Shown here: positions 1 to 32,338 of the stretch, one piece after another
How positions within the stretch are numbered: the first letter of the stretch is position 1
How the letters are laid out: the number at the start of each line of letters is the position of its first letter
Virus record (IMG/VR): IMGVR_UViG_3300031963_000589
Span: 1-32,338 of that record
Reading direction: 5' to 3' (one strand)
Origin: a virus
Length of the DNA stretch: 32,338 nt
Position numbers and translations under genes: made by a program
Notes under the pieces: generated by a model
Database searches by the model: none
What the model saw: the letters and a program-made list of their open reading frames with translations, nothing else
What the model was told of the DNA's origin: nothing

Positions 1-1
1 A

Positions 2-352
2 GAAGAACAGGGACACATCTCTTTCATTTCAACATCTTTCATTCGTGGTATGTCTTTTGATGATGCTATTATTATTGTTGATGAGATGCAGAACTTAAAT
101 TTTGAAGAAATTGATACAGTAATGACACGTGTTGGCTATCGTTCTAAAATTATTTGGTGTGGTGATTATCGTCAAACTGACTTAAATAAAAGGAAGAATG
201 ATGTGACTGGAATTTTAAAATTTTTTGATGTTGCTCACCACATGCATGCTTTTACTAGGATTGAATTTACTGTTGATGACATCGTAAGAAGTAGTTTAGT
301 TAAAGACTACATAATGGCAAAATTAAAGTATGAAGATAAAGTGGAACCGTAA
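2..352 (+). CDS. phoH: PhoH-like ATPase, 3' part only
   Basis: The reading frame is open from base 2, so the gene starts before the window and only the C-terminal ~116 residues are visible. These carry the second half of the PhoH P-loop ATPase core: a region like the family's F-x-R-G-x-(S/T) segment, a Walker B strand (IIIVDEMQN), then VMTRVGYRSKIIWCGDYRQTD, which matches the conserved TRIG..SK...GD..Q.D block. PhoH genes are common in T4-like marine phages, where they are often linked to phosphate starvation, but their biochemical role in phage is not settled. The next gene follows after 2 bases, which suggests co-transcription. The Walker A part is outside the window. Confidence 0.93.
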   Translation, partial: EEQGHISFISTSFIRGMSFDDAIIIVDEMQNLNFEEIDTVMTRVGYRSKIIWCGDYRQTDLNKRKNDVTGILKFFDVAHHMHAFTRIEFTVDDIVRSSLVKDYIMAKLKYEDKVEP

Positions 353-354
353 TA

Positions 355-1005
355 ATGTTTACACATATACATCATGATATACAGCGAATACAGCGTGTTG
401 AGACCCCAGATGGTAGACTCTACGAAACCCCTTCGGGTAAACGCTATCCTTCCGTCACAAGCGTTACAGGATTGCTTGGAAAAGAAGCAATCATCGCATG
501 GAGAAAACGAGTTGGCGAAGAAGAAGCCAATCGTATCTCAACAAAAGCAGCAAATCGCGGAACAAGAATACACTCACTCTGCGAATCCTATCTCAATAAT
601 GAGTCTGTTGAACCAGATATCTTTGACTCAGAAACTTGGTCTACATTTAAACCAGTCCTCTCAAAAATCAACAACATACACTGCTTGGAAACTCCACTCT
701 ATTCTGACCACCTACAAGTCGCAGGAACAGTTGACTGTATCGCAGAATACGAAGGTAAACTTAGTGTTGTAGATTTTAAAACATCAAAAAGAATAAAGCG
801 TAGAGACGACATTCATGGTTACTTTATGCAATGTGCTGCATATGCAGTAGCGTTCGAAGAACAAACAGGAATCTCTGTTCCGAAAATTGTGATATTGATG
901 GCTGTTGATGATGAGTCGCCATTGATTTTCGAAGAAAAAAGAAACACATGGATCAACAAATTCATTGACTTAAGAAATCAATTTCACATTGAAAGAGGAT
1001 ATTAA
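355..1005 (+). CDS. PD-(D/E)XK superfamily nuclease (Cas4/MGME1-like)
   Basis: A 216-residue protein with the layout of the PD-(D/E)XK exonuclease group. It has an N-terminal RGTRIH motif (His73), Glu112 in LETPL, Asp127 in AGTVDC, the core DFKTSK motif (Asp140, Lys142), and a downstream Tyr/Gln helix (Gln159). This is the expected order for RecB/Cas4-like or MGME1-like single-strand exonucleases that use two metal ions. The role is probably phage DNA metabolism or recombination; the substrate cannot be read from sequence. The start is 2 bases after the phoH stop, and phoH and this gene probably form one transcript ending at the hairpin near 1073-1098. Confidence 0.88.
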   Translation: MFTHIHHDIQRIQRVETPDGRLYETPSGKRYPSVTSVTGLLGKEAIIAWRKRVGEEEANRISTKAANRGTRIHSLCESYLNNESVEPDIFDSETWSTFKPVLSKINNIHCLETPLYSDHLQVAGTVDCIAEYEGKLSVVDFKTSKRIKRRDDIHGYFMQCAAYAVAFEEQTGISVPKIVILMAVDDESPLIFEEKRNTWINKFIDLRNQFHIERGY

Positions 1006-1072
1006 TGCGATTAAAAAATACAATGAAAAATTAATTGCTATTTAATAAAAACTATTATAAAATATTATATAC

Positions 1073-1098
1073 GAGGGTGAAAATCCTCTTTATTTTTT
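1073..1098 (+). terminator. Rho-independent terminator after the nuclease gene
   Basis: A GAGGG/TCCTC stem (1073-1077 with 1084-1088, one G-U pair) closes a six-base A-rich loop and is followed directly by TTTATTTTTT. It lies between the nuclease gene and ahpC and would separate the two transcription units. The stem is short, so termination may be partial. Confidence 0.65.
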
Positions 1099-1116
1099 GA
1101 AACACAGGAGAATTTA

Positions 1117-1662
1117 ATGAAAACAGTTGGCGATAAATTAGAAGAATTTGCAGTAACAGGAGTTAATCCGATTGGTAGTAAAGGTGAACAATTTTTTGAC
1201 ATTACAGAAAAGTCTTTCGATGGTAAGTGGAAAGTTATTGTATACTATCCAAAAGACTTTACATTTGTATGTCCTACAGAGATTGTTGCATATGATAAGT
1301 TGTTCCAAGATTTCGCAGATCGCGACGCAGTTCTATTGACAGGAAGTACAGATAATGAATTTTGCAAAATTGCTTGGCAATCTTCTCATGACGATTTAAA
1401 GAATCTAAAGCATATTCAGTTTGCGGACACTTCTCGTGATTGGAATGTTTCATTAATTGAACAACTTGGCGTATTTTATGCACCTGCAGGCGCAGCACTT
1501 CGTGCTACATTTATTGTTGATCCAGATAATGTGATTCAACATGTCACAGTAAATAACCTGAACGTAGGTCGTTCACCTGAGGAAACTCTGCGTATCCTCG
1601 ATGCTCTTCAAACTGGAGAGAAATGTGCATGTAATCGTGCTGTTGGTGGGGAAACTCTCTAA
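1117..1662 (+). CDS. ahpC: Peroxiredoxin, AhpC type (2-Cys)
   Basis: A 181-residue thiol peroxidase. The peroxidatic cysteine is Cys52 in FTFVCPTE, with Thr49 and Arg129 (LRATF) completing the usual active site. The C-terminus has a CxC pair (Cys170, Cys172 in EKCACN). The sequence resembles the mycobacterial-type AhpC that is reduced by AhpD, and an ahpD homologue lies 607 bases downstream. The expected reaction is reduction of hydrogen peroxide and organic peroxides in the host cytoplasm. An AGGAG ribosome binding site sits 6 bases before the ATG. The stop codon shares one base with the next start, so translation with the SGNH gene is probably coupled. Confidence 0.95.
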   Translation: MKTVGDKLEEFAVTGVNPIGSKGEQFFDITEKSFDGKWKVIVYYPKDFTFVCPTEIVAYDKLFQDFADRDAVLLTGSTDNEFCKIAWQSSHDDLKNLKHIQFADTSRDWNVSLIEQLGVFYAPAGAALRATFIVDPDNVIQHVTVNNLNVGRSPEETLRILDALQTGEKCACNRAVGGETL

Positions 1663-2075
1663 TGTTGGAATGTATGATTGTTGGTGATAGTATAGCAGTT
1701 GGTGTAGCGATGGCTAGACCAGAATGTGTTAGCTACTCACGTGGTGGATGGAACAGCTGGCAATGGAATAAAGATTACTTGCAAGTAGCATCCACTCATA
1801 ATCCTAAAACACTAATCATTAGTCTTGGCGCAAATGACCACAAAGGTGTTAAAACTGAACAAGAACTACGTAAAATGCGTTCGGCAGTAAAAGCAGATCG
1901 TGTATTTTGGATCAGTCCTGGAGCAGAAAGGAAACCTATTCCGCAAGATGCGATCGAAAGAATCGCCAAGGAGTACGGTGATATTGTTCTTCCTAGACCT
2001 TTACAACATATGAGTGCTGATGGTATCCACCCAACAGGTCGTGGTTACAAACTACTCGGCGAACAAACAAAATGA
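1662..2075 (+). CDS. SGNH/GDSL-type hydrolase
   Basis: A 137-residue single-domain SGNH hydrolase. Visible blocks are GDSI (Ser10 nucleophile, block I), a Gly-rich stretch near residues 27-30 (block II), GAND at 56-59 (block III, Asn58) and DGIHPT at 120-125 (block V, Asp120/His123). It is shorter than most family members (about 180-200 residues) but keeps the whole catalytic set. No signal peptide is seen, so it should be cytoplasmic. The substrate (an ester or acetyl group on lipid, sugar or other metabolite) cannot be inferred. It lies between ahpC and ahpD and overlaps the ahpC stop by one base and the following start by four. Confidence 0.85.
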   Translation: MLECMIVGDSIAVGVAMARPECVSYSRGGWNSWQWNKDYLQVASTHNPKTLIISLGANDHKGVKTEQELRKMRSAVKADRVFWISPGAERKPIPQDAIERIAKEYGDIVLPRPLQHMSADGIHPTGRGYKLLGEQTK

Positions 2076-2263
2076 ACAGTTTTGAGAAAATCTGGGCAAG
2101 AGCAACTGGTCACCTTATGGGTAACACAGATGATGATCGTCCAGATGTTCCTATTTTAAGTCTCAGAGAAGCAAGAATTGCGTTGTTCCTAAAAACATTT
2201 TGGGTAATTATACACGTTGTTACTTGTTTCTTTATTATCGCAAATACAATAAGACATTGGTAA
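2072..2263 (+). CDS. Small single-pass membrane protein
   Basis: A 63-residue protein of unknown function. The N-terminal ~35 residues are polar. Residues about 37-58 (IALFLKTFWVIIHVVTCFFI) form one hydrophobic transmembrane segment, and the protein ends shortly after it. The start overlaps the SGNH hydrolase stop (ATGA), so it belongs to the ahpC-ahpD transcription unit. Confidence 0.7.
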   Translation: MNSFEKIWARATGHLMGNTDDDRPDVPILSLREARIALFLKTFWVIIHVVTCFFIIANTIRHW

Positions 2264-2269
2264 ACAATT

Positions 2270-2776
2270 ATGAATTTTATAGAGACAATAAAAGAAGCGT
2301 TGCCAGAGTATGCGAAAGATACAAAATTGAATCTTGACGCAGTTCTTCTGCGAAGTTCTTTAGATCTAGACGAAGCAATGGGTTGTGCTGTTGCTTCTCT
2401 TGCGGCAACAGGTAATGGTAAGGTGCTTGCTGTTTTACTCGCAGACGCACCTGCTGAGGCGAATGCTGCTATGTGTGCTGCGAGTATTATGGCTCAGAAC
2501 AATGTGTGGTATCCGTATGTTGAAATGGCTGAAGATTCAAACTTGGCTGGTCTACCACCACAGTTGCGTATGAACGCAATTACTACACATGGTGGTACGA
2601 CTAAAGCAAGATTCGAAGCGTATGCTCTAGCATCATCTATCGTAGGCAAATGTCATTTCTGTGTGAAAGCACATTATGATACACTGCGTAAAGAAGGTTA
2701 TACTGTTGAACAACTTCGTGACATTGGTCGCATTGCTGCAGTAATGAACAGTGTTGCTAAAGTGCTAAATAGTTAA
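2270..2776 (+). CDS. ahpD: AhpD-like alkylhydroperoxidase / peroxiredoxin reductase
   Basis: A 168-residue protein of the AhpD/carboxymuconolactone-decarboxylase fold. The opening (IKEALPEYAKDTKLNL) is AhpD-specific. Glu116, Cys128, Cys131 and His135 match M. tuberculosis Glu118, Cys130, Cys133 and His137 with a constant shift of two. The residue between the cysteines that is His132 in that enzyme is Phe130 here, with a His at 129 instead. In the known pathway, dihydrolipoamide carried by host dehydrogenase complexes reduces AhpD, which then reduces AhpC. Lying in the same unit as ahpC, this gives the phage its own reductant. Whether the shifted His changes activity is unknown. Confidence 0.92.
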   Translation: MNFIETIKEALPEYAKDTKLNLDAVLLRSSLDLDEAMGCAVASLAATGNGKVLAVLLADAPAEANAAMCAASIMAQNNVWYPYVEMAEDSNLAGLPPQLRMNAITTHGGTTKARFEAYALASSIVGKCHFCVKAHYDTLRKEGYTVEQLRDIGRIAAVMNSVAKVLNS

Positions 2777-2777
2777 T

Positions 2778-2873
2778 ATGGATAAAACTGAACTAAAACT
2801 TAGACAAATGTATCTTGATACAGCGAAAAAGATTGTTGCTTTTAATAGAGCAAGACATTTCGGACATTGTTAA
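2778..2873 (+). CDS. Possible 31-residue small protein
   Basis: A short frame (MDKTELKLRQMY... to ...RHFGHC) starts 2 bases after the ahpD stop and ends just before the tmRNA acceptor half. It is basic and helical in character, and no family is recognised. The tight spacing is like its upstream neighbours, but there is no clear ribosome binding site. The stretch could instead be leader sequence of the tmRNA precursor. Confidence 0.35.
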   Translation: MDKTELKLRQMYLDTAKKIVAFNRARHFGHC

Positions 2874-2877
2874 GAAT

Positions 2878-2940
2878 TGTTGTAATCCCTTCAAAGCGAA
2901 GGAGTTCTGGACGGGAGTTCGATTCTCCCCACCTCCACCA
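2878..2940 (+). other. tmRNA acceptor piece (3' half of the tRNA-like domain)
   Basis: This piece carries TGTTGT (2878-2883), which can pair with GCAACA (3041-3046) in the coding piece as a candidate P2 helix. It also has a 5-bp CCTTC/GAAGG hairpin (2888-2902), the T-arm, the 3' acceptor strand, discriminator A2937 and an encoded CCA. There is no D-arm or anticodon arm, so it is not an independent tRNA. The 5' end of the piece is uncertain. Confidence 0.85.
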
Positions 2941-3000
2941 AAAGTATTATCGTCCCACACCAGACAATTAAAGTCGAAATGTCGTGATAATTCTTCTGAT

Positions 3001-3190
3001 GGGGGTGACTAGGTTTCGACAGGGCTAGATAGTAGAGACGGCAACACGGGAATGTGAAACCCGCAGGATTGGGGAAACTCGGTCGAAGAAGCAAAACAAA
3101 GTAAACGCAAACGATGAAGTTTACGCATTGGCAGCTTAATTGCTGACTAGGGTTTCGATGGATGAACCTCGTAACAGAATCATCCATCAT
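3001..3190 (+). other. tmRNA coding piece (5' half, tag reading frame, 3' hairpin)
   Basis: It opens with the conserved tmRNA 5' end, including the D-loop-like GGTTTCGAC. A CGGG/CCCG helix (3047-3050 with 3060-3063) follows in the place of pseudoknot PK1. The resume codon is GCA at 3107 and the stop is TAA at 3137. A 9-bp hairpin, GATGGATGA/TCATCCATC (3157-3165 with 3180-3188), closes the piece, as expected for the 3' end of a coding RNA. The exact end lies near 3188-3196. Confidence 0.85.
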
Positions 3191-3234
3191 CTATACAGTT
3201 TTTAATTTTCGAAAGGTAGTAATTCTTAACTTAT

Positions 3235-4104
3235 ATGCAAAAATTTTACGTCGAAGATTGTCCTAAAAATAGAACAGTTGCTATGTGGATCAAAGAACAA
3301 CTTTTAGAATGGACACCAGCAGCTAAACAATTATACTACGAGTCTGATTATGCAAAATACATGAATGTTGTATTTAAGTTTAAAGGAGACGTTAAAGGTC
3401 TTCAGGAATCTTTGGATACTGGTATTGCAACATATGGTAAATTTGGATGGAAATCTGCCGAAGGCGAAGATCCAACATATAGTGGTATTTCTGTTACTCA
3501 CAATCCAAATTTACAATATGATGACCACAACATACATAACAGTAATCTCGGAACAAGTAAAAATCACCAAGCAGATTTTTATATGGGATCATCAGTAAAT
3601 CATGAATTTGTGAAAGATAGTTATCTCGATGGTATGTCATTTAATGAGTTAACACCAGCAGCTTCGTATGGTTATCTTGGAGAATTACTTAGAAGCATAC
3701 AAAAAAATGTAACTATTACAAGAAGTCGTATTGGTATTGTTAGTGGCAAAACTGCGCACTATCCAATGTTTCATTGTGATGTTGATACATTTGAACTTAC
3801 TAGATTAAATATACCAATTAGATCTAATGATTGTTTTGCTTTCCAATTTGAAGGCGCAGAGCCGTATGTATTAGAAGAAGGTAAAGCATATACTTGGCAA
3901 ACTAGAATGCCACATCGTGTGCTATGCTATGAACCAACTAATATTGATAGATCTAATTTAGTTATTGGTTGGTCTCCTTGGCTTTCTTATAATTACGAAG
4001 AAAAGTATTGGTATACAAATCAATACTATTTGAAGAAACATCCATTTGATATGCTAGTTGATGGTGATGTTACTGATCAAATTGAACTAATTGGAATGTT
4101 CTGA
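3235..4104 (+). CDS. 2OG-Fe(II) oxygenase, Asp/Asn beta-hydroxylase-like
   Basis: A 289-residue protein. The C-terminal half holds the double-stranded beta-helix signature of 2-oxoglutarate/iron dioxygenases: His180-x-Asp182 in FHCDVD, Arg190 followed by LNIPI, a Gly-rich middle strand (EEGKAYTW), the distal His227 (RMPHRV) and Arg239 for 2-oxoglutarate. The HxD...R-hydrophobic-IPI arrangement is typical of the aspartyl/asparaginyl beta-hydroxylase branch. The N-terminal ~150 residues are not recognised and may bind the substrate. It is a stand-alone gene after the tmRNA; the ribosome binding site is weak. The substrate is unknown. Confidence 0.82.
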   Translation: MQKFYVEDCPKNRTVAMWIKEQLLEWTPAAKQLYYESDYAKYMNVVFKFKGDVKGLQESLDTGIATYGKFGWKSAEGEDPTYSGISVTHNPNLQYDDHNIHNSNLGTSKNHQADFYMGSSVNHEFVKDSYLDGMSFNELTPAASYGYLGELLRSIQKNVTITRSRIGIVSGKTAHYPMFHCDVDTFELTRLNIPIRSNDCFAFQFEGAEPYVLEEGKAYTWQTRMPHRVLCYEPTNIDRSNLVIGWSPWLSYNYEEKYWYTNQYYLKKHPFDMLVDGDVTDQIELIGMF

Positions 4105-4106
4105 TT

Positions 4107-4114
4107 TATAAATA
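4107..4114 (+). promoter_or_regulatory. T4-type late promoter TATAAATA
   Basis: An exact match to the T4 late promoter -10 motif, 85 bases before the 4199 start codon and just after the preceding stop codon. Two small hairpins (TCCA/TGGA at 4121-4132 and CATGGT/ACCATG at 4134-4152) would lie in the untranslated leader. Late promoters of this type need phage sigma gp55 with gp33 and the sliding clamp; a gp33 gene is present at 17972. Confidence 0.75.
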
Positions 4115-4198
4115 ATAGTATCCATTATTGGATCATGGTGATAGTAACCATGTAAAAAACTATCAACACTTACACACAACACAGAAAGGAAGTAAAAT

Positions 4199-4480
4199 AT
4201 GAGTAACATGACTCCGTTCGAGATTCGCCTTGAACTTTTAAAAATGGCGAAAGATATGCTTACTGAAGACTACTATGGTAAGCGTGAAGTAATTTCTAAT
4301 GACTGGCAAGTTAAAATAGAAATTGCTAAACTAAATGGTGGAACTGTTCCTGATCATCCAGGATTTCCACAATATCCAACTGAATCCGATATCATTGCGA
4401 AAGCAAATGCATTAAATGGATTCGTTTCACAAATCCCCCAAACTACACAAGAAAAGACTACTATCAAAAAGTCCACCTGA
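4199..4480 (+). CDS. Conserved T4-like phage protein of unknown function
   Basis: A 93-residue soluble protein beginning MSNMTPFEIRLELLKMAKDML, an N-terminus I recall as conserved among T4-like phages of aquatic bacteria. The first half is predicted helical; the C-terminus is Thr/Lys/Gln rich and likely disordered. It has a strong AGAAAGGAAG ribosome binding site and its own late promoter, so it is probably made in quantity late in infection, possibly as a virion or assembly factor. The function is unknown. Confidence 0.85.
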   Translation: MSNMTPFEIRLELLKMAKDMLTEDYYGKREVISNDWQVKIEIAKLNGGTVPDHPGFPQYPTESDIIAKANALNGFVSQIPQTTQEKTTIKKST

Positions 4481-4490
4481 TATGGGATTG

Positions 4491-4521
4491 GAAGGCACAC
4501 GCACAAGTTGTCTGTGCCTTC
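4491..4521 (+). other. Intergenic hairpin
   Basis: A perfect 9-bp stem GAAGGCACA/TGTGCCTTC with a 13-base loop lies between the 4199 gene and the wall hydrolase. No T-run follows, so a classic Rho-independent terminator is not supported. It may instead stabilise or process the upstream mRNA. Confidence 0.5.
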
Positions 4522-4543
4522 TCAAACTAATTAAGGAGATACA

Positions 4544-5092
4544 ATGAAGTTTATAACAACTGTTTTATTAATTATCGTTGTTATTTTTGCATATTTACTC
4601 ACAAGCGCACATGGAAAAATGTTAACATCGAATATTGTTAGTGTTCCATACGAATTTTTAAACGCAAAAGAAAAAAAAGAAATTGATTGTCTTGCTGATA
4701 ACATATACTATGAAGCAGGATATGAACCAAAAGAAGGAAGAATAGCAGTTGCTGCTGTAACAATTAATCGTGTTAAGTCAAATAAATTTGACAGTACTGT
4801 TTGCGGTGTCGTTAAACAGAAAACATATGGAACATGCCAATTTTCATGGCTGTGCGATGGATCTGCAGCACGTAAACCAAATGCTAATATATACAATGAG
4901 GCGAGAGAATTAGCGCTCTATGTTTATTTCAATCATGGAGTAATTGAGGATCCTTCTAAAGGTGCTTTATATTATCACGCAGATTATGTAAACCCTCGAT
5001 GGAAACTCGATAAGACCACAATAATTGGTCGCCATATATTTTACAAACCAAAAGAGGATTACTACATTTATGCTAGACAAACTAAACATTAA
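4544..5092 (+). CDS. SleB/CwlJ-type cell wall hydrolase with N-terminal membrane anchor or signal
   Basis: A 182-residue protein. Residues 1-20 form a hydrophobic signal or signal-arrest segment ending in SAHG. Residues ~46-175 match the hydrolase_2 (SleB/CwlJ) family: CLADNIYYEAGYEPKEGRIA with the likely catalytic Glu57, then AVAAVTINRV, CQFSW and a C-terminal ALYYHADYVNPRW block. These enzymes cleave peptidoglycan glycan strands. With an export segment it could act as a lysis enzyme without a holin, or as a wall-modifying enzyme. A strong AAGGAG precedes the start. The 3' end overlaps the clpP-like gene by 23 bases. Confidence 0.87.
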   Translation: MKFITTVLLIIVVIFAYLLTSAHGKMLTSNIVSVPYEFLNAKEKKEIDCLADNIYYEAGYEPKEGRIAVAAVTINRVKSNKFDSTVCGVVKQKTYGTCQFSWLCDGSAARKPNANIYNEARELALYVYFNHGVIEDPSKGALYYHADYVNPRWKLDKTTIIGRHIFYKPKEDYYIYARQTKH

Positions 5093-5627
5093 ATTAGACA
5101 CTGGCGATTCTAAACAAAATTTTTTGTTATTTATGGAAGAAGTAACAACTTCCTCATGCAAAAATATTGTTGAGTGGATCTTTCATTGTAATTTCTCTGA
5201 AGAAAATTTTGATGTATTAAATTTAATCATATGCACTCCTGGTGGTGATTTAAATGCAGCATTTGCTGTTATTGATACAATGAAAGGCAGCCACATTCCT
5301 GTTAGAACTATTGGTCTTGGGCAGATCGCTTCGGCTGGTCTGCTCATGTTCATTGCTGGAGAAAAAGGACAGCGTGTTCTTACACCAAATACATCTATTC
5401 TTTCACATCAATATACTTGGGGAGCATTCGGTAAAGAACATGAACTGTTTGCTCAAGTAAAAGAATTCGATCTTACAACCAAAAGACTGATTACGCACTA
5501 TAAAAAGTGTACAGGATTGGAGGAAACTGTAATCAGAGATAAACTTCTACCACCACAAGATATCTGGTTATCTGCGCCAGAAGCGAAGAAGCTGGGTCTC
5601 TGCGATACAGTAAAGGATCTATACTAA
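5070..5627 (+). CDS. clpP: ClpP-like serine protease
   Basis: A 185-residue ClpP-fold protease. The visible features are TPGGDLNAAFAVIDTM (oxyanion glycine strand), the nucleophile Ser88 in GQIASAG, His113 in LSHQYTWG and Asp157 in the RD before the LSAPEAKKLGLCD end motif, which completes the triad. A start at 5070 is preferred over the upstream in-frame codon at 5025 because AGAGGA lies just before it and because its N-terminus aligns with the family start. Phage ClpP-like proteins may serve as prohead/maturation proteases or join host Clp ATPases. The phage also encodes a tmRNA whose tag ends in the ClpXP-type LAA. A link between the two is inference. Confidence 0.9.
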   Translation: MLDKLNIKLDTGDSKQNFLLFMEEVTTSSCKNIVEWIFHCNFSEENFDVLNLIICTPGGDLNAAFAVIDTMKGSHIPVRTIGLGQIASAGLLMFIAGEKGQRVLTPNTSILSHQYTWGAFGKEHELFAQVKEFDLTTKRLITHYKKCTGLEETVIRDKLLPPQDIWLSAPEAKKLGLCDTVKDLY

Positions 5628-5872
5628 TGAGCGATGATATCACAAAAGAGCAACATTCAAAACGTATTCATAGCAAAAAAACTGCTGTAAAAAGGCAAGT
5701 TAGAATTGCTAAATCTCATGGAATAGAAGTAAAAGAACCACATAAGTTTGCTAAACATCATGCGCTAGATTGTGGGCAACCTGAGTGTATTCTTTGTGGT
5801 AATCCTAGAAAGATATGGAAAGAGAAAACTATTCAGGAAAAAAAATTTGATGAGATTCCATTAGAGGAGTAA
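5627..5872 (+). CDS. Small conserved protein with Cys/His cluster
   Basis: An 81-residue basic protein. The N-terminal half is Lys/Arg rich (RIHSKKTAVKRQVRIAKSHGI), and the second half has HHALDCGQPECILCGNP, a His/Cys arrangement compatible with a small zinc-binding site. I recall the pattern from T4-like aquatic phages as a hypothetical protein. The start codon overlaps the clpP-like stop by one base, so it is probably co-translated. It may bind nucleic acid, but this is speculation. Confidence 0.82.
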   Translation: MSDDITKEQHSKRIHSKKTAVKRQVRIAKSHGIEVKEPHKFAKHHALDCGQPECILCGNPRKIWKEKTIQEKKFDEIPLEE

Positions 5873-5874
5873 AT

Positions 5875-6048
5875 ATGAATTGGTTAAAATATTCTGGACT
5901 GTTTATTACTATTACTGCAAATCCATTTCATTGGAGAGTTGGATTAGAGTATGGTAAAGATGAAATAAGTGGACCGAGGACTTGGTCTTGTAAAATAAAC
6001 TTATTATTCCTCGGTCTTCACTTAGTTATTGATGATGGTTCATGGTAG
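5875..6048 (+). CDS. Small conserved hypothetical protein
   Basis: A 57-residue frame starting MNWLKYSGLF and ending LVIDDGSW. It follows the preceding stop by 2 bases and has a GAGGAG ribosome binding site within the upstream gene's end. It reads as a beta-rich protein with alternating hydrophobic residues. A small protein with the same N-terminal NPFHWRVG and C-terminal DDGSW pattern occurs in T4-like aquatic phages as far as I recall. The function is unknown. Confidence 0.7.
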   Translation: MNWLKYSGLFITITANPFHWRVGLEYGKDEISGPRTWSCKINLLFLGLHLVIDDGSW

Positions 6049-6053
6049 ACATA

Positions 6054-6076
6054 TTGCCAATAATCTTATATGGCAA
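6054..6076. terminator. Possible weak hairpin between convergent genes
   Basis: A TTGCCA/TGGCAA stem of 6 bp with an 11-base AT-rich loop lies in the 69-base gap between two convergent transcription units. There is no T-run, so it is only a candidate transcript-end structure. Nothing else is seen in the gap. Confidence 0.3.
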
Positions 6077-6117
6077 GAAATATAATTCAAGAAATAACAT
6101 AACGTAGAAATCGAAAA

Positions 6118-6351
6118 TCATTTCTTAGCGTTTTCTTCAGCTGCTTTTTTCTGAGTTGCTGCTGGAGCTTTTCTTTCAACTTTCTCTGGCTTTTTAATCT
6201 GTGGTTTTACATCAGATTTTGGTGGTTCTTTACATTCAATTTTACCAGCATTCTTTTTCTGAGAGCAATCAACCTTTGGGGCAGGTTTGTCTGCAGAATA
6301 TGCTGGAAGAACGAATGAAAATGCAACAAAAAGACTTAGTAAGTATTTCAT
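6118..6351 (-). CDS. Small secreted Lys/Pro-rich protein
   Basis: A 77-residue protein with a clear Sec signal peptide (MKYLLSLFVAFSFVLPAYSA, cleavage expected after AYSA). The mature part is highly charged and low in complexity, rich in Lys, Pro, Glu and Ala, with two Cys (29 and 40) that could form a disulfide in the periplasm. The start at 6351 is chosen because the signal peptide begins there and it lies next to the endolysin stop; a longer upstream frame exists. It is the last gene of the minus-strand block. The function is unknown. Confidence 0.72.
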   Translation of the reverse strand: MKYLLSLFVAFSFVLPAYSADKPAPKVDCSQKKNAGKIECKEPPKSDVKPQIKKPEKVERKAPAATQKKAAEENAKK

Positions 6352-6352
6352 C

Positions 6353-6982
6353 TTATGCTCCAAAAATGTGAACTGCTTCGTTATAGTGCTTGATACGATC
6401 ATCAAGACCAATCGTACCACCATTAATTCTCTTAGTCATTCCAACAAAATCGCCTGCGTCAGCAAATGTGTTTAGATCATTTGCGTACCAGAACCAGCAT
6501 CCAGAATGAACTGCGCCACGTGGTGTTTCTAAATATTCAGCTGCGTCTTCTGGAGAAATACCAGCGTAGTTTGCGAAATTAACATAATTGTTTTTACCAG
6601 TTAACTGAATCAAACCACGACCACAGTAACGGAAGCCATCACCAGATGCTTCATCGCCATTACCCATACGACCACCATAAACTACGTTGGCAATTTTTTC
6701 TGGTTGACGAGCATACTGATTTGCGTCACGATTTGCTCCAAAATATTTTGGGAAAATTTTGTTAAGTCCATCAGCAGAGTAGTTTAAATTTTCTTTTAAG
6801 ACACGATAACCACCTGACTCATGAGCAGTTTGCGCAACAAAAGCTGCAACTCTACCAACTGATGTAATTTCAAATACTGGTAATAATTCGTTTAATTCAT
6901 TAAACCAAACATCAACACCATATGCTGCATTTGGAATGATATGTGATAATTTCTGAGATGTAAATTCAAATTCAAAGGACAT
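6353..6982 (-). CDS. Endolysin, glycoside hydrolase family 19 (chitinase-like)
   Basis: A 209-residue protein of the GH19 type used by many Gram-negative phages to cleave peptidoglycan. The catalytic glutamates are Glu55 in AQTAHESGGY and Glu64 in LKENLNYSA. The conserved RYCGRGLIQLTGKNNY block is at 118-133, and the C-terminal substrate-binding region (INGGTIGLDDRI) is present. There is no signal peptide, so export needs a holin. The gene directly downstream of it encodes a secreted protein, and the gene directly upstream encodes a two-TM protein that could be the holin. A second holin candidate is at 23629. Confidence 0.93.
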   Translation of the reverse strand: MSFEFEFTSQKLSHIIPNAAYGVDVWFNELNELLPVFEITSVGRVAAFVAQTAHESGGYRVLKENLNYSADGLNKIFPKYFGANRDANQYARQPEKIANVVYGGRMGNGDEASGDGFRYCGRGLIQLTGKNNYVNFANYAGISPEDAAEYLETPRGAVHSGCWFWYANDLNTFADAGDFVGMTKRINGGTIGLDDRIKHYNEAVHIFGA

Positions 6983-6984
6983 TG

Positions 6985-7506
6985 TTATTCTCCTGGTTTT
7001 CTAATAATTGGTGGAACTGCAACTCTCGGTGGAACTGCAACACTTGGGGGAACACTCGCTGGCTCAACTGGGTCTGGATATGCTGCTGGCATTCCCATTG
7101 ATGGTGGCGAAACTGGTCTAATTGGCAGTGGACTTAATGCTGGTGTTGCTGGTGTTGGTTTGTTTACGCCAGAAGCCATATCTAATGCTTTCTTTCTTGC
7201 CTCTGGATCATTACCTGCCAGCATAATTCCCGACAGCGTTCCAGTTAAGAATGTTGCGATAGGAATAATCAACTCAAAAAATTTCTGATCAATTGGAGAA
7301 ATTGCATTAAGTGGTTGAGTTACAAAAATAATTGAGTAAAGAACAACGAAAACAATACCAGTCAATGTTAATGCTAAACAGATTCCAATAAAGAATCTTA
7401 GTCGAGCCATCAACTGATCTTCTGTATATATGAAATTTTCTTTATTTTCCACAGTTTGTTGCTCCTTGTGTAGAAATATTTTTAGAAGGTTCGATAGTTT
7501 TTTCAT
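6985..7506 (-). CDS. Two-TM membrane protein with Pro-rich tail (holin candidate)
   Basis: A 173-residue protein with transmembrane segments at about residues 37-62 and 78-100 (ending TGTLSGIMLAG) and a cytoplasmic or periplasmic tail of ~65 residues rich in Pro, Ala and Val. It sits 2 bases from the endolysin start, so a holin or lysis-regulator role is plausible but not shown. The start at 7506 has an AGGA site and overlaps the upstream gene by 65 bases; the internal Met33 (at 7410) is an alternative start without overlap. Confidence 0.75.
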   Translation of the reverse strand: MKKLSNLLKIFLHKEQQTVENKENFIYTEDQLMARLRFFIGICLALTLTGIVFVVLYSIIFVTQPLNAISPIDQKFFELIIPIATFLTGTLSGIMLAGNDPEARKKALDMASGVNKPTPATPALSPLPIRPVSPPSMGMPAAYPDPVEPASVPPSVAVPPRVAVPPIIRKPGE

Positions 7507-7720
7507 CAGGCGGTCCTAGTCTGGGATCACGTTGTCCCTTAAAAATATGTTCTGGACATTGTCTAGTCACATCACATAATGGTTTTTTACAAATATCTTT
7601 ATCCCAGTTTGCTGGGTCTTGGCATGGATAACGGAATCGATCACCACCAAAAATAGCCAAAGCCAGTGGTAAAAAAATCAGTAAAGCCAACCATTTAAAT
7701 AATTTTTTATCGTTCAACAT
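7442..7720 (-). CDS. Membrane-anchored Cys-rich small protein
   Basis: A 92-residue protein with an N-terminal hydrophobic segment (residues 8-24, WLALLIFLPLALAIFGG) that is a signal anchor or signal peptide. An exported domain follows with six Cys, including CQDPANWDKDICKKPLCDVTRQCP, which is likely to form disulfides in the periplasm. I recognise the Cys pattern from T4-like aquatic phages, without known function. It overlaps the following gene's start, which suggests coupled translation. Confidence 0.75.
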   Translation of the reverse strand: MLNDKKLFKWLALLIFLPLALAIFGGDRFRYPCQDPANWDKDICKKPLCDVTRQCPEHIFKGQRDPRLGPPDEKTIEPSKNISTQGATNCGK

Positions 7721-7744
7721 TCCCTCAGCTTTCTATTATTTCTG

Positions 7745-8254
7745 TTATTTTGCTAGTGGGTTATCCAATGCCTTTTGAATGCGAGAATCTACGTCTTTAT
7801 TTAGTTGTCTTAATGCTTGTTCGGTTTCTTTCTTAATTGTGCGAACTTCAACTTCAGTCTCACGCTGAGATTGTTTGGCGCCTCTCTCAACACTATCAAC
7901 TACAGTTTCCAATTTACGTAGATCGTTCTTAAGATCGTTTTTAATATCACGTGTGTAGTCTGCTGTTTTCTGAGAATTCTCCTCAATAACAGAAAGACGC
8001 TTGTCAAACTCAGAAAGATCTGGAGCTACATATTTCTCAATCTTTGTTTTCATATCTTGGTAAGATTTGTAAACCTCAAACGCACCATATAAACCACCAA
8101 GCACAGACGATACAATAGTAAATGCTACCATTAGTTTTGCTGGAGTAAACTCGTACCCACCAATACTAATTACTGTATCTTTACTAGCATATTTCTTTAC
8201 TGCTGCTTCTGCTTCATCAATTTTTTTATTGACGTCTTTAATTTCTTCTGGCAT
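7745..8254 (-). CDS. Membrane protein with long coiled coil
   Basis: A 169-residue protein. Residues 1-22 are charged, residues ~39-62 (LMVAFTIVSSVLGGLYGAFEVY) form one transmembrane helix, and ~70-165 are a heptad-rich charged helix, probably a coiled coil. The layout (short cytoplasmic end, one TM, long helical domain) would suit a periplasm-spanning or membrane scaffold role, including an i-spanin-like role, but this is not demonstrable here. An AAAGGAAA ribosome binding site precedes the start. Confidence 0.75.
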   Translation of the reverse strand: MPEEIKDVNKKIDEAEAAVKKYASKDTVISIGGYEFTPAKLMVAFTIVSSVLGGLYGAFEVYKSYQDMKTKIEKYVAPDLSEFDKRLSVIEENSQKTADYTRDIKNDLKNDLRKLETVVDSVERGAKQSQRETEVEVRTIKKETEQALRQLNKDVDSRIQKALDNPLAK

Positions 8255-8265
8255 TTTTGTTTCCT

Positions 8266-8463
8266 TTATTTACTTCGTTCTAGTTGTTTTGCGATACTTC
8301 TCATCTTAATTAAATCTGATGCGCTTGGACCATTTCCTTTTTCTTCAGCCTCAGCTTTAAGTATTTTTTGCTCTTCAATTTTAAAATAAAAAACATAAGC
8401 TGAAATTAAAACTATAATTTCTAAAAGATAAAAGATCATAAATGACTCAAATAATGTATTCAT
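8266..8463 (-). CDS. Small membrane protein
   Basis: A 65-residue protein with a hydrophobic N-terminal helix (about residues 5-27) followed by a charged helical tail rich in Lys and Glu. Its ATG overlaps the stop of the 717-residue secreted protein (ATGA), so translation is coupled. The function is unknown. It is one of several one-TM proteins in this block. Confidence 0.72.
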   Translation of the reverse strand: MNTLFESFMIFYLLEIIVLISAYVFYFKIEEQKILKAEAEEKGNGPSASDLIKMRSIAKQLERSK

Positions 8464-10613
8464 TTGTATTGTGCGTCAACCATTTCTTGATGCAATCTAT
8501 CTGCTCCCCCAAACATTCTTCTACCAACTGTGCGATTATCAATTACATCTTTTCCATATTGTCTTTGTAATTGTCTTTGAAGAATATCTGGAACATTTGA
8601 CTGCGCATATGTAGAGAATCCTGGAACAAAACCCATCGCCCCGATTACATTTGTTTGTATTGCTACTTGCGCTTCAAATGTAACAGCGTTTTCTACTCTT
8701 TTCATTTCTTGCTGCGCTTTTTGATTCGCTTCTTTCCTTGATTCTGCTCTTATTTCTCCACCAGATTTACCTTCATTAGTTCCAGGTTTTTGATCAGATC
8801 TTTCTGATCTTGGTTCTGCTCTTGCTGATTGCTGTGGCTGTTGTCTTTCGCTTGAGGAAGATGCGTTTCTAGTTTCTGTTTTATTTGTTTGTTGCGTTTG
8901 AGCAGATCCTTGAGTATTAGTATTTGTGTTAACAATTTGTTGTCCTCCCGATGGCGCTAATTGAACTGTGGCTGTTGCGTCTGGCGATACAGAAGTTGCT
9001 TTTGTTTCAATCACGCTATCAACATTACTATCACCTGTTTTAGAAACTTCTGTTTTTACCCTACCATCGTTTGAAATAGAAGTAGATGCTTCTGTTCTTG
9101 ATGGTTTGTTTTCTGTTGTTTTTGTTGTAGTTGAAGTTCCAGTAGTGTCGATTCCTAAAACACTTTGTTTAGCGTATGCTTCAGCGTAATTCGGACAGTC
9201 TGTTGCATAAAGACCATTTAAATTACACTGTTGTGTTTTGTATGCCGATGCGTATCCAGTACAGCCAGTATGGTATAGTGGATTAGCAGTACATTGCTGA
9301 TTATAATATGCTTGTTGATATCCTGGACACCCAGTGTCATACAACGCATTTAATGTACATTGCTGAGCATAATATGCTGCTTGATATCCAGGACAAGATT
9401 GCGCATATAGCGGATTGATATTACATTGTGCTGTTTGATACCCAGGACAAGATGGGTCATATAAAGAATTTAATGTACATTGCTGAGTAAGATATGCAGC
9501 TGCGTATCCAGAACATGATTGTGAAGAAAGCGGATTTGATACGCAAGGATCTGCAGTGTAAACTGCTTCACTGTACATGTTTGTTATGCTCGAAGCGCCA
9601 AGAGTCCATGGCGACATAGCAAATCCACCTAATGTTGACATTGGTAGAGAAGAACTAAATCTAAACTGTTTTGAATATGTACCAGATGCTCCGTTATTAT
9701 TACCATTGTGCGTGTTAGATTCACTAAACAATGTAGCGCTGTTGCTATCTGTAATAACAGTCGCAACTCCAGCGTCTGAATAGTTCCAACCTGTTAAGCA
9801 AAAACCAAATAAATCAAACATAGCACATTGTCTTCCTGCGACATTGTATGTGTAACCATAATTAAATCCGTGTATAGTAGCACCAGCGCCAGCAAATGCT
9901 AATGCTTGATTAATCGCATACGCTTGCGTTCCAGTTGTTCCTGTAAATAAATTGTTACTTGTTACTACATTATTATAACCAGGACATGATGGAGAATATG
10001 CAGGATTAGTTACGCAAGGATCAACTGTATACTGCAAACTTAAAGAGGGGTTGCGAACTTGTGGTCCATAATAACCTGCCCAAAATCTAGCATCTTTACC
10101 TGTAAACGATAATTCTAAATTAGATAAACCTGATAAAGAATAGTCTTGAGCAAACCATTGTGTACCAGAATAGTTTATAAAACCACCAGACTGTTGTGGA
10201 TAGTTGTAGTTGTATGTCTGAAGAGCATTTCCTCCAGAATCTTTTAATACAACTTGACCACTCAATGTTCCATACTGCCCAGTTGTTGAATCATTGTTAA
10301 TATTCCATGAATAATTATAGCCACCAACTTGTATTCCTGTTCCAGACAATGCTTGGTTTATCGCGATTGTTTGCGCAGCAGTTGCTGTCGTATATCCAAA
10401 TATAATTGTGTTAGTTCCAGGATTAAATGCTGGAGTAGTTCCTCCAGATAATCCACCATTTTGTCCTTGCACAGTTCCAGTCCAAGCGTTTACTGTTGGG
10501 TTTAATAGATTTGATGTTTGATTGTATGTTGCGTTAGGTGATGGTTGTGTTCCTACTACTTGAGCAAACAAGTTACTTGATGTTAATAACAATAACAATA
10601 AAATTTTTTTCAT
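8460..10613 (-). CDS. Large secreted protein with duplicated beta domain and Cys-rich repeats
   Basis: A 717-residue protein with a signal peptide (MKKILLLLLLTSSNLFAQ). Two related beta-rich, Gly/Asn/Thr-rich domains follow (about 60-200 and 220-357). They share T..AINQAL and G.NY motifs, and each ends in a Y-T-(V/A)-DPC unit. Next come six tandem C-x-x-N-x-L-Y-x-x-x-C-x-G-Y units (355-482), a long Ser/Thr/Gln-rich low-complexity region (490-620), and a charged helical C-terminus. The Cys pairs imply disulfide-stabilised units outside the cytoplasm. It could be an adhesin-like, superinfection-exclusion or envelope protein. No homologous function is known to me. Confidence 0.8.
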   Translation of the reverse strand: MKKILLLLLLTSSNLFAQVVGTQPSPNATYNQTSNLLNPTVNAWTGTVQGQNGGLSGGTTPAFNPGTNTIIFGYTTATAAQTIAINQALSGTGIQVGGYNYSWNINNDSTTGQYGTLSGQVVLKDSGGNALQTYNYNYPQQSGGFINYSGTQWFAQDYSLSGLSNLELSFTGKDARFWAGYYGPQVRNPSLSLQYTVDPCVTNPAYSPSCPGYNNVVTSNNLFTGTTGTQAYAINQALAFAGAGATIHGFNYGYTYNVAGRQCAMFDLFGFCLTGWNYSDAGVATVITDSNSATLFSESNTHNGNNNGASGTYSKQFRFSSSLPMSTLGGFAMSPWTLGASSITNMYSEAVYTADPCVSNPLSSQSCSGYAAAYLTQQCTLNSLYDPSCPGYQTAQCNINPLYAQSCPGYQAAYYAQQCTLNALYDTGCPGYQQAYYNQQCTANPLYHTGCTGYASAYKTQQCNLNGLYATDCPNYAEAYAKQSVLGIDTTGTSTTTKTTENKPSRTEASTSISNDGRVKTEVSKTGDSNVDSVIETKATSVSPDATATVQLAPSGGQQIVNTNTNTQGSAQTQQTNKTETRNASSSSERQQPQQSARAEPRSERSDQKPGTNEGKSGGEIRAESRKEANQKAQQEMKRVENAVTFEAQVAIQTNVIGAMGFVPGFSTYAQSNVPDILQRQLQRQYGKDVIDNRTVGRRMFGGADRLHQEMVDAQYK
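9168..9551 (-). repeat. Tandem Cys-rich protein repeats within the 717-residue protein
   Basis: Six units of 18-22 residues with the pattern QC-x-x-N-x-L-Y-x-x-x-C-x-G-Y-x-x-A-Y (third and fourth Cys-flanking positions vary). The second unit is four residues shorter. A seventh, isolated unit sits after the first beta domain (protein residues 199-213). The DNA copies differ at many bases, so they are not recent identical duplications. Confidence 0.85.
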
Positions 10614-10616
10614 AGT

Positions 10617-10721
10617 TTATCTTTTTGTTACTATACCTTGCTTTATTGCTGCGCTTTGATGTTCTAACCAAATACCAACAAACCCAATTATTACACATAC
10701 TGCTGCGAATATTTTAGCCAT
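10617..10721 (-). CDS. 34-residue membrane peptide
   Basis: A short frame beginning MAKIFAAVCVIIGFVGIWLE and ending IVTKR. It fills the gap between two genes of the operon with 2-3 base spacing on both sides. Residues 3-19 form a single hydrophobic helix. Placement and composition favour a real small membrane protein over chance, but no homologue is recognised. Confidence 0.55.
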   Translation of the reverse strand: MAKIFAAVCVIIGFVGIWLEHQSAAIKQGIVTKR

Positions 10722-10723
10722 GA

Positions 10724-11161
10724 TTATAACTTATACAGTTTAAAAAAATATACGAGTAACGCAGCTACACCAATGCAGTACCATAATAAATCTTGAACTT
10801 TTTGTCTATCTTTATTAATGAACTTCATATCCTGCGCATTTTGTTCTTGTATCTCGCCTTTATATTTTTCTACTTTAGTCCAAGCATCTTTACCATGTTT
10901 TGCTGTTAAATCTGTTTTTAATTTTTTAACTAACTCTTGTCTTTCAAGTTCTTCCTCAAATTTACGTATAGCTGCTAGTTCTGTATTGATTAAAAGTTGT
11001 TCTTGTTGACGTCTTTCTTGCACTCTTCTTTTCTGTTCATTCTGAACAGACTTTTCCATATCGCTCTGTATCTCACCAACAAATTTACCAGTATCATCCC
11101 CAAGTTTTTTGGCTTGTTTTAAAGCATTTAGACCATTGGATATGTCCTTGGGGATTTCCAT
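10724..11161 (-). CDS. Coiled-coil protein with C-terminal membrane anchor
   Basis: A 145-residue protein. Most of it (about 25-120) is a highly charged helix rich in Glu, Gln, Lys and Arg, consistent with a coiled coil. Residues ~124-142 (LLWYCIGVAALLVYFFKLY) form a C-terminal tail anchor. The start codon directly abuts the stop of the upstream secreted protein. The function is unknown; a membrane-attached role in lysis or envelope remodelling would fit the block. Confidence 0.75.
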   Translation of the reverse strand: MEIPKDISNGLNALKQAKKLGDDTGKFVGEIQSDMEKSVQNEQKRRVQERRQQEQLLINTELAAIRKFEEELERQELVKKLKTDLTAKHGKDAWTKVEKYKGEIQEQNAQDMKFINKDRQKVQDLLWYCIGVAALLVYFFKLYKL

Positions 11162-11680
11162 TTAATTGTCTTTTTTCTCTGCTGGTTTGCTCAGATCAAT
11201 TACTGGGGGTTTTACTGCATAGTTACCAATATTATCTTTTTTAAAGTTATCAAGAACTCCACGTGATTTCCATTCTTCTTTCGCTGCTTCACCAATTTTT
11301 CCTTCTACTGGGCATGGTGTTCCTGCTGCTATCATTGCTGTAAAGATTCTTTCATCTTGACACAATGTTGCTACGGCAGCAACTTTCATTCCCATATCGT
11401 ATAAGTTCTTTGCTAATTTAATTCTTTCGCAATTCATATCTCTCATTGTACCGCCCATAGAGATACCAAGAATCTGCGTTTGCACTGCTCCTGATGCTGC
11501 AACTGCGCAGACATCGTTATTAATAGTTGTGATTGCTGGAGCCACCGCAGTTGGAGGTGGCGATTTTACTGTTGTTTCAGAAGTGCTTCTGGAAGTCGAA
11601 TCAGTTGTGACCGATGTTTGGGCGATCGCAGGGGACAAATACATGACAAAAAGCACGAATAATGCGAACTTTTTGTTCAT
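11162..11680 (-). CDS. Secreted conserved protein
   Basis: A 172-residue protein with a signal peptide (cleavage expected after AIAQ near residue 21), then a Ser/Thr/Pro-rich linker. A conserved core follows (about 55-130), CAVAASGAVQTQILGISMGG followed by MRDMNCERIKLAKNLYDMGM and TLCQDERIF, with four Cys. I recall this core from T4-like aquatic phages, where it lacks a function. It is the first gene of the minus-strand block and is followed without a gap by the coiled-coil gene. Confidence 0.8.
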   Translation of the reverse strand: MNKKFALFVLFVMYLSPAIAQTSVTTDSTSRSTSETTVKSPPPTAVAPAITTINNDVCAVAASGAVQTQILGISMGGTMRDMNCERIKLAKNLYDMGMKVAAVATLCQDERIFTAMIAAGTPCPVEGKIGEAAKEEWKSRGVLDNFKKDNIGNYAVKPPVIDLSKPAEKKDN

Positions 11681-11716
11681 TTTACTACCTTTGTTGGGTT
11701 ATATTTCTAATAATTT

Positions 11717-11730
11717 TTGGCATATGCCAA
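11717..11730. promoter_or_regulatory. 14-bp perfect palindrome between divergent genes (operator candidate)
   Basis: TTGGCATATGCCAA is a perfect inverted repeat. It lies in the 127-base gap between the minus-strand secreted-protein operon and the plus-strand PRTase/propeller gene, upstream of the plus-strand promoter at 11758. CTAAATA on the minus strand (11740-11734) resembles a degenerate late promoter for the minus operon. A dimeric regulator site is plausible; no cognate regulator is seen. Confidence 0.4.
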
Positions 11731-11757
11731 CTATATTTAGTGCATTGATTGATTTGC

Positions 11758-11787
11758 TTGACAATAAGTAGTATTGTATAGTATAAT
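11758..11787 (+). promoter_or_regulatory. Sigma70-type promoter for the PRTase/propeller gene
   Basis: TTGACA (11758-11763) and TATAAT (11782-11787), both perfect, are separated by 18 bases. The likely transcription start is near 11794, leaving a leader of about 14 bases that contains the GGAGA ribosome binding site before the ATG at 11808. This points to host RNA polymerase and early or middle expression. Confidence 0.85.
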
Positions 11788-11807
11788 GTATCTAGTTTGG
11801 AGAAACT

Positions 11808-13430
11808 ATGGACAAAGAATTAATTGATTTAAAAAACCGAATTATAAATCATGGGATGTTCTGGGGAGAACACAACTATCCAAAAGGATTTTATTGGGAC
11901 ATTCGCGAAGTTGTGCTACAGGGTAAATGGTTAAAAATTGTAGCACAAAAAATGTGGGAAAAAATTAAGCCACACAATATACAACTTATATTTGGAACTG
12001 GAAGTGGAGCAACACCAATTCTTTCTGCAATTCAAATGATTGCATCTGAAGATGGTGTTGAATTACAAACACTTATAGTTAGAGAACAAAGAAAAGATAG
12101 AAATAGAAAAAAAATTATTGAGGGAACATTACCAAAGCACAAGGTAAGAGCATTTTTTGTAGATGATATGATGAATGATGGGAACACATACTACAAAATT
12201 CGTCAGACATTAATGAAAGAGACAAACAATGTTGACATAATTGGGTGCTGCACTGTTGTAGATAAATGGTCTCAAACTGGTTCTAGAAGAATTATGATAA
12301 AGGGAACAAAGTTTGAAACACTTTTTTCCAAACACGATTTTTATACGAGAATCGATCCTTGGATTTGGGAAGGTAAATTTGAATCTGTAACATCTGGTAA
12401 AAGATTATTTACCAGAAAAATAATTAAAAAACAAATTTGGCGTTGTATGGATAATAACATAAACATGCAACACATAAAAAGTCCTGTTTTGATAAATGAG
12501 AATAATGTTTATTGGGCGACCGACTATGGTAAACTTATGTGTCATAAACTTGAAACAGGAGAACCACAATGGGAAAGGCAGCAAAAAAGAATTATTATTG
12601 GTAAGATTATTAATTATCCAACTATTGTTGGAGATTCTTTATATGTAAATGGATATGATGGTATAAGTTTAAAAATGAACAAATACACTGGTGAAATTAA
12701 ATGGCAAAATAAAGTTTGTCATACATTTCATTCTTCAATTACACCTGATCCGAATAGAAAACAAGTGTACACTTGCACTGAAAATGGTGAACAAATAGGT
12801 TATATTGTATGTCTTGACTCTGATACAGGTATACCTAAGTGGAAATATAAAACAAATAAGTGGATTCCATGTACACCAAATGTAAAAGATAATGTTGTTG
12901 TTACAGGAACAAATGACAATGTAATACATGCTGTTGATGCAGAAAATGGAAAACTATTATGGTCTGCGAAATCTGGTATGATAAGAAGTAAACTAATTTT
13001 CTTTAAAGAAACTGTAGTATCTTTTGATGAACGTGGTATGTATAGAATACATAATATGTATACAGGAGAACTTATTTTTGAAAGGTGTTTTGGAAAATCT
13101 TTTCATCCCAATCTTGTAGTTGATAAACTAAATGATCATATTATTTTTACAAATAATACATATGATGGCTATATGTTTGCAATTGATCAAAACGGAAATC
13201 AGAAATGGATGGTACAGTTAAGAGGAGAACAGTTATGGTCTCCACAGTTACTTAACAACAGACTTTTGTCAGTTTCATACAATGGTTATCTTTCTATGAT
13301 ATGCGCATCGACTGGTGAAAAACTTGCGTGTGATTTTTTAAATTATAAAGTTTCTTCACCACCAGCATGGAATCAAGATTATTTGGCAGTTAACAGTTTA
13401 ACACAAGGACTTTTTGTTTATAGGATATAA
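11808..13430 (+). CDS. Phosphoribosyltransferase fused to PQQ-like beta-propeller
   Basis: A 540-residue two-domain protein. Residues ~30-160 look like a type I (orotate-like) phosphoribosyltransferase: GTGSGATP at 63-70, a flexible-loop motif VREQRKDRNR (91-100) followed by EG, and the PRPP loop FFVDDMMNDGNTY at 116-128 with the two Asp of DD. Residues ~205-540 contain repeated blades of the PQQ/WD-like kind (for example LETGEPQW, KYTGEIKW, SDTGIPKW, AENGKLLW, MYTGELIF, DQNGNQKW), each with a hydrophobic strand set. The propeller may bind a partner or ligand. The reaction product is unknown. The 13432 gene follows after one base. Confidence 0.82.
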   Translation: MDKELIDLKNRIINHGMFWGEHNYPKGFYWDIREVVLQGKWLKIVAQKMWEKIKPHNIQLIFGTGSGATPILSAIQMIASEDGVELQTLIVREQRKDRNRKKIIEGTLPKHKVRAFFVDDMMNDGNTYYKIRQTLMKETNNVDIIGCCTVVDKWSQTGSRRIMIKGTKFETLFSKHDFYTRIDPWIWEGKFESVTSGKRLFTRKIIKKQIWRCMDNNINMQHIKSPVLINENNVYWATDYGKLMCHKLETGEPQWERQQKRIIIGKIINYPTIVGDSLYVNGYDGISLKMNKYTGEIKWQNKVCHTFHSSITPDPNRKQVYTCTENGEQIGYIVCLDSDTGIPKWKYKTNKWIPCTPNVKDNVVVTGTNDNVIHAVDAENGKLLWSAKSGMIRSKLIFFKETVVSFDERGMYRIHNMYTGELIFERCFGKSFHPNLVVDKLNDHIIFTNNTYDGYMFAIDQNGNQKWMVQLRGEQLWSPQLLNNRLLSVSYNGYLSMICASTGEKLACDFLNYKVSSPPAWNQDYLAVNSLTQGLFVYRI

Positions 13431-13431
13431 C

Positions 13432-14037
13432 ATGAAATATAAAATTTTAGCGGATATGCATTGTGATAGAATTGTGTATTTTACATCTAACATATCAGAG
13501 CATACAGAAATAGATGATAATCTTTACATATGTTTTTATGATGGAGAATTACCGAAAACTCCAAAAGAAATGACACTTAGAAATTGTTGGTCTTGGAAAT
13601 GGGATTCTGTAAATAACACATTAAATTATGCAAATCAATCTGTAGAAAAACAGATTACTCTTTTCGATCAAAATAAAAATTCAGCAAAACAAGTTCTTGT
13701 AAACGTAATTAATAAGGCAAGAAAAACTGTTATAAACAACTATGCTTTTGATGCTTATACACAATCAAGAATATATGAGGAGTTGACAAAACCAAAAGAA
13801 GAACAATTCTATATTAATTCTATCGCAGAAATAACAGGTAAACCAAGAGAAGACGTGTTTTCCGAATACAGTAAAAAAAGAAAAAAGTTTGAGGATGTTC
13901 TATTTCTATCAGAAGTTACCAGAATACATTTCGAACAACTAATTGATAAATGTAAAACTTCTGATGAACTTTATAGAATTCGAAATGACATCGCAGAGGT
14001 AAATATACTAGAAAAATATAAAGATTTAGAAAAATAA
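13432..14037 (+). CDS. Unknown partner gene of the PRTase/propeller protein
   Basis: A 201-residue soluble protein with no recognised family. The N-terminal ~60 residues look beta-rich (MKYKILADMHCDRIVYFT, LYICFYDGELP), and the rest is charged and helical. A start at 13432 is preferred to an in-frame codon at 13414 because it falls just after the upstream stop and an AGGA lies before it. Tight linkage suggests it works with the fusion protein, but nothing in its sequence defines how. Confidence 0.75.
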   Translation: MKYKILADMHCDRIVYFTSNISEHTEIDDNLYICFYDGELPKTPKEMTLRNCWSWKWDSVNNTLNYANQSVEKQITLFDQNKNSAKQVLVNVINKARKTVINNYAFDAYTQSRIYEELTKPKEEQFYINSIAEITGKPREDVFSEYSKKRKKFEDVLFLSEVTRIHFEQLIDKCKTSDELYRIRNDIAEVNILEKYKDLEK

Positions 14038-14038
14038 T

Positions 14039-14066
14039 TTGACATAAATTAAAGAACTTGTATAAT
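14039..14066 (+). promoter_or_regulatory. Sigma70-type promoter
   Basis: Perfect TTGACA (14039-14044) and TATAAT (14061-14066) with a 16-base spacer. It begins at the stop codon of the preceding gene and would transcribe the structured leader 14073-14137 and the MazG-like gene. Confidence 0.8.
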
Positions 14067-14090
14067 TACTATGTAGGGGTTGATATAGAG

Positions 14091-14130
14091 GTTAGTAAGC
14101 ACTAACTTAATACCCTTACAGACTGTAAGG
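14091..14130 (+). other. Two inverted repeats in the MazG-gene leader
   Basis: GTTAGT-AAGC-ACTAAC (14091-14106) is a 6-bp hairpin. It is flanked by AGGGGT and ATACCCT, which can extend the stem. CCTTACAG-A-CTGTAAGG (14114-14130) is an 8+1+8 inverted repeat ending 7 bases before the next -35 box. They could be an operator or leader RNA folds, or a short RNA made from the 14039 promoter. Confidence 0.5.
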
Positions 14131-14137
14131 TTAATGC

Positions 14138-14166
14138 TTGACAAATATTCGGAAAGAGAGTATACT
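14138..14166 (+). promoter_or_regulatory. Sigma70-type promoter for the MazG-like gene
   Basis: TTGACA (14138-14143) and TATACT (14161-14166), one mismatch, with a 17-base spacer. It lies inside a longer in-frame reading frame that begins at 14134, which argues that the true MazG-like start is the later ATG at 14200. Confidence 0.8.
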
Positions 14167-14199
14167 AGTCTTATAGTGAATAAAAAGGAATTTTACAAT

Positions 14200-14475
14200 A
14201 TGAATGAAATTGAAAAAGAAATTATGTTAATTACACAAGAAGAATGCGCTGAGGTAACTCAAGCAATCAGTAAAGTGTTTCGGTTTGGAATGAATGATTC
14301 ATACAAAGGTGTAACGAATCGTGAACATCTTGAGGAAGAAGTTGGTGATCTAATGTGTATGATCGATCTTCTCATTGAGAGTGGTGTTATTAATGAAGCA
14401 GCAGTGATGACTGCGAAACATGAGAAAATGAATAAGTTACAAACTTGGTCAAAGATTTTTTCAGAAATTAATTAG
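14200..14475 (+). CDS. MazG-like NTP pyrophosphohydrolase
   Basis: A 91-residue all-helical protein with the MazG superfamily signature E-x-x-E-(12-28)-E-x-x-D: Glu15/Glu18 in EECAE and Glu47/Asp50 in EEVGD, which bind Mg2+. Members hydrolyse (d)NTPs to the monophosphate and pyrophosphate; in phages a role in nucleotide balance or host stress signalling has been proposed. A start at 14200 is supported by AAAAAGGAA before it and by the sigma70 promoter lying within the longer upstream frame. A tRNA-Cys gene follows 17 bases downstream. Confidence 0.87.
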   Translation: MNEIEKEIMLITQEECAEVTQAISKVFRFGMNDSYKGVTNREHLEEEVGDLMCMIDLLIESGVINEAAVMTAKHEKMNKLQTWSKIFSEIN

Positions 14476-14492
14476 AATTACTAGACAACTAT

Positions 14493-14570
14493 GCACACGT
14501 GGCAGAGTGGTCCAATGCAACAGTCTGCAAAACTGTAAAGTCACTGGTTCGAATCCAGTCGTGTGTTCCA
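14493..14570 (+). tRNA. tRNA-Cys(GCA)
   Basis: Acceptor stem GCACACG/CGTGTGT (first pair G-U), anticodon stem ACAGT/ACTGT with loop CTGCAAA, giving anticodon GCA (14527-14529). The T-arm has TTCGAAT and CCA is encoded. It lies just upstream of the consensus promoter at 14575. Confidence 0.93.
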
Positions 14571-14574
14571 ATGC

Positions 14575-14603
14575 TTGACATAAAAAAGAAATAGTAGTAT
14601 AAT
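14575..14603 (+). promoter_or_regulatory. Perfect sigma70 consensus promoter for the tRNA cluster
   Basis: TTGACA (14575-14580), a 17-base spacer and TATAAT (14598-14603): both boxes and the spacing match the ideal. The start point should be near 14610, giving the structured RNA and the following tRNAs. It is the strongest promoter in the window by sequence. Confidence 0.9.
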
Positions 14604-14609
14604 ATAAGT

Positions 14610-14745
14610 TCAGAAGACCTCTATAAATCTTGTGTCGAATCGCAAGTTTGAGGCAAAGTAGGGTGGGGGAGTGAGCGGGATCGTCACGCCTATTCTTAAA
14701 TAACAGCCGACAGTCGGGATGACTCTCATCGTGCCCCTTGTGATT
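14610..14745 (+). ncRNA. Candidate structured non-coding RNA leading the tRNA cluster
   Basis: About 136 bases between the promoter and tRNA-Gly contain no open frame of note on the plus strand but several nested stems. These are CCTC/GAGG (14618-14621 with 14650-14653) enclosing CTTGTG/CGCAAG (14629-14634 with 14641-14646); GTGA/TCAC (14671 and 14684); CCGA/TCGG (14707 and 14714); GATGA/TCATC (14718-14730); and GGGG (14665-14668) with CCCC (14734-14737) enclosing the last three. It is more GC-rich than its surroundings. No known RNA family was recognised; it may be only a leader removed during tRNA processing. Confidence 0.45.
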
Positions 14746-14746
14746 T

Positions 14747-14820
14747 GCGGGATTAGTTTAATGGTAAAACTACAGATTTCCAATCTGTTGTCGTCAGTTC
14801 GATTCTGACATTCCGCTCCA
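14747..14820 (+). tRNA. tRNA-Gly(TCC)
   Basis: Acceptor stem GCGGGAT/ATTCCGC, anticodon stem ACAGA/TCTGT with loop TTTCCAA (anticodon TCC at 14779-14781), T-stem GTCAG/CTGAC, encoded CCA. Confidence 0.93.
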
Positions 14821-14829
14821 TTGTATAAC

Positions 14830-14914
14830 GGAGATGTAGGAAAATTGGTAACCCCAGCTGACTGTAAATCAGCCACCTCTGGTACTGCTTGTTCGACTCA
14901 AGCCATCTCCACCA
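14830..14914 (+). tRNA. tRNA-Tyr(GTA)
   Basis: Acceptor stem GGAGATG/CATCTCC, anticodon stem GCTGA/TCAGC with loop CTGTAAA (anticodon GTA at 14864-14866), and a long variable arm as expected for bacterial tRNA-Tyr. CCA is encoded. Confidence 0.93.
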
Positions 14915-14929
14915 GATTAAATTTTTTGA

Positions 14930-15006
14930 CGCAGAGTATGGAAGTGGTCTATCCGCTTGGTCTCATAAGCCGAGAATCGCAGGTTCGAATCCTGCCTCTG
15001 CAACCA
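14930..15006 (+). tRNA. Initiator-like tRNA-fMet(CAT)
   Basis: Counting back from the encoded CCA (15004-15006), the T-arm (GCAGG TTCGAAT CCTGC) and 7 acceptor bases place C14930 at position 1 and A15002 at position 72. This is the unpaired C1 x A72 that marks bacterial initiator tRNA. The D-stem pair 11:24 is G:C, a purine-pyrimidine pair as in initiators. The anticodon stem TTGGT/GCCGA around CTCATAA has only two of the three initiator G-C pairs, the third being T-G. An atypical initiator is the best reading. Confidence 0.8.
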
Positions 15007-15012
15007 GTTTGT

Positions 15013-15088
15013 TGTCTAGTAGCTCAGTCGGTAGAGTAGGTGACTGTTAATCACTTGGTCGGTGGTTCGAGCCCACCCTAGACAGCCA
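15013..15088 (+). tRNA. tRNA-Asn(GTT)
   Basis: Acceptor stem TGTCTAG/CTAGACA, anticodon stem GTGA/TCAC with loop CTGTTAA (anticodon GTT at 15046-15048), discriminator G, encoded CCA. Confidence 0.93.
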
Positions 15089-15093
15089 GTTTT

Positions 15094-15167
15094 GCCCTGT
15101 TAGTTAAATGGTATAACAGTTGATTTGTAATCATCAATTGGCAGTTCGATTCTGTCACGGGGCACCA
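15094..15167 (+). tRNA. tRNA-Thr(TGT)
   Basis: Acceptor stem GCCCTGT/ACGGGGC, anticodon loop TTTGTAA with anticodon TGT (15126-15128), encoded CCA. The anticodon stem GTTGA/TCATC has one T-T mismatch. Confidence 0.9.
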
Positions 15168-15172
15168 AGTAA

Positions 15173-15249
15173 CCGAGTGTAGCGCAGTCTGGTAGCGCAT
15201 CTGCTTTGGGAGCAGAGGGTCGCAGGTTCGAACCCTGCCACTCGGACCA
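15173..15249 (+). tRNA. tRNA-Pro(TGG)
   Basis: Acceptor stem CCGAGTG/CACTCGG, anticodon stem TCTGC/GCAGA with loop TTTGGGA (anticodon TGG at 15207-15209), encoded CCA. Confidence 0.94.
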
Positions 15250-15265
15250 TTTTATAGGAGATATA

Positions 15266-15868
15266 GTGAAGTTAGAAAATATATTTTCCAGCTTTGTTAC
15301 TACAGATATTCTTGATATAGATAACGACAGTATCTACAGTTATTGTAAACAAATTCAAAAAGAGAGGGGTCTTGACGATGTACATCAGCACCACCTTTCA
15401 ATGCATGAACCTGAGATGATTGAGTTGTATAATGCGATTGAGCAAAGACTTCCAGTATTAAATCAGATGTTTGCTCTTAAAGACGGCATTGAGCAGAGAC
15501 TATTCAATGGTTGGGTTAATTATGAGACAGGTAAAACTATTGTAAAACCACATAATCATGCTAGGCAATTTTTAACAATAGTTTATTATGTTTATGCATC
15601 GAAAAATAGTGGTGAGTTATATTTGATGAATCCTAATGATTCCCATACATATGTTGTTCCTTCTACTCATCGTGGACATGCGTGTAAAGAATGGAATGAA
15701 TATAATAATGCAATTCACATTATCAAACCAGAGCCAAAAAAATTAGTAATATTTCCTAGCTGGATATTCCACTATGTAGTTCCATGTAACACTGAAAGAA
15801 TTTCAGTCGCATTTAACACTAGATTATTTGCAGGTTCGTACGATTTAAATTCAGCATTAGGTATGTAA
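15266..15868 (+). CDS. 2OG-Fe(II) oxygenase inside the tRNA cluster
   Basis: A 200-residue protein starting with GTG after an AGGAGA site. The C-terminal half fits the phage 2OG-Fe(II) oxygenase group with a W-V-N strand (83-85), His96-x-His98 in KPHNHARQF, a Y-Y-V strand, a Gly-x-L-x-x-x-NP turn (116-123), then LVIFPSWIFHYVVP with distal His169 and RISVAFN with Arg178. The second metal ligand may be His98 instead of the usual Asp. It lies between tRNA-Pro and tRNA-Arg and ends 6 bases before the next tRNA, so it is carried on the tRNA transcript. The substrate is unknown. Confidence 0.8.
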   Translation: MKLENIFSSFVTTDILDIDNDSIYSYCKQIQKERGLDDVHQHHLSMHEPEMIELYNAIEQRLPVLNQMFALKDGIEQRLFNGWVNYETGKTIVKPHNHARQFLTIVYYVYASKNSGELYLMNPNDSHTYVVPSTHRGHACKEWNEYNNAIHIIKPEPKKLVIFPSWIFHYVVPCNTERISVAFNTRLFAGSYDLNSALGM

Positions 15869-15874
15869 GTATTT

Positions 15875-15950
15875 GTCGCCATAGTTCAGTGGATAGAACA
15901 ACAGCCTTCTAAGCTGTGGGTCGGGGGTTCGATCCCCTCTGGCGACGCCA
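15875..15950 (+). tRNA. tRNA-Arg(TCT)
   Basis: Acceptor stem GTCGCCA/TGGCGAC, anticodon stem ACAGC/GCTGT with loop CTTCTAA (anticodon TCT at 15908-15910), encoded CCA. It reads AGA/AGG, codons that are frequent in this AT-rich genome. Confidence 0.94.
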
Positions 15951-15956
15951 AATTAT

Positions 15957-16043
15957 GGAAGATGTGTTGCAAGGTGCGACAGGAGTTTGCTAAACTCTCG
16001 TTCAGAAATGGGCTGACAGGTTCGATTCCTGTATCTTCCGCCA
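15957..16043 (+). tRNA. tRNA-Ser(GCT)
   Basis: Acceptor stem GGAAGAT/ATCTTCC, anticodon loop TTGCTAA (anticodon GCT at 15989-15991), long variable arm, discriminator G, encoded CCA. Confidence 0.93.
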
Positions 16044-16049
16044 AATTAT

Positions 16050-16137
16050 GGAGAGTTGGTCGAGTGGTCTATGGCGCTAGTCTTGAAAACTAGAGACTCG
16101 AAAGGGTCCGTGAGTTCGAATCTCACACTCTCCGCCA
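16050..16137 (+). tRNA. tRNA-Ser(TGA)
   Basis: Acceptor stem GGAGAGT/ACTCTCC, anticodon stem CTAGT/ACTAG with loop CTTGAAA (anticodon TGA at 16084-16086), long variable arm, discriminator G, encoded CCA. Confidence 0.94.
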
Positions 16138-16158
16138 GATAAAAATAGTAATAATATT

Positions 16159-16233
16159 GGGCTGGTAGCTTAATGGTAAAGCGTTCGACTCATAATCGAT
16201 TGAGTGAGAGTTCAATTCTCTCCCAGCCCACCA
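16159..16233 (+). tRNA. tRNA(CAT), elongator Met or Ile2
   Basis: Acceptor stem GGGCTGG/CCAGCCC is fully paired, so this is not an initiator. The anticodon loop is CTCATAA with CAT at 16201-16203, and CCA is encoded. A CAT anticodon with C34 converted to lysidine would make it an AUA-reading tRNA-Ile2; the sequence alone does not decide. Confidence 0.9.
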
Positions 16234-16243
16234 AGGAGATAAA

Positions 16244-16777
16244 ATGCAAGTAGATGATTATCTAAAAGTATTTAATGTTATTCCTAGCACAGTATGTCAG
16301 GAATTAATAAAAGAATATGATAGTGATCCAGAGTGGCAACAACATAAATGGTATACTGCTGCAGACGACACTAAATCTTCTTTACATAATAAAGAACTTG
16401 ATGTATTGTATCACAAAAAATTAACTGTATTAGAACAGTATCTAGCACAAGCATTGATGGGATATTATAATGAAACTGGTCTTAAAGATCTAGTGACATA
16501 TCATGGACCCATTAGACTTAACAAATATAAAACTGGAACAGTTATGTCACAGCATTTTGATTTAATCCGTAGAAATAAAAATGATGGTATACCTGTTTTG
16601 ACATTTCTTGGATTAATGAATGAAGATTTCGAAGGCGGAGAGTTTGTTGTAAGAGATAAAGTAGTAGAATTTAAACAAGGCGACATTATGATTTTTCCAT
16701 CAACATTCATATACCCCCACAGAGTAGAGGAAATAACTAAGGGTACACGATATTCGTTCGTAGCATGGGCATATTAA
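16244..16777 (+). CDS. 2OG-Fe(II) oxygenase, prolyl-4-hydroxylase-like
   Basis: A 177-residue protein of the P4H/PKHD type. His104-x-Asp106 in MSQHFDLI, a Gly-Gly turn after FLGLMNEDFEGGEF (131-132), GDIMIFPS, the distal His159 (YPHRVE) and Arg169 (GTRYSF) give the complete iron and 2-oxoglutarate set. An AGGAG directly follows the CCA of the tRNA at 16233, and the stop falls one base before tRNA-Leu, so it is embedded in the tRNA transcript. The substrate is unknown: related host enzymes hydroxylate proteins, including ribosomal ones, which makes translation-related targets conceivable but unproven. Confidence 0.87.
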   Translation: MQVDDYLKVFNVIPSTVCQELIKEYDSDPEWQQHKWYTAADDTKSSLHNKELDVLYHKKLTVLEQYLAQALMGYYNETGLKDLVTYHGPIRLNKYKTGTVMSQHFDLIRRNKNDGIPVLTFLGLMNEDFEGGEFVVRDKVVEFKQGDIMIFPSTFIYPHRVEEITKGTRYSFVAWAY

Positions 16778-16778
16778 A

Positions 16779-16862
16779 GCGAGTGTGGTGGAATGGTATA
16801 CACAGGAGACTTAAAATCTCCCGTCTTTGGACATGAGGGTTCGAATCCCTCCACTCGCACCA
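16779..16862 (+). tRNA. tRNA-Leu(TAA)
   Basis: Acceptor stem GCGAGTG/CACTCGC, anticodon stem GGAGA/TCTCC with loop CTTAAAA (anticodon TAA at 16812-16814), long variable arm, encoded CCA. It is the last tRNA of the cluster. Confidence 0.94.
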
Positions 16863-16875
16863 TTTGGAGTTTAGT

Positions 16876-17355
16876 ATGAGGTTCAGACAAAAAATAGATA
16901 TCCAAGAAGTAAAAGAATTTATCAACAATTGCGGACCAGAAACAAAAATCTATATCGGTTGTGATTCTGAGAGATATAAAGTTGGTAAACAATGGTTTGC
17001 TGATTACATCCTTGCAGTTGTTGTTCACATTAATGGCAACAATGGTTGTAAAATTTTTGGAGCAGTTCAAAAAGAAATTGATTATGACCAGAAAAACAAT
17101 AAACCAAGATTACGTTTAATGAACGAAGTTTATAAAGTAGCAGAACTGTATCTGGAACTTGCTATTGAAATTTCTAATGACATTGAAGTTCATCTAGATA
17201 TCAACCCAAATGAAAACTATGGTTCTTCGTGTGTTATTAATGAGGCTGTTGGTTATATTCGTGGTATGTGTAATGTCATACCAATGGTTAAACCGCAAGC
17301 ATTTGCTGCTTCATATGCTGCCGACAGACTAAAAGGATTACAACAATATGGATAA
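16876..17355 (+). CDS. RNase H-like protein (YkuK/DUF458 type)
   Basis: A 159-residue protein with a ribonuclease H-like layout: IYIGCDSER with Asp30 on the first strand, Glu84 in a helix (LMNEVYKV), Asp108 in EVHLDINP, and Asp150 near the end (SYAADR). These acids fit a metal-binding set. The family, which includes B. subtilis YkuK, is of unproven function. The ATG at 16876 is chosen over the earlier in-frame TTG because TTGGAG is correctly spaced in front of it. It follows tRNA-Leu by 13 bases and overlaps the next gene by 8. Confidence 0.8.
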   Translation: MRFRQKIDIQEVKEFINNCGPETKIYIGCDSERYKVGKQWFADYILAVVVHINGNNGCKIFGAVQKEIDYDQKNNKPRLRLMNEVYKVAELYLELAIEISNDIEVHLDINPNENYGSSCVINEAVGYIRGMCNVIPMVKPQAFAASYAADRLKGLQQYG

Positions 17356-17542
17356 AAAAAATGTAACACAGATCGTTCGTTCTTTTGTTCGAGATTACCC
17401 TATGGTTGGGACTAATGTTCGGGATTGGAGACCAGAAAGATCCCCAAACTTTTTAGAAAATACTAGATTTAATTCTCTTCATAAATTGAAAAGGAATGAA
17501 AAAGAATTTAATAAAACCATTGACATTAATGCTGAGATTTAG
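17348..17542 (+). CDS. Small basic protein of unknown function
   Basis: A 64-residue charged protein starting MDKKNVTQIVRSFVRDYP and ending DINAEI. It overlaps the RNase H-like gene's stop, so translation is probably coupled. No family is recognised. The last bases contain the -35 box and spacer of the next promoter. Confidence 0.65.
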   Translation: MDKKNVTQIVRSFVRDYPMVGTNVRDWRPERSPNFLENTRFNSLHKLKRNEKEFNKTIDINAEI

Positions 17543-17548
17543 TATAAT
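17520..17548 (+). promoter_or_regulatory. Perfect sigma70-type promoter for the gp33/gp59 region
   Basis: TTGACA (17520-17525), a 17-base spacer and TATAAT (17543-17548). It reads into the 17586 gene and the overlapping genes that follow, through gp33 and gp59. Confidence 0.88.
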
Positions 17549-17585
17549 AATATATGTAAGGTTGAAAATATAACTGGAGAATATA

Positions 17586-17747
17586 ATGGAAATAAAGATT
17601 AAGAAAGTAGAAAATGGTTACTTCGTTGAGGTAAACGGAGAATGTGAAGGCGAATATTTTGAGAAAGAGTATGTATTTCCAAAGTATTTTCAGGTTCAAA
17701 AATTTGTTAAGGAACATTTAAACAATGACAATCGAGGAAGCAACTAG
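17586..17747 (+). CDS. Small conserved-looking protein upstream of gp33
   Basis: A 53-residue acidic protein (MEIKIKKVENGYFVEVNGEC to NDNRGSN) with an alternating pattern that suggests a beta-sheet. A CTGGAGA site lies before the start. It overlaps the following gene by 23 bases. It is the first gene after the promoter at 17520. No function is recognised. Confidence 0.7.
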   Translation: MEIKIKKVENGYFVEVNGECEGEYFEKEYVFPKYFQVQKFVKEHLNNDNRGSN

Positions 17748-17979
17748 AGTTGTAGTAAATAAAGAGGGCGATTTGGTTAGCGCATATAATTTTTTTGTGC
17801 TACAAAAAGCGAAATTAGATAAATACTTTACAGAGTTTCTTGACTCTAACGAAAAAGAAATGAGCGAAGATAACTATGATTCTCCTGCCTGGAAGCAGTA
17901 TAGGGTCATGTTAAAAGATTATGAGACAGTCGAAAAATTCATTACTACAAGTAAATATTACATTACCAAACATGTTTGA
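17725..17979 (+). CDS. Unknown protein in the gp33 operon
   Basis: An 84-residue protein, helical and charged, beginning MTIEEATRVVVNKEGDL. It overlaps the genes on both sides (23 bases upstream, 8 downstream), which fits a tightly coupled operon with gp33 and gp59. It has no recognised domain. Confidence 0.78.
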   Translation: MTIEEATRVVVNKEGDLVSAYNFFVLQKAKLDKYFTEFLDSNEKEMSEDNYDSPAWKQYRVMLKDYETVEKFITTSKYYITKHV

Positions 17980-18187
17980 AAACGCAAAACAGTTTTCTTT
18001 GTATATCGAAAAGGTTGTGCAGGAAAAACGCATGACGCACATGGATGCTGTTCTTGAATATTGTAAAGAAAATTATTTAGATCCGCAAGACATATCTAAA
18101 TTGATCAATAAATCTCTTCGTGATAAGATTAAAGTAAATGCTACAGAACTCAACTATTTCCCAAAACAAGCAACACTTGATATTTGA
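17972..18187 (+). CDS. 33: gp33-like late transcription co-activator
   Basis: A 71-residue protein. FSLYIEKVVQEKRMTHMDAVLEYC and the following DPQDISKLINKSLRDKIK resemble gp33 of T4-like aquatic phages. In T4, gp33 binds RNA polymerase and, with sigma gp55 and the sliding clamp, is needed for activated late transcription. A start at 17972 (ATGTTTGA overlap with the upstream stop) is preferred to an earlier in-frame codon at 17921. The gp33-gp59-gp32 order is the T4 order. Confidence 0.8.
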   Translation: MFENAKQFSLYIEKVVQEKRMTHMDAVLEYCKENYLDPQDISKLINKSLRDKIKVNATELNYFPKQATLDI

Positions 18188-18794
18188 CCGAGCACATAAA
18201 GCATACCAAATGTATCTGGCAGTAAAATTGCATTTTATGTCAGACAAGTATGACATTACAAAACATAGGGGTCGTGTTATGACTTCTAAAAGTAATTTTG
18301 CATACAGCAATAGAGAACATCTCTTCAATAAGTTTGCTGATAAGTTCGACAATAAACAACAGATGGCGCAATATCTTATTGCTAACTTTGCATATGGCGC
18401 TTGGGGCAACACTGACATTGTTTATGGAACATCAGAATCAGATGAAAATTTTAAAGAATGGAATCGTAGAAAACAATCTATGACCCAAATTTTTAAACAA
18501 GATCTAAGTAAGGTTCGACTTCATTTTGAGACAAATAATATAAATTTTGAATCTGATCTTGATGCAAAATTTCCAAGAGTTCCCGATCTATTTCAGTTGT
18601 ATCTTGGTAAGCATATTACACTTGAGACACTGATTATCTTGGACAATCATCATCCGTTTTTAGACAACTGGAAAACAAATCTTGGTAGTCTATTCTCTGA
18701 TGAGATTCGTAGGGTGATCAAAGCAAGACCATTTGTCAAGTTTGATCGAATTAAAACAGAACCAATCTATGTGGGGTTTATTCAAGAGTTTTAA
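18138..18794 (+). CDS. 59: gp59-like loader of the replicative helicase
   Basis: A 218-residue protein, close to T4 gp59 (217). The region after residue 16 (RAHKAYQMYLAVKLHFMSDKYDITKH) aligns with T4 gp59 (VYKLYLMIKQHMNGKYDVIKY), and a later segment, LFQLYLGKHITLETLIILD, matches YIFKLLQSNIISFETFILLD. gp59 loads the gp41 helicase on gp32-coated forks. The ATG at 18138 overlaps gp33 by 50 bases and gives an N-terminus of T4-like length; a TTG at 18177 would avoid most of the overlap. Confidence 0.88.
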   Translation: MLQNSTISQNKQHLIFDRAHKAYQMYLAVKLHFMSDKYDITKHRGRVMTSKSNFAYSNREHLFNKFADKFDNKQQMAQYLIANFAYGAWGNTDIVYGTSESDENFKEWNRRKQSMTQIFKQDLSKVRLHFETNNINFESDLDAKFPRVPDLFQLYLGKHITLETLIILDNHHPFLDNWKTNLGSLFSDEIRRVIKARPFVKFDRIKTEPIYVGFIQEF

Positions 18795-18795
18795 A

Positions 18796-19014
18796 ATGGG
18801 GCATACATTTCGAAAAGAAAAGTCAATTGATGACTATAAAAAGAACTACAAAAAAATCATGGTTCAAGATATTGAAAGAAAACAAACTAAGAATAAAAAG
18901 ATCATTGAGTTTGATCAAGAATTTGATGATGATTTCGAAGATGAATACGACAGCGACTTCGATAATTCTATTGATGATGAAAAAAATAATTACTTTACAA
19001 AAAATAGAAAGTAG
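18796..19014 (+). CDS. Small protein with very acidic C-terminal half
   Basis: A 72-residue protein. The first half is basic (FRKEKSIDDYKKNYKKI) and the second is strongly acidic (EFDDDFEDEYDSDFD). The start is 1 base after the gp59 stop. The charge split suggests a disordered partner of a DNA-binding protein, perhaps gp32 or gp59, but this is inference. A longer upstream frame overlapping gp59 is rejected. Confidence 0.75.
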   Translation: MGHTFRKEKSIDDYKKNYKKIMVQDIERKQTKNKKIIEFDQEFDDDFEDEYDSDFDNSIDDEKNNYFTKNRK

Positions 19015-19019
19015 AGTAT

Positions 19020-19027
19020 TATAAATA
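19020..19027 (+). promoter_or_regulatory. T4-type late promoter TATAAATA upstream of gene 32
   Basis: An exact match to the T4 late motif, 69 bases before the gene 32 start. It would give a ~57-base leader that contains the direct repeats at 19052-19086. In T4, gene 32 also has early/middle promoters; here read-through from 17520 could supply them. Confidence 0.7.
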
Positions 19028-19051
19028 GTTGTATAGCATGACTAATGTGAC

Positions 19052-19086
19052 ATACGACAAAACTTTATACACTTTTATACGACAAA
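19052..19086 (+). repeat. Direct repeat ATACGACAAA in the gene 32 leader
   Basis: Two exact copies of ATACGACAAA (19052-19061 and 19077-19086), 25 bases apart, lie just before and into the ribosome binding region of gene 32 (AAAGGAA at 19084). T4 gp32 represses its own translation by binding its mRNA leader cooperatively. These repeats could be a nucleation or operator site for the same control. Confidence 0.5.
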
Positions 19087-19095
19087 GGAAAATAT

Positions 19096-19998
19096 ATGGA
19101 TATCGCAACACTACGCAAATCACGTCAAACTGACTTTACGAAAATTCTCGGAGAGTTTGACAAAATCTCCAACCCTTCTGGAGATTCAAAATCCTACGAA
19201 GACGACCGATTCTGGAAACTGACTGCTGACAAAGCAGGTAATGGTACAGCAACTATTCGCTTTCTACCACGTGTAGAGGGTGACGAGTTTCCTTGGGTTC
19301 GTATCTTTAATCACAGCTTCCAAGGTCCAACTGGTAAATGGTACATCGAGAATAGTTTAACTACTCTTGGTGAAAACGATCCTGTTGGCGAACTCAACTC
19401 TCGCCTGTGGAACAGTGGCTCTGAAGCAAATAAAGAAATTGCTCGCAAGCAAAAACGCAAGTTAACATATATTATGAACATTCTTGTGCTTAATGATCCT
19501 GCTAAACCAGAGAACAATGGTAAAGTGTTCTTGTTCAAGTTTGGTAAGAAAATCTTTGATAAGATTATGGATAAAGCCAAGCCAACTTTTGAAGATGAGA
19601 AACCAGTATTGGTATTTGATCTTTGGGAAGGCGCAGACTTTAAACTACGTATGCGTAAAGTAGATGGTTACTCTAACTATGACCAATCTGTTTTTGCAGA
19701 ACCAAGCGCACTTTTTAACGCTGATGAAACAAAACTCCTTGAAGTTGCTTCGAAGCAATATAAGTTGTCAGAGTTTCTTGCGGCAAAGAACTTTAAATCT
19801 TACGACGAACTCAAGCGTAAGTTGGAAATGGTTCTTTCTGGTGGAGGTGTAGTTACTACTGCTGCTGCTATGGCAGATGAAGAAGAAGCAGAAGCACCTG
19901 TTCGTGCCAGTAAACCTGCTTTAGTTCCTAAGACAGCGAAACCTGTAGAGGATGATGAAGACGATATGTCTTATTTTCAAAAACTCGCTAACGAGTAA
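19096..19998 (+). CDS. 32: gp32 single-stranded DNA-binding protein
   Basis: A 300-residue homologue of T4 gp32 (301). It has a basic N-terminal segment (LRKSRQTDFTKIL), an OB-fold core with FWKLTADKAGNGTATIRFLP and FPWVRIFNHSFQGPTGKWYIENSLTT, and an acidic C-terminal tail (VEDDEDDMSYFQKLANE) that in T4 recruits partners such as gp59. T4 gp32 binds zinc through one His and three Cys; this protein has no Cys at all, so the zinc site is lost. It coats ssDNA in replication and recombination. It ends at a strong terminator. Confidence 0.95.
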   Translation: MDIATLRKSRQTDFTKILGEFDKISNPSGDSKSYEDDRFWKLTADKAGNGTATIRFLPRVEGDEFPWVRIFNHSFQGPTGKWYIENSLTTLGENDPVGELNSRLWNSGSEANKEIARKQKRKLTYIMNILVLNDPAKPENNGKVFLFKFGKKIFDKIMDKAKPTFEDEKPVLVFDLWEGADFKLRMRKVDGYSNYDQSVFAEPSALFNADETKLLEVASKQYKLSEFLAAKNFKSYDELKRKLEMVLSGGGVVTTAAAMADEEEAEAPVRASKPALVPKTAKPVEDDEDDMSYFQKLANE

Positions 19999-20005
19999 AA
20001 AGAAA

Positions 20006-20027
20006 GGGAGCTTCGGCTCCCTTTTTT
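20006..20027. terminator. Strong bidirectional terminator between gene 32 and the minus-strand block
   Basis: GGGAGC-TTCG-GCTCCC: a 6-bp GC-rich stem on a stable UUCG tetraloop, followed by TTTTTT on the plus strand and by a T-rich run (TTTCTTTTT) on the minus strand. It can terminate both convergent units. Confidence 0.95.
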
Positions 20028-20598
20028 ATTTCCAGCAAGGTCCAGTATAATCAATGAATAACATATATCTGGTACCTTTGAGTATTGGGGTTATTTCTGT
20101 TCGCTTCATACATGGCCAAAACATAAGGTAACCTCTTTCTCTTCTTTGCGCTAATGTTGGTATAGCTGTCCAAAAATTATATAAAATTATTTCTGATCCC
20201 TCATATTCATTGCCAGGTGTTAGATTAACGCATGCGAATATTTTATTGTGTCTATCTTTTGATAACCAATTAATCCTTGCGCATTGCGAGATAAAAGATT
20301 TTTCATCACCATCAAATTTCATTATTCGAGCTTCTAAAGTATAATCAGTATCTAGAAAAAACATTGTTTCATTTGCTGTTTTGACAACATCTGTAATTCT
20401 GTCAAGCAGTGTGCGAATACCCTCATCGTTAGTGTCAATTTCAGTTTCTGTCGATATTTGTTTTATTGTTCTTACTACAGGAAGTGATTGATTTCTAAAC
20501 TTCGATCTCTCAAAAGATTTGTCTTTATGCAAATCAATTATATACTGACACTCCGTGTCACTCAATAAATTGCTTTCAAAAACAATATCTGATATCAT
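20026..20598 (-). CDS. 2OG-oxygenase-fold protein lacking the metal ligands
   Basis: A 190-residue protein. The C-terminal half follows the P4H-like pattern: NEYEGSEIILYNF (132-142), RGYLMFWPCMKR, then P-x-x-K-G-T-R-Y (Arg177) as in active enzymes. The HxD expected near residue 104 is Q-C-A, and the distal His expected near 165 is Lys/Arg. It is therefore probably not an iron enzyme; it may be a binding or structural relative. It is the last gene of the block, converging on gene 32. Homology to the oxygenases is inferred from pattern only. Confidence 0.65.
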   Translation of the reverse strand: MISDIVFESNLLSDTECQYIIDLHKDKSFERSKFRNQSLPVVRTIKQISTETEIDTNDEGIRTLLDRITDVVKTANETMFFLDTDYTLEARIMKFDGDEKSFISQCARINWLSKDRHNKIFACVNLTPGNEYEGSEIILYNFWTAIPTLAQRRERGYLMFWPCMKRTEITPILKGTRYMLFIDYTGPCWK

Positions 20599-20615
20599 TA
20601 TAATTACTCCAGTTA

Positions 20616-22340
20616 TTAATAGGTCGGGCTTGGTTGGTATCTTCTATCTAACCATTTTTGGAATGAGGAATCGTTATTCTTAGATGATTTTCCTTCACCT
20701 TTTACATTATTATTTACAACATTTGTTGTGTTTGGAGCAACGACAGTATTATTTGATGTTGGGGGACTAGAGGGTTTTTCAGCATCCGCTAACTCATTTC
20801 TCTTCTGCGATATTTCTCCAGCTCTATCAACTGGTAATGTAGATACTCCAGATAAGTTTGCTTCTTCTGCGCCACCAGCTGCTTGTTTTCTATAAGCCAT
20901 CGCTGCTGCTTGTTTGTCTTGAGCATTTGGTGTTGATCTACCAAACCTTTTTGCTTCATCCATAGCGAGTTGTTCAACAGTTTTTGGACCAATACCAGAA
21001 TCAGGTGATGCTGAAGTTGCTGCTGGTGTTGATGAAACTGGTGTTGCTGTTGTTGTGGGTAATTTTGAAACTCCAGACTTTTGACCAATACTAGAATCGG
21101 GTGTTGCTGATGTTTGTTGAGGTTGTAGAGATGATGGTTGCTCATTTTTCTGTAGAGCCTGTCCTTTTACACTACCAGCGCCAGCAGCTTGAATTTCTTT
21201 CTTAAATTTGTTAATCGCCTCTTTACGTGCAGCACTCTCTGCGCTTCTTCTTACCATTTGTTGATTTCTAGGTTCTGGGTTTTTAGAGAAGGGATCCTTT
21301 GCTATTAACTCCTCAATTTTCTTTTGTTCAAATTCTTTAAACTTAGTATAATTTTCTGGATCTTTTTTAGCAAAATCAGCCTCACTAAATTCTATGTCCT
21401 GTGATGCGTTTTCTGTTTTCGAAACTCCACTCTTAGCATCTAAATATGCAGTTTCTTTCTTTATTCTTTCAGCTCTCGCTTCATTAGCAATAGTTCCACC
21501 AAACAAACTACCAATTTTTTCTAAACCCCTTGCTGGTGCGCTTTGTAATTTTTCTAAGAATGATGCTCTCTGCCAATTAGCATCATCTTGTTTCTCATCA
21601 ATCTCATTTTTACCATACCCCAATGCTCCTAGTCCAGCATCAACTGCGAATGGAGCTGCTACCATAGCTGCTCCTGCTGCAATAGTAGAACCACCACCAG
21701 CCATAAAACCTTTTGCTCCTTTAGCAAGTTTGCCAAGAGTACCAATTTTTCCAGCTTTACCACCTTTACCAGGCAAATCAATATCTAATAATGATCCACC
21801 ACCCTCACCAGCTGGTTTTTCTGCAATAATTTTAAGAGAGTCAACCATATCTTTTGTTCTTTTAAGCATTTCTTTTTGATAGTCATCTGTGATTGTATAC
21901 AGAGCCATCAAATCATCACTTGTTCTTTTTTGTATATCTAATTGTTCTTTTCTTAGTGCGTTTGCTTCTATTTCCTGCTCAGATGAAATTAACTGTGTTT
22001 CCTGTATAACTGCATTTCCAGCACTATTTGAGTTGCTCGCAGATCCAGCGCTTGGTGATGGACCATATATACCCATTCTATTTTTTTCTTTTTCTTCTGC
22101 AGTGTTTTTATAAGATTCAGCTAAACCTTTAAATCCTAATGTCTCTAGAAAGGTAGATCCTGTTAAACCAGCGCCTGTAACACCACCTGTTACTCTTGGT
22201 CTAATATTTGTTTCGTACTGTTGTTTAAAAGTAGATGCCATATTTTTGGCTGTTTCTTTTAAATATTGCGCAGTGTCTCCAAGATCTTTTTTCATATCTT
22301 TTCCACCACCAGTATAAGTTAATTGATCTAAGATTGTCAT
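20616..22340 (-). CDS. Possible tail-length / hub protein (gp29 position)
   Basis: A 574-residue protein. The N-terminus (1-90) is helical and Thr/Gly-rich, 110-165 is a charged helix, ~190-235 is a long Gly/Ala hydrophobic stretch that could insert into membranes, and the rest is polar and low in complexity (Ser/Thr/Pro/Gln, residues 390-520) ending in a charged WLDRRYQ region. T4 gp29, the tail-length protein of the hub, is 590 residues, and here too the gene follows gp26- and gp51-like chaperone genes. The size, position and hydrophobic segment fit a tape measure, but no direct gp29 motif is recognised. Confidence 0.5.
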   Translation of the reverse strand: MTILDQLTYTGGGKDMKKDLGDTAQYLKETAKNMASTFKQQYETNIRPRVTGGVTGAGLTGSTFLETLGFKGLAESYKNTAEEKEKNRMGIYGPSPSAGSASNSNSAGNAVIQETQLISSEQEIEANALRKEQLDIQKRTSDDLMALYTITDDYQKEMLKRTKDMVDSLKIIAEKPAGEGGGSLLDIDLPGKGGKAGKIGTLGKLAKGAKGFMAGGGSTIAAGAAMVAAPFAVDAGLGALGYGKNEIDEKQDDANWQRASFLEKLQSAPARGLEKIGSLFGGTIANEARAERIKKETAYLDAKSGVSKTENASQDIEFSEADFAKKDPENYTKFKEFEQKKIEELIAKDPFSKNPEPRNQQMVRRSAESAARKEAINKFKKEIQAAGAGSVKGQALQKNEQPSSLQPQQTSATPDSSIGQKSGVSKLPTTTATPVSSTPAATSASPDSGIGPKTVEQLAMDEAKRFGRSTPNAQDKQAAAMAYRKQAAGGAEEANLSGVSTLPVDRAGEISQKRNELADAEKPSSPPTSNNTVVAPNTTNVVNNNVKGEGKSSKNNDSSFQKWLDRRYQPSPTY

Positions 22341-22522
22341 CTATTTCTTTCTCTTAATCTTTCTTTTTCTTCTTCTAAATATGAAAGCAACAGCGAAACG
22401 TAAACTTCTTTTTCGTATGGTACCATAAATTCGATGTCCTCAAGCGAATATTTATGGTGTTGCATTAAACCAAAATTTGTCTTATAATAATTGATAAGAT
22501 TCTCATGACTAAGGTTTATCAA
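22337..22522 (-). CDS. 51: gp51-like hub assembly / tape-measure chaperone, small
   Basis: A 61-residue protein, mostly helical and acidic, with SLEDIEFMVPYEKEVYVSLL. It overlaps the end of the gp26-like gene by 4 bases and the start of the 574-residue gene by 4. Small chaperones of this kind sit next to tape-measure genes in many tailed phages; T4 gp51 is the positional counterpart but is longer. The identity rests on context more than on sequence. Confidence 0.55.
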   Translation of the reverse strand: MINLSHENLINYYKTNFGLMQHHKYSLEDIEFMVPYEKEVYVSLLLSYLEEEKERLRERNR

Positions 22523-23229
22523 AAAAAATTTTCAATTCCTTCAACAATATAGTGATTATCTGTTTCACATTTTGGACATACCACAGAAACTTTTTGTACT
22601 AGTTTTGGTATTGACTCAAAGAAATTTTTGATCTTATCTGCGCAATCCCTTGGAAGAGCTTCAATAAATTTAATCAATTCTTCTTCAGTTTGATCTTTTG
22701 CAGAATAAACTGATTCGCTATCATAAATTGATTCAATAGATCCAGCGATAATTTTTAATACTTGATTTGGATCCGACTCATTCATTTGTACAATTTTCTT
22801 CAATAGAATAGGATCAGCATATTTCATTACAATACCAACATTATCGTATAGATCTATTTTGTTTGTATGATTCTCTGGCTTTGCTAGTGTTGGACTAATC
22901 TTAAAAGTCGCTTTTGTTTTTTCTGCACACGCATCATTTCTACATGTAAAAAATAGTGAAACTTCTTCACCAACTGATTTAACTCTAAGTTCACAGAACA
23001 GCCATTCAATATCAAATATTGGCAGCTCATCAAGATTAATCTTTTTATCTACGATGCAGTCTTGGATAACACTCTTAACTGTATCAATCATTGTTAATTC
23101 TTCCTCGCTTTGTTGTGCGAGGAGAAGGTTTTTCTCGTCTTTCACTAAGAAAGGTCTATACTTAATTTCTTTTCCATTTGATGGAAGTTTTGTTGTATAG
23201 ATTGGATGTTTGTAAATAGGCAAAGCCAT
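22519..23229 (-). CDS. 26: gp26-like baseplate hub assembly protein (T4 baseplate family)
   Basis: A 236-residue protein, close in size to T4 gp26 (208). The N-terminal PIYTTKLPSNGKEIKYRPFLVKDEK and the two zinc-like Cys pairs (TCRNDAC near 95-101; VCPKCETDNH near 218-227) are typical of the T4 baseplate hub family. gp26 helps assemble the hub and is itself not, or only a minor, virion part. It lies 2 bases from the gp16 stop. Confidence 0.82.
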   Translation of the reverse strand: MALPIYKHPIYTTKLPSNGKEIKYRPFLVKDEKNLLLAQQSEEELTMIDTVKSVIQDCIVDKKINLDELPIFDIEWLFCELRVKSVGEEVSLFFTCRNDACAEKTKATFKISPTLAKPENHTNKIDLYDNVGIVMKYADPILLKKIVQMNESDPNQVLKIIAGSIESIYDSESVYSAKDQTEEELIKFIEALPRDCADKIKNFFESIPKLVQKVSVVCPKCETDNHYIVEGIENFF

Positions 23230-23231
23230 TA

Positions 23232-23639
23232 TTAATCTCCTTTAGTCATGTTCTTGATAAGTTTGTTCAAGTCAGATGTGCTACCAACAAAGATAGCATT
23301 GTTGTTTGTCACTTGTTTTTTTGAATCGCCTTTGGGTTCGTCTAGTTTTTGTTTCTGCTGATGAAGATCCAACAGCTGTTGATTTATGTCAGCAAGTTGT
23401 TTTATTAAATTACCAACGACTTCAAATGCTCTTGGGTGTTCGCTTTGTTGCGCAACAGCCAGTGCAGTTTGTAGAGCAGATTGTCCGTCAAGCAATAACA
23501 TATGTAAATTATTTCTTGCTGCATCAAAATCTGTTTCTATTCTATCGCCTGATATGGGTGGTAAGAGTTGTTGTGGTTTTTCTGGTTTTGGAGAAACCTC
23601 AACATCAAACACTTCACTTAAATTTTCATCAACTTTCAT
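23232..23639 (-). CDS. 16: gp16-like small terminase subunit
   Basis: A 135-residue protein. ETDFDAARNNLHMLLLDGQSAL followed by HPRAFEVVGNLIKQLADINQQLLDL resembles the coiled-coil core of T4-like small terminases (oligomerisation and DNA recognition at packaging), and the C-terminal NNNAIFVGSTSDLNKLIK is characteristic. It would regulate the gp17 motor. The start at 23639 is preferred because it begins the conserved N-terminus (MKVDENLSEVF); a longer frame runs into the holin gene. Its start overlaps the holin stop region by 11 bases. Confidence 0.85.
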   Translation of the reverse strand: MKVDENLSEVFDVEVSPKPEKPQQLLPPISGDRIETDFDAARNNLHMLLLDGQSALQTALAVAQQSEHPRAFEVVGNLIKQLADINQQLLDLHQQKQKLDEPKGDSKKQVTNNNAIFVGSTSDLNKLIKNMTKGD

Positions 23640-23913
23640 TCTTTGGTTTTCCTTCTGACATAGCAATAATTTTTTCTTGTCCACGACTCCATGCTGCAAT
23701 TCCTAATACAGCTCCCATAGCCATGTGAAACAACCCAGCACCTTGAAGTGTTAAAGGTTCCCAAGGTTTTATTAAAACGACACCATTTGTGCTTTGAAAA
23801 ATTGCCCAAAGAACTGGATAGATAATGAAATCTGTAATACATACTGTCATGTACATCCAGCCCATGGCTGGTCTCCATTTTCTATTCATCCAGTCTTCGA
23901 CTTTATTATTCAT
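23629..23913 (-). CDS. Holin-like membrane protein
   Basis: A 94-residue protein with a WRPAMGWMYMTVCITDFIIYPV start, two or three hydrophobic segments (about 14-38 and 57-77), a QGAGLFHMAMGAVLG helix and a charged WSRGQEK end. The pattern is like the 3-TM holins found in gene-transfer agents and marine phages. It should form inner-membrane lesions that release the GH19 endolysin at 6353, which is encoded elsewhere. The start at 23913 is chosen (longer frame rejected) and overlaps the upstream gene by 8 bases. Confidence 0.78.
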   Translation of the reverse strand: MNNKVEDWMNRKWRPAMGWMYMTVCITDFIIYPVLWAIFQSTNGVVLIKPWEPLTLQGAGLFHMAMGAVLGIAAWSRGQEKIIAMSEGKPKNES

Positions 23914-24148
23914 CCGTTGGTTCTTCAGCTGGTGTTTCTTGTGTCTCTTCAACTGGCGCAGATTGTGTTACTGAATCTGCAATCTGTCCATTGTTAACAA
24001 ACTTACCAATTAGATTTGAAACATTTCCTGTTGAACCTTCTCTATCTGTAATGTCAAGAAAATTTTTTGCTCCTTGTGGAATTTCTGTCCAGGCGCTAAC
24101 ACGAAATATTTCTTTAGTGTCTTCTTTATACTCTGCTACGATATGCAT
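23906..24148 (-). CDS. Small acidic protein, unknown
   Basis: An 80-residue protein. The first ~55 residues look folded (MHIVAEYKEDTKEIFRVSAW, NVSNLIGKFVNN), and the tail is Glu/Thr/Pro rich (VEETQETPAEEPTDE). It lies 11 bases downstream of the tube-like gene and overlaps the holin gene. The function is unknown. Confidence 0.7.
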   Translation of the reverse strand: MHIVAEYKEDTKEIFRVSAWTEIPQGAKNFLDITDREGSTGNVSNLIGKFVNNGQIADSVTQSAPVEETQETPAEEPTDE

Positions 24149-24159
24149 TTAATTCTCCT

Positions 24160-24753
24160 TTAGATTGGGGTTTCTGTACTATTTGTGTCTGGTATATCCA
24201 GAGCTCCCTGTCTAATGACAATTGGAGCTGTTGTAACATTCCAATATTTGTATTGTATTGTTGCTCTTAATTTTGTAATTTCTTTTGATGATGAGTTATA
24301 TTGTATTGGGGAAATAGTTTTTACAAATGCTTCATGTAACGAAACAGTATATTTTATTTTTTCTTGTTCTGAAAAATCTAGTTGAGATATTTCAATTGTT
24401 GTGGTGTAATCATTATAGTAATTTGCCATCCTTGTTACTGGATCTATTATATTTTCTGCCCAACGATCAAAAAACCATTTAATCTCCATGTTATCATCGA
24501 GTAAAAATTCTAATTCGACTGGATCGAATGAACGATTGTATATTACTTCACGGGATTCGCCGAATGTATAAACTGCTTGCGACAAAAAATTTATACCTGG
24601 AAGAGTTACGCTTTGACAATAAAAAAGTAGTTTATCAAATTCTGAGTTTGTTGCATTTAATATCCTTGGTGGTGTGATAACAACTTCAAATCTGTTATCT
24701 CTCGCAAGACCATCGTCCCTCATTAATGCAATGAAATTGTTTATACTAGCCAT
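24160..24753 (-). CDS. Tail tube-like protein (gp19/gp54 family)
   Basis: A 197-residue protein. LARDNRFEVVITPP, LLFYCQSVTLPGINF, EVIYNRSFDPVELEFLLDDN and FDRWAENIIDPVTRM form the common core of T4 gp19-family proteins, which include the tail tube and the tube-initiating baseplate proteins. The location beside hub-assembly and head-completion genes fits a baseplate-proximal tube protein (gp54-like) as well as the main tube protein. It should be a virion structural protein. Confidence 0.8.
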   Translation of the reverse strand: MASINNFIALMRDDGLARDNRFEVVITPPRILNATNSEFDKLLFYCQSVTLPGINFLSQAVYTFGESREVIYNRSFDPVELEFLLDDNMEIKWFFDRWAENIIDPVTRMANYYNDYTTTIEISQLDFSEQEKIKYTVSLHEAFVKTISPIQYNSSSKEITKLRATIQYKYWNVTTAPIVIRQGALDIPDTNSTETPI

Positions 24754-25330
24754 TAATTTTATCCTTTGAGTCTCTCCAAACTTGTTCTTTGTTTACTTTC
24801 TCGAATCTCTCAACAGGTAATAGCATAGCAGTAACCCACTGTTCTGGAGTTATTAGTGAGAATCTACTGCGAACATGAGAACTAATATATCGTTTAATAC
24901 ATGGTTTCGATAAATCAAATTTTGCTGCATTTGAAATAACTGAGTAGGTAAACTTTAATTTCGTTTTTTCGCTCATGTCTTTTGTGTTTTTAAAGACCAT
25001 TAATCTATCTAAAAGTCTAACACGCAAAATTGGTGGAAGGTAATGGAAATTTAATCCTAAAAAACCATCTGGTGTTTTTGCAAATGGTAAAACTAAAGGA
25101 AATCTATCATAATAAGGAAGAGTATCTTTACCTTTTGGATCATAAAAAAATAGATACATATTTCCAGGCATTAGCGTAGAGGTAAGATTTCCACTTGTTG
25201 ACAGTTTTTGCGGAGTAGTTGCTGTAGCTAATTTTCTTATTTGCGATGTGAACCACTGCTGAGACTTTTTTACTGCTGTAATGTCATAAGCAGAGTCATT
25301 AAAGATAGATTCGAGTGTTTTTGTAGCCAT
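24746..25330 (-). CDS. Conserved T4-like virion or assembly protein
   Basis: A 194-residue protein. The core is MPGNMYLFFYDPKGKDTLPYYDRFPLVLPF and GFLGLNFHYLPP, which I recall as conserved in T4-like aquatic phages. It lies between gp4 and the tube-like gene. In T4 the gp4 gene neighbours gp2, the DNA end protector, so a gp2-like role is possible, but I cannot confirm homology. It overlaps the tube-like gene by 8 bases. Confidence 0.7.
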   Translation of the reverse strand: MATKTLESIFNDSAYDITAVKKSQQWFTSQIRKLATATTPQKLSTSGNLTSTLMPGNMYLFFYDPKGKDTLPYYDRFPLVLPFAKTPDGFLGLNFHYLPPILRVRLLDRLMVFKNTKDMSEKTKLKFTYSVISNAAKFDLSKPCIKRYISSHVRSRFSLITPEQWVTAMLLPVERFEKVNKEQVWRDSKDKING

Positions 25331-25334
25331 ATTG

Positions 25335-25793
25335 TTATTTATTCTTATACCAATCAGGAGTTATTCCGAGATGTTTTTCTGTTAAAATTAAAAAATTCCA
25401 GCCACGATCTTTAGCATATTCTGTAGCTGCTTTCCATTTTGATTCGTTGGTTCCCCATGTTACAACTTCTTCTAAATATTTTTTAGTTACTTTTTTCTGA
25501 GGTTCTGGGGGTTTTGTTTGTTTTTCTGGTTTAATTTCTATCAAATAGGTTTGTAAATTACCATGTTTATCTCTAACCTGTACTTGAAAGTCAACAAAAT
25601 AGCGATGTATTTTGTTGTCTATTGGTGATCGATATGGTATAATTGTTTCCTCAGAACGCCATTTTACAACACTAGACTTCTCATCTGCCCATACCATGAA
25701 ACGAAGCTCCCAACTACTTCTAAATATTATGTTAGTTGGGTCTCCTGCATATTTTTGCGGATGCTTTGGTCTAAATTTTCCTTGATGAAACAT
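25335..25793 (-). CDS. 4: gp4-like head completion nuclease
   Basis: A 152-residue protein, the same size as T4 gp4 (150). YAGDPTNIIFRSSWELRFMVW, then the D-x-x-x-x-V-x-x-W segment, FVDFQVQ and YLIEIKPEK give a PD-(D/E)XK-like arrangement (E, D, E-x-K). gp4 acts at the end of head filling, before tail joining, and is related to TnsA/restriction-type endonucleases. It is the first gene of the minus-strand late block, divergent from the baseplate operon. Confidence 0.9.
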   Translation of the reverse strand: MFHQGKFRPKHPQKYAGDPTNIIFRSSWELRFMVWADEKSSVVKWRSEETIIPYRSPIDNKIHRYFVDFQVQVRDKHGNLQTYLIEIKPEKQTKPPEPQKKVTKKYLEEVVTWGTNESKWKAATEYAKDRGWNFLILTEKHLGITPDWYKNK

Positions 25794-25794
25794 G

Positions 25795-25812
25795 AATAAA
25801 TAATAATAAATA
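25795..25812 (+). promoter_or_regulatory. Tandem late-type promoter motifs AATAAATA
   Basis: Two copies of AATAAATA (25795-25802 and 25805-25812) lie in the 42-base gap before the gp48 gene and match the NATAAATA variant of T4-type late promoters. On the opposite strand CTAAATA (25828-25822) could serve the minus-strand gp4 operon. The plus-strand leader would be only ~15-25 bases. Confidence 0.55.
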
Positions 25813-25835
25813 TCAACCTTTTATTTAGGAACAAT

Positions 25836-27089
25836 ATGGCAGACCAAAGCAGACAAGGTTCAAATACAGCCAAAACGTCGCAATCACCACCACCAGCCAG
25901 TGCTGGTAGAGAAAAATCTTTTCAACCAAACAAATATAATGTTGAAAATCTTTTCTATCCAATAGATCTGTTTAGTTCAAATGGATCAACTAGAGAAAAA
26001 GGAACAGGTGGGCAATTTTTTAACCAAGAGTATTTAAATTACGTAGTATTTTATATTAATGTATCTGATCAGTCACGTGTTTTTACAGAGGCAAAAGCTG
26101 AAATTGTTGGTGACATTGATATTACTGAACAAAATAGAGTAACAGGTAAACAAGCATCTATTGGTGAAGCAACTACTGCTGCTGCAACAGGAACTGCTAT
26201 CGTCGGTGGTGTTACTGGAGCTGCTGAGGGGGCATCTAAATTTGCTGGTAATGTAGGAAATACTGGAGGAACTGTTCAGTTTTTAAAAGGAACTCTTGGA
26301 ACTGCTGGTGCTCGAGCACTTCAAGGAGCAGGAGCTGCTGCAGTTTCTCTTGGTGGTGCTGCTGTAGCATTACAAACTGTGAGTGATATAAAACCAACAG
26401 GAAAAACTAAGAGACTCAGAACAGCAATAGCATTAAATGTTCCTAATGAGGTAAATGTTGGTTACAAAGCAACATATGGAGAAGAAGAACTTGGAGCTAT
26501 TTTTGGCGCTGCTGCTGAAGCAGCAACAAATAATCAGCTTGGACCAGGAGCAGCTGGTGTGCAGGGCGCAGCTGCTAAAGCGATAGAGCTTTCGCCAGCA
26601 CGTGCTGCTTTGTCTTCTCTTTATAGAGCAGCAGCAAATCCAAGAAAAGAACAATTGTTTAAATCTATGGAGTTTCGTAGATTTTCTTTTAACTATCAAT
26701 TTGCGCCAAGATCTCCAGAAGAAGCTGCTAATGTAAAAAGAATAATTAATACATTTAAGTTTTACATGCACCCAGAATTTCAAAATAATATAAACAAAAT
26801 GTTGTACTTATTCCCATCAGAATTTGATATTGTTTATTATTTTGGAGATAAAGAACATCCCCATTTAAATAGAATATCTACTTGTGTATTAACAGATATG
26901 AATGTGAATTATTCACCAAATGGTCAATTCTCAACATTTAAAGATGGATTTCCAACTCAAATAAATGTTCAAATGCAATTCTTAGAACTTGAAACATTGA
27001 CAAAAGAACGCTTCCTAGGACAAGGTCCAGATGGAAAGGTTCAATTCTCAAATCAAGATTACGCTGATCCATCTAAACCATCATTCTAA
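25836..27089 (+). CDS. 48: gp48-like baseplate tail tube cap protein
   Basis: A 417-residue protein, longer than T4 gp48 (364) because of a central Gly/Ala-rich insertion (about 105-190). The family features are YNVENLFYPIDL, the beta strand YLNYVVFYINV, IALNVPNEVNVGY and the C-terminal FRRFSFNYQFAPRSPEEA, INTFKFYMHPEF, LFPSEFDIVYYFG, CVLTDMNVNYSPNGQFSTF. In T4, gp48 completes the hub-tube junction. The Gly/Ala segment may be flexible or membrane-active. It leads the plus-strand baseplate operon. Confidence 0.88.
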   Translation: MADQSRQGSNTAKTSQSPPPASAGREKSFQPNKYNVENLFYPIDLFSSNGSTREKGTGGQFFNQEYLNYVVFYINVSDQSRVFTEAKAEIVGDIDITEQNRVTGKQASIGEATTAAATGTAIVGGVTGAAEGASKFAGNVGNTGGTVQFLKGTLGTAGARALQGAGAAAVSLGGAAVALQTVSDIKPTGKTKRLRTAIALNVPNEVNVGYKATYGEEELGAIFGAAAEAATNNQLGPGAAGVQGAAAKAIELSPARAALSSLYRAAANPRKEQLFKSMEFRRFSFNYQFAPRSPEEAANVKRIINTFKFYMHPEFQNNINKMLYLFPSEFDIVYYFGDKEHPHLNRISTCVLTDMNVNYSPNGQFSTFKDGFPTQINVQMQFLELETLTKERFLGQGPDGKVQFSNQDYADPSKPSF

Positions 27090-27090
27090 T

Positions 27091-27612
27091 ATGACATACT
27101 TTAGCAATTTTCCAATTACAGTTTACGACTTTTCTGAATTCGGCGAGGAAAGCCAGTCATATCTTGTTTCTGATATTATAACCAATGTCAGAGTTAAGAC
27201 AGAACTTTTACAAAATATTGTATACTACAATGAATATGATGTAAAAGATGGCGAAACTTTTGAAATAATCTCAGAAAAATTTTATGGGACACCATATCTT
27301 CATTGGGTTTTAATGCTCGTAAATGAAAGATATGATTACTTAACTGATTTACCAATGACTCTACCTGCTCTTGAAGCATTTATTGATGATAAGTATGGAA
27401 CAGCAAATATAAACAACATACATCACTATGAAACATCAACAGGTTTGTGGGTTAATTCTGATTACGTAAACCCTGCTGGGGTAGCAGATGCAATACCAAT
27501 AACTAACTATGAGTATGAAGTTTATATTAATGAAACGAAACGAAGAATAAAGGTTGTGGCGCCAGAAGTTATGGGCGAGGTCTTTAGGAAGTTTAGAGAG
27601 ATATTGAAGTGA
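27091..27612 (+). CDS. 53: gp53-like baseplate wedge protein
   Basis: A 173-residue protein (T4 gp53 is 196). YGTPYLHWVLMLVNERYDYL matches the gp53 signature (YGNPQLYWVLLMCNDNYDPY), followed by a helical C-terminus with RRIKVVAPEVMGEVFRKF. gp53 clamps adjacent baseplate wedges together. The ATG at 27091 is 1 base after the gp48 stop; the earlier in-frame codon at 27031 would overlap gp48 and is rejected. Confidence 0.9.
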   Translation: MTYFSNFPITVYDFSEFGEESQSYLVSDIITNVRVKTELLQNIVYYNEYDVKDGETFEIISEKFYGTPYLHWVLMLVNERYDYLTDLPMTLPALEAFIDDKYGTANINNIHHYETSTGLWVNSDYVNPAGVADAIPITNYEYEVYINETKRRIKVVAPEVMGEVFRKFREILK

Positions 27613-28898
27613 TTGATCAAAACATTAAATTTGCTGGAGACTACGAGTTAATCGATGTAAAAGTAGGAAGCGCAAGAGGATTAATTGTAGACGTATATAA
27701 TTTCGTAGTAGAAATAAATCTCTACGAAGATTTGTCATCATCTACAATTTCTGGTAATCTTACATTAAATGATGCGCAAGATTTGATTAATCTTATGCCA
27801 TTTATTGGAGAAGAAAAACTTCTTCTGTCATTTAAATCTCCATCTATGTCTGATAAAACTGGTTTAATTAATCAGGCATTTTATATTTACAAAATGACTG
27901 ATCGTGAATACACAGCCGAAAGAGCTGTTCAGTATACATTACATTTCGTTTCTTTTGAAGCTGTTATAGATTTAAATAATAAAATAAGTAGAGGATTTGA
28001 AGGTAAAAATAATGATGTTGTTACTAGCATTTTAAAAAATTATACAAAAACAGAAAAATTGTTAGACATAGAAGAAACAAGAAATACAATAAAATATGTT
28101 TCAAATTTTTGGACACCATTTACAAATTTAAATTTTATTGCTAAAAGATCTATTTCTAAGCAAACTGGTTCTGCTAACTTTATGTTTTATGAAAATACTG
28201 ACGGATATCATTTTAGAAGCATTGATTCGTTATTAGAAGCAGATTCTAAAACCAGATATATTTACGACAATAATACAAGAGATCCTGGTTCTGGTGGTGG
28301 TAGTTCTATAAGAGATATAAGAGAAACTTTATCTAGAATAGAAAGTTATACGATCGATACTGCCTATGACTACATGTCAAGAATACAAAATGGTATGTAT
28401 AAATCCAAACTAATTATGCATGATATGTTGACAAAAGCATATTCAATACAAACTGTAGAATATACAAAAGAATTTGAGAAGCACAACCATTTAAATCCAT
28501 ATCCACAGTCAACCGAAGGATTACCAGCAAAAACTGCAGCGTTTTTAGATACGAAAATACGTGCTCTTGAGGGATTTGATAATTTCAAAAGCGATGGCAT
28601 GAAATCTTGGTATCTAAGATACATAATGCAGCAAAGCGAAATTAATAGTTTTACTATGGAAATAACTATTCCTGGTAGATCAGACTTAGCAGTTGGGGAT
28701 ATTATTGATGTATATATCTACAGAACAACTCCATTTCGTTCCACTGACACAGAAGAAGAATTAATTGATAAAACATTTTCAGGAAGATACTTAATATCTT
28801 CTCTTTGTCACAATCTAGATAGAGAAAAACACACAATGATTTTGACAGTAATTAAAGATTCGCTTATAATTGATCTAACAAAAGAAGGAACGAGATGA
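27609..28898 (+). CDS. 27: gp27-like baseplate hub protein
   Basis: A 429-residue protein starting with GTG, which overlaps the gp53 stop. N-terminal beta-rich segments (VDVYNFVVEINLYEDLSSST, YIYKMTDREY) and a C-terminal LAVGDIIDVYIYRT / SGRYLISSLCHNLDREKHTM region are typical of the gp27/VgrG-type tail hub, which forms a trimeric ring beneath the tail tube and holds gp5. A Gly/Ser-rich loop is at ~227-236. The gene directly precedes gp5 (ATGA overlap), in keeping with the hub-spike complex. Confidence 0.75.
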   Translation: MIDQNIKFAGDYELIDVKVGSARGLIVDVYNFVVEINLYEDLSSSTISGNLTLNDAQDLINLMPFIGEEKLLLSFKSPSMSDKTGLINQAFYIYKMTDREYTAERAVQYTLHFVSFEAVIDLNNKISRGFEGKNNDVVTSILKNYTKTEKLLDIEETRNTIKYVSNFWTPFTNLNFIAKRSISKQTGSANFMFYENTDGYHFRSIDSLLEADSKTRYIYDNNTRDPGSGGGSSIRDIRETLSRIESYTIDTAYDYMSRIQNGMYKSKLIMHDMLTKAYSIQTVEYTKEFEKHNHLNPYPQSTEGLPAKTAAFLDTKIRALEGFDNFKSDGMKSWYLRYIMQQSEINSFTMEITIPGRSDLAVGDIIDVYIYRTTPFRSTDTEEELIDKTFSGRYLISSLCHNLDREKHTMILTVIKDSLIIDLTKEGTR

Positions 28899-31837
28899 TA
28901 TTTTACAGCGGTGTTGTTGAGGATCGCTTCGATCCATTAACTCTTGGACGATGCAAAGTTCGTATCGTTGGTCTTCACACGGAAGATAAAAAAATATTAC
29001 CAACAGAATCATTACCTTGGGCATATCCACTACAACCAATAACATCTGCTGCTATGAGCGGAATAGGACATTCGCCTGTTGGACCTGTTGAAGGAACATG
29101 GGTAATGATAATCTTTAGAGATCAAGAACAACAAATTCCTGTAATGATTGGCACTCTTGGTGGTATTCCGCAATCAAAAGAAAAAAATAGTTTATATCTA
29201 AACGATGATGATACAGTCCTACTTAATAACGAGAGCGCTGAAGACATTAGAAGTTTAGATGGCACAGTCGCATTAGATTCTGATGGAAATCCAATTGTTG
29301 GTGGTGATTCTAATCCAGTATCAACAGGTTCTGGCAGCACATTACCAACTAACCAACCAACAACTAATGTTGATGAGGAATATATTGGTCCATTAACAAG
29401 GGAAGACATCGATAAGTATAAGATTTCTATTGCCAATCTTGAAACACAATCTAGTGTTGGTGGGGAAGTTAATTACAATTCTCTTGGCGTTGTTGGTGGA
29501 CAAAATTATGGTGTTGTAAATGCGTATGGTAATCTTGGTAAATACCAATTAAGTGGATATTCATTGTTTGTTCTTGGGTATGTTTCTTCAGTTCTTAACA
29601 GTTCTTCTGAGAGAACATTCCCCTCAAACTTTAAACTGGTTGACGAAACAATTTGGCAGAATAAAGAGGGTGTAAAAAATGTAGCAGATTTTCTTTCAAG
29701 TTTACAAGCGCAAGAATCTGCTATGGATGAGTATACAAGATACAATTATAAACAACTAAAAGCTCTTGGTATTATTAATGATTCAATGCCAAAGAAAGAA
29801 ATTCTCGGATATCTTTCTATTGCTCATCCTGAAGGGCATCGTAGAGTAGTTTCGTTTAAGAATAACACAGATATACAGGATGGATACGGAAATACATCAA
29901 CTGAAAGGTATCAAGTAGGTTACTCATCCCTAGAGGGAGATCAACCAAAAACATTACCACAGAATGTTCCTGTTGGCGCAGACGCTAGTGAGCCAGCAAT
30001 TGGAGAGCAAAAACCTGATGGAACTATAAGCACAGGAACATCAGTTTCTGGTCAATCAGGGCAAGGTTTTAAAGATCCAAATTTTAAGTATCCATTAAAA
30101 AATCATTTAAATGAACCAGACACAAATAGACTCGCTAGAAATCAATTTATTGAGAAAACAACTGTTGCTTTAAAAGATGCAACCAAAGAATTAAAAGTTC
30201 CAACTGCTATTTCTAATTCAACTTGGAATCAACCAGACTCACCATATAATGCCAGATATCCATTTAACCATGTATATCAGGGAGAAAGTGGTCATCTAAT
30301 GGAATTTGATGACACACCAGAAAATGAACGTATACACATTTACCACACAAAAGGAACTTTTACAGAAGTTGATGTAAATGGAACGCAAGTAAATAAAATT
30401 GTTGGTGATGGATATGAGATTGTTGATAGAAATGGTTATCTTTACGTTAAAGGTGCTTACAATGTAACAGTTGATGGAACAACAAAAATTTACTGCCGTA
30501 GTGCAGCTGATATTGAAATTATTGGCGATGCGAGAGTTTATTGTAGAAATGATGTCGACATGGAGGTTTCTGGCAGTATGAACCTTGCTGTTAATGAAAC
30601 TTTAAATATTCGTTGCAGAACATTTCATATGCGTGTTCTTGATAACTCGACTACATATGTAAACAATAAATTTGGTTTAGTTGTTGGTGGAAATATGGAT
30701 GTTCGATGTGATTCTAATCTGTCTATGGAATCGGTTGGTAATATGAATGTGTATTCTGGTTCAAACTTATCTCTCGCTTCTGAACTATCAACAAACATAC
30801 ATGCTTCTAATCAACTTAATTTAACATCTATGACTGAAACAAATCATTATACTGAAGGTGAAGCGAAATATTATTCTACTGGGATATTACACGTAAGAGG
30901 TTCTTCTGGATTAAGAATGCGTGGTGGTAATTTTGTACAGTTAACATCTGGTGGTAATGTTCGTATAGATGGAACCAACACATTTTTGCAATCTGGTGGA
31001 AATGTTGCTGCTAGTTCATCAGGTATAGCTGCTATCGCATCTAAATCAAGTGTAATTACATTTGCTAAAATTGATGATGCTGGTGAAAGAATAACACCTG
31101 TAAATTCGTTTTTTGAAACATTATCAACGCCACCGAGAAATATATCGAAATCTCAATATTTTGAAACAGAAGATGATGGTAATCCTGAAACATATATTAA
31201 ACGAGAACAGGAAGCTGGCAGAATTAATCCAGCCGAGAAACCAGTAGCAGTAGAAACAACACCCGCAGATCCTCCGAAACTTGATTCTAAACCAGTTTCT
31301 TGTGCTGGTTTTGCTAACTTTACAGAATTCCCATTATCAACTAAACTGTCAGATAATTTTTTCCTTGGAGATTTTTTACCAGGTGGTGGAACAGGTTACA
31401 TATGCACTTCCTCATCTCCACATAAGTTGCAAGATCAAGCTGGTCTTACAAAAGCAGAAATTGTATGTAATTTGAAGGGTCTTGCAGTTAATGTTCTTGA
31501 GAATTTAATTAAGATAGTTCCAAAATCAGAATTTATTATTACTTCTGGTTACAGACAACTTGGTTTGGTTGGTGCGGAGTCTAAAACATCACAACATCCA
31601 AAAGGACAAGCGTGTGATATTGTTCTTAAGAAAACACCAAGAGATCGTAAGAAACATTATGATTTGATTAATCAAATGAGATCAACCATACCACACGATC
31701 AGTTGTTACTCGAGTATCTTGCTAGTGGAGCTGTGTGGATTCATGTATCTTGGACATCAAGTTGTAGATCTCAATGTTTTACAATGAACAATCACGCTAG
31801 AGTTTCGAACTTTGGCGAATTTAACTTAATTGTATAA
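28895..31837 (+). CDS. 5: gp5-like baseplate spike with lysozyme-like and M15 peptidase domains
   Basis: A 980-residue protein, much longer than T4 gp5 (575). Residues 1-95 are the OB-fold (VEDRFDPLTLGRCKVRIVGLHTED...GTWVMIIF). ~160-330 is a lysozyme/transglycosylase-like segment (NLETQSS with Glu183, GNLGKYQLSGY at 213-222). ~470-730 is the repetitive beta-helix. ~810-980 is an M15-type peptidase domain with SGYR (Arg887), SQHPKGQACD (His901, Asp908), a Q-L-L-L-E (Glu940) and WIHVSW (His950). The spike pierces the envelope, and the enzyme domains open the peptidoglycan. The lysozyme-like part is less certain than the M15 part. Confidence 0.85.
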   Translation: MIFYSGVVEDRFDPLTLGRCKVRIVGLHTEDKKILPTESLPWAYPLQPITSAAMSGIGHSPVGPVEGTWVMIIFRDQEQQIPVMIGTLGGIPQSKEKNSLYLNDDDTVLLNNESAEDIRSLDGTVALDSDGNPIVGGDSNPVSTGSGSTLPTNQPTTNVDEEYIGPLTREDIDKYKISIANLETQSSVGGEVNYNSLGVVGGQNYGVVNAYGNLGKYQLSGYSLFVLGYVSSVLNSSSERTFPSNFKLVDETIWQNKEGVKNVADFLSSLQAQESAMDEYTRYNYKQLKALGIINDSMPKKEILGYLSIAHPEGHRRVVSFKNNTDIQDGYGNTSTERYQVGYSSLEGDQPKTLPQNVPVGADASEPAIGEQKPDGTISTGTSVSGQSGQGFKDPNFKYPLKNHLNEPDTNRLARNQFIEKTTVALKDATKELKVPTAISNSTWNQPDSPYNARYPFNHVYQGESGHLMEFDDTPENERIHIYHTKGTFTEVDVNGTQVNKIVGDGYEIVDRNGYLYVKGAYNVTVDGTTKIYCRSAADIEIIGDARVYCRNDVDMEVSGSMNLAVNETLNIRCRTFHMRVLDNSTTYVNNKFGLVVGGNMDVRCDSNLSMESVGNMNVYSGSNLSLASELSTNIHASNQLNLTSMTETNHYTEGEAKYYSTGILHVRGSSGLRMRGGNFVQLTSGGNVRIDGTNTFLQSGGNVAASSSGIAAIASKSSVITFAKIDDAGERITPVNSFFETLSTPPRNISKSQYFETEDDGNPETYIKREQEAGRINPAEKPVAVETTPADPPKLDSKPVSCAGFANFTEFPLSTKLSDNFFLGDFLPGGGTGYICTSSSPHKLQDQAGLTKAEIVCNLKGLAVNVLENLIKIVPKSEFIITSGYRQLGLVGAESKTSQHPKGQACDIVLKKTPRDRKKHYDLINQMRSTIPHDQLLLEYLASGAVWIHVSWTSSCRSQCFTMNNHARVSNFGEFNLIV

Positions 31838-31851
31838 GGAGTTTATACTAT

Positions 31852-32145
31852 ATGCCAGCAGCAGGTTTAATAAATTTATCAGTAGCTGGTGGATTAGTAG
31901 ATTTAAATCTAAATCCATCAACTAATGCTGGGTTTTCTAGTGAAACTAGATTTGAAGATTATGTTCCAGCGTTACTTAATGCTAGAGTTGCAGGTCATGG
32001 AGTAGCTCCACATTCTGCACCAAATAGAATGGTGCAAGCAAGTAATAATGTTTATGTTAAAAATTTTAGAGTTTGCAGAGTTGGTGATTTGTGTGATTGT
32101 GGTCATCCTATCGCCAATGGAGCTTCAACTGTCTTTGTCAATTAA
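31852..32145 (+). CDS. 5.4: PAAR-like spike tip protein
   Basis: A 97-residue protein of the PAAR type that caps the gp5 spike. It has MPAAGLINLSVAGG, a V-A-G-H-G-V-A-P-H block and a C-terminal RVCRVGDLCDCGHPIANGAS with Cys/His residues that bind a metal in the family. It has an AAGGAG site and is next to gp5, as in T4 (gene 5.4). Confidence 0.87.
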   Translation: MPAAGLINLSVAGGLVDLNLNPSTNAGFSSETRFEDYVPALLNARVAGHGVAPHSAPNRMVQASNNVYVKNFRVCRVGDLCDCGHPIANGASTVFVN

Positions 32146-32338
32146 ATGAGTGTTTACGCCCTAGATTATCAAAAATTATTAGAAAAAAGAAATCTTTTAA
32201 ACAGAGATTTTTATGATGCAACATATACAAATTATGATAAACTACCATCAGAGCAAACGAAGTTAGATGATTTAGAAAGTTTTGTTAAATCAAATGTTTC
32301 TCAAATAACTCCATTGCTTGCTCAAACAGTATCTGCAG
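32146..32338 (+). CDS. Unknown protein, 5' part only
   Basis: A reading frame that starts with the ATG directly after the PAAR stop codon and runs off the window. The visible 64 residues are MSVYALDYQKLLEKRNLLNR and a charged helical region with FYDATYTNYDKLPSE. In T4 the next gene after 5.4 is the wedge gene 6, but this N-terminus does not resemble it clearly. It is probably a small baseplate-operon protein. Confidence 0.6.
   Translation, partial: MSVYALDYQKLLEKRNLLNRDFYDATYTNYDKLPSEQTKLDDLESFVKSNVSQITPLLAQTVSA

Follow-up and report, generated by a model that had tools for sequence, protein, structure and literature searches.

The window, by which we mean the whole 32,338-base stretch analysed here, very probably carries a functional gene for a circularly permuted tmRNA, and we put a probability of roughly 85% on the reading that it encodes a working two-piece tmRNA of a T4-like phage that rescues stalled ribosomes. 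The stretch is an IMG/VR record in full and is a fragment of a T4-like myovirus, with matches to a baseplate hub lysozyme, a tail tube cap and a gp32-like single-strand binding protein, further matches to a gp59-like helicase loader, a terminase and PhoH, and 12 tRNA genes. The first-pass annotation had proposed a phage-encoded two-piece tmRNA of beta type and had suggested a covariance-model search to check it. A permuted tmRNA (tmRNA*) is identified by ARAGORN at 2848-3230 on the plus strand, and two permuted models of Rfam match far above their gathering scores: RF01850 (beta_tmRNA) covers 2827-3189 with 136.4 bits against a gathering score of 84 (E 8.5e-42), and RF04321 (tmRNA_permuted) covers 2878-3139 with 133.2 bits against one of 47 (E 3.5e-26). 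The features of the gene and its surroundings are as follows.

2778-2873, plus strand: 31-aa ORF MDKTELKLRQMYLDTAKKIVAFNRARHFGHC, ending just 5' of the acceptor piece (sequence)
About 2827-3230, plus strand: complete permuted tmRNA (ARAGORN, RF01850 and RF04321)
2827-2940, plus strand: acceptor piece, its 5' limit taken from RF01850 (RF01850, RF04321 and sequence)
2879-2883, plus strand: 5' strand of P2, in the acceptor piece, pairing with 3041-3045 (sequence)
2913-2929, plus strand: T-arm (sequence)
2930-2936, plus strand: acceptor 3' strand CACCTCC (sequence)
2937-2940, plus strand: encoded ACCA (sequence)
2941-3000, plus strand: intervening sequence (IVS) of 60 nt, without an ORF (sequence)
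2942-2951 with 2986-2995, plus strand: IVS-end helix, stacked on the acceptor stem (sequence; RNAfold)
2997-3000, plus strand: conserved UGAU at the IVS end, opposite ACCA (sequence)
3001-3189, to 3230 by ARAGORN, plus strand: coding piece (sequence, ARAGORN and Rfam)
3001-3007, plus strand: acceptor 5' strand GGGGGTG (sequence)
3041-3045, plus strand: 3' strand of P2, in the coding piece (sequence)
3107-3139, plus strand: tag frame ANDEVYALAA followed by TAA (codons 3107-3136, stop 3137-3139; ARAGORN)
3157-3165 with 3180-3188, plus strand: terminal hairpin (sequence)
5025-5627, plus strand: ClpP-family peptidase homologue, probable start ATG at 5070 (PF00574 E 3.8e-29; PDB ClpP chains, E down to 1e-16)

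The acceptor half lies upstream of the coding half and the two restore a 7-bp acceptor stem, as originally described, with 2930-2936 and 3001-3007 forming 7 of 7 pairs, and the alanine identity pair G3:U70 is G3003:U2934. The tag read in the first-pass annotation is the one returned by ARAGORN, and its frame ends in a hydrophobic degron directly before the stop. The extent first assigned to the gene (2878-3190) holds broadly, with the addition of the P2 strand at 2879-2883 to the acceptor piece and of the upstream sequence to 2827 reached by the models, and the gene is complete enough to work. Folding of 2870-3060 with RNAfold reproduces the IVS-end helix, although with z -0.83 the stretch as a whole does not fold with unusual stability. 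Genes for an AhpC/TSA-like peroxiredoxin (1117-1662) and an AhpD-family alkylhydroperoxidase (2270-2776) lie shortly 5' of the tmRNA. A relative (L002) has DNA 5' of its own tmRNA that resembles the C-terminal end of the 31-aa ORF of the window.

Whether the halves diverge together had been named at the outset as a check on the two-piece reading, and they do so with compensation. Among 109 distinct phage stems, acceptor pairs 4-6 change on both sides (G-C, C-G, A-U and U-A) with pairing kept, and G3:U70 is invariant; the extraction of these stems demanded 7/7 pairing, so that the 100% pairing is partly by selection, and an ARAGORN-based extraction gave stem types identical to those of the 7/7-paired set. 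Pairing of the IVS-end helix formed no part of the selection, and across the same 109 stems its positions 2-10 pair in 87-100% of cases against shuffled means of 42-91%. The UGAU or UAAU that precedes the first acceptor G faces ACCA, with A73:U-1 paired in 95%, C75:G-3 in 85% and A76:U-4 in 97% and a near-constant mismatch of C74 and A-2; among 116 unique IVSs, 91 end in TGAT and 14 in TAAT. The helix recurs in shortened form in many cellular beta genes, and in most of those sampled that have an IVS of 24-48 nt. What is new here, as judged from these patterns of covariation, is that the ends of the phage IVS form a predicted covarying helix in which CCA is paired with UGAU.

We propose that the gene would work as follows. 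A single transcript would fold back to pair the acceptor 3' strand with its 5' partner 60 nt further on, with the IVS ends lengthening the helix. Cleavage by host RNase P before G3001 and 3' processing that releases ACCA at 2940 would then yield an acceptor piece and a coding piece, which would stay joined through the acceptor stem and P2. The molecule would be charged with alanine via G3:U70 and bound by host SmpB; a search of 41 viral records, many of which are fragments, turned up no SmpB gene, so that the window tmRNA would depend on the protein of the host. Ribosomes stalled during infection would be rescued with addition of AANDEVYALAA, and the tagged proteins would pass to ClpP-type proteolysis, perhaps by the phage's own ClpP homologue.

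This homologue is encoded 1.8 kb 3' of the tmRNA, appears on visual inspection to have the Ser, His and Asp motif residues, and is a candidate partner for the degradation of tagged proteins. Of 32 tmRNA-bearing phage records tested, 20 contain ClpP, and a search of 50,697 phage records with the ClpP of the window gave only 182 matches, of which the two best from isolates, in Phosso (56%) and BUCT-ZZ01 (51%), both come from phages with permuted tmRNAs. None of seven comparison phages, chosen by similarity of the hub or of the single-strand binding protein, has a permuted tmRNA over the cut-off, and two of these seven tmRNA-free phages have weak ClpP-like matches. An association between ClpP and tmRNA across related phages is suggestive, the comparison set being not properly matched.

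The tag had also been offered as a pointer to the host, and this use of it fails. A degenerate tag search places ANDEVYALAA in at least 46 viral contigs of up to 331 kb, all of them permuted (39 by ARAGORN and the other 7 by RF04321, 3 of these 7 loci being cut at the locus end), and in only 8 genomes among 84,980 cellular species, of which 6 are one-piece by ARAGORN and 2 are without a tmRNA call. Naming a host from the tag was rejected, as the tag is common to many phages and to unrelated one-piece cellular genes, and tag-based host inference is weak. Cellular permuted beta tmRNAs, which in one family are present in 115 of 299 genomes, carry ANDERFALAA-type tags. By motif scan the beta-type coding start is present in at least 119 viral contigs, and plasmid relatives amount to one short match, in Pandoraea. 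Some phage tmRNAs (L210, L248, L205, L192 and others) have very long tag frames, for example the 31-residue ANADTFDFSAMSFTGNTVRGAANESRFALAA. A cellular permuted tmRNA with the tag ANDDNFEVALAA was seen at two loci (L059 and L089, genomes G068 and G476) from an order of 85 genomes, the class having been searched from a Lysobacterales genome; in this gammaproteobacterial order, where permuted tmRNA is rare and was first suspected to be of prophage-borne origin, five genomes gave no one-piece gene over the cut-off.

A tree was built from the acceptor piece together with the coding piece as far as the tag. In it a single branch separates off the phage genes, that of the window among them (79 rows; UFBoot 90 / SH-aLRT 95, with the bootstrap not fully settled), and as only 151 columns were usable its inner order is uncertain. 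This careful tree omits Melnitz and S-CAM3, which have long branches, and some sequences with piece boundaries that could not be set. The phage-only group adjoins a grade of Burkholderiales-type cellular beta genes, with alpha genes apart, and the window tmRNA groups with beta rather than alpha and is nested in no sampled cellular clade. Capture from a host lineage with two-piece tmRNA, as first suggested, therefore stands in part: adjacency to the cellular beta grade makes an old beta origin of the group likely, whereas the phage-only composition of the group gives no indication of a recent capture from the present host.

Nor does the architecture seem to follow the host. Permuted tmRNAs occur in the Pseudomonas phages SM1, UF_RH6 and PaMx31 (the P. 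aeruginosa phage loci are L168 2954-3345, which is SM1, L327 and L328), the last from a record without any annotation, and we take the ssrA of P. aeruginosa, the host of SM1, to be one-piece. The host of BUCT-ZZ01 is S. elongatus, and since just one of the control genomes, presumably Caulobacter, passes the permuted cut-off, S. elongatus is probably one-piece as well. These cases suggest that phages with a two-piece tmRNA can infect hosts whose own gene has another architecture.

Three other explanations of the window gene have to be weighed. The phage tmRNA might act as a decoy or inhibitor instead of serving rescue, competing with the host tmRNA for SmpB or alanyl-tRNA synthetase, or re-tagging host proteins with a different degron. 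The 2025 tmRNA database paper cites a tag-less tmRNA of phage DS6A that inhibits the endogenous tmRNA in E. coli (PMC11915505), and the failure to find SmpB in the viral records would also fit; however, an intact tag frame is preserved without change in many phage genes that have otherwise diverged, a pure decoy would have no use for a tag, and the invariance of G3:U70 also speaks against this explanation, which we regard as improbable. A gene taken up from a host, for instance by integration at ssrA, and carried as a non-functional passenger or remnant would be in keeping with the adjacency of the phage group to cellular beta genes and with the frequent use of ssrA as a prophage integration site (PMC9004378, PMC11915505). 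Such a passenger is less probable still, as no part of the gene is missing, the group contains phage genes only and shows internal diversity with compensatory changes, and no integrase was seen in the part of the window's ORFs that was scanned. Chance resemblance, or a tRNA misread as a tmRNA, is refuted by the E values of 8.5e-42 and 3.5e-26 to curated models together with the ARAGORN call, and carries negligible weight. We retain ribosome rescue by a functional two-piece tmRNA as the preferred reading.

Two-piece tmRNAs of phages are already known, from Melnitz and from 53 of 133 unique tmRNA structures obtained from 402 phages (PMC9004378), and the 2025 tmRNA database contains 79 phage sequences (PMC11915505), so that the window gene adds a member to a known kind. 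Methylophilales phage Melnitz (MZ577097) is likewise a T4-like myovirus with a complete permuted two-piece tmRNA (RF04321 113 bits), reported to lie under a glutamine riboswitch (PMC9004378). Unlike the window gene, its ssrA sits beside alphaproteobacterial genes (in our quicker tree; PMC9004378) and has the tag ANDNYVPVDYALAA, and ClpP was not found in Melnitz. The Burkholderiales-type permuted tmRNA (RF01850) is the best-matching model and has the same part order, but its genes carry ANDERFALAA-type tags, have an IVS of 4-48 nt in our sample against 60 nt in the window, score up to 336 bits with RF01850 against 136, and stand apart from the group of phage genes. SM1 and UF_RH6 (Pseudomonas), BUCT-ZZ01 (Synechococcus) and Phosso (Sinorhizobium) also encode permuted tmRNAs, which their records do not list as features, and BUCT-ZZ01 and Phosso resemble the window in carrying ClpP homologues. 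Their tags differ from that of the window in SM1 and UF_RH6 (ANDTSFDVRLAA) and in BUCT-ZZ01 (ANDETFSMALAA); these three have long branches in the tree and Phosso lies outside it. The permuted match in Phosso (L437, 349596-350198, minus strand; RF04321 113 bits) spans 603 nt, and its IVS is therefore probably long.

The existence of protein genes nested in the IVS of relatives is well supported. An ATG near the IVS start opens a frame ending exactly at the terminal stop codon in 21 of 96 IVS clusters, where shuffling gives a mean of 1.9 (maximum 8 in 1000) and shuffling of the interior only a mean of 4.5 (maximum 10), which rules out chance for the family. The 60-nt IVS of the window has no nested ORF from near CCA to UGA, the longest being 2 codons. 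Nested genes were seen in L219, L333-L335, L342, L413-L418, L313, L258 and L004, with the stop usually the UGA of UGAU. An IVS ORF of about 54 aa seen by eye in Melnitz extends beyond the IVS and was left out of the count. ARAGORN misses the longest IVSs, and counts based on it are for this reason too low.

The nested genes encode several kinds of protein. An 84-aa thioredoxin (Pfam E 4.1e-21) lies within the IVS in L333-L335, with a copy of 82% identity in L342 and free-standing homologues of 87-89% in L336-L341. A 64-aa protein lies within the IVS of the beta-type L413-L417 and of the alpha-type L418 (RF01849 121.9 bits) and is free-standing in L419-L423; the presence of the same gene in beta- and alpha-type tmRNAs suggests that nested genes move between tmRNAs. 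A 41-aa membrane peptide, with relatives sought by a DNA pattern, lies within the IVS of several phages; in L315 and L321 its gene is placed just 5' of the tmRNA, and L319 and L320 encode it with no tmRNA call. For most pairs of nested genes pN is well under pS, as in the 41-aa family (0.11 against 0.73 and 0.25 against 0.89), and such values argue that the IVS membrane peptides are under purifying selection, weakly so for a 37-aa pair (0.27 against 0.36).

It is likely that the phage two-piece tmRNA genes are composite genes, the precursor's IVS serving also as a small mRNA, with the window as the empty form. On this reading, the ribosome-binding site of a nested gene follows CCA immediately, within the IVS helix, and the gene stops at the UGA of UGAU beside the RNase P site. 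With start and stop so placed, translation and tmRNA maturation could be mutually coupled, which is speculation on our part. Where the accessible part of the 2025 tmRNA database paper describes one tRNA inside an IVS, called unique, that part does not mention protein genes there (PMC11915505), our coverage being of the open-licence literature.

The gene of the window is a well-supported addition to the ribosome-rescue RNAs borne by phages, and with a ClpP homologue recurring in phages a phage-run pathway of tagging and destruction becomes directly testable. As the two-piece tmRNAs of beta type make up a large phage-only group, neither tag nor architecture alone names a host. The more surprising result concerns the relatives rather than the window gene itself, in that the survey of the family reveals protein genes nested within an RNA gene.

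Follow-up and report, generated by a model that had tools for sequence, protein, structure and literature searches.

A phage-encoded tRNA of the bacterial initiator type with a U31·G39 anticodon stem that recurs among phage initiators

The stretch of DNA analysed here (the window) comprises positions 1 to 32,338 of IMG/VR virus record IMGVR_UViG_3300031963_000589, a 32,338-base record from a T4-type myophage of the Melnitz/HTVC008M kind; its ssDNA-binding protein is closest to those of Methylophilales phage Melnitz (55%) and Pelagibacter phage HTVC008M (51%). ARAGORN and Rfam locate 12 tRNA genes and a permuted tmRNA in the window, and the features of the tRNA array are collected in Table 1. 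The two-piece tmRNA (2827-3230, plus strand) matches the Rfam families beta_tmRNA and tmRNA_permuted, with the tag ANDEVYALAA according to ARAGORN. Phage Melnitz, for which a permuted tmRNA is likewise reported, has four tRNAs, the types named being Arg, Leu, and Trp (PMC9004378).

The promoter upstream of the first tRNA block agrees with the sigma-70 consensus at every position scored, although scans of this kind also yield weaker sites by chance. The spacer between this promoter and the array (14606-14746) gave no structure signal (z = 0.12). A second perfect TTGACA/TATAAT site was observed at 14039-14066 (plus strand); together the two sites span about 560 bases and flank a MazG-like gene and tRNA-Cys. 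Two 2OG-Fe(II) oxygenase genes (15266-15868 and 16244-16777) are situated within the array, and an ORF at 20026-20598 (minus strand) that resembles 2OG-Fe(II) oxygenases is a candidate third.

Table 1. Features of the tRNA array and of the putative initiator tRNA; coordinates are those of the window.
Feature	Position	Strand	Basis
Promoter TTGACA-17-TATAAT, 12/12 consensus, sigma-70-type, upstream of the Gly/Tyr/iMet/Asn/Thr/Pro block	14575..14603	+	promoter scan
tRNA block Gly(tcc) Tyr(gta) iMet(cat) Asn(gtt) Thr(tgt) Pro(tgg)	14747..15249	+	ARAGORN
Initiator-class tRNA(CAU), phage-encoded, CCA encoded	14930..15006	+	ARAGORN, Rfam, cloverleaf assignment, profile test
C1, mismatched with A72 (15002); then G2:C71, C3:G70; A73 at 15003	14930	+	cloverleaf; determinants per PMC9976931
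G11, paired to C24 (14954), the R11:Y24 of initiators	14940	+	cloverleaf
G29 and G30, paired to C41 (14971) and C40 (14970); pairs read by 16S rRNA G1338/A1339	14959..14960	+	cloverleaf and structure literature
U31, wobble with G39 (14969), replacing G31:C39	14961	+	cloverleaf
A38-G39, counterpart of the A38/C39 step at which enteric VapC cleaves tRNAfMet	14968..14969	+	cloverleaf; PMC4105405
Second part of array: Arg(tct) Ser(gct) Ser(tga) Ile2-type(cat) Leu(taa); 2OG-Fe(II) oxygenase gene within	15875..16862	+	ARAGORN for tRNAs
Second CAT tRNA, G1:C72, C11:G24: Ile2 type (AUA-decoding, lysidine), not elongator Met	16159..16233	+	cloverleaf, profile

ARAGORN calls a tRNA-Met(cat) at exactly 14930-15006, and the same span matches the Rfam tRNA family with 48.9 bits (E=1e-7), the lowest Rfam score of all tRNAs in the window. 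The original prediction, that this is a phage tRNA with the C1×A72 mismatch of bacterial initiators, is confirmed by the cloverleaf assignment: the acceptor stem (positions 1-7 CGCAGAG, 66-72 CTCTGCA) consists of C1×A72 and six standard pairs, followed by A73 and CCA. The T-arm and the encoded CCA set the ends, as had been proposed, and a one-base shift still leaves positions 1 and 72 unpaired (base -1 and base 73 are both A). In the D stem (10-13 TGGA, 22-25 TCCG), U10·G25, G12:C23, and A13:U22 accompany the predicted purine-pyrimidine pair, which is G11:C24. The anticodon stem (27-31 TTGGT, 39-43 GCCGA) contains U27:A43, U28·G42, G29:C41, G30:C40, and U31·G39; two G-C pairs and a third, T-G position were thus read correctly. 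Features that had gone unnoted are U10·G25 and C26 opposite G44. At the position of the minor determinant G4:C69, the tRNA has A4:U69. The D and anticodon arms of the cloverleaf did not emerge from thermodynamic folding alone.

The determinants of formylation and of exclusion from elongation are an open 1:72 end, G2:C71, C3:G70, A73, and R11:Y24 (PMC9976931, PMC11231383). All are present in the window tRNA, together with the CAU anticodon. The full 3GC stem (29:41, 30:40, 31:39) is represented by two of its three pairs, 31:39 being U·G, and the tRNA is therefore a variant of the tRNAfMet class and not a canonical member. Compared with bacterial tRNAfMet (E. coli metZWV/metY), it shares CAU, C1×A72, G2:C71, C3:G70, A73, R11:Y24, G29:C41, G30:C40, and the encoded CCA, but has U31·G39 for G31:C39 as well as A4:U69, U10·G25, and C26 opposite G44.

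Profiles were built from bacterial CAU tRNAs in small Pseudomonadota sets (23 initiators, 7 elongator-Met, and 16 Ile2). The window tRNA scored -13.3 bits as an initiator, -31.5 as an elongator, and -49.8 as Ile2, so that the initiator class is favoured although even the best absolute score is negative. When the hallmark positions were removed, the initiator score was -5.4 versus -8.9 and the margin fell to 3.5 bits; the class assignment therefore rests mainly on the known determinants. The window tRNA lacks the paired 1:72 and Y11:R24 of elongator Met, and also the paired 1:72, C11:G24, and Ile2-type stem of tRNA-Ile2, all of which are found in the second CAT tRNA (Ile2 profile, +14.1 bits). 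No elongator-Met gene is present in the window; the phage thus brings an initiator and an AUA-decoding tRNA. Based on the determinants, the profiles, and close phage relatives of the same form, membership in the bacterial-type initiator class is well supported at the level of sequence, and classification by these small profiles, a check of the kind proposed with the original prediction, came out on the side of initiator and not of elongator Met.

Two other readings of the gene were weighed. An elongator Met or Ile2 tRNA with a chance C·A end would account for the CAU anticodon and for the lack of another elongator-Met gene in the window, but C1×A72, G11:C24, and G30:C40 occur together here, 23 of 23 reference bacterial elongator and Ile2 tRNAs have a paired 1:72 and C11:G24, and the Ile2 role is already taken by the gene at 16159-16233; we regard this reading as very improbable. 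We give just as little credence to a decaying tRNA remnant. The low Rfam score and the wobbles U10·G25, U28·G42, and U31·G39 would fit decay, but near-identical copies with the same U10·G25 and U31·G39 and an intact cloverleaf are found in other viral contigs, and the closest of these (L242) differs by a single base, at position 42, which gives a standard U28:A42. The four nearest viral relatives (L242, 99%; L185, 95%; L138, 87%; L046, 79%) all have U10·G25, G11:C24, C1×A72, and U31·G39. The RNase H-like gene flanking the window array is also present in L185, L138, and L046, with 67-71% protein identity. Across 80 loci surrounding related gp32 genes, many of these loci being short, 9 had any tRNA and in no case was it of the initiator type; the initiator tRNA is therefore an accessory gene, and the gp32 route yielded no orthologues.

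The anticodon stem was surveyed across viral initiators by pattern scans of IMG/VR, one of them blind to the stem and one aimed at U31·G39. Two of the scans are samples of at least 120 matches each, and the patterns match only tRNAs that have a standard T loop and encode their CCA; initiators lacking either are missed on the viral and bacterial sides alike. The main figures come from loci with at least three tRNAs, because contigs with one or two may contain host sequence. Among 42 distinct tRNAs of the stem-blind set in such loci, 31:39 is U·G in 20, G:C in 9, and C:G in 8; when a 1:72 mismatch and R11:Y24 are also demanded, U·G is present in 13 of 20 array tRNAs. Other viral tRNAs in similar loci have U31·G39 in 59 of 1406 cases (4%), chiefly Leu (Fisher p=9e-16 against the 20 of 42). 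The pair 30:40 behaves differently: it is G:C in all 87 of the 87 distinct viral initiator-class tRNAs collected, as compared with 980 of 1406 other viral tRNAs (70%). It stays constant while 29:41 can also be A:U or U:A, and its fixation fits selection for use in the P site. On a poorly resolved tree of 57 columns, G39 changes about 11 times and so looks recurrent, although the resolution is insufficient to establish that these changes arose independently. Two viral loci (L103 and L197) each contain two different initiator-like CAT tRNAs.

Initiator-type tRNAs are also found in cultured phages, namely inny, JohannJBalmer (Bas62, annotated tRNA-fMet), Serratia phage Slocum, Pseudomonas phage pf16, and Agrobacterium phage Atu_ph07. 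Like the window tRNA, these are phage-borne, mostly in arrays, with an unpaired 1:72 and R11:Y24; sequence similarity to the window tRNA is only moderate, and 1:72 is A×A, C×U, or C×C in several. U31·G39 is common to the window tRNA, Slocum, inny, and JohannJBalmer. The last two, phages of E. coli K-12 (L455 1201-1279 and L456 301-379), have the loop UUCAUAU, with A38 also changed to U38 where the window tRNA keeps A38, and ends of C×U72 A73 or C×C72 U73; they offer a ready laboratory system. Initiator-like tRNAs whose acceptor stem has a single additional base on its 3' side occur in Vibrio phage phi-ST2 (L369 1985-2065, CCCACGCA), Sinorhizobium phage Phosso (L370 1490-1566, ACTCCGCA), and Aeromonas phage TS3 (L376 1486-1562, ACTTCGCA), and it looks as if the bulge were a trait that these three have in common. 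Annotation of such genes is uneven: an initiator-like tRNA of Aeromonas phage Ahp1 (L461 276-351; A29:U41, G30:C40, U31·G39) is labelled a tRNA-His pseudogene, and its equivalent in several Vibrio phages bears no annotation.

Bacterial initiators are usually taught to have the 3GC stem almost without exception. Among 200 Pseudomonadota genomes, the initiator pattern was found in 120, with C39 in all of the matches listed save that of one genome (G002) that had been pre-selected for U31·G39; that copy sits in a prophage-like stretch, with terminase-, primase-, and repressor-like ORFs as judged by eye from their translations. An initiator with a base other than A at position 38 was found in none of the 200. 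Searching 84,980 species genomes for initiators with U31·G39 turned up only 42 stretches, many of which lie within large arrays of tRNAs or have positions 1 and 72 paired. The only initiators found in a 7.2 Mb MAG of an uncultured proteobacterium are two tandem U31·G39 copies (L273 7290-7610; G003:C3:327278-327601); the U31·G39 stem therefore probably supports a cell, and the MAG may represent a cellular lineage without G31:C39. Alphaproteobacterial-type initiators (A29:U41/G30:C40/G31:C39) likewise depart naturally from the full 3GC stem and keep G30:C40, but they change 29:41 and retain G31:C39, the reverse of the window tRNA. U31·G39 is thus recurrent in phage initiators and almost absent from bacterial ones, and is neither random nor private to the phage of the window.

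Of the three pairs, G29:C41 and G30:C40 are the required ones according to a review (PMC11231383). In published structures, A-minor contacts join 16S rRNA A1339 and G1338 to 30:40 and 29:41, and none to 31:39 is mentioned; swapping G30:C40 for C:G lowers translation 20-fold (PMC11497404). Since 31:39 lies outside the pairs described as gripped, U31·G39 should be tolerated, and since both pairs read by 16S rRNA are kept, the window tRNA is probably a working initiator. The original description of the stem as incomplete stands in that the third pair is absent; the label misses that both contacted pairs are intact and that U31·G39 recurs in phage initiators.

The proposed order of events is as follows: the tRNA would be transcribed with its array from the host-sigma-70-type promoter, aminoacylated by host MetRS on recognition of CAU, and formylated by host methionyl-tRNA formyltransferase by way of C1×A72, G2:C71, C3:G70, A73, and R11:Y24. 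The open 1:72 end would keep it off EF-Tu, and IF2 would deliver it to the P site of the 30S subunit, with G30:C40 and G29:C41 held by A1339 and G1338. The benefit would probably be that it tops up or replaces host tRNAfMet upon depletion of the host pool, and the change beside the 38/39 bond possibly makes it a poor substrate for VapC-type nucleases. It had also been suggested that a phage initiator could bias the start of translation toward phage messages. Once made, an initiator tRNA becomes part of the shared pool and can read AUG on whatever message is present, so this suggestion is unsupported; no message selectivity was found, nor is a mechanism obvious. It is simpler to suppose that the gene adds to the host tRNAfMet or takes its place.

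Why phages would carry a remodelled initiator is a separate matter. In Shigella, Salmonella, and Leptospira, tRNAfMet is a target of the VapC toxin, and the cut made by the enteric enzymes falls between A38 and C39 (PMC4105405). Evasion of tRNA nucleases by phage tRNAs is an established idea (PMC10264068, PMC11555353). The window tRNA has G39 where Pseudomonadota initiators, among the matches listed, have C39 save in the pre-selected G002. Since bases 38 and 39 flank the cleavage site, nuclease evasion together with topping up of a depleted pool is a plausible reason for the phage initiator. The anticodon-nuclease-evading phage tRNAs described earlier also differ from the host at a known cut site, but their changes lie in other tRNAs, and tRNA-fMet is stated to be generally avoided by phages (PMC10264068). 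In a stronger form of this benefit, phages would carry an initiator mainly because hosts cut tRNAfMet at 38/39 with VapC-type enzymes during infection, the changes at 38 and 39 giving resistance. Initiator-class tRNAs in loci with at least three tRNAs depart from A38-C39 in 14 of 19 (a sample whose membership was reconstructed from locus numbers), whereas Pseudomonadota keep A38 and, among the matches listed, C39; moreover, U38 occurs in 104 viral stretches, and inny and JohannJBalmer change both positions. On the other hand, the recognition rules of the nucleases are described as unknown (PMC10264068), the host of this phage may be without VapC, the window tRNA keeps A38, and some phage initiators keep A38-C39. 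We consider the stronger form rather unlikely. A shade more doubtful still is a phage-owned subclass in which G30:C40 and the formylation end do not vary and 38/39 and 31 are repeatedly remodelled against host nucleases cutting there, so that initiation would move onto a nuclease-proof copy.

Relaxed drift is the more serious competitor, to which we assign somewhat less than an even chance. Selection would then act only on the two pairs contacted by 16S rRNA and on the determinants of formylation, and 31:39 and 38 would have no adaptive meaning. Phage tRNAs do vary widely, and 29:41 varies where 30:40 does not. Against drift, 31:39 is non-random: U·G dominates in arrays (48%) and G·U is nearly absent, while U·G is infrequent in other phage tRNAs, and the changes to G39 appear recurrent. 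Taken as a whole, our preferred reading, a phage-borne initiator of bacterial type in a phage-specific variant form, with the working and benefit proposed above, appears likely from sequence comparison.

What most deserves further work is the broader pattern among phage initiators. Phages appear as a natural experiment on which part of the 3GC stem counts, in which G30:C40 never changes and 29:41 and 31:39 do. The pattern suggests that initiator tRNAs should be called separately, as iMet, in phage genomes, where they are now mostly labelled tRNA-Met, missed, or, in one case, taken for a His pseudogene. It also connects the tRNA genes carried by phages with the nucleases that shut down initiation, a connection that can be tested in isolated phages of E. 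coli K-12 (JohannJBalmer/Bas62 and inny).
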